Assembly (NCBI GenBank): GCA_029858345.1
Contig: JAOUFG010000007.1
Coordinates: forward strand, 1 to 46,642
From: Phycisphaerae bacterium
GTDB lineage: Bacteria; Planctomycetota; Phycisphaerae; Sedimentisphaerales; Anaerohalosphaeraceae
DNA length: 46,642 nucleotides
Reading direction: 5' to 3'
Part shown: one piece after another, positions 1 through 46,642 of the stretch
Layout of the letters: each line of letters starts with the position of its first letter
Position numbering within the stretch: the first letter of the stretch is position 1
Translations under genes and position numbers: made by a program
Notes under the pieces: model-generated
Databases searched by the model: none
The model's input: the letters and a program-made list of their open reading frames with translations, nothing else
What the model was told of the DNA's origin: nothing

Positions 1-1
1 C

Positions 2-727
2 CGGGTTAATCGATTGTCAGCGAATGAGACGGCCATTGTCGACGATGATGTAATCCGGTGCCTCCGGTTTGCTCAAAGGGCGTATGAATTAACGGACGGG
101 GCTTTTAATAGTACGATTGGCGATCTCATCAAGGCCGGCAAACACGAGAACACCGGTGCGTCAGAAGGATTTCTGTCGAAGCTGACAACGCCCCGAATGC
201 TGGAGCTCAACGAAGAGGCGCATTCCGTCAAAGTCCTGCAGGAAGGGATGAGTATCGATCTGGGAGGGATCGGCAAAGGATACGCGGTGGATGCCGCCGC
301 GGACGTTTTGGCCGAGTGGGGGATTCAAAGAGCGATCATTCACGGAGGCGCCAGTTCGATTCGTGCCCTTCAACCCCCCAACGAAAAAAACGGATGGCCC
401 GTTGTGCTTCGCAATCCGGTGGATGAATCTGTGATCGACCGGTTGGAACTGGCCAACGAAGCGATGAGCTGTTCGGGATTGCAGCAGGGCGGGCACATTA
501 TCAATCCATTCACGGGCCAAGCGGTGACCAACCGTATCGCATGCTGGGTCCGGCTGCCTGAAAACGCGGCGATGTGCGATGCGCTCAGCACGGCGGCAAT
601 GATTATGCCCGTTGAAAAAATACAGGCGATGCAGACAAAACAACCCGGGCTGTCTGTCATGCTGCTGATGACCGATGGCAAAGGCAACGATCAACTGATG
701 CGGTGGGGCAACTGGGCGCAGGATTAA
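2..727 (+). CDS. apbE: FAD:protein FMN transferase (ApbE family), 5'-truncated by window edge
   Basis: The frame is open to the left edge with no stop before the first codon, so the gene begins outside the window; the first in-frame start codon inside is a TTG at 14. ApbE enzymes link FMN covalently to a Thr/Ser of partner flavoproteins such as RnfG/NqrC or of periplasmic FMN-binding proteins, using FAD and a divalent metal. Family landmarks are visible: SIDLGGIGKGYAVD in the middle, GGHIINPFTG (the family's HIIDPxTG segment) and DALSTAAMIM near the end. About 240 residues are present against a usual 320-350, so roughly the first quarter, including any signal peptide, is missing. It converges on the glycosyltransferase with one base between their stop codons. 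Family assignment is secure; the partner flavoprotein cannot be inferred here. Confidence 0.87.
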   Translation, partial: RVNRLSANETAIVDDDVIRCLRFAQRAYELTDGAFNSTIGDLIKAGKHENTGASEGFLSKLTTPRMLELNEEAHSVKVLQEGMSIDLGGIGKGYAVDAAADVLAEWGIQRAIIHGGASSIRALQPPNEKNGWPVVLRNPVDESVIDRLELANEAMSCSGLQQGGHIINPFTGQAVTNRIACWVRLPENAAMCDALSTAAMIMPVEKIQAMQTKQPGLSVMLLMTDGKGNDQLMRWGNWAQD

Positions 728-728
728 A

Positions 729-1472
729 TCATCGCCTTTTGGGGGATGTGAGATTGCGGAATTGCCGTTTCAGCTTCATCACATCTCTGAAAATGCCGAA
801 TACTTCTTTCGCCGGTTTTAAGCGGCTGTCTGGGTCGCAGGTCCAGTCCACCGCAAACTCCTTGATGGTATATCCCCGGGCCAGGGCCAGCAGGATGATT
901 TCAATATCGAACATGAACCGGTCCATGCTGCTTTCGGCGTACAGTTGGCGTGCGGCAGGACCGCTGTAGACCTTGAAACCGCACTGGGTATCCGTGAGAT
1001 TTCCAAGCAGCTTAATGTCATGGATCAGGAACCAGTGAAAGAGCCGCGAACAGATTTTTCGATACAGGGTTTGAGACCGCAGGATATGGCAGTTGGAAAG
1101 TTTACGGGATCCGTGGGCAATCTGACAGTGTCCCGAGCGAATGAGGGCCACCCCCGACAGTGCTTCAGCAAACCGAACACAGAGGCCGCTGTCAGCGAAC
1201 AGGACATAGTCTCCCCGGCTTTTTAAGATACCGCTACGGACGGCCCGGCCTTTTCCGTAATTCGCCTCTAATCCTTCAATAACACAGGGTGTTTGGATGC
1301 CTGCGGCCGTTTTCTCTGCAAGGGTCCGGGTCTGATCGGTGCTGCCGTCATCAACGATGATGATTTCTCCGGACAAATTCTCCGAAACCAAAAACCGATC
1401 CGCCGCAAGAATATCCTGAGCGATCTTGGTTTCTTCATTAAAGACCGGAATTACGATTGAAAGTGTAATCAT
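729..1472 (-). CDS. Family 2 glycosyltransferase, dolichyl/polyprenyl-phosphate sugar transferase type
   Basis: A 247-residue GT-A fold glycosyltransferase. The N-terminus shows IPVFNEETKI and IIIVDDGSTDQT (nucleotide-sugar binding), followed by NYGKGRAVRSGI and, near residues 145-170, LTDTQCGFKVY, a hallmark of ALG5/DPM1-like and GtrB-like enzymes that charge a polyprenyl phosphate with a hexose. There is no C-terminal membrane domain, so it would work at the inner face of the membrane as a peripheral enzyme. The usual metal-binding DxD position reads ADSGLC, so the second Asp is replaced by Gly, although other motifs are intact. The ATG start has no obvious Shine-Dalgarno sequence. The donor sugar and acceptor cannot be told from sequence. 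Confidence 0.85.
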   Translation of the reverse strand: MITLSIVIPVFNEETKIAQDILAADRFLVSENLSGEIIIVDDGSTDQTRTLAEKTAAGIQTPCVIEGLEANYGKGRAVRSGILKSRGDYVLFADSGLCVRFAEALSGVALIRSGHCQIAHGSRKLSNCHILRSQTLYRKICSRLFHWFLIHDIKLLGNLTDTQCGFKVYSGPAARQLYAESSMDRFMFDIEIILLALARGYTIKEFAVDWTCDPDSRLKPAKEVFGIFRDVMKLKRQFRNLTSPKRR

Positions 1473-1587
1473 ATAAGGGGATAATTATAAGCAAAAGACG
1501 ACCTTAAATACAGGATTGATTCGGAATTTCTTGAATAACACGCGTCTTAAGCTGTTAAGCCCGAAGAAAGCGGCCGAAGGATTTCTA

Positions 1588-1616
1588 TTGCCGTCCGGGC
1601 CGGATGCAAATACAAT
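1588..1616 (+). promoter_or_regulatory. Candidate sigma70 promoter for the dehydrogenase gene
   Basis: TTGCCG at 1588-1593 and TACAAT at 1611-1616 with a 17-bp spacer, about 100 bp before the chosen start of the downstream gene. Moderate match; seen by eye only. Confidence 0.4.
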
Positions 1617-1713
1617 ATGAGCATAAGTACAGTGTTAGCGGATCGGTTTGCCCGGTCAATTGGATTCCGATTTTTTTTTCAGCGAAGAGATGATTTTGAG
1701 TAGAATTTTCGAT

Positions 1714-2763
1714 ATGAAATCACAGATGTTGACAGGAATACGAGAAATGGCTCTCTGCGAGGTTCCTGCTCCCAAGGTCGTCAACCCCACGGATGTTCTG
1801 CTCAAAGTGGAATATGTGGGCGTTTGCGGCTCCGATGTGCATTATTATGAAACCGGCCGGATTGGCAGCCAGAAAGTTCAATACCCCTATCCGGTCGGGC
1901 ATGAATGCTCGGCGACCGTGGTTGATTTTGGGCGGGGAGTAAAGACATTACAAAAGGGAGAACCGGTTGTCGTGGAACCGGCCATATCCTGCCGGCAGTG
2001 CGACCAGTGCAGGGCGGGCCGGCCGCATACCTGCCAAAGCCTCAAATTTCTTGGCTGCCCCGGCCAGATCGACGGCTGCCTGGCCGAATACCTTGTCATG
2101 CCGGCAGAATGCTGTTTTCCCACGAAAAACCGGATTTCGCTTCAGCAGGGTGTTTTGTGTGAGCCCTTTGCGATTGGTGTCTATGCGGTTCAGCAATCGC
2201 ATCTGCAGGCCGGACAAACAGCGGCCGTTTTCGGCGCCGGTCCGATCGGGTTAAGCTGCCTGAAAGCTGCGCAGGCACAGGGAGTCGAAACCATCTACAT
2301 AACCGAAATCATATCCGAGCGGATCGAAATCGCCCGAAGTGCCGGTGCGGTGTGGATAGGCAATCCGGACACAGAAAATGTGGTTCAGGCAATGGCAGGC
2401 CTGGAACCAGACGGGGTTGATGTGGCGTTTGAGTGCGCGGGTCAGCAGGAAACCATAGATCAGGCGGTTGACGTTCTCAAGCCCGGCGGAACACTGATGC
2501 TGATCGGGATTCCCCGCGCCGAACGAATCGGTTTTTGCCCGGACAGGCTTCGGCGCAAGGAAATCTCGATCATTAATGTCAGAAGGCAAAATCACTGCAC
2601 CCGGAAGGCAATGGATATGATCGCTGACCGAAAAGTCGATTTGGATTTCATGGTAACGCATACATTTGAATTTGACCAATCCCAACGGGCCTTTGATTTG
2701 GTTGCCGGCTATAAAGACGGTGTCATCAAGGCCCTGATCAAAGCGAATACGAATCATGATTGA
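1714..2763 (+). CDS. Zinc-dependent medium-chain dehydrogenase (sorbitol/threonine dehydrogenase-like)
   Basis: A zinc alcohol dehydrogenase of the MDR superfamily, oxidising a polyol or secondary alcohol with NAD. The catalytic zinc site is visible as GVCGSDVHYY and GHECSATV. The four structural-zinc cysteines lie in CRQCDQCRAGRPHTC, and the Rossmann motif is VFGAGPIGLSCL. The acidic residue after the second beta strand (ITEII) suggests NAD rather than NADP. The frame is open upstream with ATGs at 1648 and 1690, but ATG 1714 is preferred because MKSQMLTGIREMALCEVP aligns with the normal N-terminus of the family, giving 349 residues. Its neighbours (a glycosyltransferase upstream, cinA downstream) do not reveal the substrate. 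Sorbitol, xylitol, threonine and galactitol dehydrogenases are all possible. Confidence 0.88.
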   Translation: MKSQMLTGIREMALCEVPAPKVVNPTDVLLKVEYVGVCGSDVHYYETGRIGSQKVQYPYPVGHECSATVVDFGRGVKTLQKGEPVVVEPAISCRQCDQCRAGRPHTCQSLKFLGCPGQIDGCLAEYLVMPAECCFPTKNRISLQQGVLCEPFAIGVYAVQQSHLQAGQTAAVFGAGPIGLSCLKAAQAQGVETIYITEIISERIEIARSAGAVWIGNPDTENVVQAMAGLEPDGVDVAFECAGQQETIDQAVDVLKPGGTLMLIGIPRAERIGFCPDRLRRKEISIINVRRQNHCTRKAMDMIADRKVDLDFMVTHTFEFDQSQRAFDLVAGYKDGVIKALIKANTNHD

Positions 2764-2791
2764 AAAGTCCCGTTTCTGCGCGGCGGAGTTT

Positions 2792-2868
2792 ATCCCGGAC
2801 TTGATCCGGGATCACCCGCAACCGTAAGTTACGGATTAACTCGCGGGAATTTACTACCCTGAAGGGTA
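2792..2868. repeat. Palindrome-rich leader between dehydrogenase and cinA
   Basis: Three small inverted repeats lie in a row: ATCCCGG...CCGGGAT (2792-2812), CCGTAA-G-TTACGG (2822-2834) inside CCCGC...GCGGG (2815-2847), and TACCCT-GA-AGGGTA (2855-2868). The first recurs, nearly unchanged, at 23909-23929. The last contains the probable cinA ribosome-binding bases (AGGG at 2863-2866). They could be a rho-independent-like or RNA-structural element, or debris of a dispersed repeat. Confidence 0.5.
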
Positions 2869-2873
2869 TAAAA

Positions 2874-4115
2874 ATGAAGAAAGCGTGTATTGTCAGTATC
2901 GGCAATGAACTGTTAAGCGGCCAGACCGTGGACACCAATGCCTCCTGGCTGGCGGCGAGATTGTTCGAAAAGGGAGTTCTGACAGCCGGCGTCTGGCAGG
3001 TCCCCGATGAAAAAGAGCGCATTGTTAAGGCAATCCAGGATGCGTCGCAGCAGGGTGAACTGATAGTGGTCACCGGCGGGTTGGGGCCGACGGATGATGA
3101 TCTGACAAGGAATGCCGTTGCGGCCTACCTGGGCGTTGAGCTTGAATTTCATGACGAGATACTCCGGGCGATGAACGATTTTTTCGAGAAACGCGGCAAA
3201 ACAATGGCTCCGAAAAATCGTTCCCAGGCCTACTTCCCCACAGGTGCAGCGATTTTAGACAATCCCATCGGAACGGCGCCCGGGTTTTGGGCACGAAAAA
3301 AAGATATTGACATCGTCGTGATGCCCGGTGTGCCGGCCGAGATGAAGCAGATGTTTACGGATCATGTGCTTCCTTTTCTCGAACAGTCCCTTTCCACGGC
3401 GAGAGTGGTTTGCAGGAAATTACGATGTTTGGGAGCCGGTGAATCGGAGATCGCCCAGAAGTTGGGCAACCTGATGGAGCGGGGCCGCAACCCGCTGATT
3501 AATTGCACATGCGGCTCCGGCGATATTATCATGCATATCAATGCAACAGCCGAAGATGAAAAAACGGCAATTCAAATGATCGATGATGACAAAACCGCAA
3601 TCCGTGAATGCCTCGGCGAATGGGTGTACGGCGAAGACGACCAGAGTTTGCCGGACGTTGTGGCTGATTTGCTTAAAAAACACCATAAAACCATGGTGAC
3701 GGCCGAGTCTTGTACCGGAGGTCTTTTGTCTCAAATGCTGACGGAAATACCGGGGTCCAGCGAATACCTGCTGGCTGGCTGGGTGACCTATAGCAATGAG
3801 GCCAAAATACGGTTGTTAGGGGTGCCCGAGAAATTAATAGCCGATTTTGGAGCGGTTAGCGCCCCCGTTGCACAAAGCATGGCAACTCAAGCCGCCCAGA
3901 GGTCCGGGGCCGATATTGCTGTCGCCATCACCGGAATTGCCGGCCCGGGCGGCGGAACAGACGAAAAACCTGTTGGATTAGTCTATATTTCTGTGTTCAT
4001 TGACGGCGATTGCAAGGTCGCCGAACACCGATTTCCCGCCGTAAATCGGCATTGGGTCCGGATGCGTTCGGCATTGGCAGCGCTAAATCATATCCGTTTG
4101 AGATTGCAGGTTTGA
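2874..4115 (+). CDS. cinA: CinA-family protein: CinA/MoaB-like domain plus nicotinamide-nucleotide amidase
   Basis: A full-length (413 aa) two-domain CinA. Residues 1-170 form the COG1058/molybdopterin-binding-like domain with SIGNELLSGQTVDTNA and VVTGGLGPTDDD, which in characterised homologues hydrolyses ADP-ribose. The C-terminal ~155 residues form the PncC amidase domain with TAESCTGGLLSQML and TGIAGPGGGTDEKPVG, which deamidates nicotinamide mononucleotide to nicotinic acid mononucleotide for NAD recycling. The start at ATG 2874 is preceded by AGGG with a 7-nt spacer. The stop codon TGA overlaps the -35 box of the promoter of the next operon. A functional link with nadE, 26 kb away, is only pathway-level. 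Confidence 0.95.
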   Translation: MKKACIVSIGNELLSGQTVDTNASWLAARLFEKGVLTAGVWQVPDEKERIVKAIQDASQQGELIVVTGGLGPTDDDLTRNAVAAYLGVELEFHDEILRAMNDFFEKRGKTMAPKNRSQAYFPTGAAILDNPIGTAPGFWARKKDIDIVVMPGVPAEMKQMFTDHVLPFLEQSLSTARVVCRKLRCLGAGESEIAQKLGNLMERGRNPLINCTCGSGDIIMHINATAEDEKTAIQMIDDDKTAIRECLGEWVYGEDDQSLPDVVADLLKKHHKTMVTAESCTGGLLSQMLTEIPGSSEYLLAGWVTYSNEAKIRLLGVPEKLIADFGAVSAPVAQSMATQAAQRSGADIAVAITGIAGPGGGTDEKPVGLVYISVFIDGDCKVAEHRFPAVNRHWVRMRSALAALNHIRLRLQV

Positions 4116-4140
4116 CGAAACGACCTGTTTTTGGTATAAT
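4112..4140 (+). promoter_or_regulatory. Strong sigma70-type promoter of the secretion/pilus operon
   Basis: TTGACG at 4112-4117 and a perfect TATAAT at 4135-4140 with a 17-bp spacer and an extended -10 TG (TGGTATAAT). It overlaps the cinA stop codon and lies 52 bp before the GspE/PilB start. Confidence 0.7.
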
Positions 4141-4192
4141 ATACGTTTAGTATACGTCAGGCATTATTTTATTATCCAAGAAGCGGGTTCCG

Positions 4193-5926
4193 ATGGCAAA
4201 ATCAAAAAGACGCTTAGGTGAAATCCTTTACAAGAAGGGATATGTCGGCAAAGAAAACCTGATTGAAGCGATCAAAAAGGGCAAGAAAACCCATAAGCGT
4301 CTCGGGGAGGTGCTTGTTGAGGATGGATTGGCTACAGAAGATCAGGTTTACAAGGCGTTGGCCAAGCAGTTTGGTTTTGAATTTGTCGATTTGAATAATG
4401 CTCAGATTCCCGAAAATGCGACCAAACTGGTCCCCGAAGACATCATCAAAAAACACAAAGTCATCCCCTTGGGGCAGGATAACGGTGAATTAAAAATCAT
4501 TATCCCGGACCCGATGGATCTGGACACGATTGATCTCCTTCGATTCCGCCTTAATATGGATCTGCGATGTTGCCTGGCAAGCCCGACAAAAATCGACACG
4601 TATATTGAAGGGTCGAGTGCCGTACAGGAAAGTACGGATGAATATCGCAGCAGTATCGACCAAACAGCTGAAGAATTAAGGGCCATGGGGCACGCGATTG
4701 AAGCCGAAGTGCGGCGTGCCCAGACGACAGACGCCGTTGACGACGGCCCGATTGTTCGCCTGGCCAACCTGATCATCGATGAAGCCGTCAGAATGCGTGC
4801 CAGTGATATTCATGTGGAACCCATGGCGGACCGTGTCCGGATCCGGTACCGTGTGGACGGCGTCTGTGTGGAACGGGATAACATTCCCAAAAACATGCAG
4901 GCCCCCTTGCTGGCCCGTTTAAAAATTTTATCGGGAATGGACATCGGGGAACGCCGGCTGCCTCAGGACGGTCGAATTAAGCGTGAGATTGATAACCAGG
5001 ATATCGACTTTCGTGTCTCGGCTCTTCCCGGCTATCACGGCGAAAGCACGGTACTGCGTATTTTGCGTCCGGATTCTGTGAACATCGGTATTCAGGCGAT
5101 TGGCTTTGACTCGGATGATTACGCGCGCTTTACGAAAATCATCCGGCGGCCGAACGGCATTTTCCTGGTAACCGGACCGACGGGTTCCGGTAAAACAACC
5201 ACGCTGTATTCGGCGCTGCAGGAACTGAACCGGCCGGACAAGAAGATCATTACGGCCGAAGACCCGGTGGAATATAATATTGCCGGCATTAATCAGTGCC
5301 AGGTCAGAACGGATATTGGACTGACGTTTGAATCGATTCTTCGGTCCATGCTGCGTCAGGCGCCGAATATCATCCTGATCGGTGAAATCCGTGACGGTAT
5401 CGTGGCCGACATTGCGATTCAGGCGGCATTAACAGGCCACCTGGTGTTCAGTACGCTGCACACCAATGATGCCCCCAGTGCCATCACGCGTTTGATTGAC
5501 ATGGGGGTCAAGCCGTTTTTGGTGGCCAGTTCGATTCAGGCCATTATGGCGCAGCGACTGGTTCGAACGATTTGTAAGGAATGTCGGACTGTAGACCCGT
5601 CGCCGGATCCGCATTTTCTGCGTCTGCTAAATATCAAGCCGGATGACATGAAATTGCATAAGATTTATAAAGGGGCCGGGTGCAATCATTGTCAGGGGAC
5701 CGGGTTTAAGGGCCGAATCGCGATTTTTGAAATGCTTGAAATGAATAATCAACTGCGGGATCTTGCGTTTGCACGCGCCCCGGCGGGAGAATTGCGAAAA
5801 GCGGCATTGGCGACCGGAATGACCTCCTTGCTCTATGACGGAAAAAAGAAGGTGTTCAAGGGGATTACCACCCCCGCAGAAGTGTCGCGTGTGGCACAGG
5901 CGGAAGGATTGGTTTTGGATGCATAG
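4193..5926 (+). CDS. GspE/PilB-family secretion ATPase (first copy)
   Basis: A 577-residue hexameric ATPase that powers pseudopilus/pilus assembly at the cytoplasmic face of the inner membrane. Residues ~1-150 form an N1/N2 (MshEN-like) region. The core has Walker A GPTGSGKTTT (~327-336), a Walker B/Asp-box region at IILIGEIRD (~390), the His box STLHTNDAPSA, and a four-cysteine zinc site CKEC (~461) and CNHC (~497). The Asp box is unusual: the normal RQDPD reads RQAPN, and RDLETAQ reads RDGIVAD, whereas the second copy at 7350-9110 keeps the consensus. It opens the operon, 33 bp ahead of the PilT-like gene. It may be a specialised or weakly active paralogue. Confidence 0.93.
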   Translation: MAKSKRRLGEILYKKGYVGKENLIEAIKKGKKTHKRLGEVLVEDGLATEDQVYKALAKQFGFEFVDLNNAQIPENATKLVPEDIIKKHKVIPLGQDNGELKIIIPDPMDLDTIDLLRFRLNMDLRCCLASPTKIDTYIEGSSAVQESTDEYRSSIDQTAEELRAMGHAIEAEVRRAQTTDAVDDGPIVRLANLIIDEAVRMRASDIHVEPMADRVRIRYRVDGVCVERDNIPKNMQAPLLARLKILSGMDIGERRLPQDGRIKREIDNQDIDFRVSALPGYHGESTVLRILRPDSVNIGIQAIGFDSDDYARFTKIIRRPNGIFLVTGPTGSGKTTTLYSALQELNRPDKKIITAEDPVEYNIAGINQCQVRTDIGLTFESILRSMLRQAPNIILIGEIRDGIVADIAIQAALTGHLVFSTLHTNDAPSAITRLIDMGVKPFLVASSIQAIMAQRLVRTICKECRTVDPSPDPHFLRLLNIKPDDMKLHKIYKGAGCNHCQGTGFKGRIAIFEMLEMNNQLRDLAFARAPAGELRKAALATGMTSLLYDGKKKVFKGITTPAEVSRVAQAEGLVLDA

Positions 5927-5959
5927 GATTGAGGCAAAGCTTTTTTTAGGGACTTAAAG

Positions 5960-7099
5960 ATGGCGACCTTAAACATTGATCGACTGTTGGAAGCATGTAT
6001 TAAAATGGGCGGCTCCGATTTACACTGTTCCGTCGGGCGTCCCCCTGTTCTGCGTATTTCGGGACGTCTGCGGTCCCTTGACACCAAAGTACTTGACCCG
6101 GATGATACGACGGCACTCATGAAAAGTATTACGCCGGAGCGCAACCAGCAGGAACTTCAGGAAACCGGAAGCACGGACTACGGGTTTGCGTTTGGCGATG
6201 CGGGGCGTTTCAGAACGGCCATTTTCAAACAAAAAGGAAACATTTCGATGGTCTTGCGTCTGATTCCTTCGGCACTGCTGAGTTTTGAACAGATCGGCTT
6301 GCCGAAAATTTGCGCTGCCCTGTGCCGCCGGCCGAGAGGGTTGTTTTTGGTGACCGGCCCGACGGGCAGCGGCAAAACAACCACACTGGCATCGATGATT
6401 AACTATATTAACGAGACGCTGGATCGGCATATTATTACGGTCGAGGAGCCGATTGAGTACTATCATCAGCACAAAAAATCAATCATCAACCAGCGGGAAG
6501 TGGGCCTGGATGTGACGACGTTCGCCGAGGCGCTGCGCCGTTCCCTGCGTCAGGACCCGGATGTGATTCTGGTGGGTGAATTACGAGATCTGGAAACGAT
6601 GGAAGCGGCGATCAGTGCCGCCGAAACCGGCCACCTTGTGTTTGGCACGCTTCATACCACCGGATGCCAGGGCACCATTAACCGAATCATTGATGCGTTT
6701 CCCGTCAGCCAACAGGAGCAGATTCGAGTTCAGCTCAGTACCAACATGATTGCGGTCTTGAGCCAGACCCTGTGCCCGAGAAAGCCGCGGGGCCGTGTTG
6801 CTGCTTACGAGTTTATGGTTGTCACGCCGGCCATTTCGAACTTGATACGTGAAAATAAGGTTTACCGTATCGAATCCAGCATTCAAATCGGCAAAAAAAT
6901 GGGGATGCAATTACTGGATGACCACCTGTGGGAATTGTACGATAAAGACCTGATCGATCTCGAAGAACTTTTAGACAAGGCCAGAAACCCGGACGAGATG
7001 CTGAAGCTGGCTCAGAAAAAAGCGGGCGGTACCTTGAGCGGGGCATCGAAGAAAATTGCAGAAGATTATGGTCCTGTTATTGGTGGATCAACCGAATAA
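5960..7099 (+). CDS. pilT: PilT-family retraction ATPase
   Basis: A 379-residue PilT/PilU-like ATPase, which disassembles type IV pili. It starts directly at the short N-terminal domain (LEACIKMGGSDLHCSVGRPP) and lacks the GspE N1 domain and zinc site, as expected for PilT. Walker A is GPTGSGKTTTLAS (~133-145), the Asp/Walker B box is RQDPDVILVGELRD (~193-206), and the His box is GTLHTTGCQGTINRI. The retraction motif usually written AIRNLIRE is AISNLIRE here (~291-298), an Arg to Ser change. A good RBS (AGGGA) precedes the ATG. Its position between two GspE-type ATPases argues that the system assembles and retracts a pilus-like fibre rather than acting only as a secretion pseudopilus. Confidence 0.92.
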   Translation: MATLNIDRLLEACIKMGGSDLHCSVGRPPVLRISGRLRSLDTKVLDPDDTTALMKSITPERNQQELQETGSTDYGFAFGDAGRFRTAIFKQKGNISMVLRLIPSALLSFEQIGLPKICAALCRRPRGLFLVTGPTGSGKTTTLASMINYINETLDRHIITVEEPIEYYHQHKKSIINQREVGLDVTTFAEALRRSLRQDPDVILVGELRDLETMEAAISAAETGHLVFGTLHTTGCQGTINRIIDAFPVSQQEQIRVQLSTNMIAVLSQTLCPRKPRGRVAAYEFMVVTPAISNLIRENKVYRIESSIQIGKKMGMQLLDDHLWELYDKDLIDLEELLDKARNPDEMLKLAQKKAGGTLSGASKKIAEDYGPVIGGSTE

Positions 7100-7143
7100 T
7101 ACAAAAAAAATAACCGACCTGTATTTTGTCGTCTGAAAAACAG

Positions 7144-7265
7144 TCTTATATAAAAAGTGTCCATTTTCTTTTCTTCGTTTTTTTGCTATTTTTGTTTGAT
7201 AAGTCAATTATCTCAAATTATTCCAATTTTAATCAATGCTGAATCTTATATTAAAAGTGTCTATT
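7144..7265. repeat. 22-bp direct repeat pair, 100 bp apart, upstream of second GspE gene
   Basis: Two 22-bp copies (7144-7165 and 7244-7265) share TCTTATAT, AAAAGTGTC and ATT and differ at two positions. Their starts are exactly 100 bp apart in an AT-rich gene-free stretch of 250 bp. The second copy ends 12 bp before the -35 box of the promoter at 7277-7305. Candidate tandem operator sites. Confidence 0.6.
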
Positions 7266-7276
7266 AGTTAAAACCC

Positions 7277-7305
7277 TTGTTTTTGTTCGTATATTTCGCT
7301 ATAAT
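7277..7305 (+). promoter_or_regulatory. Sigma70-type promoter for second GspE gene
   Basis: TTGTTT at 7277-7282 and TATAAT at 7300-7305 with a 17-bp spacer, 45 bp before the first possible start codon. It implies that the gspE2-gspF-prepilin segment can be expressed separately from the upstream ATPases. Confidence 0.65.
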
Positions 7306-7349
7306 AACAATAGAAGTAGATTCAGATTTGTCCTGCTTGGAACAGGATA

Positions 7350-9110
7350 ATGGAGTTTATGAAAATGGCAAAAATACCTCCAGTAATAGAGTTAAAAAAC
7401 AGACACTTGGGCCGGATCCTGATTAAGATGGGTCTTCTGACCCGTGAAAAGGTCCATAAATGCCTTGCCATACAGAAGGAAAAAGGGGGCAAACTGGGGC
7501 AGGTATTCATCGATCAGGGGTTTATTAAGCCCAGTGATCTTCGCATTGCGCTGGCGGGGCAGCGCGGTATGGAGTATGTGGACCTGGAGGGGGTGGAAAT
7601 CCCCCAGGACATCATCCACCAGTTGCCGGCCCAAATGGCACGTACGTATAGAATCATCCCCGTTGAATATGACAAATCCAGAAACCAGATGACGGTGGCC
7701 ATGGACTCGCCCGATAATTTCCGGGCGACGGATGATTTGAGTACCTTAATGGGGTACAAAGTCGTCGCGAAGGTTTCCGATGAGGACAGCGTCAAGGAGC
7801 TTCTGGATCGGTACTATGCCGAAGAAGATGAGAGCATGAGCGAGCTCATCGGCGAGATTGAGTCGGATACGAGTCTGGCTCAGCTTGCCGGCCGCGATGC
7901 GAGCATTGACCTGGACGAAATTAAAGGGGCGGCCGAGTCGAACACGGTGATTAAACTGCTCAACCAGGTTTTGATGTTGGCGATCCGTGACAAGGCCTCG
8001 GATATTCACTTTGAGCCGTTTGAGGACAAATATCAGATGCGGTACCGTATTGACGGTGTTCTCTACGATATGGAATCCCCGCCGAATTATATCGCCATGG
8101 CCCTGAGCAGCCGTATCAAGGTTATGGCCGGGCTGGATATTGCCGAACGCCGTTTGCCCCAGGACGGCCGTATTGCATTGGTGATGGGCGGCAACCCGGT
8201 GGATTTGCGTGTCAGCATTCTGCCCACGATGTTCGGCGAAAGCGTGGTGCTGCGTGTGCTGGACCGAACGCAGGTGAATTTGCAGCTGGACATGCTGGGA
8301 ATGCAGGACAGTGACTTAAATTCAGTGAACCAACTGATTCACAAGCCCAACGGGATCGTGGTCGTAACCGGTCCGACGGGTTCCGGAAAAACAACGACAC
8401 TGTATTCGGCTCTCAAAGAACTCAATGATACTGAGACGAAGATCATTACCACCGAAAACCCGGTGGAATACGATATTGATGGATTGGTCCAGGTTCAGAT
8501 TCGCCCGGACATTGGCTTGACGTTTGCCAAGTGCCTACGGTCCATTTTGCGTCAGGACCCGGACATCGTGATGGTTGGTGAAATCCGTGACCTCGAAACG
8601 GCCCAGATCGCGATCCAGGCCTCCCTGACCGGTCACTTGGTATTTACGACGGTGCACACCAATGACGCACCGAGCACGATCGCCCGTCTGCTGGACCTGG
8701 GCCTGGAGCCGTTTTTGATTACCGCGACGCTGGAAGGCATCGTTGCCCAGCGGCTGGTTCGAAAGATCTGCACCCAATGCAAAACCGAATACGAGCCGAC
8801 CGAAGAGATGCTGATGGAACTTGATCTGCGTCCCGAAGACGTTGGCGATAAGACATTCTATTACGGCAAAGGGTGCAATAACTGCAACCGAACCGGCTAT
8901 CGCGGGCGGACGGGAATTTATGAGATTATGACATTTAATGATGAGTTGCGGGATTTGGTCATGAACCACGCATCCACCGCGGTTCTGCGCGAAGCGGCAC
9001 GCCGCGAAGGGATGAGGACATTGCGTGAAAACGGACTGAAGGCCATTTTTGACGGCATTACCACGCTGGATGAAGTGGCGCGGGAAACAATCGCCGCAGA
9101 AGAAGAATAA
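7350..9110 (+). CDS. gspE: GspE/PilB-family assembly ATPase (second copy)
   Basis: A 586-residue secretion/pilus assembly ATPase. It has an N-terminal MshEN-like region (HLGRILIKMGLL...), Walker A GPTGSGKTTT (~341-350), intact Asp box RQDPDIVMVGEIRDLETAQ, His box TVHTNDAPST, and zinc cysteines CTQC (~474) and CNNC (~509). All catalytic motifs are consensus, so this is probably the main motor working with the GspF protein just downstream (53-bp gap). Start choice is open: ATGs at 7350, 7359 and 7365 are in frame, and GGAG at 7352-7355 fits the 7365 start best. It has its own promoter and repeat-flanked leader. Confidence 0.94.
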   Translation: MEFMKMAKIPPVIELKNRHLGRILIKMGLLTREKVHKCLAIQKEKGGKLGQVFIDQGFIKPSDLRIALAGQRGMEYVDLEGVEIPQDIIHQLPAQMARTYRIIPVEYDKSRNQMTVAMDSPDNFRATDDLSTLMGYKVVAKVSDEDSVKELLDRYYAEEDESMSELIGEIESDTSLAQLAGRDASIDLDEIKGAAESNTVIKLLNQVLMLAIRDKASDIHFEPFEDKYQMRYRIDGVLYDMESPPNYIAMALSSRIKVMAGLDIAERRLPQDGRIALVMGGNPVDLRVSILPTMFGESVVLRVLDRTQVNLQLDMLGMQDSDLNSVNQLIHKPNGIVVVTGPTGSGKTTTLYSALKELNDTETKIITTENPVEYDIDGLVQVQIRPDIGLTFAKCLRSILRQDPDIVMVGEIRDLETAQIAIQASLTGHLVFTTVHTNDAPSTIARLLDLGLEPFLITATLEGIVAQRLVRKICTQCKTEYEPTEEMLMELDLRPEDVGDKTFYYGKGCNNCNRTGYRGRTGIYEIMTFNDELRDLVMNHASTAVLREAARREGMRTLRENGLKAIFDGITTLDEVARETIAAEEE

Positions 9111-9163
9111 CTGTTTTGAAAACGTATATAAAACCCAAAATCCTTTTTTGGGAGGGATAAACG

Positions 9164-10420
9164 ATGCCGGTATTCCAATATCAAGCATTAGACGCAAAAG
9201 GGAATGAATCAGCAGGCCAGATCGAGGCCCTCAGCAGCAAAGAAGCGATCAGTAAGATTCGCAATAAAGGGCTGTTTCCGACAAAGGTCCGCGCCCAAAA
9301 TGCCGCCCGGAAGGTGAAAGTCGCCAAAGACGCGGCCGGACCCAAGCGGCGGGGGGCCGGCGGCAGGGTCAAGATCAAGACCGTGACCGAGTTTGCCCGG
9401 CAGATGTCCACGCTGCAGGATGCGGGGTTGGCGATTCTGCGTTCGCTGCGGATTCTCGAAGAGCAGGCGAAAAAGGGCACCTTTAAGCGGGTGGTCGGGT
9501 ATGTGGCCGATGACATCGAGGGCGGCGCCACCTTATCCGAGGCGATGGGCAAATATCCCAAGTGTTTTAACCGGCTGTTTGTGAACATGGTGGCCGCCGG
9601 CGAGGTGGGCGGTGTGTTGGATGTCATCTTAAACCGTGTGGCGGACTTTTTGGAAAAGGCCGAGCGGCTCAAAGCCAAGATCAAAGGCGCGATGGTGTAT
9701 CCGGCGGTGGTGATGAGCGCCGCGTTCCTGATCGTGATGGGCCTGATGATTTTCATCGTGCCGACGTTTTCCGAGGTGCTCAGCGACATGAGTGACGGAA
9801 AAGCGGGCTTGCCCGCACTGACGCAGATACTGCTCAATATCAGCAACTGGCTGACGGACCGTAAGGGTCTGAACGCCGCGATCGTGATCGCCTGCCCGTT
9901 TGTGCTGTTTTCGCTGCTCAAACTGGTGCGTCAGTTCCAGAAGGGCCGGTATGTGATGGACTGGCTCAAGTTGCGTACCCCGGTCATTAAAAAGCTGGTC
10001 TATAAAACCGCGGTGGCCCGCTGGACACGAACGCTGGCTACGCTGATCAGTGCCGGCGTTCCGATTCTGGAGGCGTTGAACATTACCCGGGAAACGGCGG
10101 ACAACGAGATCTATGGCTCGATGCTGAACAAGGTGCAAAATGCGATCCGGCAGGGCAATACCTTCGCCAATCCGCTGCGTCAGTCCAAGACCGTGGACTC
10201 GATTGTGGTCAACATGGTCGATGTGGGCGAGGAAACCGGCGACCTGGACAAGATGCTCCAGAAAATCGCCGACAACTTTGATGAAGAGGCCGATGTGCTG
10301 GTCGGCTCGCTGATGAGCCTGCTGGAACCGATTATGATTATCGTCCTCGGCGGCCTGGTCGGGACCATCGTACTGGCGATGTTTTTGCCGATGGTCAAAA
10401 TGATCCAGGTCTTAATGTAA
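9164..10420 (+). CDS. gspF: GspF/PilC-family inner-membrane platform protein
   Basis: A 418-residue polytopic platform protein that couples the assembly ATPase to growing pseudopilin. It has two tandem T2SF domains. The first contains EFARQMSTLQDAGLAILRSLRILEEQ, and the second the matching ARWTRTLATLISAGVPILEALNITRETA. Hydrophobic segments lie at ~178-200, ~225-250 and the C-terminal LEPIMIIVLGGLVGTIVLAMFLPM, the usual three-helix pattern. A GGGAGG ribosome-binding site precedes the ATG. Length and order (E-F-pseudopilins) match classical gsp/pil operons. A Lys/Arg/Gly-rich linker (~45-70) separates the N-terminal strand region from the first helical domain. Confidence 0.95.
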   Translation: MPVFQYQALDAKGNESAGQIEALSSKEAISKIRNKGLFPTKVRAQNAARKVKVAKDAAGPKRRGAGGRVKIKTVTEFARQMSTLQDAGLAILRSLRILEEQAKKGTFKRVVGYVADDIEGGATLSEAMGKYPKCFNRLFVNMVAAGEVGGVLDVILNRVADFLEKAERLKAKIKGAMVYPAVVMSAAFLIVMGLMIFIVPTFSEVLSDMSDGKAGLPALTQILLNISNWLTDRKGLNAAIVIACPFVLFSLLKLVRQFQKGRYVMDWLKLRTPVIKKLVYKTAVARWTRTLATLISAGVPILEALNITRETADNEIYGSMLNKVQNAIRQGNTFANPLRQSKTVDSIVVNMVDVGEETGDLDKMLQKIADNFDEEADVLVGSLMSLLEPIMIIVLGGLVGTIVLAMFLPMVKMIQVLM

Positions 10421-10430
10421 AAGTACATAG

Positions 10431-10555
10431 AACCACGAATGAACACCAATAGACACGAATATAGAATGTAATTAGTGAAAATTAGTGGTTCGGTTAAAAA
10501 AACAATCTGTGAAATCTGTGGATAGAAAAAGAAAAATTCGTGTGTATTCGTGGTT
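10431..10555. repeat. Nested palindromic intergenic repeat (ACCACGAA/TTCGTGGT family)
   Basis: Perfect 10-bp outer arms AACCACGAAT (10431-10440) and ATTCGTGGTT (10546-10555), with inner arms AGACACGAAT and ATTCGTGTGT. Inside lies a fragment of the second family, AATCTGTGAAATCTGTGGAT (10503-10522). It sits between gspF and the first pseudopilin gene. Confidence 0.75.
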
Positions 10556-10598
10556 TAAGAAAATAAAAGCCATAATTGATTTTAGAAAGGACAAAACG

Positions 10599-11564
10599 AT
10601 GGAAAGAAAAAAAGGGTTTACAATTGTAGAGCTGCTGACGGTCATGGGCGTCATCGCCGTCCTGATCGGCCTGATGGTGCCGGCACTGGCGCTGGTCAAG
10701 GACTATTCCAAACGCATCCAGCAAAAAGCCCAGTTCCACGGCATCGATATGGGCTTGCAGATGTTTAAGACCGAGTTTGGTTCTTACCCCGATTCTTCTG
10801 ACAACTTTATAACGGGAAAAGAGGCCAGTATTTACTGTGGTTCCAATAAACTCGCTGAGGCCATGGTTGGGCTGGATTTGATTGGGTTCCATCCCAATGC
10901 GGATTTTCGTTCTGATGGGCAAAATACTATTACGGATAACTTTGGCGTTCAGGTACCCAACCATGATGTTTATGATACTACCGGTTCTCTTGCATCATGG
11001 CAAACCGGAGCACAGAATATCGATGCTCGTAAAGGTCCTTTTGTAGAAACGGAGCATGCGAATGCTTTCCGAATGGATGAGGTATATGCGAATATAGGAC
11101 CTACCAACTTTAACCAGAACTTTGCTCCGCCTGGTGCTGCTACCGCAATGTACCCTCTGGTGCTGTGTGATGTTTATGCTCAAAAACGCAGCGGAACTGG
11201 CGGCAAAAAGACAGGCACACCAATTCTGTACTACCGCGCTCATGAGAACTTTAAGTTTCAGGATTCCGCAAAGGACAACAATGGCAGCGGTTTCGTGGAT
11301 GATGATGACATTTATAGTTATCTCGACAACCAAGAATTATTAGCACTTGGGAGGCCTGACAATAATTCCACATTTGCTGTTGTAACCGCAGCGGTAACAG
11401 GTGTTCCAGCCCAGGAATTTGACAACATGATCCGTAATGAAAATGTCACAACTGTGCGACGGCCTTATCGTTCGGATTCGTATATCCTGATCTCGGCCGG
11501 TAAAGATGGCGACTTCGGTACGGCGGATGATGTCTTCAACTTTGACAAAGAAGTAACCGAATAA
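10599..11564 (+). CDS. GspG-like pseudopilin / prepilin 1
   Basis: A 321-residue prepilin-like protein with a short basic leader MERKKG followed by FTIVELLTVMGVIAVLIG: a class III signal cleaved after Gly with Glu at +5, then a hydrophobic N-terminal helix. The C-terminus has SAGKDGDFGTADDVFNFD, resembling the calcium-binding loop of GspG major pseudopilins. A longer frame reaches 10485, but it would be encoded by the intergenic repeat; ATG 10599 has a proper RBS (AGAAAGG, 8-nt spacing) and gives the correct leader length. The protein is paralogous to those at 12355 and 13458 (YPDSS, LAEAM.G.D..GFHP and the C-terminal motif are shared). It is about twice the size of a typical GspG (~140 aa). 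The large middle region has no recognised domain. Confidence 0.88.
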   Translation: MERKKGFTIVELLTVMGVIAVLIGLMVPALALVKDYSKRIQQKAQFHGIDMGLQMFKTEFGSYPDSSDNFITGKEASIYCGSNKLAEAMVGLDLIGFHPNADFRSDGQNTITDNFGVQVPNHDVYDTTGSLASWQTGAQNIDARKGPFVETEHANAFRMDEVYANIGPTNFNQNFAPPGAATAMYPLVLCDVYAQKRSGTGGKKTGTPILYYRAHENFKFQDSAKDNNGSGFVDDDDIYSYLDNQELLALGRPDNNSTFAVVTAAVTGVPAQEFDNMIRNENVTTVRRPYRSDSYILISAGKDGDFGTADDVFNFDKEVTE

Positions 11565-11586
11565 AGTCCGGCGTTGGTTTTTTGTA

Positions 11587-11644
11587 AAATCGGTGTAAAT
11601 CCGTGTAATCTGTGGTTGAAAATTGAATCGGTGTTGATCTGTGG
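11587..11644. repeat. Intergenic repeat, right arms only (ATCTGTGG family)
   Basis: Two consecutive degenerate right arms: AATCGGTGTAAATCCGTG...ATCTGTGG (11587-11615) and AATCGGTGTTGATCTGTGG (11626-11644). The GTG in the second arm (11641-11643) is the only sensible start codon of the next pseudopilin. Confidence 0.65.
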
Positions 11645-12255
11645 CTAAGCATCAAAAACAATCCGGTTTTTCGCTGATGGAAGTGCTGGTGTCGCTGGCG
11701 GTCATTTTGATTCTGATCGGCGCCCTGGTCGGTACGGGCAGCTATGTCCGGACCCGGGCCAATGTGGACCTGACGCGAAGCATGCTGGAAGTACTGTCCT
11801 CGGCGCTGGAGCAGTACTACAATGACCAAACGCCCAATGCGTTTCCGTTTGAAGCGGATTTGACTTTTGATGAAGCTGCTTTCGAGGCAATTTTTTTGCC
11901 GATTATCGCTGATGTACTGCCTGACGGTTCACTTCTGGAAAAAGATGGCAGTACGCCTCCTCTAGATGTTTCAAGTGCTTCCAGTGCGGCGTTGTTTTAC
12001 TTTCTGGACAGGAATCCGGCCAGCCGGGCCATTGCTTCGGCGGTGTCGAATACGCTGGTGACCAACAAGGACGCTGACGGAAACGCCATTACGATTACCA
12101 TCGGGACCAATCCTGCGATTGATCTGCCGCGGTATATCGACCCGTGGAAAACGAGCATCCGGTATGTGTACCTGGACGGGACGGCGTTTCCAAGCTTAAC
12201 CAGCGCCGGACCGGACAAGGTGTTCGATACGCCGGACGACATTACAAGTAAATAA
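11641..12255 (+). CDS. Pseudopilin / prepilin 2 (GspG-like, short)
   Basis: A 204-residue prepilin-like protein. The leader VAKHQKQSG is followed by FSLMEVLVSLAVILILIG, a class III cleavage site with Glu+5. The C-terminus LTSAGPDKVFDTPDD is a variant of the GspG calcium-loop motif seen in its neighbours. The GTG start lies inside the intergenic repeat; no purine-rich Shine-Dalgarno exists, only GGTG ten bases upstream. The N-terminal segment is nearly the same as that of the gene at 15229, pointing to a shared ancestor or gene conversion. Its role would be as a major or minor pseudopilin of the fibre assembled by GspE/GspF; which one cannot be decided. Confidence 0.85.
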   Translation: MAKHQKQSGFSLMEVLVSLAVILILIGALVGTGSYVRTRANVDLTRSMLEVLSSALEQYYNDQTPNAFPFEADLTFDEAAFEAIFLPIIADVLPDGSLLEKDGSTPPLDVSSASSAALFYFLDRNPASRAIASAVSNTLVTNKDADGNAITITIGTNPAIDLPRYIDPWKTSIRYVYLDGTAFPSLTSAGPDKVFDTPDDITSK

Positions 12256-12260
12256 CATTG

Positions 12261-12336
12261 AACCACGAAGGACACGAAGAGCACGAAGATAAAAAATATA
12301 TAAATAATACTTCGTGTCCTCTGTGAACTTCGTGGT
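12261..12336. repeat. Palindromic intergenic repeat (AACCACGAAG...CTTCGTGGT)
   Basis: Left part AACCACGAAGGACACGAAGA (from 12261) and right part ACTTCGTGGT (ending 12336) with internal CACGAAG/CTTCGTG pairs form a long imperfect hairpin in the space between two pseudopilin genes. It is the same family as 10431-10555. Confidence 0.75.
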
Positions 12337-12354
12337 GAAAACAAGGAACCGAAA

Positions 12355-13332
12355 ATGCAGAATAGGCCAAAAAACAGAAGAGCGTTCACGTTAATTGAAT
12401 TGCTGACGGTGATTGCGATTATCGCCGCTCTCGTGGGGATTCTCAGCGTCGCCCAGCGCAAGGTCAAGATCGTTTCGCTGAACCTGCGGCAGAAGGCCGC
12501 CTTCCACGCCGGCGAGATCTCGCTGGAACTGTACAGCAAGGACTTCGGCGGCTACCCGGACTCATCGCTGGTTTCGTCTGACGGTGCCGGCGCCGGTCCT
12601 TATGTGACCGGTTCCCAGCGCGTCGCCGAGGCACTCTTCGGTCGGGACGACCGCGGTTTTCATCCGAAATCCAAGTGGCACCCTTCGCTGGATGCTGCTG
12701 CTGCGGCACCTCATCCCGGAGCGAATTTATATACCGATGCGACGGCGAAAGACCGAAAAACACCTTACTTTGAACGAAAACGAGCCGGTTTCTACACGAT
12801 CAATGACCTGTGGGGGAGTAGCGGTTTTGGGTCGTCGCAGATCTATACATCTGCCGGGGCCACCACCGGAACCGAAATGTCGCCAGTGTTTACGGATGTG
12901 TTTACGCAGAACAGAGTGACGATTGGCACAGAAAATGTCAAGGTCGGCATGCCCATCCTGTACTTCAAGGCCGATCCCACCAAGCGTTTTCGTGTGAACA
13001 GTTCTAATGTTGAGGTTGATCCTGCCGTTGCATTAGAATATAGACAATGGGTCTATAACTTTGATGACAACCTGCCGATTCTTCAGCTTCCGTGGCTGCG
13101 GGATCCGACGGTGGAGACCGATGGAATGAATTTCCAGGATGGAATACGCGGGCACTATAAGGACTCGCAGGATACGGCGAAGGCTCATGCCCAGTTCTTT
13201 TACGAAACGATTACCCAGCGGGCCGACGGCAATTTCTTTTCGCCGCACAACAAGAGCACGTTTCTGCTGATCTCCGCCGGGTATGACGGCATTTACGGCA
13301 CGAAAGACGATCTGACGAATTTTGACGATTAA
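12355..13332 (+). CDS. GspG-like pseudopilin / prepilin 3
   Basis: A 325-residue prepilin-like protein with leader MQNRPKNRRA and helix FTLIELLTVIAIIAALVG. The cleavage position follows Ala instead of Gly, which prepilin peptidases tolerate less often. Body motifs GGYPDSS, VAEALFGRDDRGFHPKSKWH, GMPILYFKAD and the C-terminal ISAGYDGIYGTKDDLTNFD make it a clear paralogue of genes 1 and 4 of the series. The start has a normal RBS (AAGGAA) outside the repeat. It is probably exported across the inner membrane and added to the same fibre. Confidence 0.87.
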   Translation: MQNRPKNRRAFTLIELLTVIAIIAALVGILSVAQRKVKIVSLNLRQKAAFHAGEISLELYSKDFGGYPDSSLVSSDGAGAGPYVTGSQRVAEALFGRDDRGFHPKSKWHPSLDAAAAAPHPGANLYTDATAKDRKTPYFERKRAGFYTINDLWGSSGFGSSQIYTSAGATTGTEMSPVFTDVFTQNRVTIGTENVKVGMPILYFKADPTKRFRVNSSNVEVDPAVALEYRQWVYNFDDNLPILQLPWLRDPTVETDGMNFQDGIRGHYKDSQDTAKAHAQFFYETITQRADGNFFSPHNKSTFLLISAGYDGIYGTKDDLTNFDD

Positions 13333-13341
13333 CAGATAAAG

Positions 13342-13425
13342 TCCACAGATTTCACAGATTATGATGATTAAAGTTTTATAAATATAAATAAAAGAAATCT
13401 GTGTAAATCGGTGTAATCTGTGGAT
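13342..13425. repeat. Palindromic intergenic repeat, both arms (CCACAGAT...ATCTGTGG)
   Basis: Left arm GTCCACAGATTTCACAGATT and right arm AAATCTGTGTAAATCGGTG followed by TAATCTGTGGAT, separated by an AT-rich middle. This is the complete form of the family seen also at 16099-16184 and 17359-17444. Confidence 0.75.
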
Positions 13426-13457
13426 AGATCTAAAAACTTTTTCAGGAGGCGTTCGAA

Positions 13458-14375
13458 ATGAAACGCAAGACAAAAATACGAGTCGGATTTACGCTGGTGG
13501 AACTGCTGACGACGCTGGCGGTCATCGGCATTTTGCTGGGACTGCTGATCCCGGCCCTGAACCAGGTGAGCAAGACCGCCACCAAGGTCAAACAAAAGGC
13601 CCAGTTCCACGCCATCGGAACCGCACTGGAAACCTTCCGCAACGACTACGGCGACTACCCACCAAGTGCATGGGATGCGGATTTTGATGGTATGCCGGAT
13701 TATGGCTATTATTATCCTTCACAGCGGCTGGCCGAGGCGATCATTGGACGTGATGGGCTTGGCTTTCATCCAAGTTCAAAATTCCTGGGAAATGGAACAG
13801 ACGGAACGGTGACGGTGTCAGGTAATCCTCTATACTATCCTGCCATCGCTGGTTTTACAGATCCTGCAAAAGAGGCAAATCTGGCTGCTCGCAAAGGTCC
13901 TTATCTGGAACTGGAAAGTGCCAATGCGGTTAAGCCCGATTCACTGTATCTGCCTGCGGTAATTGGTAGTTATGCCCTTACAGATGGTTATGTTTTGGCG
14001 GATATGTACAAAGTTACAAAAAATGCAAAAACGGGCAAGCAGGTGGGAATGCCTATTCTCTATTATAAGGCCAACAAGTTAAAGGTTGGGAATGATCCGG
14101 CCAGTTTTGCGACAAATACCTACAATGTCGCCGACAATTCTGACGGAACCGGTTTTGTGGCGGCTCCGGCTCCCTTTAACGGTGCGACGCATCCGTTGAG
14201 TGCCGAAATCAGTAGCGGCAACGCTCCTTCGTTTTACAATGCGATCGCCAATCCGAATTTTCCGGGCCCGCCCGCGCGGCCGTATCGGGCGGAGTCGTTT
14301 TTGCTGCACAGCGCCGGCGAGGACGGGCTGTACGGGACGATGGATGATATGTTTAATTTCGACCAGGATAATTAA
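13458..14375 (+). CDS. GspG-like pseudopilin / prepilin 4
   Basis: A 305-residue prepilin-like protein with leader MKRKTKIRVG and helix FTLVELLTTLAVIGILLG. It shares GDYPPSAW, LAEAIIGRDGLGFHPSSKF, GMPILYYKA and the C-terminal HSAGEDGLYGTMDDMFNFD with its paralogues. A strong AGGAGG Shine-Dalgarno (13444-13449) precedes ATG 13458. The Asp-rich C-terminal loop is expected to bind calcium by analogy with GspG. Segments between the shared blocks differ strongly between the paralogues. Confidence 0.88.
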   Translation: MKRKTKIRVGFTLVELLTTLAVIGILLGLLIPALNQVSKTATKVKQKAQFHAIGTALETFRNDYGDYPPSAWDADFDGMPDYGYYYPSQRLAEAIIGRDGLGFHPSSKFLGNGTDGTVTVSGNPLYYPAIAGFTDPAKEANLAARKGPYLELESANAVKPDSLYLPAVIGSYALTDGYVLADMYKVTKNAKTGKQVGMPILYYKANKLKVGNDPASFATNTYNVADNSDGTGFVAAPAPFNGATHPLSAEISSGNAPSFYNAIANPNFPGPPARPYRAESFLLHSAGEDGLYGTMDDMFNFDQDN

Positions 14376-14384
14376 ATAGTTCTT

Positions 14385-14539
14385 AGTTTTTAGTTCGTAG
14401 TTCATAGAAATAGTTTGTGTGAATTGGTGTTTATTGGTGGCTGAATAAGAAATGGATTTTTGTGTTTTTCGTGTGGTTCGTGGTTTGTAGTTTTTAGTTC
14501 GTAGAGATAGTTTGTGTGAATTGGTGTTAATCTGTGGCT
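14385..14539. repeat. Tandem-duplicated intergenic repeat with AGTTCGTAG elements
   Basis: AGTTTTTAGTTCGTAG occurs at 14385-14400 and again at 14489-14504. Each copy is followed by ATAGTTTGTGTGAATTGGTG. The first copy ends in GGTGGCTGAATAAG, where the would-be GTG start runs into a stop after three codons; the second ends in TCTGTGGCT and provides the start of the gene at 14534. A TTCGTGTGGTTCGTGGTTT fragment of the other family lies between them. Confidence 0.65.
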
Positions 14540-15178
14540 AAATATAAAAAACAATCCGGTATCTCGCTGACAGAGATCCTTGTGACAATCTCGATCATGG
14601 CGATCCTGATGGCGATTGCGGTCCCGGCGGCCAAATCGCTCATGGCCTCGTTCGAGTCGGGCACCGGCGCCCGGCAGCTCATCAACGCGGCCCTGTCCAA
14701 CGCCCGCGCCATCGCCGTCCGCGAACAAACCTACGCCGGCGTCCGCTTTCAGCAGGATGCAACCGGCAATACGTATATTGTTTTCATCGTACATGATCCG
14801 GCGGTAACAGGGTATGCCAATGGGTTTCTCGCGGTAACCGGCCGCAAGCCCATGAAACTGCCCGAAGATGTTTCTGTCAGAGCAGGTGTTGTTGACCTTA
14901 CAAATAATGTTACAGGCACCCAGGAGTTTTTTTCGGTCGTTTTTTCCGGGGCGGGCAAATTAACAGTGCATCCGAACCGTTGCTCCCATAGTTCGGCTAA
15001 CGATACGATTTTTAATGCACCCGGCAACAATGTGATGTTTCAAGAAGACACCGTAGACTGGTCGAGTGTACAGAGTTTTGATTTGATTAAAAAGGACAAA
15101 AGCGGTGTGGTGCTGGAGTCAACCACCGAATATATCAGCCCGTACACGGGCGAGTTAGTGATCCAGTATCGTGATTAA
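14534..15178 (+). CDS. GspH/FimT-like minor pseudopilin
   Basis: A 214-residue prepilin-like protein. The leader VAKYKKQSG is followed by ISLTEILVTISIMAILMAIAVPA (Glu+5 present). The following SLMASFESGTGARQLINAALSNARAIAVREQ matches the GspH/FimT pattern (helix with a run of Ala/Arg, then beta-rich body). GspH-type proteins sit at the tip complex of the pseudopilus. The start is a GTG at 14534 in the intergenic repeat, without a purine-rich RBS. It has no SAGxDG motif, unlike the G-like group. Confidence 0.85.
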   Translation: MAKYKKQSGISLTEILVTISIMAILMAIAVPAAKSLMASFESGTGARQLINAALSNARAIAVREQTYAGVRFQQDATGNTYIVFIVHDPAVTGYANGFLAVTGRKPMKLPEDVSVRAGVVDLTNNVTGTQEFFSVVFSGAGKLTVHPNRCSHSSANDTIFNAPGNNVMFQEDTVDWSSVQSFDLIKKDKSGVVLESTTEYISPYTGELVIQYRD

Positions 15179-15202
15179 AAGAATGAGAAAAATATTTAAA
15201 AA

Positions 15203-15232
15203 GAAATCTGTGTAAATCGGTGTAATCTGTGG
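15203..15232. repeat. Intergenic repeat, right arm only
   Basis: GAAATCTGTGTAAATCGGTG then TAATCTGTGG. The final GTG (15229-15231) is the start codon of the next gene. There is no left arm nearby. Confidence 0.7.
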
Positions 15233-16092
15233 ACAAAGATAGAAAACAATCTGGTTTTTCGCTGATGGAGGTGCTGATCGCCACGGGCATCATGGCCATC
15301 GGGCTGGTGATGGTCGCGACGATTTTCCCCGTCGGCGTCAAGCTGACCACGCTGACGACCGAACGCACCGTCGGCGCCGTCGTCGCCGATGAGGCCTTCG
15401 CCAAGATCCAGCTCTACGGCCTGCGCGATTTTCAATACTGGCCGGTAGGCGATCCGAATGAAGCATGTACAGATTTCCAGTATGCTATTAAACCCACTAT
15501 TGATTTTAATGTTGATGGCAGTATAAATATTTCCGATGTTGCACTTTCTGTTTGGGATGAGTTTTTGTATCCCTCAGCAACGATGCCTGCCGGACAGGAT
15601 AATAATTATCACTGGTCGGCCCTGTGCCGCCGGATGGGCGCCAAAGACGTGCAGGTGACGGTGTTTGTTAATCGAAAAATTGGTTCGGGTGCTGGATTTT
15701 ATGGTTACGACAGTGCCTTGGTTCCTACGATCCCTCCCGTTCCTTATAATGATTGGCCGATGCCGGTTCGCGTGGAGGTGAATCGCGAAGATTCAAAAAT
15801 ATTGACAATTGATACGGCAGGCGTCTGGTCAAATACGGCGTTAGAATTTTTTGATGACGGCTATATGATTGTGGATGATTTGACCGGGAATAAATACCGC
15901 GTACTTGAAGTGGACCCTTTGTCCGGCACTCTTAAATTGCAGGGCGATTGGGTTGGCGATTTAACTGCTGTTCCACCTTTAACCTATCCTGTACCAACTT
16001 TGATTTGGGTGGTGCCGCCGGCGGTCGGCAGCGACCGGTATCCGTGTGTGGGCGTGTACCAGAAAGTGATACGCTTTGATGACATAAAGTAA
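15229..16092 (+). CDS. GspI/PilV-like minor pseudopilin
   Basis: A 287-residue prepilin-like protein: leader VDKDRKQSG, then FSLMEVLIATGIMAIGLVMVATIFPVG, typical of GspI/PilV proteins (S-L-x-E-V with a Gly-rich helix). Later AVVADEAFAKIQLYGL resembles the segment after the helix in this group. The GTG start is in the repeat. The rest is beta-rich and unannotated. DNA composition alternates visibly within the gene: GC-rich codons in the helix, around 15615-15660 and at the 3' end, AT-rich between. Confidence 0.83.
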   Translation: MDKDRKQSGFSLMEVLIATGIMAIGLVMVATIFPVGVKLTTLTTERTVGAVVADEAFAKIQLYGLRDFQYWPVGDPNEACTDFQYAIKPTIDFNVDGSINISDVALSVWDEFLYPSATMPAGQDNNYHWSALCRRMGAKDVQVTVFVNRKIGSGAGFYGYDSALVPTIPPVPYNDWPMPVRVEVNREDSKILTIDTAGVWSNTALEFFDDGYMIVDDLTGNKYRVLEVDPLSGTLKLQGDWVGDLTAVPPLTYPVPTLIWVVPPAVGSDRYPCVGVYQKVIRFDDIK

Positions 16093-16098
16093 ATAAAG

Positions 16099-16184
16099 TC
16101 CACAGATTTCACAGATTTCTATGATTAAGAGAATATTTATAAAAACTTAAAAAAGAAATCTGTGTTAATCAGTGTAATCTGTGG
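16099..16184. repeat. Palindromic intergenic repeat, both arms
   Basis: TCCACAGATTTCACAGATTT at the left and GAAATCTGTGTTAATCAGTG then TAATCTGTGG at the right. A further GAATCCGTGAAATCCGTGG (16203-16221) lies inside the first codons of the next gene. Confidence 0.75.
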
Positions 16185-16190
16185 ATAAAA

Positions 16191-17348
16191 ATGAATTTGA
16201 GAGAATCCGTGAAATCCGTGGTTAAGAAAAAAGCGTTTACGATTGTCGAGCTCTTGGTAGCGATGACGCTGCTGGTGATCCTGCTGGGATTGAGCGGGAT
16301 GGTGTTTAATACCACCGTTCAGGCCCACCGCGCCGCCGGAGCGAGCATCGACGTGTCGCGCAACCTGCGGGCGATCACCGAACAGCTCAGCAACGACCTC
16401 CGCGGCCTGCGAAAGGACGCGCCGTTGTTTATCAAGTTTTACTCGATCGGCAATGCGAGGCATGATTTGGTTCATTTCTTCGCCGACGGTGATTTTCAGT
16501 CGACCAAGCAGTACGCCGGACAAACCATTTACGGCAATGTCGCCCGCATCTATTACGGCCATGCCAATTCTGTGGACATTTTCAATGATCCCGGCTTGAC
16601 ACCGGATTATTATTCATATCAAACGCTGGCCCGCAAAACACATATCCTGACCGCCGATGCCGGTATTAAAGCGGTTTATGGTCAAATTCCGCTGATTAGT
16701 AGCGGTGGTCTGATTGATTACACGCAATTCGCGACAGATTTTCTGTTTTCCAACAATTTCCCAAATGAAAACCAACTGGAATTCGACACGATTACGCTGA
16801 CAGAATGGATTAATGCGTTAAATTTTCTGAACGCAGGCAATCCCGATAACGCAGATGCTTTTGTTGATAACTGCATGGATGACGGCACCCGGCCGTTTAT
16901 CGACTTGTCAAAGGTAGAAACGCTCCATCTGCTGATGGCCCAGGGCGTGATCGAATTTCAGGTCCAGTGGGCCTATACGACGAATGACTTAGTGACCGTG
17001 GCTGGCTTGCCGGTTCCGTGGCTTTTTGCCGGCGTTCGCTGGTGGCCGAGTGACGACCCGGACGGCGATCCCTCAACAGTAGGCTCCGATTTTGATGTGA
17101 TGGCGGGGCTGGATATATTTGGTGTCTATCTTCGGATGCCCAATGGTTCAAGCTTTGCTCAATGGCATGATGTTGTATCCGCGAATCCGGCAAAACGCTG
17201 CCGTGCCAATGATGGTAGCGGGGGAGCTTTTTACTTCAAAGACAATTTTTACCCCGCCGCGTTGAAGTTTACGTTTACGCTGAAAGACAGCAACGGCATC
17301 TTCGCCGACGGCAAGACCTTTACGCATATTGTGTACCTTGACAATTAA
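16191..17348 (+). CDS. GspJ-like minor pseudopilin
   Basis: A 385-residue prepilin-like protein with helix AFTIVELLVAMTLLVILLGLSG (Glu+5), followed by TTVQAHRAAGASIDVSRNLRAITEQLSNDLRGL, the extended helix typical of GspJ/PilW. The ATG at 16191 lacks an RBS, and the first nine codons derive from the intergenic repeat. A GTG at 16218 (VVKKK-AFTIVELL) would give a normal short leader and stand in the same sequence context as the GTG starts of three sister genes. The remainder holds no known domain. GspJ forms the tip complex with GspH/I/K. Confidence 0.83.
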   Translation: MNLRESVKSVVKKKAFTIVELLVAMTLLVILLGLSGMVFNTTVQAHRAAGASIDVSRNLRAITEQLSNDLRGLRKDAPLFIKFYSIGNARHDLVHFFADGDFQSTKQYAGQTIYGNVARIYYGHANSVDIFNDPGLTPDYYSYQTLARKTHILTADAGIKAVYGQIPLISSGGLIDYTQFATDFLFSNNFPNENQLEFDTITLTEWINALNFLNAGNPDNADAFVDNCMDDGTRPFIDLSKVETLHLLMAQGVIEFQVQWAYTTNDLVTVAGLPVPWLFAGVRWWPSDDPDGDPSTVGSDFDVMAGLDIFGVYLRMPNGSSFAQWHDVVSANPAKRCRANDGSGGAFYFKDNFYPAALKFTFTLKDSNGIFADGKTFTHIVYLDN

Positions 17349-17358
17349 ACTTAGGGAG

Positions 17359-17444
17359 TCCACAGATTGCACCGATTTTTATGATTAAAGATAATAAAGA
17401 ACTTTAAAAAAGAAATCTGTGTGAATCTGTGAAATCTGTGGATA
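17359..17444. repeat. Palindromic intergenic repeat, both arms
   Basis: GTCCACAGATTGCACCGATT at the left and AATCTGTGTGAATCTGTG then AAATCTGTGGAT at the right. It fills the space before the GspK-like gene. Confidence 0.72.
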
Positions 17445-17450
17445 GTAAAA

Positions 17451-20400
17451 ATGAAAACAAAAAACAGACAATTCGATAAACGCAGCGGTTCAGCTTTGAT
17501 CCTGGTGGTGGTGGTCACGGTGCTGCTGGCGGTGGTGGGCGTGATGTTTTTGATGGTTTCCCGCGCCTCGGAACTGGAAACCGGCGCCGTCATCCAGAGC
17601 GCCGACCTCGACAACGCCGTCGATTCCGTCGTCGCCCAAATCAACGAAGTCCTCGTCGAAGACCTGTTCGGGAACGATAATCAAATCGTGGACAATGACC
17701 CCGCCGCTTCGGATGAACCCTATGACGTTCCGAATGCCAATGACCCTTGGCTGGCCTCACTGGAGCCGTATGCGGGCTTTGATACTCTTGGCAATCCCGT
17801 CTATTTCTGGCAGCGTATTACCGATTTGTATGGTAACAATTTTGGAAATGTTCCGTTGGGTTACTATGATCCCCAGAGCCAGCAAAGCGTTTTTTCAGAA
17901 ATCGATCCTGCTGAATGGAACGGCTCCTATCCTGAGTTAGCTGTAGATGCTATTGACACACTGGTCAAAGTCATTAAACCTCATGACCGTACATATCCCG
18001 TGAATCCTACGGCACCAGCAGGGTGGGCCAAAGACTTTGCCGGCGCCCGCGCCGACGCCGATGGTGACGGTGTCGCCGACAGCCGCTGGGTGCCGGTGCC
18101 GGGACTGACCACCAGTCGCGGCGAGCCGATCTTCGCCGCCCTCCGCATCATCGACAACTGTGCCATGCTCAATCTGAATACGGCGCATTGTTTCTATCAG
18201 GAACCTTATACTGTTAACCCCGCATCTCCCTTCGTCAAGCAATGGTTTGAAAACGAGACTGCTGCATCGCCATATCATGACAATCAATCCACCGGTTCCG
18301 GTCGATATCTGACGGAGATCAATTACCTGCCGTTTTTAAGAGGAGCAGACCTTGGTGCTTTCTGGGGTGGCAGCGGCGATGGTTGGTATAACCTGATGCA
18401 GGCAAAGGGATTCTGGAATCCGCTTCCGGCCCCGGGTTTGCCCCTGTCTCCGCAGAATTGCCAGAGTATTGTCATGAACATTGAAAAGCCTGTGTCCGGT
18501 TTTCAGTTCTTTGATATCGGCGATGAACTGGAACTTCGCAATCGTTATCTGGTGACTTCTAAAACAGAAGCACGTTTCGAGCAAGATGCAGCTGCAAATT
18601 ATACACTCGATTCCGGGAATGGTGCCGGTGGGGCGTATGCGGCGTTGGAAGTGCCTCGTGATACTACGAATGACTTTGGAAGCTGGACACGTCGAATTGA
18701 TTCATTTAATTTTGATAGGTGGGATAAGACCGGGCTTGTTATTGATGCAACGCCCGATCCTTATGAATACGACCGGCGCCATGTCTGTACATTTTACAGT
18801 TATGACCGAGATCTTCGAGGTAATGTGACTTATCCCGAGATTGAAAAGCAGTTAGCTCTCTTGGGGCTTCCTCAGGAACAAGCCGACCAGATCCGCTGGC
18901 TGTTTTGCAGGCTCGGAGCCGCCGTTTCACTGCGTCTGCCGCTGCGATCTGAATTTCAAACGGATTCTGACTATGCGTATGGATGCCGGGCTCATTTGGT
19001 CACCATACTGTATACGATAAGGGCGTATTATGTGAGTCTTGGCTTTGAAATTCGTGAAGCTGCTTTAAAGTCGGCTCAGTTCGCCGCGAATCTGATCGAT
19101 TATTCAGATTTTGCCGGCAGCATCAGCATCTTTTATACGGGAGATCCAGGTTGGGCACAATACCCAATTCAGTACCCCGAAGATTGTACGTTCCTGAATG
19201 CCCAAATCATCAACCAGATGGTTATTGAAGTGGCCAGGAGAGAATTAGGTCGAGACAAACGTTTGATGGAATATTTTTATGATAGAACATTCGACTTCGG
19301 CCTTGAACCGGATGACATCGTTTTCGGCTATGAAAAACAACCGTTTATTTCAGAAGTCTATTGTCAATGGGACAACACTATAGGCGATGTGCATACTGCA
19401 ATACAGGGGTTTGCCATCGAGTTGTTAAATCCATATTCCAACGATGTCTATATTGATGGATGGAAACTTCAGGTCGGCGATGCAGTGGATCACGATATTG
19501 GTACGTCAACGGCGCCTACATGGTTTGTTCCGGGATATGACATGGGGGCACTGAGTCCAGGCAGATTTGTGTTCGAAAGTAAAGACTCTGTGCTTATAGA
19601 ACCCGGCGGTGTAATCCCATACCCTGTGGTTTCTGAATTAGAGTCGCTTGACACTGAGTGGTTTGCCAATAGATCGCTTGAGATCAAACTTTTACGGCCT
19701 GCTCCGCAATGGGTTCAAGACAATCGCTCAATTGCCTACTTGGTCGTTGATAGTGTTTCTACTGAAATACTGAGAGATCCTAATGAGGGTATTTTCGGCC
19801 TCAACGGTCGGAATTCTATCAAGCGTGATGATAATGATTGGAAATTCGTCAACCTGGATTATGAAACGCAGCGAGAAAACGATGGCAATTTTTCTCTGAC
19901 ACTTGGCCAGGATAATGATGTTAACCTGTCAGGCGAGGGCTTCCAGCTTGCGGTTGCGGATGACGGCCTGCCGCTGACACGGTGGCATGAATTGGAAACG
20001 CTGGCATTGTATGGTAACGGGCCGGAACTGGACACGACCGCACCGAGTCCGAGTCCTGCTGCTGCGGCACCCGCCGCGGCGATGGCGATTCTTGATCCCA
20101 ATGCCGTCCCAACGGTAACATGGCAATTAGCAAATCTGGAGTCCGATGAAGTTCCGTATTTTGATTTGGCAGGCGATTCAAGCGACTTGCTGAACTATGT
20201 AACCACCAGCGATCAGACCGAAAGCGGAACCGTGCCCGGACGGATCAATATCAATACCGCGCCGGTGCATGTGATCGCCGCGGCCATCCCGCCGACACTG
20301 GCCGACCCGAACGCGGCCGATCCGGACGAGGCGGTGGCCTTCTCCGCATTGCAGCTGGCACAGGAAATTGTCAATTACCGTGAATCTCCAAGTGGACCAT

Positions 20401-20714
20401 TTGAAAGTCTGAGCGAGTTGTTGGATGTTACCGGATTTAAGCAATATGATGACAGTGGAGCCGGAGCATGGATGGGTGAAAACGTCGGAACTCAAAGCAT
20501 CGAGGACGATATCGAAGAAGAACACTGGGTATTGTCGAATCTGGCCAATAAGTTTACGGTTCGCAGCGATGTATTTACGGCGTATATCCTGGTGCGGCTG
20601 GGCGAAACCGGCCCGCAGCGGCGGATGATCGGCATTTTTGACCGCAGCGGCGTCTGGGAACCGACCGACCGGCCCAAACTCGTGGCCCTGCATCCGGTCC
20701 CGGATCCGAGGTAG
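17451..20714 (+). CDS. Giant GspK-like minor pseudopilin (1087 aa)
   Basis: The N-terminus MKTKNRQFDKRSG-SALILVVVVTVLLAVVGVMF is a prepilin-type leader and helix without the +5 Glu, as in GspK. The C-terminal third has PGRININTAPVHVIAAAIP and YRESPSGPFESLSELLDVTGF, the helix-hairpin-helix/GspK fold. At ~1087 residues it is about three times the usual GspK. The insertion includes an Asp-rich DADGDGVADSRW (possible calcium loop), a stretch near residues 648-720 with FAIELLNPYSNDVYIDGWKL that resembles a lamin-tail domain, and an Ala/Pro linker around PSPSPAAAAPAAA. It ends the prepilin series. GspK caps the pseudopilus tip; the added domains may enlarge an extracellular adhesive or substrate-binding head. 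Confidence 0.82.
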   Translation: MKTKNRQFDKRSGSALILVVVVTVLLAVVGVMFLMVSRASELETGAVIQSADLDNAVDSVVAQINEVLVEDLFGNDNQIVDNDPAASDEPYDVPNANDPWLASLEPYAGFDTLGNPVYFWQRITDLYGNNFGNVPLGYYDPQSQQSVFSEIDPAEWNGSYPELAVDAIDTLVKVIKPHDRTYPVNPTAPAGWAKDFAGARADADGDGVADSRWVPVPGLTTSRGEPIFAALRIIDNCAMLNLNTAHCFYQEPYTVNPASPFVKQWFENETAASPYHDNQSTGSGRYLTEINYLPFLRGADLGAFWGGSGDGWYNLMQAKGFWNPLPAPGLPLSPQNCQSIVMNIEKPVSGFQFFDIGDELELRNRYLVTSKTEARFEQDAAANYTLDSGNGAGGAYAALEVPRDTTNDFGSWTRRIDSFNFDRWDKTGLVIDATPDPYEYDRRHVCTFYSYDRDLRGNVTYPEIEKQLALLGLPQEQADQIRWLFCRLGAAVSLRLPLRSEFQTDSDYAYGCRAHLVTILYTIRAYYVSLGFEIREAALKSAQFAANLIDYSDFAGSISIFYTGDPGWAQYPIQYPEDCTFLNAQIINQMVIEVARRELGRDKRLMEYFYDRTFDFGLEPDDIVFGYEKQPFISEVYCQWDNTIGDVHTAIQGFAIELLNPYSNDVYIDGWKLQVGDAVDHDIGTSTAPTWFVPGYDMGALSPGRFVFESKDSVLIEPGGVIPYPVVSELESLDTEWFANRSLEIKLLRPAPQWVQDNRSIAYLVVDSVSTEILRDPNEGIFGLNGRNSIKRDDNDWKFVNLDYETQRENDGNFSLTLGQDNDVNLSGEGFQLAVADDGLPLTRWHELETLALYGNGPELDTTAPSPSPAAAAPAAAMAILDPNAVPTVTWQLANLESDEVPYFDLAGDSSDLLNYVTTSDQTESGTVPGRININTAPVHVIAAAIPPTLADPNAADPDEAVAFSALQLAQEIVNYRESPSGPFESLSELLDVTGFKQYDDSGAGAWMGENVGTQSIEDDIEEEHWVLSNLANKFTVRSDVFTAYILVRLGETGPQRRMIGIFDRSGVWEPTDRPKLVALHPVPDPR

Positions 20715-20819
20715 TTTTGAGTTCGTAGTTATTGGTTTGTGACGATCCGAACAGGCGTTCGGTTGTAATGATTTTGTGTAAAAACGGCAGAAAAGGCGAC
20801 CATAAGGATCTTTTTTTGT

Positions 20820-20848
20820 TTGACTTGATGTGGCCGGTCGCTTAGAAT
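20820..20848 (+). promoter_or_regulatory. Sigma70-type promoter of the C10 protease gene
   Basis: TTGACT (20820-20825), 17-bp spacer, TAGAAT (20843-20848), 59 bp before the ATG at 20908. A GAGGGTGA ribosome-binding site follows. Confidence 0.7.
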
Positions 20849-20907
20849 GTGACGAGGTCTTTTGTGTGAGGAATAATACGATTTTATTTTAGTGAGAGGG
20901 TGATTCA

Positions 20908-23535
20908 ATGTTAAATCAGAAGTGTATTTTAAAGCGCAGCCGGCCGATACGAGTTTTCTTTATAGCGATCATCTTATTTTTCGGCGTCTGCGTACAGGCC
21001 GCACCGGTCGATTCGTTCAAGGCCGAAAAAGCTGTCAAAGGGTGGCTTAAAACGAATCGCAAGCCATTGGGGGCACTGTTATCGGTTGATATTGATTCGG
21101 TTGAGACATATACCAATCAAACTGGTGACATCCAGTATTTTGTGGTGAACCTTGACCCCGAAGGATACGTGATTGTTTCAGCAAATGATCTTTTAGAACC
21201 GGTCATTGCATTCAGTTCAGATGGTTCGTATGAACCAAGCGATGAGAATCCCCTTTTCACGCTCATCACAGGGGACACGCTTGCCAGGAATAAGTATCTC
21301 AAAGAGAAAGGAAAACATCTCGAAAAAGGGAAAAAAACAAAGAAACAAAAGAAGTGGAACCGGTTTCTTGTCGCATCGGACCAGACCTATCAAACTTATA
21401 CAGATCTTTCAAGTGTAACCGATATTCGTGTGCCTCCGCTCGTTCAATCACGCTGGAATCAAGGCAGTGTTGGAGGCAGCCCTTGCTATAACTACTATAC
21501 GCCGCCGAATCAAGAACCTGACGGCGATTCATACAACAACTACCCTTGCGGATGCGTGGCAACTGCCATGGCACAACTCATGCGTTATTACGAGCACCCA
21601 ACCACGGCGATTGAGTATAGGTTGTATGATTATCTGCTGGAGGATGTAAGCGGTTACTCGGCATACCCCAAGGGTGGTGACGGTTCGGGAGGCGCTTACG
21701 ATTGGGCCAATATGCCTTTGGTACCCACTTCCGGCTTAACATCGACGCAGCGACTCCAAATCGGAGGGATTTGCTGTGACGCTGGCTTGTCTGCTGAAAT
21801 GAACTATGCTCCGGGAGGGTCCGGTGCTTCTATGTACGATGCCAGTCAAGCACTAACAGGAACATTCATGTATGAGAATTCGATTATTGTATATGAATTC
21901 CCATATACAGTTACAAATGCAACGCAAACAATAAATTCTAATCTTGATGCCCAATTACCGGTTGCAGTTTCAATCTCTGCAACGGGTAGCACAGTAGGTC
22001 ATGCAGTACTTGCAGATGGATATGGATACGATGGAGAAACAATGTACCATCATATTAACATGGGCTGGGGAGGCAGCGCAGATGCGTGGTATAATATACC
22101 GGATATCTATACTTATGATGAAATTGATGGGATAATTTTTAATATTTATCCAAGCGGGACGGGCGAAATCATTAGCGGTCGCATCACAAATGATAGTGGC
22201 ATGCCTGTTGAAGGCGTCACCGTCGAAGCGCTTCAGGGAACAACGGTTATTCAGACTGCCGTAACGAGTCAATACGGTGTTTATGGTCTGTCACGACTTC
22301 CATCCGAACAAACATATACGATCCGACCTGCTAAGGAAGCTTATCTCTTTACCTCTCAGGATGTCACCGTGGGCTTGAGTGACATGTGGGCTCCTGCTGG
22401 TGAAGGATGTGGCAATGTCTGTGACGCTGACTTTGTGGGGATTGAATTAGCGGGTACGCCTCCGACGGCCTATGACCAGGAAGTTATTTTGACAGATGCA
22501 AATGGCTTAATGATCGAATTAATCGCAACAGATGACGGATCGCCCGCCTCACCCGGAAAGCTAAGCTATATCATCACATCGCTGCCGGCCCATGGCTGGT
22601 TGTTTGACCCGAACGACGGGTTGGAGATCCTCACAGCACCGCACACACTGCAGAATGACAGTAACTCGGTGATTTACCGGCCGTGTCCCTATTATTTCGC
22701 CGGGACTGATACCTTCTCCTTTAAAGCCAATGACGGCGGTGTAGCCCCCGAGGGTGGCGATTCCAATATTGCCAATGTCAATGTGGTCATGAATATGCTG
22801 TCAGATACGGTGTTTGAAGTGCATACGATCTACAAAGACTACATTCCATTCATGACCGGCTTTAAAAAGGTTCGGTCCCAGGCGTTGTATCATGCGGATG
22901 AGTTAGGCAGCAAGTCGCAGGTTATTGCCAATCTGGCGTTAAACATTGAAACGGCACCGGCAATTGAGATTCAAAACTGGACTATTCGGATGAAACACAC
23001 AACGCTAAGCGAATATCCGACTTCAGGAGCTCAATTTGACAATGACGGTTGGACGGTTGTTTATGATGCCAACGAAACCATCACTCAGACAGGTTGGCAC
23101 GATTTTGCTTTAGAGCAAACATTTGATTATGACGGTACCAGTAACCTGATGATCGATTTTAGTTTTGATAATACTGCCACAAGTACCGGCTATGGATATG
23201 TCTATGATTCGACCCCGGGAACGGAGTATCGTATCATTTCCTATTGGTCCAATTCCGGCGACCCGCTTGCATTCCAAACCCCGAATGTAAAATGGAAACG
23301 CCTGTTCAATGTCACATTGAAGGGGCAGCCGGACACAGAAATTCTATACTCTGATTTCAACTACAACTGTTCGGTCGGTTCCGAGGATCTGTTGACCATG
23401 ATCGATACCTGGCTGGCACAGGAGGGCGATGCGAATTATAACAGCGATTGCGATATTTCAGTCCAGGTTGACAAAAAGGTGAACCTGGCCGATTTTGCGG
23501 TGCTTGCATCCGAGTGGTTGTTGGCAATCGAATAA
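20908..23535 (+). CDS. Secreted C10-family (streptopain-like) cysteine protease with dockerin-like C-terminus
   Basis: An 875-residue multidomain exoprotein. A basic N-terminus and hydrophobic helix (VFFIAIILFFGVCVQA) form a signal peptide. Residues ~35-130 resemble the SpeB/Spi inhibitory propeptide (GYVIVSANDLLEPVIAFS). The catalytic domain has Cys216 in YPCGCVATAMAQL and His365 in VGHAVLADGYG, followed by INMGWGGSADAWY, matching the Cys-His pair and WGWGG motif of streptopain. Next come a carboxypeptidase-regulatory-like beta fold (ISGRITNDSGMPVEGVTVEA), a cadherin/Ig-like repeat, another beta sandwich, and two dockerin-like EF-hand segments ending NLADFAVLASEWL. The calcium ligands are partly degenerate. 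It is probably secreted and attached through the dockerin or cell-envelope partners. It follows the secretion block and might be a substrate. Confidence 0.88.
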   Translation: MLNQKCILKRSRPIRVFFIAIILFFGVCVQAAPVDSFKAEKAVKGWLKTNRKPLGALLSVDIDSVETYTNQTGDIQYFVVNLDPEGYVIVSANDLLEPVIAFSSDGSYEPSDENPLFTLITGDTLARNKYLKEKGKHLEKGKKTKKQKKWNRFLVASDQTYQTYTDLSSVTDIRVPPLVQSRWNQGSVGGSPCYNYYTPPNQEPDGDSYNNYPCGCVATAMAQLMRYYEHPTTAIEYRLYDYLLEDVSGYSAYPKGGDGSGGAYDWANMPLVPTSGLTSTQRLQIGGICCDAGLSAEMNYAPGGSGASMYDASQALTGTFMYENSIIVYEFPYTVTNATQTINSNLDAQLPVAVSISATGSTVGHAVLADGYGYDGETMYHHINMGWGGSADAWYNIPDIYTYDEIDGIIFNIYPSGTGEIISGRITNDSGMPVEGVTVEALQGTTVIQTAVTSQYGVYGLSRLPSEQTYTIRPAKEAYLFTSQDVTVGLSDMWAPAGEGCGNVCDADFVGIELAGTPPTAYDQEVILTDANGLMIELIATDDGSPASPGKLSYIITSLPAHGWLFDPNDGLEILTAPHTLQNDSNSVIYRPCPYYFAGTDTFSFKANDGGVAPEGGDSNIANVNVVMNMLSDTVFEVHTIYKDYIPFMTGFKKVRSQALYHADELGSKSQVIANLALNIETAPAIEIQNWTIRMKHTTLSEYPTSGAQFDNDGWTVVYDANETITQTGWHDFALEQTFDYDGTSNLMIDFSFDNTATSTGYGYVYDSTPGTEYRIISYWSNSGDPLAFQTPNVKWKRLFNVTLKGQPDTEILYSDFNYNCSVGSEDLLTMIDTWLAQEGDANYNSDCDISVQVDKKVNLADFAVLASEWLLAIE

Positions 23536-23804
23536 TGACAGGGGCATATACACCATCTGGTAAACCGGAACCGGGGATCTTGTCTTGACCGTGTGAGTTT
23601 CCCGGCAGGGGGTGGTTTGTGTCCGGTTGACAATCTGAAATAATTTCTGCTTCCCATGCATCTGAAAAGATAGAAAATGGTTGAAAAATTCGGGCTTGTT
23701 GTTTTATAATTATCTCGATTCGGTTTTTCCGTTTGTGTGCCTTCGGGATTAAAAGAAGAGGTTCCGGACACATGAAGTCTAAAAGCTGACGGATGAGAGC
23801 CGTT

Positions 23805-23896
23805 TTACCAAACGAACCCATTTGGGGCTTACCATCGAAAGGCTAACGGTTGAAAGCAGGCGGCTGGAACCTGAAATTACCAAACGAACCCATTTG
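23805..23896. repeat. 20-bp direct repeat, 72 bp apart
   Basis: TTACCAAACGAACCCATTTG occurs identically at 23805-23824 and 23877-23896. The second copy abuts the palindrome at 23895-23909. Confidence 0.7.
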
Positions 23897-23908
23897 ACAC
23901 ACAGTGTC

Positions 23909-23929
23909 ATCCCGGGCCTGATCCGGGAT
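23909..23929. repeat. Dispersed inverted repeat (ATCCCGG...CCGGGAT)
   Basis: ATCCCGGGCCTGATCCGGGA closely matches the element at 2792-2812 (one T/C and one A/G change). Elements of this shape are common short dispersed repeats in bacterial genomes. It is 42 bp upstream of the M48 gene start. Confidence 0.65.
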
Positions 23930-23970
23930 CCAGAAATTTGGACGACAATATCAGTATCGGGAGCATGAAA

Positions 23971-24843
23971 ATGACGAACAGGATTCGACAAAACGGTCTT
24001 TCACTTGCATGTCTTTTACTGATGTTTCTTGCCGGCTGCACCACGGTGCCGATTACCGGCCGCAGCCAGTTCAACACCATTCCGGATTCGCTGATCAACT
24101 CGATGGCACTGCAGGAATACAATGCCTTTCTGAAAAAATCAGAAACCAAGCTCAGCACGGATGCCGAAAAAACGGCGATGGTCCAGCGGGTCGGTACCCG
24201 GATTGCGGCGGCTGTTGAAAAATACATGACCGAAAATTATATGGCCGATCGGATCGCCGGGTATCAATGGGAATTTAATCTGGTCGACAGCGAGGAAAAG
24301 AACGCCTGGGCCATGCCCGGCGGAAAAGTCGTGGTCTATACCGGGATTTTGGAGATCGCTCAGGACGAAGCCGGCCTGGCGGTCGTGATGGGCCACGAGA
24401 TCGCCCATGCCATCGCCAAACACGGCTCCGAAAGGATGACGCAGGGCTTGATGGTGACGCTGGGCGGGATCGCGTTGGATAAGGCGTTGGAGGATGAGCC
24501 CTCTGCCACGCGGGAAATCTTTCTGACCTCTTACGGTATCGGGGCAGCGGTAGGGGTTATGCTGCCGTACAGCCGGACCCATGAGAAAGAGGCCGACCGG
24601 CTGGGGCTGATTTTTATGGCGATGGCCGGCTATGACCCCGAGGCAGCGGTGGGCTTCTGGCAGCGGATGGCCGAATCGAAAGACGGTGCACAAGTGCCGG
24701 AATTTCTCAGTACGCACCCGGCCAGTGAATCACGTATCGAAAACATCAAAAATTACATGTACGAGGCCAAGATATATTACCAGCGATCCGGCCAGGCCCC
24801 CCAACCGCAGCAAACAGAAAAGCTCGGCGTTTACGGTTTATAG
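23971..24843 (+). CDS. M48-family metalloprotease, lipoprotein
   Basis: A zinc metalloprotease related to LoiP/YcaL and BepA, which act in envelope protein quality control. A lipoprotein signal ends LLLMFLAGC, with the lipid-modified Cys near residue 22. The zinc site is HEIAH (~142-146) with the third ligand Glu in EKEADRLG (~206). The C-terminal STHPASESRIENIK is the usual end of the domain. In-frame ATGs at 23938 and 23965 exist; 23971 is chosen because GGGAG (23959-23963) is correctly spaced and the signal peptide is then normal in length (290 aa). Its last 13 bp overlap the 3' end of hpt on the other strand. It probably works in the periplasm, attached to a membrane. Confidence 0.9.
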   Translation: MTNRIRQNGLSLACLLLMFLAGCTTVPITGRSQFNTIPDSLINSMALQEYNAFLKKSETKLSTDAEKTAMVQRVGTRIAAAVEKYMTENYMADRIAGYQWEFNLVDSEEKNAWAMPGGKVVVYTGILEIAQDEAGLAVVMGHEIAHAIAKHGSERMTQGLMVTLGGIALDKALEDEPSATREIFLTSYGIGAAVGVMLPYSRTHEKEADRLGLIFMAMAGYDPEAAVGFWQRMAESKDGAQVPEFLSTHPASESRIENIKNYMYEAKIYYQRSGQAPQPQQTEKLGVYGL

Positions 24844-25391
24844 GCGGGATTGTTGCGTGCAGCTTCTTTGTTCGAAAGCACGCCGATAAAGGGCAGGTCC
24901 CGGTATTGGCCGTCGAAATCCAATCCGTAACCGATGATGAATTCATCCTCAATGGAGCTGCCCAAAAAGTCGATTTTGATGTCTTTTTTGTGGGTTATTT
25001 GCTTTTCCAGCAGGACACAGGTTTTAACGCTTTGAGCCCCGCATTCATTGAGCCAATCCAGAATCCGCGACAGCGTTAACCCCGTTTCGTAAATATCGTC
25101 AATCAGCAGGATGTTTTTGCCGCGAATTTTTGTTTTCAGCGAATCCTGTTTATCAATGACGACGTTTCCGGTAGAATTGACGCCTGAATAACTGCTGGCT
25201 GTGATGGTTTCAGTGTCAATGGGAGGATTGAGCTGTTTCAGTAAATCATGTGCGAAATATCGTGCCCCCTCAAGCACCACCAGCGCCAGACAGGTCTCCG
25301 CATGATGGTATACAGCAGAAATTTCCTGTGCCAGACGTGAAACCGTTTCGCTCAATTGGTCTTCGTTCAATATGATTCGACTGCAGGGCAT
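24831..25391 (-). CDS. hpt: Hypoxanthine phosphoribosyltransferase
   Basis: A 186-residue purine salvage enzyme that makes IMP/GMP from hypoxanthine or guanine with PRPP. The PRPP-binding loop is ILLIDDIYETGLTLS, and the substrate-proximal EDEFIIGYGLDFDGQYRDLPFIGVL is typical of HPRT. ATG 25391 is preferred over an upstream TTG (25412) because GGAG lies five bases before it and the product then starts like the family. The gene begins one base after the rluA stop, so the two are translationally close and probably form an operon. Its tail overlaps the convergent M48 gene by 13 bp. Confidence 0.93.
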   Translation of the reverse strand: MPCSRIILNEDQLSETVSRLAQEISAVYHHAETCLALVVLEGARYFAHDLLKQLNPPIDTETITASSYSGVNSTGNVVIDKQDSLKTKIRGKNILLIDDIYETGLTLSRILDWLNECGAQSVKTCVLLEKQITHKKDIKIDFLGSSIEDEFIIGYGLDFDGQYRDLPFIGVLSNKEAARNNPAYKP

Positions 25392-25392
25392 G

Positions 25393-26280
25393 TTACTCTC
25401 CGGTTGTTTCAAGAGGGTAGGGAAGCGGTTGGGCTGTTAAAATACGCTGCAATGTTTCATCGTCATAAAATCCCGGGGCGGATTGCCTGGTATGCTTAGT
25501 CAGCAGCTTCACGGTAGAGGCAAACTTTTTATCCAGAGGGGCAACAAAGGTTTTTACCGTTCCGGCGTCTTCCGGCCCGACGGGGATGGTTAATTGATAA
25601 GCGTGCAGCGTCAGCCGCTCGATCATGGCCGGCTCATCGCGGCCGGGCTTGCGGCGATAGTCGAGTTTGAAAGACGACAGCATCAGCGGGTTTGCTGAGC
25701 CGTAGATCGGGTCGATTGCCAGCGGCATCCCGCGATGTGAAAAGTGAATGCGAATCTGGTGGGTTCGCCCCGTGACAATCTGGGCAGACACAAGCGATAA
25801 TGACCCGAAATCAGCAAGTTGCTGCCAGAGGGTATGGGTTGGTTTACCAAGCCGCGGATGGACATGCATGGCCTGTGGATTGCGTTGGCTGCGGGCAATC
25901 GGGTCCTTAATGGAGCCGTGTTTGTAAGGCAGCGGTCCTCTTGCAATAGCCAGATAGAGTTTTTGGACTTTTCGTTTGGCAAAAAGTCGGGAATAGCAAC
26001 TTTGGGCATCTTTGTCTTTGGCAATCAGCAGGATGCCGCTGGTGTCCTTGTCCAGCCGATGCACCAGCCGCAGCGGTTCGGACAAGGTCTGTTGTTGGTG
26101 CAGCAGTTGCAGTACATCGGGCGCCCCGGAGCGATCCGCGGTTACGGAAATGCCAGTCGGCTTATGAATCAGCAAAATCTCGTCATTTTGAAACAGGATA
26201 TCAATATCACTTTTGGCCATAAAATCGTTGCTTTGGAGTTTAATCGGTATCTTGTGGACAATTTTCCACTGATATACCAT
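25393..26280 (-). CDS. RluA-family RNA pseudouridine synthase
   Basis: A 295-residue pseudouridine synthase acting on rRNA or tRNA. The catalytic block is RLVHRLDKDTSGILLIAKD with the nucleophilic Asp in HRLD (~76). Further motifs are VTGRTHQIRIHFSHRG, GMPLAIDPIYG and RLTLHAY. An N-terminal S4 domain is absent. An in-frame ATG at 26220 (MAKSDIDILFQNDEILLIHKP) is an equally good start because the family usually begins about there; neither start has a strong RBS. The target uridine cannot be inferred. It is upstream of hpt in the same direction. Confidence 0.9.
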   Translation of the reverse strand: MVYQWKIVHKIPIKLQSNDFMAKSDIDILFQNDEILLIHKPTGISVTADRSGAPDVLQLLHQQQTLSEPLRLVHRLDKDTSGILLIAKDKDAQSCYSRLFAKRKVQKLYLAIARGPLPYKHGSIKDPIARSQRNPQAMHVHPRLGKPTHTLWQQLADFGSLSLVSAQIVTGRTHQIRIHFSHRGMPLAIDPIYGSANPLMLSSFKLDYRRKPGRDEPAMIERLTLHAYQLTIPVGPEDAGTVKTFVAPLDKKFASTVKLLTKHTRQSAPGFYDDETLQRILTAQPLPYPLETTGE

Positions 26281-26404
26281 AAAAAGTAAGCATTATCTAT
26301 GAAATAATACAGATCAAGGCATGCCAAACGGCCTTATTGGAAAGAATCGTTTGGCCGTACTTTGCTTGTGATTTTCCGGACGTATCGAGAATGGGGTTTT
26401 TTTG

Positions 26405-26432
26405 TTGAGGTTGATGTACAAGATTGTATAAT
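26405..26432 (+). promoter_or_regulatory. Sigma70-type promoter of the GAF-AAA-Fis activator gene
   Basis: TTGAGG (26405-26410), 16-bp spacer, TATAAT (26427-26432), about 45 bp before ATG 26477. A TACA-N4-TGTA palindrome covers the spacer and enters the -10 box. Confidence 0.6.
26416..26429. promoter_or_regulatory. Candidate operator GTACA-AGAT-TGTAT at the activator's own promoter
   Basis: GTACAAGATTGTAT has the exact TACA-N4-TGTA core found upstream of amtB and glnN. It overlaps the spacer and -10 of the promoter, a position that would cause repression. A weaker TGACA-AAAA-CGTAC is centred 29 bp downstream (26445-26458). Confidence 0.6.
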
Positions 26433-26476
26433 TGGGTTCTGAGTTGACAAAAACGTACATTTCGGGAGTAGTGACA

Positions 26477-27997
26477 ATGGCCCAAAAGCTTGCTAAAGAA
26501 GTTGAAATCCTTGCTGATGTTGCAAAGGCGTTCGCCGAGTCTCTGGACCTAAGGGCAACCCTTGAATCGATACTGTACGCCTTAGAGACTCATGTTAAAT
26601 TGGAACGCGGAGCCATTGCGCTTTTGGACCCGGAAAGTGAGACCATCACTATAAAGGTTGCCCACGGCTTAAGCGATGCTTCCAGAAAACAAATATCGTA
26701 CAAGGTCGGGGAAGGGATTACAGGCCTCGTTGTGCAAACCGGCAAAGAGGTTGTGGTTCCGGATATCAGTAAGGACCCCCGCTTTTTGGCAAAAACCGGG
26801 GAACGTACACACCTCAAGGGGCAAAAAGTTGCTTTTTTCTGTGTGCCCATCAAACTGGAAGGAAAGACCATCGGGGCGATCAGTGTGGACCGGAAAGTTC
26901 GTCCTTCCGATGATTTCGATGCTTATGTCCGGCTCCTTGAGGTGCTGGCTACCATGGTCGCTCAGGCCGTCAAGCTGAATAAGCTGGTTGAATCGGATCG
27001 CAGGGAACTTCGGACCGAAAACGAAAGACTCTTGCGTGAACTCAAGACAAAATTCAATATCCATAATATGGTCGGGACCAGCAGTGCCATGCTGGAGGTG
27101 TATCGCCTTATTGAGCAGGTGGCCAACAGCAACGCGACGGTGTTGATTCGGGGCGAAAGCGGAACAGGGAAGGACTTAATCGCGCATGCGGTGCATTATA
27201 ACAGCTTAAGGGCCCAAAAGCCCTTTGTGAAGATCAACTGTACCGCGCTGCCGGAAACGTTGCTTGAAAGCGAATTATTCGGCCATGAAAAGGGTGCTTT
27301 TACCGGGGCGGTGGATCGCAAGATTGGGCGTTTTGAGATGGCCAACGGCGGGACGATTTTCCTGGACGAGATCGGTGATTTTTCCCTGAACCTGCAGGTG
27401 AAGCTGCTGCGTGTCATTCAGTTCAAAGAATTCGAGCGGGTTGGGGGATTTGAAACCATCAAGTCCAATGTGCGAATTATCGTTGCAACCCATAAGAATC
27501 TGGAAGAAGAGATCAAAAACGGTCTGTTTCGTGAGGATTTGTATTATCGCATCAATGTTTTTCCGATTTATATGCCGCCGCTGCGCGACCGTAAAAACGA
27601 CGTGATGCTGCTGGCGGATTTCTTTCTTGAAAAATACGCGAAAGAAAACAACAAGGATATTAAGCGGATTTCGACTCCGGCGATTGAAATGCTGACCAGC
27701 TATCATTGGCCGGGCAATGTCCGGGAGCTTGAAAATTGTATCGAAAGGGCTGTTTTGCTGTGCGACGAAGACGTGGTTCGTTCCGACCATTTGCCGCCTT
27801 CCCTTCAGATGGTTAAAAAGAATGCAATGTCTGATTCGTTATCGTTGCCGGAAAAAGTTGAATATCTTGAGCGTGAAATGATTGTCGATACGCTGAAGAA
27901 AACACAGGGCTGTCAGCGTCATGCGGCCAAAGAACTGGGCCTGACCGAGCGAATGCTGGGGTACAAAATCAAAAAATACAACATCCTCAAGAAATAA
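26477..27997 (+). CDS. Sigma54-dependent activator, GAF-AAA+-Fis (NifA-like)
   Basis: A 506-residue enhancer-binding protein. An N-terminal GAF sensor domain covers ~20-170. A short coiled linker follows ([16 protein letters not shown]). The AAA+ domain has Walker A GESGTGKD (~224-231), the sigma54-contacting GAFTGA loop (~273-278) and [13 protein letters not shown]. The C-terminal Fis-type helix-turn-helix is [22 protein letters not shown]. The layout is that of NifA, but no cysteine cluster is present between AAA+ and HTH, so oxygen sensing of that type is unlikely. ATG 26477 is chosen (GGGAG, 8-nt spacer); an upstream TTG lies in the -10 box. It sits directly before amtB-PII and probably controls them and glnN. 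Confidence 0.93.
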
Positions 27998-28082
27998 CCA
28001 ATTGTCTATGGAAAGTCGATGAGGCAACGAAGTGTTTGGTTGACGAATCAATACTTCTGCTTTGGAATAATTTCAAAACAAA

Positions 28083-28126
28083 CGACAATTGTGTTGATTT
28101 CGAAACTCAGTATTACAATATTGTAA
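28083..28126. promoter_or_regulatory. Candidate activator sites (UAS pair) upstream of amtB
   Basis: A perfect 14-bp palindrome TTACA-ATAT-TGTAA (28113-28126) and a degraded copy CGACA-ATTG-TGTTG (28083-28096), centres 30 bp apart. The centres are 98 and 128 bp upstream of the -24 GG, a usual enhancer distance for sigma54 activators. The rest of the 308-bp space between the activator gene and amtB contains no gene. Confidence 0.6.
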
Positions 28127-28215
28127 ACTTCCGTAATGTCGTGCGGCCTCGCCCGGCTTACGATAAGTGTTTTCTTTAAATGAGGTTATGGCTTTTATTT
28201 GGGGTTCCTGAGGAC

Positions 28216-28232
28216 TGGTACGATTCTTGCTT
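28216..28232 (+). promoter_or_regulatory. Sigma54 (-24/-12) promoter of amtB
   Basis: TGGTACGATTCTTGCTT matches TGGCAC-N5-TTGCWW, with GG (28217-28218) and GC (28229-28230) ten bases apart. The expected transcription start is near 28242, leaving a leader of about 64 nt before the GTG start of amtB. Confidence 0.8.
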
Positions 28233-28305
28233 TTGTTTCTTTTCAGAGCTTTGTGTCGTGTGCAAGGCCGTAAGACCAAAATCCTTTTTGTTAAGGAGAG
28301 AGTTC

Positions 28306-29673
28306 GTGAAGACTCAAAACACAGGAATAAAGAAACACCGATGGTTGATTATGCTTTTGGCCCTGTTTTTTCTTTGCGGGGCGACAGAAACAGTTTTTGC
28401 CGAAAACGAAGCAATTTCAATTGCTGACGTAAAACAGGGATTGGACACCGTGTGGGTCCTGATTGCCGCGTTTTTGGTGTTCTTCATGCAGGCCGGCTTC
28501 GGCATGGTCGAAGCCGGTTTTATTCGCGCCAAGAACACCTGTAATATATTAACGAAGAACTTCCTCGATTTCTGTATGGCATCGTTGGGGTTCTTCCTGA
28601 TCGGGTATGCCCTGATGTTCGGTGACGGTAACGGCTTTATCGGCACCAAGGGCTTTCTTTTGATGGGTCTTGAAGACACGACCAGCGGCTTACCGCTGTT
28701 TGCCTTCTGGCTGTTTCAGGCGGCCTTTTGCGGTGCGGCGGCAACGATCGTTGCGGGCGGCATGGCTGAACGCATGAACTTCAAGGCGTATCTGATTTAT
28801 TCATTTTTGATTTCAGCGATTGTCTACCCGATTGTCGGCCACTGGATATGGAACAGCGGTGGATGGCTGGCTGCAATGGGATTTGGCGACTTTGCCGGCT
28901 CAACGGTTGTACACACCACCGGCGGTATTGCAGCTTTGATTGGAACGATGATGCTCAAACCGCGTATCGGAAAATATGGAGTAGACGGGAAGCCGAAAGC
29001 AATCGCCGGCCACAATATTCCGCTGGCGTCATTAGGTGTTTTCATTCTGTGGTTTGGTTGGTTCGGTTTTAATGCCGGTTCAACGATTGGGGCGGGTGAC
29101 GGATTTGATATTGCTCGCGTTGCCATCAACACCAATCTCGCGGCGGCTCTGGGCGGCATCGGCGCCATGATCACCGTATGGTTCAGATTTGGTAAGCCCG
29201 ACCTGTCGATGGCAATGAATGGGGCATTGGCCGGCTTGGTCGGCGTGACGGCTCCCTGTGCTTTTGTCGAACCCTGGGCGGCTTGTCTGATTGGATTGTC
29301 GTCAGGTGTGATCGTTGTGTTCGGCGTTGAATTGCTCGATAAGCTGCATATAGATGACCCCGTGGGAGCGGTTCCGGTTCACGGCATGTGCGGCATCTGG
29401 GGTACATTGTGTGTCGGGATATTCGGAAAAGCTGCATTGGGGTTATCCAACGAGGGGTTTATTTACAGCGGCAATCCGATGCAGTTTGGCATCCAGTGTG
29501 TCGGCAGTGTTGCCACAGTCGTTTTTGTCCTTGTTACCATGGGATTAATCTTTAAGATGATTGATGCTACTGTTGGCCTGCGTGTCAGTCGGACCGAAGA
29601 ACTTCGCGGTCTGGACATCGGCGAGCACGGAATGGAATCGTACTCCGGTTTCCAGATTTTCAGTACGACCTAA
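28306..29673 (+). CDS. amtB: Ammonium transporter AmtB
   Basis: A 455-residue ammonium channel of the inner membrane. A signal peptide ([22 protein letters not shown]) precedes 11 expected membrane helices. Visible family blocks are [47 protein letters not shown] (first pore His) and [13 protein letters not shown] (second pore His). The GTG at 28306 is taken as the start because AAGGAG lies seven bases before it; a longer frame reaches 28180 but would include the sigma54 promoter. It is followed after 41 bp by the PII gene, the standard amtB-glnK pair in which PII blocks the channel when ammonium is plentiful. Confidence 0.95.
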
Positions 29674-29714
29674 ACAAAAAACTCGAAAACGTATCGTCAA
29701 AACAGGAGATCAAA

Positions 29715-30056
29715 ATGAAATTGATTATTGCTTATATACAGCCGCATAAACTGGAAGATGTTAAAAAAGCATTGGCCGAAGCAAATGTTGGAAAGATGTC
29801 TGTGACGAATTCGCTGGGGTGCGGCGCCCAGATGGGATTCGAAGAAAGCTATCGCGGGATTAAGTTTGAAGTCAATCTGCTCAAGAAAGTTCGCCTTGAG
29901 ATTGCGGTCAATGAAGATTTTGTACAAAAGACGATTGACGCGATTATCTCTTCAGCCAGAACCGGAGAGATCGGCGACGGCAAGATCTTTGTATTAGATT
30001 TGGCTGACTGCATCCGTATCCGCACCGGGGAGTATGGCACAGAGGCGATTGGTTAA
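29715..30056 (+). CDS. glnK: Nitrogen regulatory PII protein (GlnK/GlnB) lacking Tyr51
   Basis: A 113-residue trimeric PII signal protein that binds ATP/ADP and 2-oxoglutarate and gates AmtB. Conserved residues are Gln39, Tyr46-Arg47-Gly48, Lys58, and the C-terminal signature [14 protein letters not shown] followed by CIRIRTGE. The T-loop position 51, normally the uridylylated/adenylylated Tyr in YRGAEY, is Phe (YRGIKF), and position 49 is Ile rather than Ser, so neither known covalent modification site is present. An RBS (CAGGAG) precedes ATG 29715. It is cotranscribed with amtB and ends 6 bp from the convergent nadE. Confidence 0.95.
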
Positions 30057-30062
30057 AAATTA

Positions 30063-31709
30063 CTATGGATTATAGCGGTTGGTGATGGGCATACGGCGGT
30101 CTTTGCCGAAGGCGCGGGGGGTGATCCGGATGCCGGGGGGACACTGGCAGCGTTTGTATTCGTTGCGGTCCACCATCCGGATGACCTTGCGGACCTGTTC
30201 TTCGGGAAAACCGGATTGAATGATCTCATCCGCAGAGTGGTCCAGTTCGACATAGTTTTTCAAAATTGCGTCTAGCAAATCATAGTCCGGCAGGGAATCG
30301 GCATCTTTCTGATCCGGCCGCAGTTCCGCCGACGGCGGGCGGGTGAGTATGCTGTCGGGGACGATCTCTTTGCCGGCCTGTGTGTTAATGAACCGGCACA
30401 ATTGGTACACCAGCGTTTTGGGGACATCCTTAATCACGGCAAAGCCGCCGGCGGTATCGCCGTAGAGGGTCGAATAGCCCACCGCCGTCTCGCTTTTATT
30501 GCCCGTGGTCAGCACCAGCCAGCCAAATTGATTGGAATACGACATCAGAATGGTGCCGCGAATACGTGCCTGCAGATTCTCATAGGCCAGCCCGTTTTCG
30601 TCCCAGCCGTCCACCGATTCGAGCGTTTTGCTGAAGGCGTCCAGTGTGTTGGCAATCGGGACGGTGTGGAACTCAACACCCAGGTTCTCGGCGAGAATTT
30701 CAGCGTCGCTTTGTGTTTCGGCGGCGTTGAATCGCGACGGCATGCTGATACAGACGACGTTATCTTTGCCGAGTGCCTCGACGGCGATGGCGGCGACCAG
30801 CGCCGAATCGATTCCGCCGCTGAGGCCGATAACGATCCGTGAGAAGCCGTTCTTTTGAACGTAATCCCGAGTGCCCAGCACCAAGGCCTGATGCACCTCG
30901 AAGACCTCGTCCAGTGGTTCAGACGGGACATACGAGGGTGTGACGGGGTTGATTGCCAGCGTGTTGCCCGTTGTCTTTTCAAGGTCAGCGATGCACAAGT
31001 CTTCTTCAAACTCTTTTGCCTGCGTGATGACATTGCCCTGTGGATCAACGATCATGCTGCGTCCGTCGAAGACGAGCTCGTCCTGCCCGCCCACGAGATT
31101 GCAGTAGGCCACGGGACAGTTAAAGTGTCGACTGCATTGTGCTAAAATATCCTTCCGCTCTTGGAATTTTCCCAGGTTGAAGGGGGAGGCGGACAGATTG
31201 ATCAGCAGATCGAGCTTTTGTTTGTGTCCATCCAAAAACTGATCCGGCCATTGCAGTTCCCAGATGTCTTCACAAATCGTTACGGCGATATGAAACCCGT
31301 CCTTTTCAAAGATGACCGGTTCTGTGCCGGGTGAGAAGTAGCGTTTTTCATCGAAGACGCTGTAATTCGGGAGTTTTCCTTTTTTGTAGACGGATACAAT
31401 GCTTCCATTTTCCATCACCGCGGCGGCGTTATAGCATTGTTTGTCGGTGCCTTCAGCATACCCCACGATCGTGGTGATGTTTTCCGTTTGTGCTGCAACA
31501 TCCTTGAGTGCGGTTTTATTGTCTTTGAGGAATTTCGGTTTATGGAGCAGGTCTTCGGGAGGATAGCCGCAAACGCATAACTCCGGGAACACAACGAGAT
31601 CAACGCGGCTTTCCTTTGCGGCGTTGAGGGTGCGGCGAATGTGCTCCGCATTGCCGCGTAAGTCGCCGACGGTTGTATTGATCTGTGCCAGTGCGAGCCG
31701 TAGAGCCAT
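30063..31709 (-). CDS. nadE: Glutamine-dependent NAD+ synthetase
   Basis: A 548-residue two-domain enzyme making NAD+ from nicotinic acid adenine dinucleotide, ATP and glutamine. The N-terminal nitrilase-like glutaminase domain has FPELCVCGYPPEDLL (Glu), a Lys near GKLPNYSVFDEKRYF and the nucleophile Cys in VTICEDIW (~147). The C-terminal synthetase domain has the P-loop IGLSGGIDSALVAAIA (~290-305), RGTILMSYSNQF and TTGNKSETAVGYSTLYGD. It starts 42 bp after gltD in the same direction with an AAGGA-type RBS, so it is likely the last gene of gltB-gltD-nadE. All three products handle the glutamine amide group. Confidence 0.95.
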   Translation of the reverse strand: MALRLALAQINTTVGDLRGNAEHIRRTLNAAKESRVDLVVFPELCVCGYPPEDLLHKPKFLKDNKTALKDVAAQTENITTIVGYAEGTDKQCYNAAAVMENGSIVSVYKKGKLPNYSVFDEKRYFSPGTEPVIFEKDGFHIAVTICEDIWELQWPDQFLDGHKQKLDLLINLSASPFNLGKFQERKDILAQCSRHFNCPVAYCNLVGGQDELVFDGRSMIVDPQGNVITQAKEFEEDLCIADLEKTTGNTLAINPVTPSYVPSEPLDEVFEVHQALVLGTRDYVQKNGFSRIVIGLSGGIDSALVAAIAVEALGKDNVVCISMPSRFNAAETQSDAEILAENLGVEFHTVPIANTLDAFSKTLESVDGWDENGLAYENLQARIRGTILMSYSNQFGWLVLTTGNKSETAVGYSTLYGDTAGGFAVIKDVPKTLVYQLCRFINTQAGKEIVPDSILTRPPSAELRPDQKDADSLPDYDLLDAILKNYVELDHSADEIIQSGFPEEQVRKVIRMVDRNEYKRCQCPPGIRITPRAFGKDRRMPITNRYNP

Positions 31710-31751
31710 CTGCCATCCTTTTTTCTAAGTACCCAAACGGCCCCTATTGTA

Positions 31752-33170
31752 CTACTGTTTCAGGTAAAGGTCAACAGCGTCGGCGGCTTTTCTGCCGGCG
31801 TCAATCCCGGAGACCACCAGCGAGGCCCCGCTGACGGTATCGCCGGCGGCAAAGACCCATGGCTGGCTTGTCTGGTAATTGTTAACCTCAACATTGCCTT
31901 TCTGGTCCAGTTTTAACTGGAGGGACTCTACCAGGCCTTCATGGACAACATGGACAAAGCCCATGGCCAACAGCACGAGGTCGGCTTTCAGTTCAAATTC
32001 GGAATTTCCGATTTCTCGCATTTCCCAGCGACCCTTCTTATCCTCCCACTCGATCTGACAGCAGTGCAGCTTGCTGACGCGTGTGCCGGCCCCGGATATC
32101 CGCTTGGTCATCACGCTCCAATGACGGTCGCATCCTTCTTCGTGTGAGGAGGAGGTCCGCATTGTTCGGGGCCACATCGGCCAGGGGGTGTCCTGGGGCC
32201 GGTCTTTCGGGGGCTTGGGAAGAATTTCAATCTGCGTAATCGATTTAGCGCCTTGGCGTCGAGCGGTCCCCACGCAGTCGCTGCCGGTATCGCCGCCGCC
32301 GATGACGACGACATGCTTATCTTTCGCGGAAATGATTTTGTCCTGGTTCGTCTGTTCGCCCGCATTCAGGCGATTCTGCATGGAAAGAAAATCCATGGCG
32401 AAAAAGATGTTGTCATATCCCCGACCGGACACCGTCAGGTCTCTGGGCTGCCCGGCTCCCATGGTCAGGCAGACGCAGTCAAACATCTTTTGCAGATAAT
32501 GTGCGGAGATATCAATTCCCACATTGACACCCATCTGAAACTGGACGCCTTCCTGTTTGAGCTGTTCGAGACGGCGGTCAATAACCCATTTTTCAAGCTT
32601 GAAATCGGGAATACCATACCGCAGCAGTCCGCCGGGTTTTTCGTCTTGTTCAAAAACGACGACCTCATGCCCCATGCGAGCCAGTTGCTGAGCGGCCGCC
32701 AGTCCGGCGGGGCCGGAACCAATGACGGCAACCCGCTTGCCCGTTTTTTGAGCGGCCACAACAGGGGCAATCCATCCTTCCTGAAAACCCCGTTCAACAA
32801 TCTGAAATTCAATATGCCGAATCATTACCGGCTTGTCATTGACCGCGAGCGTACAGGCCGTTTCGCAGGGCGCCGGGCAGATACGGCCGGTAATTTCCGG
32901 AAAGTTGTTTGTGGAATGCAGGACTTCGCAGGCCTCTTTCCACTTGCCAACATAGATCAGATCGTTGAATTCGGGAATCAGATTAGCAACCGGACAGCCC
33001 GCAGCGTGACAGAAGGGGATGCCGCAGTCCTGGCATCGGGCCGCCTGTTTCGTGAGGTCATCGGGTGTCAGTGGAATCTCAATTTCACTGTAGTCTTTGA
33101 CCCGGTCCTCGATGGGGCGATACCGGACGGGTTGACGTTGATATTCGAGAAATCCTCTTGCGTTAGCCAT
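31752..33170 (-). CDS. gltD: Glutamate synthase small subunit (NADPH-GOGAT beta)
   Basis: A 472-residue FAD/NADPH oxidoreductase that feeds electrons to the large subunit. N-terminal cysteines CQDCGIPFC and GRICPAPCETAC bind 4Fe-4S clusters. The FAD motif is VIGSGPAGLAAA (~147-158), and the NADPH motif VIGGGDTGSDCVGTARRQG (~290). The typical LRTSSSHEEGC equivalent (MRTSSSHEEGCDRHW) is present. ATG 33170 is chosen over a longer frame from 33272 because a very strong GAGGAGG RBS lies upstream and the family begins here (MANARGFLEYQR). It overlaps the end of gltB by 8 bp, indicating translational coupling. Confidence 0.96.
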   Translation of the reverse strand: MANARGFLEYQRQPVRYRPIEDRVKDYSEIEIPLTPDDLTKQAARCQDCGIPFCHAAGCPVANLIPEFNDLIYVGKWKEACEVLHSTNNFPEITGRICPAPCETACTLAVNDKPVMIRHIEFQIVERGFQEGWIAPVVAAQKTGKRVAVIGSGPAGLAAAQQLARMGHEVVVFEQDEKPGGLLRYGIPDFKLEKWVIDRRLEQLKQEGVQFQMGVNVGIDISAHYLQKMFDCVCLTMGAGQPRDLTVSGRGYDNIFFAMDFLSMQNRLNAGEQTNQDKIISAKDKHVVVIGGGDTGSDCVGTARRQGAKSITQIEILPKPPKDRPQDTPWPMWPRTMRTSSSHEEGCDRHWSVMTKRISGAGTRVSKLHCCQIEWEDKKGRWEMREIGNSEFELKADLVLLAMGFVHVVHEGLVESLQLKLDQKGNVEVNNYQTSQPWVFAAGDTVSGASLVVSGIDAGRKAADAVDLYLKQ

Positions 33171-36100
33171 AAAAAACCTCCTCGGTAGCGGGGGTTGAAT
33201 CCGTATTGCGTTCTTCTTTGGCGCGCATGCGTTCGAGCGACTTGCCATAATCGATCGGGATGACCTTGACAAATCGACCGACCATACTCGGCCAGGCGTC
33301 CAGGATCCGTCTCGCCCGTGAACTGCGCGTCAGTTTCTCATGTTTCTGAATCAGTGTGTACAACAGTTTTTGATCCTCTTCCATCCAGACGCTTTGCAGG
33401 TCGACCATGTCAAGATTGCAAAGGGTGTCAAACAACTGGAATTCGTCCATCACATACGCGATGCCGCCGCTCATGCCGGCCGCAAAATTGCATCCGGTTT
33501 GGCCCAGGACGACAACCAGCCCGCCGGTCATGTACTCGCATCCGTGGTCGCCGACGCCTTCGACGACCGCGGTTGCGCCGCTGTTGCGAACGCAGAAACG
33601 CTCGCCGGCCATGCCGTTGATAAAGACCTCGCCGCGTGTGGCGCCGTAGAGCAGGGTGTTGCCGACAATGATGTTTTCATGTGCCTGAAAGGGCGAACCG
33701 GGGGGCGTTTCAACAATGATGCGGCCGCCGCTGAGGCCTTTGCCGAGGTAGTCGTTGCTGTCGCCGACCAGCTTCAGGGTAACGCCTTTGATCAGAAACG
33801 CACCGAAACTTTGTCCGGCAGGACCGTTAAATTCGATTTCGATGGTATCGTCCGGCAGTCCGTCGGGGCCGAATTGATTCACGAGACGATTACTTAAGAT
33901 CGTTCCGACGGTGCGATCGGTATTTTTAATGGGCATTTTAAGGTATATTTTTTTGCCATTTTCGATCGCCGGTTTGGCGTCTTCGATAATCTTCCAATCG
34001 ATATGTTCCTTTAACAGATTGGCCTGAACGCCGGAGTGATACAATTCACTCTGGTCCCCGGCCTGCGGCTGATGAAAGATCATGGAGTAATCCAGCCCTT
34101 TTGCTTTATAGTGTTCAATGGCTTCCTGCATTGAGAGCATCTCAACACGGCCGATCATTTCGTTAAATGTGCGAAAACCGAGTTGTGCCATGAGCCGGCG
34201 TGCTTCCTCGGCGACAAATGTCATGTAGTTGACGATGTATTCGGGTCTCCCGGCAAAACGGCTGCGCAGTTCGGGATCCTGGGTGGCGATGCCGTAGGTA
34301 CAGGCGCCTTCGTGGCATTTTCGCAGGAGCGTACAACCCAGACAGACCAGTGCGCCGGTTCCAAAACCAAACTGTTCGGCGCCAAGTAGTGCGGCAATGA
34401 CAATGTCGCGTCCGGTCCGGAGCTGTCCGTCCGTCTGAACACGAATTCGGTCGCGGAGTTTGTTCATCACCAGAACCTGCTGTGTTTCCGCCAGGCCGAT
34501 TTCCCAAGGGCAGCCGGCGTGTTTAATCGACGAGTAGGGGCTGGCGCCTGTTCCGCCGTCATGGCCGCTGATAAGGACCTCGTCGGCATTGCCTTTGGCG
34601 ACGCCGGCGGCGATGGTGCCGACCCCGACCTCGGAGACGAGTTTGACTGAAATTTTCGCGCTCGGATTGGCGCATCTCAGGTCAAAAATCAGTTGGGCCA
34701 GATCCTCGATGGAGTAAATGTCATGATGCGGCGGCGGCGAAATCAACGTAACTCCCGGCGTCGAAAAACGCAGGGTCGCGATTTCAGGCGTCACCTTTTT
34801 GCCGGGCAACTGGCCGCCTTCGCCGGGCTTGGCGCCCTGGGCCATCTTGATCTGAATTTCCTTCCCTTGGGAAAGGTAGTGGATCGTGACGCCGAAACGG
34901 GCGCTGGCGACCTGCTTAATAGCGCTGTTTTTGGAATCGCCGTTAGGTTCGGGTGTGTAGCGTGCCGGCTCCTCCCCGCCTTCGCCGGTGTTGCTCATGC
35001 CGCCTATGCGGTTCATGGCAATCGCCATGCACTCGTGTGCCTCTTTGCTGATGGACCCGTGACTCATCGCGCCGGTGCAGAATCGTTTGACGATTTCACT
35101 GGCCGGCTCAACTTCTTCCAGCGGAACCGGCTGGCTGTCTTTAAATTTGAATAACCCTCGCAGCGTGCAAAACTTTTTGGCCTGGTCATTGACCGCGGCA
35201 GCGAATTCATCGTATGCTTTCTGATTGTTATAGGTTGCGGCGTGCTGCAGTTTGCTGACGGTTGTCGGATTCCAGAGATGCCGCTCGCCGTTGAGACGGT
35301 ACATATAATCGCCGCCGAATTCCAGCTCCAGGGAACCGGGCTTTTGAGGTTGATAGGCATTTTGATGACGACGGGTCGCGTCTTTAGCGATTTGTTCCAG
35401 GCCAATGCCGCCGATCCGTGAGCTGGTGCCGGTAAAGTACTTGTCAATCACATCTTTGTTAATGCCGATGGCCTCAAAAAGCTGAGCATTGAAATAACTG
35501 CGCAGAGTTGAAATACCCATTTTACTGATGGTTTTTAAAATTCCCTTTTTGACGGCCGCGATGTAATTGCTTGCGATCTGAGATGCTTCCATGCTTTGCG
35601 GCAGATCGTTTTCCTGGTGCATGTGGTGAAGCGTTTCAAAAACGATATACGGGTTTACGCCGTTGGCGCCAAATCCGCAGAGCAGGCAAAAATGCTGAAC
35701 CTCACGGGCCTCGCCTGTTTCGAGGACAAGCCCCGCTTCGCCGCGCAACCCTTTTTCGATCAACGCATGATGTACCGCGGACACCGCTAACAACGCGGGG
35801 ATAGGGACATTGTCCCGATTGGCGGTTTTATCGCTGATAATCACCAGTGAGGCGTTCTCTTTCGTAACGGCGGTTTCCGCATCCGAGATCAATCGATTAA
35901 TCGCTTTTTCAAGGCCCAGGTCGGGCAGATCTTTATCCGGTAAAAAGACCGCGTTGATTGTCTCGACGTTGTAATCTCCCTTTCGAATACGGCGAAGCCG
36001 GGTTATGTCTTCATTGGTAAGTACAGGGTGCGGCAGTTTCAACTGCCGGCAATGGGCCGGCGTTTCATCCAGAATGTTGAGTTTCTTTCCGACAAAACTC

Positions 36101-37722
36101 ATCAAGCTCATCACCAGCCCTTCACGCAGCGGGTCGATGGGGGGGTTGGTGACCTGTGCAAAGAGCTGTTTGAAGTAGTCATACAGCAACCTGGGCCGGT
36201 CGCTCAACACGGCCAGCGCATTGTCGGCGCCCATGGAGCCAACAGGTTCCTGCCCATTAACCGCCATTGGTTTGAGCAGGACATTCAGCTCCTCGCGTGT
36301 GTAGCCAAACATCCGCATTCGTGTCGCCAGGGTTTCCGGTGTTCCGTCTTCAAGGTGAGGGGTGTCAAGCAGTCCCTTGAGTTCGATGCGGTTCTCATTC
36401 AGCCAGCGGCGGTAGGGCTTCTGCCGCGATATTTTTCCTTTAATTTCATTGTCGGTGATAATCCGGCCCTGCTCGGTATCGACCAGAAACATCTTGCCCG
36501 GCCGGAGGCGGCCTTTGGTGCGAATTTTTTCCGCGGGAAATTGAACAACGCCGGTTTCACTGGCCATAATAACGATGCCATCTGTCGTAATCGTATAGCG
36601 GCTCGGGCGAAGCCCGTTTCGGTCCAGCGTGCCGCCCAGCAACCGGCCGTCGGTGAAGACCATCGCCGCTGGTCCGTCCCACGGTTCCATAATAGAGGAA
36701 TGGTACTCATAAAACGACCGCTTGTCCGCACTGATATGATATTTGTCGCCAAATGCCTCCGGGATCATCATCATCAGCGAATGCGGCATACTTCGCCCGG
36801 ACAAATACAACAGTTCCAGCATGTTGTCAAAGTTGGCCGAATCGCTGGCCCCCGGTGTCAGGACCGGAAGCAGATCGCTAAGATCGCCGCCGAGAATCGG
36901 ACTTTCCATGCGTTTTTCACGCATCTGCATACAATTCCGGTTGCCGCTAAGGGTGTTGATTTCGCCGTTATGGGCGATGCAGCGAAACGGCTGAGCCAGC
37001 TTCCAATTCGGCAAGGTGTTTGTGCTGTACCGCTGATGTACAATGGCAAACGCCGAGGCGAATTGTTCATTGTTTAGGTCTGGATAATAGGAAAACAACT
37101 GCCAAGCCATGAACATACCTTTGTAGCAAATCGTTTTACAGGACAACGATGTAACATAAAAATCGTCGGCGCTGTCGCCGAATTTCTCTCTGACCAGCCG
37201 TTCTGCGCGTTTGCGGGCCAGATACAGTTTTCGTTCCAGTTGCAGGTCCTTGAGGCCTGCGCCGTCGATAAAAATCTGTTTGATGGATGGTTCGGCGGAC
37301 AGGGCAATCTCGCCCAGGCAGTCTGCCGAAACCGGTACGTCCCGCCAGCCTAGAACCTTCATTCCATAGTCAGCAATCGCCTTTTCAAGGAGCGCGTCGC
37401 ACTTTTTACGAAGCGAGGTGTCTTTCGAGCCGAAAACAACACCGATGCCATAATAACTCACGTCCGGAAGTTCGAACCCGAATGCCTTCGTTTCCTGTTT
37501 AAAAAACGCATGCGGAATCTGTGAGAGGATGCCGGCCCCGTCTCCGGTAACATTGTCGGCGCTGGCCGCACCACGATGGTGCAGATTCAGCAGGACCTGC
37601 TTGGCATATTCAATAATGGAATGGTCCTTTTGGCCGGAAATATTGACCGCCGCACCGATTCCGCAGGCATCGTGTTCTCGCCTTGATTCGTATAAACCCT
37701 GATCTTTTGGCGTTAATGACAT
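33163..37722 (-). CDS. gltB: Glutamate synthase large subunit (NADPH-GOGAT alpha)
   Basis: A 1519-residue enzyme making two glutamates from glutamine and 2-oxoglutarate. A 19-residue propeptide precedes the Ntn-type nucleophile Cys20 (HDACGIGAAVNISG). The amidotransferase domain is followed by the central and FMN domains (SGHDGGTGASPYSSIKHAG). The 3Fe-4S ligands lie in CLGCTLLRKCHEGACTYG (~1130-1150), and the C-terminal beta-helix domain includes GVGDHGCEYMTGG. AAGGA precedes ATG 37722. A terminator for glnN lies just upstream, so gltB needs its own promoter, which was not identified: no sigma54 site and no exact TACA-N4-TGTA motif is seen in its 258-bp leader region. Confidence 0.97.
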   Translation of the reverse strand: MSLTPKDQGLYESRREHDACGIGAAVNISGQKDHSIIEYAKQVLLNLHHRGAASADNVTGDGAGILSQIPHAFFKQETKAFGFELPDVSYYGIGVVFGSKDTSLRKKCDALLEKAIADYGMKVLGWRDVPVSADCLGEIALSAEPSIKQIFIDGAGLKDLQLERKLYLARKRAERLVREKFGDSADDFYVTSLSCKTICYKGMFMAWQLFSYYPDLNNEQFASAFAIVHQRYSTNTLPNWKLAQPFRCIAHNGEINTLSGNRNCMQMREKRMESPILGGDLSDLLPVLTPGASDSANFDNMLELLYLSGRSMPHSLMMMIPEAFGDKYHISADKRSFYEYHSSIMEPWDGPAAMVFTDGRLLGGTLDRNGLRPSRYTITTDGIVIMASETGVVQFPAEKIRTKGRLRPGKMFLVDTEQGRIITDNEIKGKISRQKPYRRWLNENRIELKGLLDTPHLEDGTPETLATRMRMFGYTREELNVLLKPMAVNGQEPVGSMGADNALAVLSDRPRLLYDYFKQLFAQVTNPPIDPLREGLVMSLMSFVGKKLNILDETPAHCRQLKLPHPVLTNEDITRLRRIRKGDYNVETINAVFLPDKDLPDLGLEKAINRLISDAETAVTKENASLVIISDKTANRDNVPIPALLAVSAVHHALIEKGLRGEAGLVLETGEAREVQHFCLLCGFGANGVNPYIVFETLHHMHQENDLPQSMEASQIASNYIAAVKKGILKTISKMGISTLRSYFNAQLFEAIGINKDVIDKYFTGTSSRIGGIGLEQIAKDATRRHQNAYQPQKPGSLELEFGGDYMYRLNGERHLWNPTTVSKLQHAATYNNQKAYDEFAAAVNDQAKKFCTLRGLFKFKDSQPVPLEEVEPASEIVKRFCTGAMSHGSISKEAHECMAIAMNRIGGMSNTGEGGEEPARYTPEPNGDSKNSAIKQVASARFGVTIHYLSQGKEIQIKMAQGAKPGEGGQLPGKKVTPEIATLRFSTPGVTLISPPPHHDIYSIEDLAQLIFDLRCANPSAKISVKLVSEVGVGTIAAGVAKGNADEVLISGHDGGTGASPYSSIKHAGCPWEIGLAETQQVLVMNKLRDRIRVQTDGQLRTGRDIVIAALLGAEQFGFGTGALVCLGCTLLRKCHEGACTYGIATQDPELRSRFAGRPEYIVNYMTFVAEEARRLMAQLGFRTFNEMIGRVEMLSMQEAIEHYKAKGLDYSMIFHQPQAGDQSELYHSGVQANLLKEHIDWKIIEDAKPAIENGKKIYLKMPIKNTDRTVGTILSNRLVNQFGPDGLPDDTIEIEFNGPAGQSFGAFLIKGVTLKLVGDSNDYLGKGLSGGRIIVETPPGSPFQAHENIIVGNTLLYGATRGEVFINGMAGERFCVRNSGATAVVEGVGDHGCEYMTGGLVVVLGQTGCNFAAGMSGGIAYVMDEFQLFDTLCNLDMVDLQSVWMEEDQKLLYTLIQKHEKLTRSSRARRILDAWPSMVGRFVKVIPIDYGKSLERMRAKEERNTDSTPATEEVFYG

Positions 37723-37898
37723 TTTATTTCCTTAGGTTGTATTGCCTACATTTTTGGATAACGACCCCAAAGACTTTTTAGCATAATCATTTATGTCTTA
37801 AATGTCGACGGAGCTTTATAAAAAAATGTTATTTTTCTATTAAAACTGCTTATGTTGCTAATGATTATTATTAGAAAAACGAAACACTTTTTTATGGT

Positions 37899-37936
37899 AA
37901 AAAACCTCGCTGAAAAAGGGGCTTTCGGCGAGGTTT
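37899..37936 (-). terminator. Rho-independent terminator after glnN
   Basis: On the minus strand, AAACCTCGC (37936-37928) and GCGAGGTTT (37910-37902) form a 9-bp stem. Additional pairing inside (CGAAA with a G-T pair to TTTCA) extends it. The stem runs straight into six T residues (37904-37899). It begins 45 bp after the glnN stop. Confidence 0.85.
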
Positions 37937-37980
37937 CAAACTTCTTGAATTAGGGGACTTTATTAATTTGTTACATGCGG

Positions 37981-40077
37981 CTATCGCAAAAAGAGCATTT
38001 CCGCATAGCTGGGCAGCGGCCAGGCATCCGCATCGACCAACATCTCCAATGCGTCGGCGGCCTGACGAACCTGAGCCATCGCCGGAATAACGTCATCGCG
38101 ATAGCTGCGAGCTTGCTGGACGGCTTTGCTGATTTTTTGAGCTTTCTCGATCGCCGCTTCAAGGTCTTCGATAGCATCGTCCAGATCCTCCACAAGGCCG
38201 CTGACTTTTTCCAGGGACTTCCTGACGACCTTATTGGATACGCCGGAGTCGGCGATAATCCCCACGGACGCGGCCAGGTTCGCACAATAGTCTATGCAAA
38301 CCGGAAGAATCTGGCGTTTGGCGATAGACAGTGTTACGCCGGCCTCGATGTTGATGCTCTTGCTGTAGTTTTCGAGCAGGATGTCGGTTCGTGCATGCAG
38401 CTCGTGTTTAGTGAGCACTTTGTGCCGCTCGAGAACATCCACATTTTCCTTGTCCATAATTGTTTCAAGGGATTCTACCGTCGAACGAATATTTGCCAGC
38501 CCGCGTTTTTTGGCTTCGACAACCCATTCGTCTGTATAGTTGTCGCCATTGAAGATGACCCGGCTATGATCTTTGGCGATCTTCTGAAGCAGTTTTTGGG
38601 CGTCTGTTACTACATTTTTCGATTTTTCCAGCTGGTCCGCCATTGCCTTGAGGGATTCGGCTACGATGGTGTTAAGTACGAAGTTGGGGCCTGCAGTGGA
38701 CTGGCTGGAGCCGACCATACGGAACTCAAATTTGTTACCGGTAAAGGCGAACGGAGAGGTCCGATTGCGGTCGGTTGTGTCCTTGGGCAGAGGTGGCAGG
38801 ATTGAGCTTCCAAGTTTGAGTTCGCCACTTTTCTTGGAGGACTTGGCGCCGCCGGCAGCGAGTTGTTCAAAAATATCCGTTAGTTGGTCACCCAGGAAGA
38901 TTGAAACAATCGCCGGAGGTGCTTCGTTTGCACCCAGACGGTGCTCATTGCCGGGGTTAGCAACTGCGGCACGCAACAGTTTGGCATATCTGTCAACGGC
39001 TTGGATAACAGCACATAAAAAGACCAGAAAGACCATGTTTTCATGCGGGGTGCTGCCCGGATCCAGCAGGTTATTGCCGGTGTTGGTCAGCATGGACCAG
39101 TTGTTGTGTTTGCCGGAACCGTTGACGCCGGCAAAGGGTTTTTCATGCAACAGGCAGACAAAACCATGCCGCAGGGCCATCTTCTGCAACGTTTCCATGG
39201 TTAACTGGTTGTGATCGGTTGCAACGTTGACGGTTCCGAACAACGGCGCAAGTTCATACTGTGCCGGCGATACCTCATTATGCTGTGTCTTAGCTGAAAC
39301 GCCGAGTTTCCACAGTTCGCTGTTGACATCATTCATATAAGCGGCAACGCGTTCGTGCAGGGTGCCGAAGTAGTGATCTTCCATTTCCTGGCCGCGCGGC
39401 GACGGGGCACCAAACAAGGTTCGACCCGCCAAAACAAGGTCCAGGCGTTTTTCAAAAAAGCTTCTGTCGATCAGAAAATACTCCTGTTCGGAGCCCAACG
39501 TGGTCGTAACGGATTGGACGCTGGTTTCTCCCAGAACTTTCAGAACGCGAACGGCCTGTTTACTCAGCGCTTCCATCGAACGCAGCAGAGGCGTCTTTTT
39601 ATCCAGGGTTTCGCCTGTGTAGGAGCAGAACGCACAGGGAATATAGAGGATTTTCCCCTTGATAAAAACCGGCGAGGTGCAATCCCAGGCCGTATACCCG
39701 CGAGCTTCAAAGGTGGCACGCAATCCACCCGAAGGAAAGGACGAGGCATCCGGTTCACCTTTAATGAGTTCCTTGCCGCTGAATTCCAGAACCGTTTTGC
39801 CGTCCGCGGTAGGTGAAATAAATGAGTCGTGTTTTTCTGCGGTCAGGCCGGTCATTGGCTGGAACCAGTGACAATAATGGGTGGCTCCTTTTCCGATTGC
39901 CCAATCCTTCATAGCGTTGGCGATCACATCCGCCAGAGCAGTGCTGAACTCTCCCTGTCCCTGACGTACTTGGCAGAATTCCGTGAACGTATTTTTCGGC
40001 AGTCTTTGCCGCATCACAGCATCGTTGAAAACATTGATGCCGAAAATGTCCATGATTTGTGCTTGTTCGTTCCTCAT
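37981..40077 (-). CDS. glnN: Glutamine synthetase type III (GSIII)
   Basis: A 698-residue glutamine synthetase of the large, dodecameric GSIII family, assimilating ammonium into glutamine. The GSIII signature GLRATFEARGYTAWD is present, as are ATP/substrate blocks KPFAGVNGSGKHNNWSM and FTGNKFEFRMVGSSQS. The extra C-terminal helical region (LEDLDDAIEDLEAAIEKA) is typical. AAGGAG lies five bases before ATG 40077. There is no second glutamine synthetase in the window. The gene has a sigma54 promoter and ends in a terminator, so it is a monocistronic unit upstream of gltBD-nadE. GSIII enzymes are not controlled by adenylylation like GSI, fitting a PII protein without its modification site. Confidence 0.96.
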   Translation of the reverse strand: MRNEQAQIMDIFGINVFNDAVMRQRLPKNTFTEFCQVRQGQGEFSTALADVIANAMKDWAIGKGATHYCHWFQPMTGLTAEKHDSFISPTADGKTVLEFSGKELIKGEPDASSFPSGGLRATFEARGYTAWDCTSPVFIKGKILYIPCAFCSYTGETLDKKTPLLRSMEALSKQAVRVLKVLGETSVQSVTTTLGSEQEYFLIDRSFFEKRLDLVLAGRTLFGAPSPRGQEMEDHYFGTLHERVAAYMNDVNSELWKLGVSAKTQHNEVSPAQYELAPLFGTVNVATDHNQLTMETLQKMALRHGFVCLLHEKPFAGVNGSGKHNNWSMLTNTGNNLLDPGSTPHENMVFLVFLCAVIQAVDRYAKLLRAAVANPGNEHRLGANEAPPAIVSIFLGDQLTDIFEQLAAGGAKSSKKSGELKLGSSILPPLPKDTTDRNRTSPFAFTGNKFEFRMVGSSQSTAGPNFVLNTIVAESLKAMADQLEKSKNVVTDAQKLLQKIAKDHSRVIFNGDNYTDEWVVEAKKRGLANIRSTVESLETIMDKENVDVLERHKVLTKHELHARTDILLENYSKSINIEAGVTLSIAKRQILPVCIDYCANLAASVGIIADSGVSNKVVRKSLEKVSGLVEDLDDAIEDLEAAIEKAQKISKAVQQARSYRDDVIPAMAQVRQAADALEMLVDADAWPLPSYAEMLFLR

Positions 40078-40278
40078 GAGTTCTCCTTTTCGGAAACTTT
40101 TTTAAGGGCCTATCATTTATTTGCACCGTACCTGAAAAACTTTTCCCGGGACATGTACAGTTTAACATTCTATCGTTAACCTACTTTATTTCAAGCATTC
40201 CTTGCCGGGCGACCAAAGAACATCATCAGGTATTTCGTCCCTGCACTTTTGGGCGCACAACACATTCATCATTCTGTT

Positions 40279-40295
40279 ATGCAAAATGGGCGCCA
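40279..40295 (-). promoter_or_regulatory. Sigma54 (-24/-12) promoter of glnN
   Basis: Read on the minus strand, TGGCGCCCATTTTGCAT fits TGGCAC-N5-TTGCWW with one mismatch. GG (40294-40293) and GC (40282-40281) are ten bases apart. Transcription would start near 40270, leaving an unusually long leader of about 190 nt before the ATG. Confidence 0.78.
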
Positions 40296-40382
40296 ATTGT
40301 TAGAAAACGATCTTGATTTCCATATCCTTATTTATTATATGGAGTTAAGAGTTATCGGGCGGCTGTGGCAATGCCTAAAAAT

Positions 40383-40427
40383 CTACATTATTGTTTACAA
40401 ACCCAAGTCTTATCTACATATATGTAG
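40383..40427. promoter_or_regulatory. Candidate activator sites (UAS pair) upstream of glnN
   Basis: A perfect palindrome CTACA-TATA-TGTAG (40414-40427) and a near copy CTACA-TTAT-TGTTT (40383-40396), centres 31 bp apart and 127 and 96 bp upstream of the -24 GG. The geometry repeats that of amtB (128 and 98). The rest of the ~500-bp interval 40078-40580 carries the glnN leader, this regulatory region and the pgsA promoter, and no gene. Confidence 0.6.
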
Positions 40428-40498
40428 TTTCCTGTTGGGTTAAACCATTTTTTCCGTACCGAGAGAAGGAAATGAAGATAACGGCGCCGAGAATAGCA

Positions 40499-40527
40499 TT
40501 GTGAAATTCCCGGATTTATGCGATAAT
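40499..40527 (+). promoter_or_regulatory. Candidate sigma70 promoter of pgsA-ribBA
   Basis: TTGTGA (40499-40504), 17-bp spacer, GATAAT (40522-40527) with an extended -10 TG. It lies 54 bp before the first pgsA start codon. Confidence 0.5.
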
Positions 40528-40580
40528 TGACCCCGAATCTGAGGTTTCTTTTTAACGTGATTTCTTAAGGGCGTTTATCG

Positions 40581-41225
40581 GTGAATTTTATGTATTTATC
40601 GCTGGCCAGTTATGTCACAATATTTCGAATTCTTTTGATTTTTCCGTTTGTGATCTGTTTGCTGCAAACGAACCACCCTGACTACGGAAACGGGTTCCGC
40701 GGCGGGGCCATCGTGATATTTTTGGTGATGGCCGTCAGCGATGCGGTGGACGGTTATCTGGCACGTGTCAAAAAGCAGGTTTCCGCTCTGGGAACTTTTC
40801 TGGATCCGGTGGCGGACAAATTGATGATCACCTGCGCCAGCGTGATTCTTTGTGTCCCGCAAACAGCCATCGAAGGTTTTCATTTGCCCTTAGCGGTTGT
40901 GGTGTTGATTGTCGGCAAGGATGTGCTGCTGTTGTTGGGTTTTCTTGTCACCTATTTACTCACTGTTCAAGTCCACATTCGACCGGTGTGGGCGGGTAAG
41001 GCATCCACGTTCCTTCAGATTGTTATGGTTTCCTCGATTTTGATCGGACCGGAGATGGCCGGCTGGATACATTTTTGGCCGCTTGTAACCGCGATTACCT
41101 GGTGGACGACCGGGGTTTGTGCCATATTGGCAACTTTTGTTTACATTTATCGCGGAATTCGCTATATTGAAGAATTCCACAATACGCAAAATAAAGATGA
41201 ATTGATGTTGGATAGTCCTGAATGA
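40581..41225 (+). CDS. pgsA: CDP-alcohol phosphatidyltransferase (PgsA-like)
   Basis: A 214-residue membrane enzyme, most likely phosphatidylglycerophosphate synthase, joining CDP-diacylglycerol and glycerol-3-phosphate. The CDP-alcohol motif DG-x2-AR-x8-G-x3-D-x3-D is complete (DGYLARVKKQVSALGTFLD, then PVAD). Five or six hydrophobic helices follow the N-terminal VTIFRILLIFPFVI. GTG 40581 or ATG 40590 may be the start; the latter has GGTGA at 5-nt spacing. Its stop overlaps the ribBA start (ATGA), so the two are translationally coupled. Other CDP-alcohol transferases cannot be excluded. Confidence 0.85.
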   Translation: MNFMYLSLASYVTIFRILLIFPFVICLLQTNHPDYGNGFRGGAIVIFLVMAVSDAVDGYLARVKKQVSALGTFLDPVADKLMITCASVILCVPQTAIEGFHLPLAVVVLIVGKDVLLLLGFLVTYLLTVQVHIRPVWAGKASTFLQIVMVSSILIGPEMAGWIHFWPLVTAITWWTTGVCAILATFVYIYRGIRYIEEFHNTQNKDELMLDSPE

Positions 41226-42460
41226 GTCAATTTAGCGAAATACCTGAAATACTGGAAGAACTGAAACAAGGCCGTATGATCGTTTTGGTCGATGACGAGG
41301 ATCGTGAAAATGAGGGCGACCTTGTCTGTGCGGCGGAACTTGTAACGCCCGAGATCATCAATTTTATGGCAACCCACGGGCGGGGGATGATCTGTATGCC
41401 CCTGACCGAAGAGCGCTGTGACGAACTCAATCTGCACCCTCAAACGATGCAGAACACCGCTCGCTTGGGGACCGCGTTTACGGTAACCATTGATGCCAGG
41501 GAAGGTGTGACGACCGGCATCAGTGCCGCCGATCGCGCCCATACCCTCCGAGTGGCGGCAGATCCCGGCTCCAAAGCGAGCGATCTGGCCCGTCCCGGCC
41601 ACATATTTCCCCTTCGCGCCCGAAAGGGGGGTGTTCTTTTGCGGGCGGGTCAGACAGAAGGCGCTGTGGACCTGATGCAGCTTGCAGGTTTAAGGCCCGC
41701 CGGTGTGATTTGCGAGATTATGAATGAAGACGGTACGATGGCCCGTGTTCCGGAGTTGGAGGTTTACTGCCGCACGCATGGGCTGAAAATGACCACGATT
41801 GCCAATCTGATTGAATACCGGCTCCAGCGGGAAACCCACATTCACCGCATTCAGGAGGTCAAACTGCCGACCGATTCCGGCGAATTTAAGCTGATCGGCT
41901 ATGAAAGCCCCGGAACAACGGAGCCGCATTTGGCCCTCTGCAAAGGGGGGGTCGGGGAACTGGATGAAAACGGAAACGTCATCGAACATGACGAGCCGGT
42001 GCTGATTCGGGTCCATTCTGAATGCATGACCGGCGATCTTTTCCATTCCCAGCGGTGCGAGTGCGGATACCAGCTTATTAAGGCGATGGAAATGATTGAA
42101 AAAGAAGGGGTCGGGGCGCTGATTTATCTGCGTCAGGAAGGACGGGGCATTGGTTTGGCCAATAAACTGCACGCCTATAAGCTGCAGGAGCAGGGCGTTG
42201 ATACCTATGATGCCAATATCAAGCTGGGATTCATGGCCGATAAACGCGATTATGGTCTTGGGGCCCAGATCTGCCGGGATCTGGGGCTGAAAAATGTCCG
42301 CATCCTGACCAACAATCCGAAGAAAGTATCCCGGCTTGAGGTGTACGGGATTCATATTGTCGAACAGATCCCACTTCAGGCACGGCCCGGCGAACATAAC
42401 CTCAAATATCTTCAAACGAAGAAGGCCCGTTTTGGACATTTGCTGGATGAAGACTTGTAG
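41222..42460 (+). CDS. ribBA: Bifunctional DHBP synthase / GTP cyclohydrolase II (riboflavin synthesis)
   Basis: A 412-residue fusion supplying both precursors of riboflavin. Residues ~1-200 are 3,4-dihydroxy-2-butanone-4-phosphate synthase ([44 protein letters not shown]). Residues ~205-400 are GTP cyclohydrolase II, with the zinc cysteines in [17 protein letters not shown] and the [11 protein letters not shown] loop. It overlaps pgsA by 4 bp and the lipoprotein gene by 14 bp. No FMN riboswitch was recognised upstream, and no other rib gene is nearby. Confidence 0.96.
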
Positions 42461-42959
42461 GCCCAAGAGGCCGTATTCTGTCTTCGGGCGGATATTCATG
42501 GCGATGGCCGCGGCCATTCTTTTCGGCTGCGACATGTCAGGCGTTCTCGTGCATTCCGATATTCGACCCGGCGAGGTCGAACGGATACGTATTTCGGCCT
42601 TGACCGAGTTTGTTCCGGTCCCTTCGGTGGCTGATAAAATGGAAATTAAAGCCCTCGTTGAGTTTATCGACCCCTTGGATACACAGGTAAAATCTGCTTT
42701 TATCGCGAGGTTTGAATTGTATGAATTTCAGCCGCTGTCTTCGAACCCGCGCGGCCGGCGTTTGTCGATCTGGTCGGAGCAGAATCTGAATAACCCCGGC
42801 ACCAATGACCGGCATTGGCAAGACTTTCTGCGGGGATATGAATTTTATTTGCCCCTGGAATTTGTGCCGCAACCGGGCAAAAAGTATCTTTTAGAAGTTA
42901 GTTGTAGGGTGGGAAAAGAGCGTTTTGGTGATCTTTTTAAGATGCAGTATCAGCCATAA
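42447..42959 (+). CDS. Putative lipoprotein of unknown function
   Basis: A 170-residue protein beginning inside the end of ribBA. A basic N-terminus ([15 protein letters not shown]) is followed by a hydrophobic stretch ending AAAILFGC, a plausible lipobox with Cys near residue 28. The remaining ~140 residues look like a single beta-rich domain (MEIKALVEFIDPLDTQVKSA, then YEFYLPLEFVPQPGKKYLLE). No family was recognised. ATG 42447 is favoured over a longer frame that would lie wholly in ribBA; an ATG at 42498 would shorten the signal peptide. It is the last gene of the pgsA-ribBA group. Confidence 0.72.
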   Translation: MKTCRPKRPYSVFGRIFMAMAAAILFGCDMSGVLVHSDIRPGEVERIRISALTEFVPVPSVADKMEIKALVEFIDPLDTQVKSAFIARFELYEFQPLSSNPRGRRLSIWSEQNLNNPGTNDRHWQDFLRGYEFYLPLEFVPQPGKKYLLEVSCRVGKERFGDLFKMQYQP

Positions 42960-43063
42960 TAAGGAAAACAATCATGTCCCGAAGCGTTGGAAATGCGTAT
43001 AATTGGGGGTGAGATTCGTCTGCGGCATCAACCGGTTTGGGCCGCAAAACAGGACAAAAAGAC

Positions 43064-43678
43064 ATGATTTTTAATCGTAAGCATAGAGAAAATAAGAGTT
43101 TAGATGATGCACAGTTGGTTCGCCGGTGTCAGCGGGGTGAACGGGAGGCAATGGCTTGTCTTATTGTCAAGTATCAGGATAGAGTATATAATACAATTTA
43201 TAAAATTTGTCAAAATCGTGACGATGCGGCGGAACTTACGCAGGATACGTTTGTCAAAGTATTAGAGAACATCACGACGTTTCGCAAAGAAAGCAGCTTT
43301 TATACCTGGCTGTTTCGGGTGGCGGTAAACCTGACGCTGAATTATTGCAAGAGGCGTTTCAAACTGTCGCCGGTCTCTCTGGATACGGACAATGAACGAC
43401 TTGAAAAGGACAAAGGAAAACTTGCAGCAATGCTGGCTGATCCCAAAGGGTTGGATCCGGCAGCGATTGCCCAGCAAAAAGAACTATCCCGGCTTGTTGT
43501 GAACACAATCGGTCAGCTTGAGCAGGACTTCCGTGCGGTGTTGGTGCTTCGTGATATTGAGCAAATGAGCTATGCCGAAATCGCCGACGTCCTGGAGATT
43601 GAAACCGGAACCGTCAAAAGCCGGTTAAGCCGGGCACGAACCCAGTTGCGGAAATTATTGGAAACGGTGCTGACATGA
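43064..43678 (+). CDS. ECF-type RNA polymerase sigma factor
   Basis: A 204-residue sigma70-family factor with region 2 (YQDRVYNTIYKICQNRDDAAELTQDTF, split here as the usual promoter-melting helix TFRKESSFYTWLFRVAVN) and region 4 (MSYAEIADVLEIETGTVKSRL). There is no region 3, as expected for ECF factors. ATG 43064 has AGGA at 9 nt; a longer frame from 43037 has no RBS. It overlaps the anti-sigma gene by four bases (ATGA), the standard sigma/anti-sigma coupling. The signal it responds to is unknown. Confidence 0.93.
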   Translation: MIFNRKHRENKSLDDAQLVRRCQRGEREAMACLIVKYQDRVYNTIYKICQNRDDAAELTQDTFVKVLENITTFRKESSFYTWLFRVAVNLTLNYCKRRFKLSPVSLDTDNERLEKDKGKLAAMLADPKGLDPAAIAQQKELSRLVVNTIGQLEQDFRAVLVLRDIEQMSYAEIADVLEIETGTVKSRLSRARTQLRKLLETVLT

Positions 43679-44682
43679 GTGAAAAAAATAAAATTGAGAT
43701 AGAAGAACTGCTGAACGCCTTGGTGGATGACGAGGCGACCGAACGTCAGAAAAATGAATTTGACCGCCTGCTCCGGCATGATCCGTCGATTGCGGAGCAG
43801 CTTGCCGTGATGCAGCGGCAAAGGCAGATCCTCGGCGCGTTACCGGTTGATTCCGCTCCGGTGTCATTGGTTGAGGATGTGCTTTCGGGGCTTGAACGCA
43901 AGCAGACTCCGGGTGATGCCGCCGGGACAGGGGCCATGGTTACAGATACCGCTCATTTGTTCCTGCGGCGGGTTCTGACAACCGCGGCGATGCTGCTGCT
44001 GCCGATAGGGATCTTGTCGTTTGTCGTTTACGAAATCATCAAGCCGCCTTCGGTGGGGCCGATAGACTATTCCTCGGTCGGAAACGGACTGGCCCGGAAC
44101 AACGAGTCCGATACGACAGTGTTGACCCCGTCTGTCGCTGCCCAGTCCCTTCCCTTTGACGGCGTCCTGACTTTCAGCACCCAGCAGCCGATGACCGTGA
44201 GCAACTATGCGGAAAAAATGATTTACGACAAGGGCCTGATCAGCGTTACCGCACTAAATCGCACCTTGGACGAAGTGACGTATGAAATCACCGCGCCGCC
44301 GGAAAAGATTGCTGACCTGATCGACTCTCTTGCCAGTGTTTGGCCGCGCTGTCAACAGGTGGCGTTGAGCGTTATTGACAACGAACAAAACAGTCATGTC
44401 GATGTTCCCAATGTCCAGGCCGAACAGGCGCGGACGCTTGCGATTGAAGACAGCCGTGAGATGCTAAAACGTTTGGCAAGTCAATATGCCTCGGCGAACA
44501 TCAAAAAAGAAAATGTCTTTGCCAAAGATGACAGGCCCGTGGATTCCGAAATCGATCGCGTTGATTCTCCGCCTTTGACAATCCCGATTCTGACGGGAAG
44601 AAACCAACCGGCCGTCAATACTATTGACCCCTCGCAGCCGACGGTTCGATTGCGGATTCAGATTGAACGCGTGATGGAATGA
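43675..44682 (+). CDS. Membrane anti-sigma factor
   Basis: A 335-residue protein paired with the ECF sigma factor. The N-terminal ~50 residues (IEELLNALVDDEATERQKNEFDRLL) look like an anti-sigma domain but without the zinc-binding His-Cys set of the ZAS type. One membrane helix lies at ~100-122 (TTAAMLLLPIGILSFVVYEII). The C-terminal ~210 residues would be periplasmic, with no recognised domain. Regulated cleavage or ligand binding of this part would release the sigma factor. Identification rests on the coupling, the topology and the N-terminal pattern. Confidence 0.78.
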   Translation: MSEKNKIEIEELLNALVDDEATERQKNEFDRLLRHDPSIAEQLAVMQRQRQILGALPVDSAPVSLVEDVLSGLERKQTPGDAAGTGAMVTDTAHLFLRRVLTTAAMLLLPIGILSFVVYEIIKPPSVGPIDYSSVGNGLARNNESDTTVLTPSVAAQSLPFDGVLTFSTQQPMTVSNYAEKMIYDKGLISVTALNRTLDEVTYEITAPPEKIADLIDSLASVWPRCQQVALSVIDNEQNSHVDVPNVQAEQARTLAIEDSREMLKRLASQYASANIKKENVFAKDDRPVDSEIDRVDSPPLTIPILTGRNQPAVNTIDPSQPTVRLRIQIERVME

Positions 44683-44725
44683 GCGGGACTTGGAAGACCG
44701 TCGTTGAATTTTAACAGGAGAACGG

Positions 44726-45265
44726 ATGCTGACAATTGAAAACGCCTGCCTTGTGATCGTTGATATTCAGGAAAAGCTTTTACCTGTGATGGCCAATCCC
44801 GAACAGGTCATGAAAAATACGGCGGTACTGATTCAGATCGCCCAAGCCCTCGATATTCCCATCTTGTGGTGCCAGCAGGTTCCCAAGGCGCTGGGGCCGA
44901 CAGTGGCGGAACTTTCTTCTTTATTGGAGGGCGCAGAGCCAATTGACAAATCCACCTTTAGCTGCGGCGGCGATGAAGCGTTTATGAAACGTATTGATGA
45001 ACTCCAGTCACAAACCGCCATTATCTGCGGCATCGAAAGCCATGTTTGTGTTTTCCAAACGGCGATGGATCTGATTCAGCACGGCCTGTATGTTCATGTG
45101 GTGGCGGACGCGACCTCTTCACGAACGAATGAAAACAAACACATCGGCCTGCAGCGTATGGCTAAGGAAGGAGCGGTCATCACCTCCACCGAAATGCTCC
45201 TGTTTGAACTGCTGCGCGATTCCAAACACCCCAAATTCCGCGAATTGGCGAAGTTGATTAAATAA
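44726..45265 (+). CDS. Isochorismatase-like cysteine hydrolase
   Basis: A 179-residue alpha/beta hydrolase of the isochorismatase/YcaC group. The catalytic triad is visible: Asp13 in LVIVDIQEK, Lys in PIDKSTFSC, and Cys in GIESHVCVFQTA. A non-prolyl cis peptide region precedes the Cys as in the family. An AGGAG RBS precedes the start. Substrates in the family include amides, nicotinamide and isochorismate, and none can be chosen here. It lies 43 bp after the anti-sigma gene in the same direction and could belong to that operon. Confidence 0.9.
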   Translation: MLTIENACLVIVDIQEKLLPVMANPEQVMKNTAVLIQIAQALDIPILWCQQVPKALGPTVAELSSLLEGAEPIDKSTFSCGGDEAFMKRIDELQSQTAIICGIESHVCVFQTAMDLIQHGLYVHVVADATSSRTNENKHIGLQRMAKEGAVITSTEMLLFELLRDSKHPKFRELAKLIK

Positions 45266-45357
45266 TCAGAGCCGCGACAGTCATGGAGCGGGTAAAACAC
45301 GAACACTTTGGACTTGGCTTCCCCATTCCGCCCCCTCCATTACTGTCGGGGCTCTGA
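45266..45357. terminator. Large inverted repeat between convergent genes, likely bidirectional terminator
   Basis: Arms 45266-45292 and 45331-45357 pair at about 24 of 27 positions (TCAGAGCC...GACAGT...ATGGAG on the left). A 38-base loop separates them. The element fills the whole space between the isochorismatase-like gene and fmdB, starting immediately after the stop codon. There is no long T-run on either side, so termination is an inference from position. Confidence 0.6.
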
Positions 45358-45359
45358 AA

Positions 45360-45680
45360 TTATTTGGATTCGGTTTTCTTTTTCGCAGCGGGTTTTGCAT
45401 CCGCTTTTTTTGTTTCGGCCTTCGGTTTTTTTTTGCTGTCGGTTTTTACTGAATCGCTCTTGGGCTTTTCGCTTTCGCCACCCTTTTTGTAGCTTTCGCT
45501 GCGGTAGTCGGTTTCGTAGAAGCCGCTGCCTTTGAAGATCAGCCCGGCGCCGCTGCTGATCAGGCGTTGGAGTTTGAGCTTGCCGCATTCGGGGCATTTC
45601 TTCAGTGACTTGGCGGTAATCGACTGAAACGCCTCTAATTCATGATCGCAGTTGCTGCACCTGTATTCATACGTCGGCAT
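45360..45680 (-). CDS. FmdB-family zinc ribbon protein
   Basis: A 106-residue small protein starting MPTYEYRCSNCDHEL. Two CxxC pairs (Cys8/11 and Cys29/32, CPEC) make a zinc ribbon, followed by LISSGAGLIFKGSGFYETDY, the conserved FmdB end. The last ~40 residues are a Lys/Ala/Glu-rich low-complexity tail. The function of the family is not settled; a role as regulator or in protein quality control has been suggested. It begins one base after the grpE stop, so it is cotranscribed with grpE. Confidence 0.92.
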   Translation of the reverse strand: MPTYEYRCSNCDHELEAFQSITAKSLKKCPECGKLKLQRLISSGAGLIFKGSGFYETDYRSESYKKGGESEKPKSDSVKTDSKKKPKAETKKADAKPAAKKKTESK

Positions 45681-45681
45681 C

Positions 45682-46287
45682 TTACACCTCCGGTTCTGTA
45701 TCAGTGGTTTCGTCGACGTCTTTCGGTGCCTGCTGTTGGGCCGGTTGTTCCTGTTCGATCATGTTGACAATGACCTTGCTGGGCCGCAGAACCTGCTCGC
45801 CCATCATATAGCCGGCCTGATAGACTTCCAGCACGGTGTTGTCCTCTTTGTCGGGTTCGCTTCGCCGCATCATCGCTTCGTGCAGATTCGGGTCAAAGGA
45901 CTGTCCCATCGCCTCAATGCGTTTGACCCCGTGCATTTTCAAGGCGTCCAGCATGTGGTCAAAGGCCAGTTGAATTCCTTTGACGAGGTTGTCTACGGCT
46001 TCTTCGCCGGTTGCGGCCGATGCATGGGAAAGGGCGTGTTCAAAGTTATCGACCGACGGCAGCAGTGAGCGGAGGATCGCCTTTTTTTCATACGCGACCG
46101 AATCAGCGATTTGCTTTGGAGCGCGTTTTTGATAGTTTGCATAGTCGGCACTGACCCGCTGAAGCTGTTCAAAAACGGTTTGTTTCTCCGCGGCCAGTTC
46201 CTTAAGTTGGCTTTCCAGCTCTTCAACCTTCTTTTCCAGAAGCTTGATTTCCTTACTCGCTTTTTTAGTGTCTTTATCGCTCATCAT
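45682..46287 (-). CDS. grpE: Nucleotide exchange factor GrpE
   Basis: A 201-residue co-chaperone that releases ADP from DnaK. Residues ~10-60 form a long coiled coil (LLEKKVEELESQLKELAAEK). The globular head has LLPSVDNFEHAL, GIQLAFDHMLDALKMHGV and the signature FDPNLHEAMMRR, ending with VYQAGYMMGEQVLRPSKVIV. The tail is Gln/Glu/Asp-rich. The start may be either of two adjacent ATGs (46287 or 46284). dnaK is not in the window. No CIRCE or other heat-shock element was recognised upstream, where palindromic repeats fill the space. Confidence 0.95.
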   Translation of the reverse strand: MMSDKDTKKASKEIKLLEKKVEELESQLKELAAEKQTVFEQLQRVSADYANYQKRAPKQIADSVAYEKKAILRSLLPSVDNFEHALSHASAATGEEAVDNLVKGIQLAFDHMLDALKMHGVKRIEAMGQSFDPNLHEAMMRRSEPDKEDNTVLEVYQAGYMMGEQVLRPSKVIVNMIEQEQPAQQQAPKDVDETTDTEPEV

Positions 46288-46300
46288 CTAATCCACACTG

Positions 46301-46529
46301 GACCCCGAAGGGGTCATCACAATAATAGCCGCGGGTGAAGGCCGAAGGCCGGAACCCGTGGTATCAGATACCCAAAATATTCACAACCCCGCAGGGGTTG
46401 AACAAACCATCCCAACTCAAATTACAGTTCAAATGTTCGACCCCTACAGGGTCGTCAATAGCACCGTATTGCTAACCACGGGTTCCGTCCGTCTTCGCCT
46501 TCGGCTACGCCGCGACTGCACCCGCGGCT
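46301..46529. repeat. Cluster of palindromes upstream of grpE
   Basis: Three compact hairpins: GACCCCGAAGGGGTC (46301-46315), AACCCCGCAGGGGTT (46385-46399) and CGACCCCTACAGGGTCG (46438-46454). A larger inverted repeat brackets the last two: AGCCGCGGGTG...GGAACCCGTGGT (46327-46362) against ACCACGGGTTCC...CACCCGCGGCT (46475-46529). This looks like an intergenic repeat element with possible RNA structure. No gene is visible in it. Confidence 0.7.
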
Positions 46530-46569
46530 GATATGGAACGACCTTTGTCAAGTTATCATTTTGTTATTT

Positions 46570-46642
46570 TTACATTTTCTTGAAAACACTTCCAGGTGCA
46601 GGCGGCTTCGACGATGAATCAGTCTGATATTCGTGGATTATC
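46570..46642 (-). CDS. Possible 3' end of a gene cut by the window edge
   Basis: On the minus strand a frame is open from the right edge to a TAA at 46570-46572 and reads ...HEYQTDSSSKPPAPGSVFKKM. The Ser/Pro/Lys-rich end resembles a protein tail, but 23 codons are too few for identification. If real it would lie upstream of grpE in the same direction, with the palindrome cluster between them. Confidence 0.3.
   Translation of the reverse strand, partial: IIHEYQTDSSSKPPAPGSVFKKM

Follow-up and report, generated by a model that had tools for sequence, protein, structure and literature searches.

Inverted word arrays in a planctomycete prepilin operon as probable gene-less derivatives of small mobile elements encoding a GxxExxY nuclease

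The palindromes and solo arms in the gaps of a prepilin gene series of a Phycisphaerae bacterium (contig JAOUFG010000007.1 of assembly GCA_029858345.1; the whole analysed stretch of 46,642 nucleotides is called the window here) are probably MITE-like and gene-less forms that derive from small mobile elements whose full form encodes a GxxExxY nuclease. A full element consists of a left arm (CCAC plus a 7-8-nt word that recurs two to four times with a period of 9-10 nt), a GxxExxY gene and a right arm carrying the reverse complement of the left-arm words and a GTGG terminus. Each protein lineage tends to have its own word, among others CACAGATT, CACGAAG, CACGAAT, CATGAAG, CGCGGATT and CACAGAG. 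Once the gene is lost, a short-loop palindrome would remain, and after further loss a solo arm. Insertion would take place in tight co-directional or convergent gaps, often directly after a stop codon, and at times in the middle of an existing palindrome, giving rise to nested composites. In the prepilin operon of the window, three families have probably settled, with three open frames possibly starting at the GTG of an arm.

Arms in the gaps of the prepilin series

Arms are present in all eight gaps of the prepilin series (10421-17450), but in none of 19 further non-coding stretches across the window, namely 17 gaps at least 20 nt long and the regions 20715-20907 and 46288-46642. A preliminary description of this DNA, which had reported repeats in nearly every prepilin gap and none between genes elsewhere in the window, is borne out in this respect. 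Its count of seven successive gaps has to be raised to eight, and instead of two repeat families there are three or more, with the words CACAGATT, CACGAAG and CACGAAT (variants CACTAATT/CACCAAT), in addition to 7-nt repeats of a different type (TTAGTTCGTAG) at 14379-14410 and 14485-14507. All arms are built of 7-8-nt words with a period of 9-10 nt and GTGG at the end. In 941,646 bases of stretches from the same genome, the motif GTG..T[CT]NGTGG is found 101 times at a GTG-GTG distance of 9 and 55 times at a distance of 10, compared to 29 times at distance 8 and 7-16 times at distances 6, 7 and 11-17.

Left arms lie on the minus strand, right arms and the 7-nt repeats on the plus strand. The palindromes described earlier are found in clean, short-loop form in four gaps only, each with a strong predicted RNA hairpin (z -4.9 to -7.7). 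One of them (12263-12335) consists of CACGAAG words (left arm 12263..12288, right arm 12310..12335, z -7.7), while the other three carry CACAGATT words: 13343-13423 (13343..13360 and 13396..13423, z -5.8), 16100-16184 (16100..16117 and 16157..16184, z -6.7) and 17360-17441 (17360..17377 and 17414..17441, z -4.9). Behind the third of these four, an extra right arm with ATCCGTG words (16204..16221) overlaps the region in which the following gene starts. The first gap of the series is a composite, in which a left arm of CACGAAT-type words (10433..10460) pairs with a right arm of the same type (10535..10553); between them lie a right-type arm with ATTAGTG words (10470..10488) and a solo right arm with CACAGATT-type words (10504..10521). 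Here, the earlier observation of one family placed within another holds, and the predicted RNA fold is weaker (z -2.8).

The remaining three gaps, to which the description as palindromes does not extend, contain same-strand arms only. The gap at 11565-11640 harbours a solo right arm with variant CACAGATT-type words (11588..11615) and a second one (11626..11644), whose last GTG (11641) provides an open frame with its first possible start codon, upstream of a prepilin signal at 11656. The same arrangement recurs twice, at 14511..14537 (GTG 14534, prepilin signal 14546) and at 15205..15232 (CACAGATT type, GTG 15229, prepilin signal 15241), the latter in the gap at 15179-15228. The gap at 14376-14533 additionally holds 7-nt repeats of the other type (TTAGTTCGTAGTTCATAG; 14379..14410), by eye resembling words near some PF05635 genes, followed by solo right arms with variant words (TTGGTG; 14414..14440) and with TTCGTG words (14458..14483) and by the second copy of the 7-nt repeats (14485..14507).

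GxxExxY genes, their arms and their words

GxxExxY proteins (TIGR04256/PF13366) are PD-(D/E)XK nucleases with a QxxxY motif, encoded by a gene of about 125 codons. In a TIGR04256 scan, four of four proteins scored 121.8-153.4 bits (curated NCBIfam cut-off 35 bits), and catalytic residues are kept among 70 aligned proteins (D in 70, E in 68 with D in the other 2, K in 70, Q in 70); a sequence-based search of the PDB yielded no convincing relative. The window itself has no GxxExxY gene; in the same genome, such places lie on contigs C10, C51, C158 and C178. The gene at C10:4870-5244 is flanked by two CACAGATT arms (4832 and 5268), and the one at C51:1889-2260 is surrounded by CACGAAG arms.

For a broader assessment, 70 GxxExxY loci were used (40 of 95 PF13366 matches and 30 further loci), two of which were dropped from the flank test because of short flanks. 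The remaining 68 genes reach a median inverted-flank score of 17. Mismatched flank pairs score 8, and 886 genes of the own genome 7.5 (Mann-Whitney p 8e-25). While 50 of the 68 exceed the 95th percentile of the 886 ordinary genes, the 18 that fail this threshold count against bracketing. At genome level, PF13366 is present in 35/39 genomes with CACGAAG palindromes versus 70/149 genomes of a phylum sample (Fisher p 6e-7), which is a rough baseline, the 39 genomes spanning many phyla. Within the phylum sample, the respective numbers are 3/4 palindrome genomes, only four in all, and 67/145 others, and over 40 relatives palindrome and PF13366 counts correlate modestly (Spearman 0.37, p 0.02).

The word tracks the GxxExxY protein lineage, not the host. 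Word and protein similarity are correlated over 2381 pairs (Spearman 0.362, maximum of 1000 permutations 0.152), as they are between the loci of the 40 relatives and 25 loci with titles other than Planctomycetota (Spearman 0.297, 0/2000 permutations as high). On the tree, all word labels together need 36 changes versus 47.4 after shuffling (0/200 as low), and the 29 labelled rows of the relatives alone 13 versus 20.4 (0/200). Individually, CACGAAG (19 rows, 7 changes versus 17.1) and CATGAAG (7 rows, 2 versus 6.8) stay below their shuffled values, clustering of CGCGGAT and CACAGAT is weak (34 and 30 out of 500 shuffles, respectively, give equally low values), and CACAGAG does not cluster (5 rows, 5 changes). 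The host genome as label is unclustered (33 changes versus 32.4). Word labels were assigned automatically, with 12 of 70 rows left unlabelled and one label (L331) retained that visibly belongs to a neighbouring element. Several words coexist in single genomes, next to different GxxExxY genes.

Mobility of the elements is strongly suggested by orthologous gaps and dispersed copies. The gatA-gatB gap of an operon, readable in 24 of 30 loci, differs between relatives. It is empty in 10 (5-23 nt), comprises 71 nt without words in one and a single word in another, holds gene-less arms in 6 and a GxxExxY gene in a further 6 (with words CACAGAG and CACGAAT three times each), all words having been read by eye. 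In genome G129, five contigs carry one gene-less copy each, and these copies are nearly identical. In Methylobacter marinus A45, a 162-nt unit with the palindrome in its centre occurs in many places, the four copies read being identical; at the orthologous site, the element is absent from all of three same-genus genomes, two of which have none there and the third a different one. All four copies are flanked by 4-bp TCCT/AGGA repeats, a candidate target-site duplication that belongs to the outer unit of this nested composite, not to the word arrays. We infer that GxxExxY proteins may recognise the words and drive this movement, that elements probably favour palindrome centres as insertion sites, and that the likely direction is from full element to palindrome.

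Alternatively, an unknown third factor, or host replication and repair, might move the arms, with GxxExxY and PF05635 genes being cargo or passengers in palindrome loops. Of 25 PF05635 genes, 17 are bracketed in a similar manner by other words, so that two unrelated small proteins share a similar architecture and the open reading frames might be cargo of such a factor. Palindromes also occur in genomes in which a PF13366 gene went undetected (G015 with 12 TTCGTG matches; G129, 84% complete, with 5 palindromes), and in several genomes one palindrome is nested in the middle of a second one. Passengers, however, predict a reassortment of words and genes, whereas the word tracks the GxxExxY lineage across hosts, which makes this explanation unlikely, if the strongest of the competitors.

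Distribution, folding and other explanations

Strict searches for two of the families gave 42 and 60 matches genome-wide and none with the reversed patterns. Four and three of these lie inside the window, which is a dense spot (7/102 versus 1.58 expected by length, Poisson p 0.001). The genome-wide count proposed in the preliminary description nevertheless reveals that the families are common, and the enrichment at prepilin loci that it envisaged did not materialise, as an arm is found at most 200 nt upstream in 4/32 other prepilin places versus 64/1003 genes (Fisher p 0.15; the 1003 genes were called beyond the window, in regions picked partly for their hits). In the same-genus relative G006, the operon is kept with no arm, while other repeats occupy the same operon gaps in relatives G008 and G021. 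A prepilin-specific role was rejected in view of the 4/32 places and the armless operon. Neither does the uniform intergenic spread considered as the contrary outcome apply, since the elements are clustered and biased in gap type: 67 of 86 placed clusters lie in co-directional gaps, 11 in convergent and 8 in divergent ones (chi-square p 0.0004). With few elements in divergent gaps, a role as promoter or divergent operator was rejected. Contigs without a strict match, chosen after the strict search (203,515 bases), hold one arm, a value biased low and unusable as baseline.

Very improbable, in our view, is the interpretation of the palindromes as selected RNA hairpins that stabilise or separate segments of a polycistronic mRNA, an idea of the preliminary description. 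The strong predicted hairpins of the four short-loop palindromes, much more stable than shuffled sequences, agree with it, and so do the 2-nt spacers of paired arms, which are complementary above chance (38/120 outer and 11/28 inner spacers, shuffled 17.2 and 3.9). Yet 82/120 outer spacers are not complementary, and the two solo-arm gaps folded, out of three, give no strong hairpin (z -1.5 and +1.5), so that a role in stabilising or segmenting the mRNA leaves part of the set unexplained; the relatives with an armless operon or with other repeats in the same gaps likewise speak against it. The repeats may in principle supply homology for gene reshuffling, as the preliminary description also suggested, but no observation in favour of this emerged. 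Intrinsic terminators were rejected as well, judging from composition, as the most frequent letter at positions 3-6 behind the right arm is A, not T. No Rfam family matched at gathering score in the window.

Even less credible is that the word arrays are bound by a nucleoid-associated or regulatory protein common to bacteria of many phyla. A constant 7-nt word with a variable 2-nt spacer comes near one helical turn, and in third units, which were left free by the search pattern, word positions carry 0.59-1.37 bits versus 0.38 and 0.17 for the spacer. This is opposed by a patchy occurrence within one genus (0 to 60 TTCGTG matches) and by the several words per genome beside different GxxExxY genes. 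Chance or low-complexity sequence can be dismissed in view of the reversed-pattern and spacing controls.

The same palindrome is contained in records of about ten phyla. Among 102 distinct elements in loci L141-L256, 42 lie inside open frames of at least 70 codons, as delimited by a crude longest-frame caller, and the 60 placed ones are distributed over 33 co-directional, 19 convergent and 8 divergent gaps. Their neighbour genes have no family in common, none occurring in more than three (96 of 129 genes, those below 450 aa), and no GxxExxY frames were found around the gene-less palindromes of loci L141-L267. Eleven viral contigs carry the palindrome; no GxxExxY relatives were found in the viral contigs scanned.

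Relation to known repeat systems

REP/REPIN sequences are likewise short palindromes dispersed between genes, often directly after a stop codon; they too have gene-less copies and a small cognate protein, the RAYT. This protein is a transposase of the HUH (Y1) type, and each REP unit forms one hairpin that has a GTAG foot. In contrast, the arms of the window are non-palindromic word arrays ending in GTGG, two of the solo arms do not fold, and the protein is a PD-(D/E)XK nuclease with its gene located between the arms. Cyanobacterial STRR sequences likewise comprise degenerate 7-nt words in intergenic arrays; they are not known to occur as inverted arms around a gene.

RU and Correia/NEMIS elements are clade-specific MITEs that are small, gene-less and bounded by inverted repeats, with many intergenic copies. 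The present elements are also short and gene-less with inverted terminal repeats and dispersed copies, apart from solo arms of the window having no second repeat, and the gene-bearing relative with the same ends is represented by GxxExxY genes that are enclosed by arms with matching words. Here, however, the words recur in about ten phyla and the gene-bearing form encodes GxxExxY. Bacterial MITEs such as RU elements are treated in PMC2229807 and PMC2759123.

A search of the open-access journal literature retrieved no recognisable description of the present elements, although an earlier one may exist elsewhere. GxxExxY is mentioned in passing in PMC8934634 and PMC12085832, and PF13366 is named in PMC9756366. 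Although common, as the phylum sample illustrates, GxxExxY proteins have been given a name but no function. Should the pairing hold, they would be mobilising nucleases with a lineage-specific DNA word, a widespread class of intergenic palindromes of many phyla would be explained, and a natural protein-word series would be available for reading DNA recognition by a small nuclease. The findings also caution that such repeats can supply start codons and look like regulatory hairpins. The evidence leaves evenly balanced whether GxxExxY genes with inverted word arrays form a large undescribed class of mobile elements with lineage-specific words and insertion at the hairpin apex, whose gene-less palindromes account for a large share of the intergenic repeats in many environmental bacteria, with PF05635 four-helix-bundle proteins as a parallel class using other words.

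The intervening sequences of 23S rRNA, which carry the S23/IVP protein (PF05635), resemble the full element in that a pair of inverted arms encloses a small open reading frame. Those in the window differ in lying outside rRNA and in their protein family and words, and the PF05635 family itself is also found in intergenic elements with other words.

Arms in the window and their spread over the genome

The genome comprises 3.01 Mb in 198 contigs, the window being contig C59, and the prepilin series lies downstream of a gene whose protein reads as GspF-like (9164-10420). Palindromic repeats had been described as filling nearly every gap of this series and as absent between genes elsewhere in the window. 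Both statements hold, as arms occur in all eight gaps from the GspF-like gene to the 1087-codon gene at 17451 and in none of the 19 other non-coding stretches. Each arm consists of two to four words [A]T[CT]NGTG, with GTG recurring at a period of 9 or 10 nt and a terminal GTGG; the left arm is the reverse complement of the right one, and both form a palindrome together with the AT-rich stretch between them. This word spacing is real and not due to chance: in 941,646 bases of own-genome stretches, GTG spacings of 9 and 10 nt occur 101 and 55 times, compared to 29 cases at distance 8 and 7-16 cases at distances 6, 7 and 11-17. In three open frames (11641, 14534 and 15229), the final GTG of an arm is also the first codon. 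Past the last called gene, two nested inverted repeats of a type unlike the word arrays are found at 46322-46534 (arms CCGCGGGTG and AACCCGTGGT, separated by 175 and 112 nt).

Genome-wide, the strict patterns gave 42 and 60 matches and the reversed controls none; 4 and 3 matches lie inside the window, where 1.58 of the 102 are expected from its length (p 0.001). A survey of 1,149,043 bases, in stretches partly picked for holding matches, combined a home-made gene caller (1039 genes) with an arm regex, which yielded 154 arms (19 in the window; 7 for an off-spacing control) grouped into 108 clusters. Of these, 67 are located in co-directional, 11 in convergent and 8 in divergent gaps, 15 within a called gene and 7 at edges, divergent gaps being depleted relative to gap bases (p 0.0004). 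The uniform spread that the preliminary description had set against its reading is not observed, as the elements are clustered, though not at prepilin genes. An arm lies up to 200 nt upstream of 7/7 prepilin genes in the window; enrichment at prepilin loci, which was to be checked, is not seen outside it, with 4/32 prepilin genes versus 64/1003 genes (p 0.15).

GxxExxY genes and their words

The palindrome query CCACGAAG..CACGAAG(N25-55)CTTCGTG..CTTCGTGG matched at least 116 stretches of genome contigs, and 11 viral contigs carry the palindrome. Among the matches listed, record titles name Acidobacteria, Deltaproteobacteria/Desulfobacterota, Nitrospinota, Nitrospirae, Planctomycetota, Chloroflexi lineages, Verrucomicrobia, Gammaproteobacteria, Leptospiraceae, Bacillota and Schekmanbacteria; these carriers are mostly metagenome bins, with isolates including Methylobacter marinus A45 and Thioalkalivibrio denitrificans ALJD. 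In this cross-phylum set, selected for one word, the third units, unconstrained by the pattern, display a conserved 7-nt word and a variable 2-nt spacer. Spacers of opposite arms are complementary above chance, yet mostly non-matching.

In the own genome and its relatives, several matches to PF13366, the GxxExxY family of PD-(D/E)XK nucleases, are located between left and right arms. Flanks were inspected for 40 of 95 such matches and for 30 loci with the best PF13366 matches from genomes carrying the CACGAAG palindrome. An inverted-flank score sets GxxExxY genes apart from ordinary genes, with 18 of 68 below threshold. Detection is pattern-based and the draft genomes are incomplete; some palindrome-bearing genomes have no detected PF13366 gene. 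The own genome holds four GxxExxY genes, each with a different word: CACAGATT (C10), CACGAAG (C51), CGCGGATT (C178, with a left arm alone) and CGCGAAT (C158, where no inverted pair was scored). Hence, a cognate gene is present there for two of the window's three word families. GxxExxY genes with the CACGAAT word occur in relatives, in G007 and, within the gat gap, in G014, G024 and G038.

All four proteins scanned belong to TIGR04256, and a PDB search up to E 1 gave a single match (E 0.75). The residues D, E, K and Q of this PD-(D/E)XK type, which has a QxxxY motif, are near-invariant across 70 GxxExxY proteins, by which the genes appear to be under selection as nucleases. The arms may be recognised by this nuclease, which would move the element. 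Among GxxExxY loci, protein similarity is predictive of word similarity. Words are clustered on the protein tree (built from few columns, with many forks left open), also with relatives alone, and host identity is unclustered. The effect is mainly due to CACGAAG and CATGAAG, CACAGAG being unclustered. CACGAAG is common to 12 proteins that form one clade (support 80), their genomes bearing the phylum-level names Planctomycetota, Deltaproteobacteria/Desulfobacterota and Schekmanbacteria.

Copies, nesting and the gatA-gatB gap

Gene-less copies are found in several genomes, and such palindromes probably descend from gene-bearing forms. G129 carries five near-identical ones on five contigs; the outer flank is partly common to some, so the copied unit exceeds the palindrome. 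The eleven gene-less CACGAAG copies of G187 (L451-L461) differ in their loops, and most are, by eye, centred in larger inverted arrays of AACAGC-like words. In Methylobacter marinus A45, the CACGAAG palindrome forms the middle of a 162-nt unit that occurs at many places. Over these 162 nt, the four copies read (L465, L472, L473, L477) do not differ from each other; each is located inside another palindrome's loop, with TCCT or AGGA repeats on both sides. No such element is present in G224 or G225 at the orthologous site, where G226 carries a CACGAAG palindrome that differs and is enclosed by another inverted repeat. Hairpin centres may be favoured targets, and the window composite at 10433-10553 is consistent with this nesting habit.

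Filled and empty orthologous gaps were compared between gatA and gatB (gene names read from proteins) at 30 loci, 24 of them readable. Nothing lies in ten gaps of 5-23 nt, including that of G006, and one of 71 nt is without words (G015). Gene-less arms occupy six (G000, G001, G004, G008, G018, G028; degenerate in G008), a single word one (G033), and a GxxExxY gene the other six, with CACAGAG words in G005, G016 and G021 and CACGAAT words in G014, G024 and G038. Hence, different families entered one gap, the arms accompanying their gene. G019 has a CACAGAG-word GxxExxY gene after gatA, gatB not being found on the locus, and the own genome holds a complete GxxExxY element with CACAGATT arms between gatC and gatA. 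In G000, G005, G016 and G021, AAGGAA lies between the right arm and the gatB match, so that a likely ribosome-binding site follows the element. GxxExxY genes recur at the gatCAB operon in several relatives (own genome C10:4349-8301, locus L082; loci L356-L385). At L415, from a Spartobacteria-titled genome, a GxxExxY gene precedes an apparent GatB start, and in G031 a PF05635 gene adjoins gatA.

PF05635 genes and the prepilin operon in relatives

PF05635, a four-helix-bundle family of the 23S rRNA IVP type, constitutes a second system, with genes in 31/40 relatives (absent from G006, G010, G015, G022 and five others). These often lie between inverted arrays built from other words of 7-8 nt, such as TCAGAAG, GGCAGTA, CCAGGGT and CAAGAACA. 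The flank score exceeds the 95th percentile of ordinary genes at 17/25 loci L416-L440, a few of the passing matches being plain inverted repeats, and at 1/5 other loci (L441-L445). In the window, 7-nt repeats at 14379-14410 and 14485-14507 are, by eye, akin to PF05635-bracketing words. TTGAGTTCGTAGTTATTGG (20715-20740), directly past the stop of the 1087-codon gene, is similar to the 7-nt words of such arrays.

Synteny of the operon (ATPase-like, GspF-like, p1-p8) is kept in relatives whose contigs reach far enough. All its gaps are without an arm in G006, of the same genus, and other arms or other repeats occupy corresponding gaps in G008 and G021. TTCGTG matches range from 0 to 60 in 40 related genomes including the own one, with none in G006, G010, G019, G026 and G031. 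Two same-genus genomes carry an additional GspF-like copy, sharing 70-77% identity with that of the window, immediately behind the first in the operon (L300, G003:C148; L303, G004:C77). Weak-scoring PF05635 proteins adjoin GspF-like genes at G004:C49:49837-50133, G008:C19:61644-61946 and G019:C9:43732-44025.

Follow-up and report, generated by a model that had tools for sequence, protein, structure and literature searches.

A type II secretion-like operon with repeats at its gene starts

The window (the whole stretch of DNA analysed, 46,642 nucleotides) is one contig from a MAG of 3.0 Mb that is Sedimentisphaerales-like (Planctomycetota), and it carries a type II secretion-like operon, with a GspE/PilB-like gene at 7350, a GspF/PilC-like gene at 9164 and seven prepilin-type genes (Table 1). 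Of the seven window proteins, all match prepilin or pseudopilin models and six match PF07963; the class III signal or N-methylation domain, together with the GspE- and GspF-like neighbours, places them among the pseudopilins.

Three of these genes (11641, 14534 and 15229) have as predicted start the GTG of a TCTGTGG repeat end, as the first-pass annotation had proposed, with an in-frame stop one codon 5' of it: their 5' ends read TGA-TCT-GTG-GCT-AAG, TAA-TCT-GTG-GCT-AAA and TAA-TCT-GTG-GAC-AAA, respectively. In each gene this terminal GTG is the sole ATG, GTG or TTG between the in-frame stop and the Gly of the prepilin cleavage site (class III signals GFSLME, GISLTE and GFSLME), and the next in-frame starts, at +36, +48 and +36, fall within or past the conserved prepilin motif. 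A non-canonical start was rejected, as the interval from stop to cleavage site holds no near-cognate codon (ATN, CTG, TTG) besides GTG. The GGTG said to precede the start by six to eight bases was measured at 7, 7 and 6 nt, the sister genes 10599, 12355 and 13458 do have the purine-rich sites attributed to them (AAAGGA, AAGGA and AGGAGG), and the failed start described before 14534 reads GTG GCT GAA TAA (14437–14448).

Two further proposals fared less well. The repeat GTG at 16218 is in frame with a fourth gene, 16191, but it competes with an ATG (16191), a TTG (16197) and another GTG (16209); since several in-frame starts are available, it is only an optional start. The repeat had also been described as an RNA hairpin, yet the start-serving arms of the three genes are solitary half-elements and, with the left arm missing, none of the three has the hairpin in which its start would be buried.

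Table 1. Repeat arms, full elements and associated genes in the window
Feature	Coordinates	Strand	Remarks
Composite of arms (ATTCGTGG and TCTGTGG subtypes) before gene 10599	10431..10557	+	Gene has own SD and ATG
Solitary right arm, first copy before gene 11641	11586..11617	+	Profile match, 32.6 bits
Partial right arm without left arm	11624..11646	+	GTG 11641-11643, GGTG 11630-11633
Pseudopilin gene 11641	11641-12255	+	Sole start is terminal GTG of arm 11624..11646
Full element before gene 13458	13342..13425	+	Left arm 13342-13361, right arm 13393-13425; gene has own AGGAGG and ATG
Right arm, first of two copies	14408..14442	+	GTG 14437, TAA after three codons (failed start)
Solitary right arm	14507..14539	+	Profile match; GTG 14534-14536, GGTG 14523-14526
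Pseudopilin gene 14534 (H)	14534-15178	+	Sole start is terminal GTG of arm 14507..14539
Putative ancestral start-frame remnant of gene I	15171..15215	+	GTG kept, frame VIKRMRKIFKKKSV* ended by repeat TAA; from comparison with G008, G006, G004
End of gene H (GAT TAA; YRD*)	15174..15178	+	In sequence like repeat loop GATTAA
Solitary right arm	15202..15233	+	Profile match; GTG 15229-15231, GGTG 15219-15222, 6 nt upstream
Pseudopilin gene 15229 (I)	15229-16092	+	Sole start is terminal GTG of arm 15202..15233
Full element before gene 16191	16100..16186	+	Left arm 16100-16117, loop, right arm 16154-16186
Further right arm over start of gene 16191-17348	16191..16223	+	GTGs at 16209 and 16218 share the frame of ATG 16191
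Full element before gene 17451	17360..17443	+	ATG 13 nt behind repeat GTG, without purine SD

A mobile-looking palindromic repeat family

The repeat was surveyed with a sequence profile of its right arm, and the census of each genome covers the 150 best-scoring candidates and fetched stretches (for the source genome of the window, ~150 arms, being the best-scoring candidates listed); genes were called with a codon-usage script, and all genomes are draft MAGs. In a full element an A-rich loop separates the left arm (CCACAGATTTCACAGATT) from the right arm, which is built of two or three 9–10-nt units and ends in GTGG, often followed by NTAAA. Full elements have terminal inverted repeats of the kind that define a MITE (arms CCACAGATT.../...AATCTGTGG), and the loop sequence GATTAA is common to the elements at 13342, 16100 and 17360. 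A matching left arm was found at about a third of the arms in the source genome, where 45 of 67 clear cases were solitary. Among 139 placed arms there, 85 face a same-strand gene, 51 are convergent and 1 lies inside a called gene. We regard the repeat as a mobile-looking palindromic family. Further subtypes of the same repeat plan (ATTCGTGG and CTTCGTGG) occur at 10431–10557 and 12260–12337, in front of genes 10599 and 12355, both of which keep their own SD and ATG.

The family is patchy in Planctomycetota (13/59 genomes). The congener G006 (96% complete) gave no match to the repeat profile, and its pseudopilin and LOG genes have conventional starts, which shows that the family can be missing within one genus; in an unrelated planctomycete, G078, none of 27 sampled arms supplies a start. 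On these grounds, universality across the phylum was rejected. An Rfam search of positions 10400–17600 returned no match at gathering score, and in the open-access literature no paper was found for the exact repeat sequences, other searches giving only analogues. In G043, from another planctomycete family, 95 arms scored over threshold, many of them equally, and the equal scores suggest a recent burst of the repeat.

The source genome has 12 Y1_Tnp matches. A RAYT as mover of the repeat was considered and rejected: five Y1_Tnp loci were read, and their flanks are other, G+C-rich palindromes. These palindromes, found at Y1_Tnp genes (L371–L375 and elsewhere; e.g. GCCCTTACAGGGC / CAGGGCGTTGCCCTGGGCTA), constitute a second intergenic repeat family, and yet another intergenic repeat type (ACAGGATTAACAGGATTTACAGGAT and its complement) adjoins GTGG repeats at L001, L025, L057 and other loci. 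A LOG-like gene (G000:C47; L074, L375) has a RAYT-like Y1_Tnp gene as its immediate upstream neighbour, and the arm near the C47 Y1_Tnp copy belongs to the LOG gene side.

Repeat-supplied starts across the source genome

Five genes of the source genome have the repeat GTG as their only conventional start: the three pseudopilin genes, a LOG-like gene (L074:1528, C47; TIGR00730 at 90.8 bits, just below cut-off) and a PLP-dependent decarboxylase-like gene (L083:5620, C177; best match lysA, below cut-off). Each of the five starts at the terminal GTG of a solitary arm; with five cases, that all the arms are solitary is not significant on its own, given the excess of solitary arms among the clear cases. 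No internal repeat GTG was found as an obligate start in this genome. The proposal that the repeats supply start codons thus extends to more genes than first described, while its generalization to a portable module is not supported. Where the next gene lies within 70 nt of a listed arm and on the same strand, its phase, the check originally suggested, is random genome-wide (18/11/18), which excludes a general phase preference, and the convergent arms (51/139) face a gene on the other strand. About 95% of the arms start no gene, most genes behind an arm have their own ATG, and many arms meet a stop right behind their GTG (e.g. GTGGACTAA). Nevertheless, since the repeat GTG recurs as sole start in unrelated genes, and in relatives, more than chance is indicated; random placement would not yield obligate starts in conserved genes.

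GGTG as a candidate ribosome-binding site

In the source genome, GGTG occurs in the unit before the GTG (6–7 nt) of every obligate arm (5/5) versus 9/109 other arms (p=1.4e-5). In a hand-curated set of relatives it was found in 3/8 start-serving arms versus 8/136 others (p=0.015), which is weaker but points in the same direction. GGTG is present at gene J of G004 and G021 and at the LOG gene of G005; elsewhere this unit carries GGCG (gene J of G008), TGTG (a pilin-like gene at L279 of G004, and the LOG gene of G004) or CGTG (gene H of G024), and the decarboxylase gene of G004 has neither GGTG nor one of these variants. The curated list left out G029 and G030, where the subtype consensus seems to include GGTG, as well as the decayed or displaced LOG starts of G003 and G007. 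Under an automatic definition, which overlooked 11641 and admitted one false case from the source genome and two doubtful ones from the relatives, the counts were 4/5 versus 9/130 (p=2.6e-4) and 2/7 versus 8/136 (p=0.077), respectively.

Since the 16S 3' end is GGATCACCTCCTTT, GGTG can pair with the CACC of the 16S tail; the complementarity spans 4 bases, 6–7 nt from the start, and GGTG is missing in some of the relatives' arms. The view of GGTG as an SD-like site is consistent with its enrichment in start-serving arms of the source genome and draws weaker backing from the relatives. Because several start-serving arms of relatives lack it, GGTG is not required, and overall it looks helpful but dispensable. 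Initiation may not need an SD at all, as about 44% of the genes examined are without a purine SD. The start region is more open in obligate arms than in full elements (p=0.005), and is similar to that of other solitary arms.

Across the source genome and relatives, 25 genes have an ATG 8–16 nt behind a repeat GTG and no purine SD between the two; in the window, 17435–17451 is an example of an ATG so close behind. The distances of the ATG from the repeat GTG are bimodal, with a dip at 16–19 nt and a second group at 20–27 nt, in which many genes have an SD of their own, and where the ATG lies 17–40 nt behind the GTG a purine SD is present in 31 of 47 genes. At 8–16 nt a purine SD would hardly fit, and the repeat end may stand in as a weak site for the following ATG.

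Repeat starts in related genomes

A before-and-after comparison is available at the junction of genes H and I (15229). The start GTG of gene I in G008 and G006 falls within the last part of gene H (...CGTGAACAG...), which there ends YREQKP* or YREQNP*, and an H/I overlap is also present in G004. In the source genome the old GTG is kept at 15171, and its frame enters the repeat and is closed at 15213; H terminates as YRD*, its TAA lying in the loop-like GATTAA, and I restarts at the terminal GTG of the repeat with an eight-residue leader, the same length as in the ancestral start of the relatives. From this arrangement we infer that one repeat insertion split the overlapping pair and restored both ends, with loss of the left arm. 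The GTGs at 15171/15229 no more than hint at a target-site duplication. A related-loci search with gene I gave no match.

The LOG gene starts at a repeat-end GTG in the congeners G004 and G005; in G003 it begins GTG-GCT-AAA behind a decayed arm, and in G007 with a GTG just behind an arm. In the congeners G001, G006 and G008 it has an ATG without a repeat, directly behind another gene. An ATG lies near the start in 71/80 LOG loci across the group, and other families also have ATG without a repeat. The orthologs with a repeat-end GTG share 74–85% protein identity, and the LOG gene seems to have changed neighbours on gaining its repeat start. G003 and G007 have similar sequence upstream of the LOG gene. 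In a LOG alignment the lineage falls among Phycisphaerae/Sedimentisphaerales records. The decarboxylase gene starts with the repeat GTG in G004 and with an ATG in both G006 and G008.

We also surveyed ~101 prepilin-type genes in 20 relatives, of which 7 start in a repeat. Gene J does so in G008, G004, G021 and G029 (two families) and gene H in G024; two genes start in a repeat in G030, one of them with the terminal GTGG changed to ATGG. Since repeat subtypes and genes differ, the pseudopilin repeat starts in relatives are not all one event.

Discussion

By comparison of their sequences, we show that the repeat GTG is the only conventional predicted start of five genes and that in other species such starts are retained or appear again. 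The arrangement probably arose by repeated exaptation of half-elements that stand alone and end in what looks like a weak Shine-Dalgarno site plus a GTG start. Solitary right arms would repeatedly come to lie on the 5' ends of genes, where the terminal GTG would then serve as start codon and the GGTG of the preceding unit, 6–7 nt upstream, would pair with the CACC of the 16S tail as a weak Shine-Dalgarno site. GTG-GNT-AAA would encode Met-X-Lys, suited to a prepilin leader, which is short and positively charged before the cleaved Gly. At 15229, where the old start lay inside gene H, the repeat would have split the pair and provided a new stop for H and a new start for I. Initiation at the repeat GTG, the pairing of GGTG with the ribosome, and joins that were accidental and then kept by selection are all parts that we infer from the sequences. 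The before-and-after states in relatives point to a non-coding repeat taking over the start of conserved genes, to an overlapping gene pair split with both ends restored by the repeat, and to a borrowed start (the LOG gene) kept while species diverge. They offer a concrete, testable route to changed gene starts and operon spacing, and they caution annotators that a start codon need not be spurious when it is a GTG within a repeat.

It is possible, if rather less convincing, that translation does begin at the repeat GTG but in a leaderless or SD-independent way, with the GGTG an accident and the repeat merely tolerated. The many genes without a purine SD, the relatives' start arms without GGTG and the A-rich codons after the GTG would all fit; against this stand the presence of GGTG in all five obligate arms versus 8% of other arms, the same tendency in relatives, and the fact that two of the five obligate cases came to light once the idea had already been put forward.

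Repeated exaptation does not require that the three window genes be independent events, and they may not be. Alternatively, they could share one duplicated or converted 5' cassette of arm and leader, so that the start was gained once and then copied. Their leaders are alike at the DNA level (AAAACAATCYGGT in all three) and repeats favour recombination; yet the arms differ in subtype, spacing (9 versus 10 nt unit) and flanks, gene I keeps its ancestral junction, and the arrangement is also found at two unrelated genes and in several relatives. We therefore think a single shared origin unlikely, while copying between 11641 and 14534 may have occurred.

Still harder to sustain is a portable translation-initiation cassette, in which the repeat would spread or be kept because GGTG-N6/7-GTGG starts whatever follows, the end GGTG-N6/7-GTGG-NTAAA being selected as a mobile ribosome-binding site and start that rescues or separates genes where it lands. 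The enrichment of GGTG in start-serving arms, the recurrence in several genes and species, and the 25 further genes with a close ATG and no purine SD of their own speak in its favour. Random phase, the convergent arms, the great majority of arms that start no gene, the stops behind many GTGs and the lack of start use in G078 make it improbable. That the starts are an annotation artefact, with real starts elsewhere or the genes dead, is very improbable: the repeat start is indeed only optional for 16191 and seven other genes with an ATG 12–24 nt behind the GTG, but the five obligate genes have no other ATG, GTG or TTG before the conserved N-terminus, their frames are intact with coding-like codon use, and the LOG orthologs keep the repeat-end GTG across their divergence.

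Repeated exaptation has partial parallels in known systems. REPINs and REP singlets are palindromes located between genes, either in inverted pairs or as singlets, the latter thought to be remnants (PMC3116915). The repeat described here has a similar doublet/singlet organisation, and its source genome also has Y1_Tnp matches; unlike in the REPIN/RAYT system, the palindromes next to the five Y1_Tnp genes examined are of other, G+C-rich kinds. No start donation was found in that paper, where the term 'start codon' is absent. In Streptococcus pneumoniae, boxC of the BOX elements gives a start codon to expressed ORFs, without good Shine-Dalgarno sites (PMC3049150). BOX is thus likewise an interspersed repeat that contributes a start codon, but BOX starts open new short ORFs without known relatives, whereas here the genes are conserved pseudopilin, LOG-like and decarboxylase-like genes. 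MITEAba12 of Acinetobacter is a short palindromic mobile repeat with start codons at its ends, some copies of which give an MQQS N-terminus (PMC6382973). It resembles the present repeat as a short palindrome that donates a start codon to a neighbouring gene. MITEAba12 is an IS-derived MITE with terminal inverted repeats and 9-bp-type insertion biology, whereas the arms here are built of unit repeats, and no transposase or IS relative is known for them. Unlike in MITEAba12, the start is supplied here by solitary half-elements, is accompanied by an SD-like GGTG, and is relied on by conserved genes in several species. MITEAba12 and BOX are the nearest precedents found, and the present case differs from them in that conserved genes are dependent on the repeat start.
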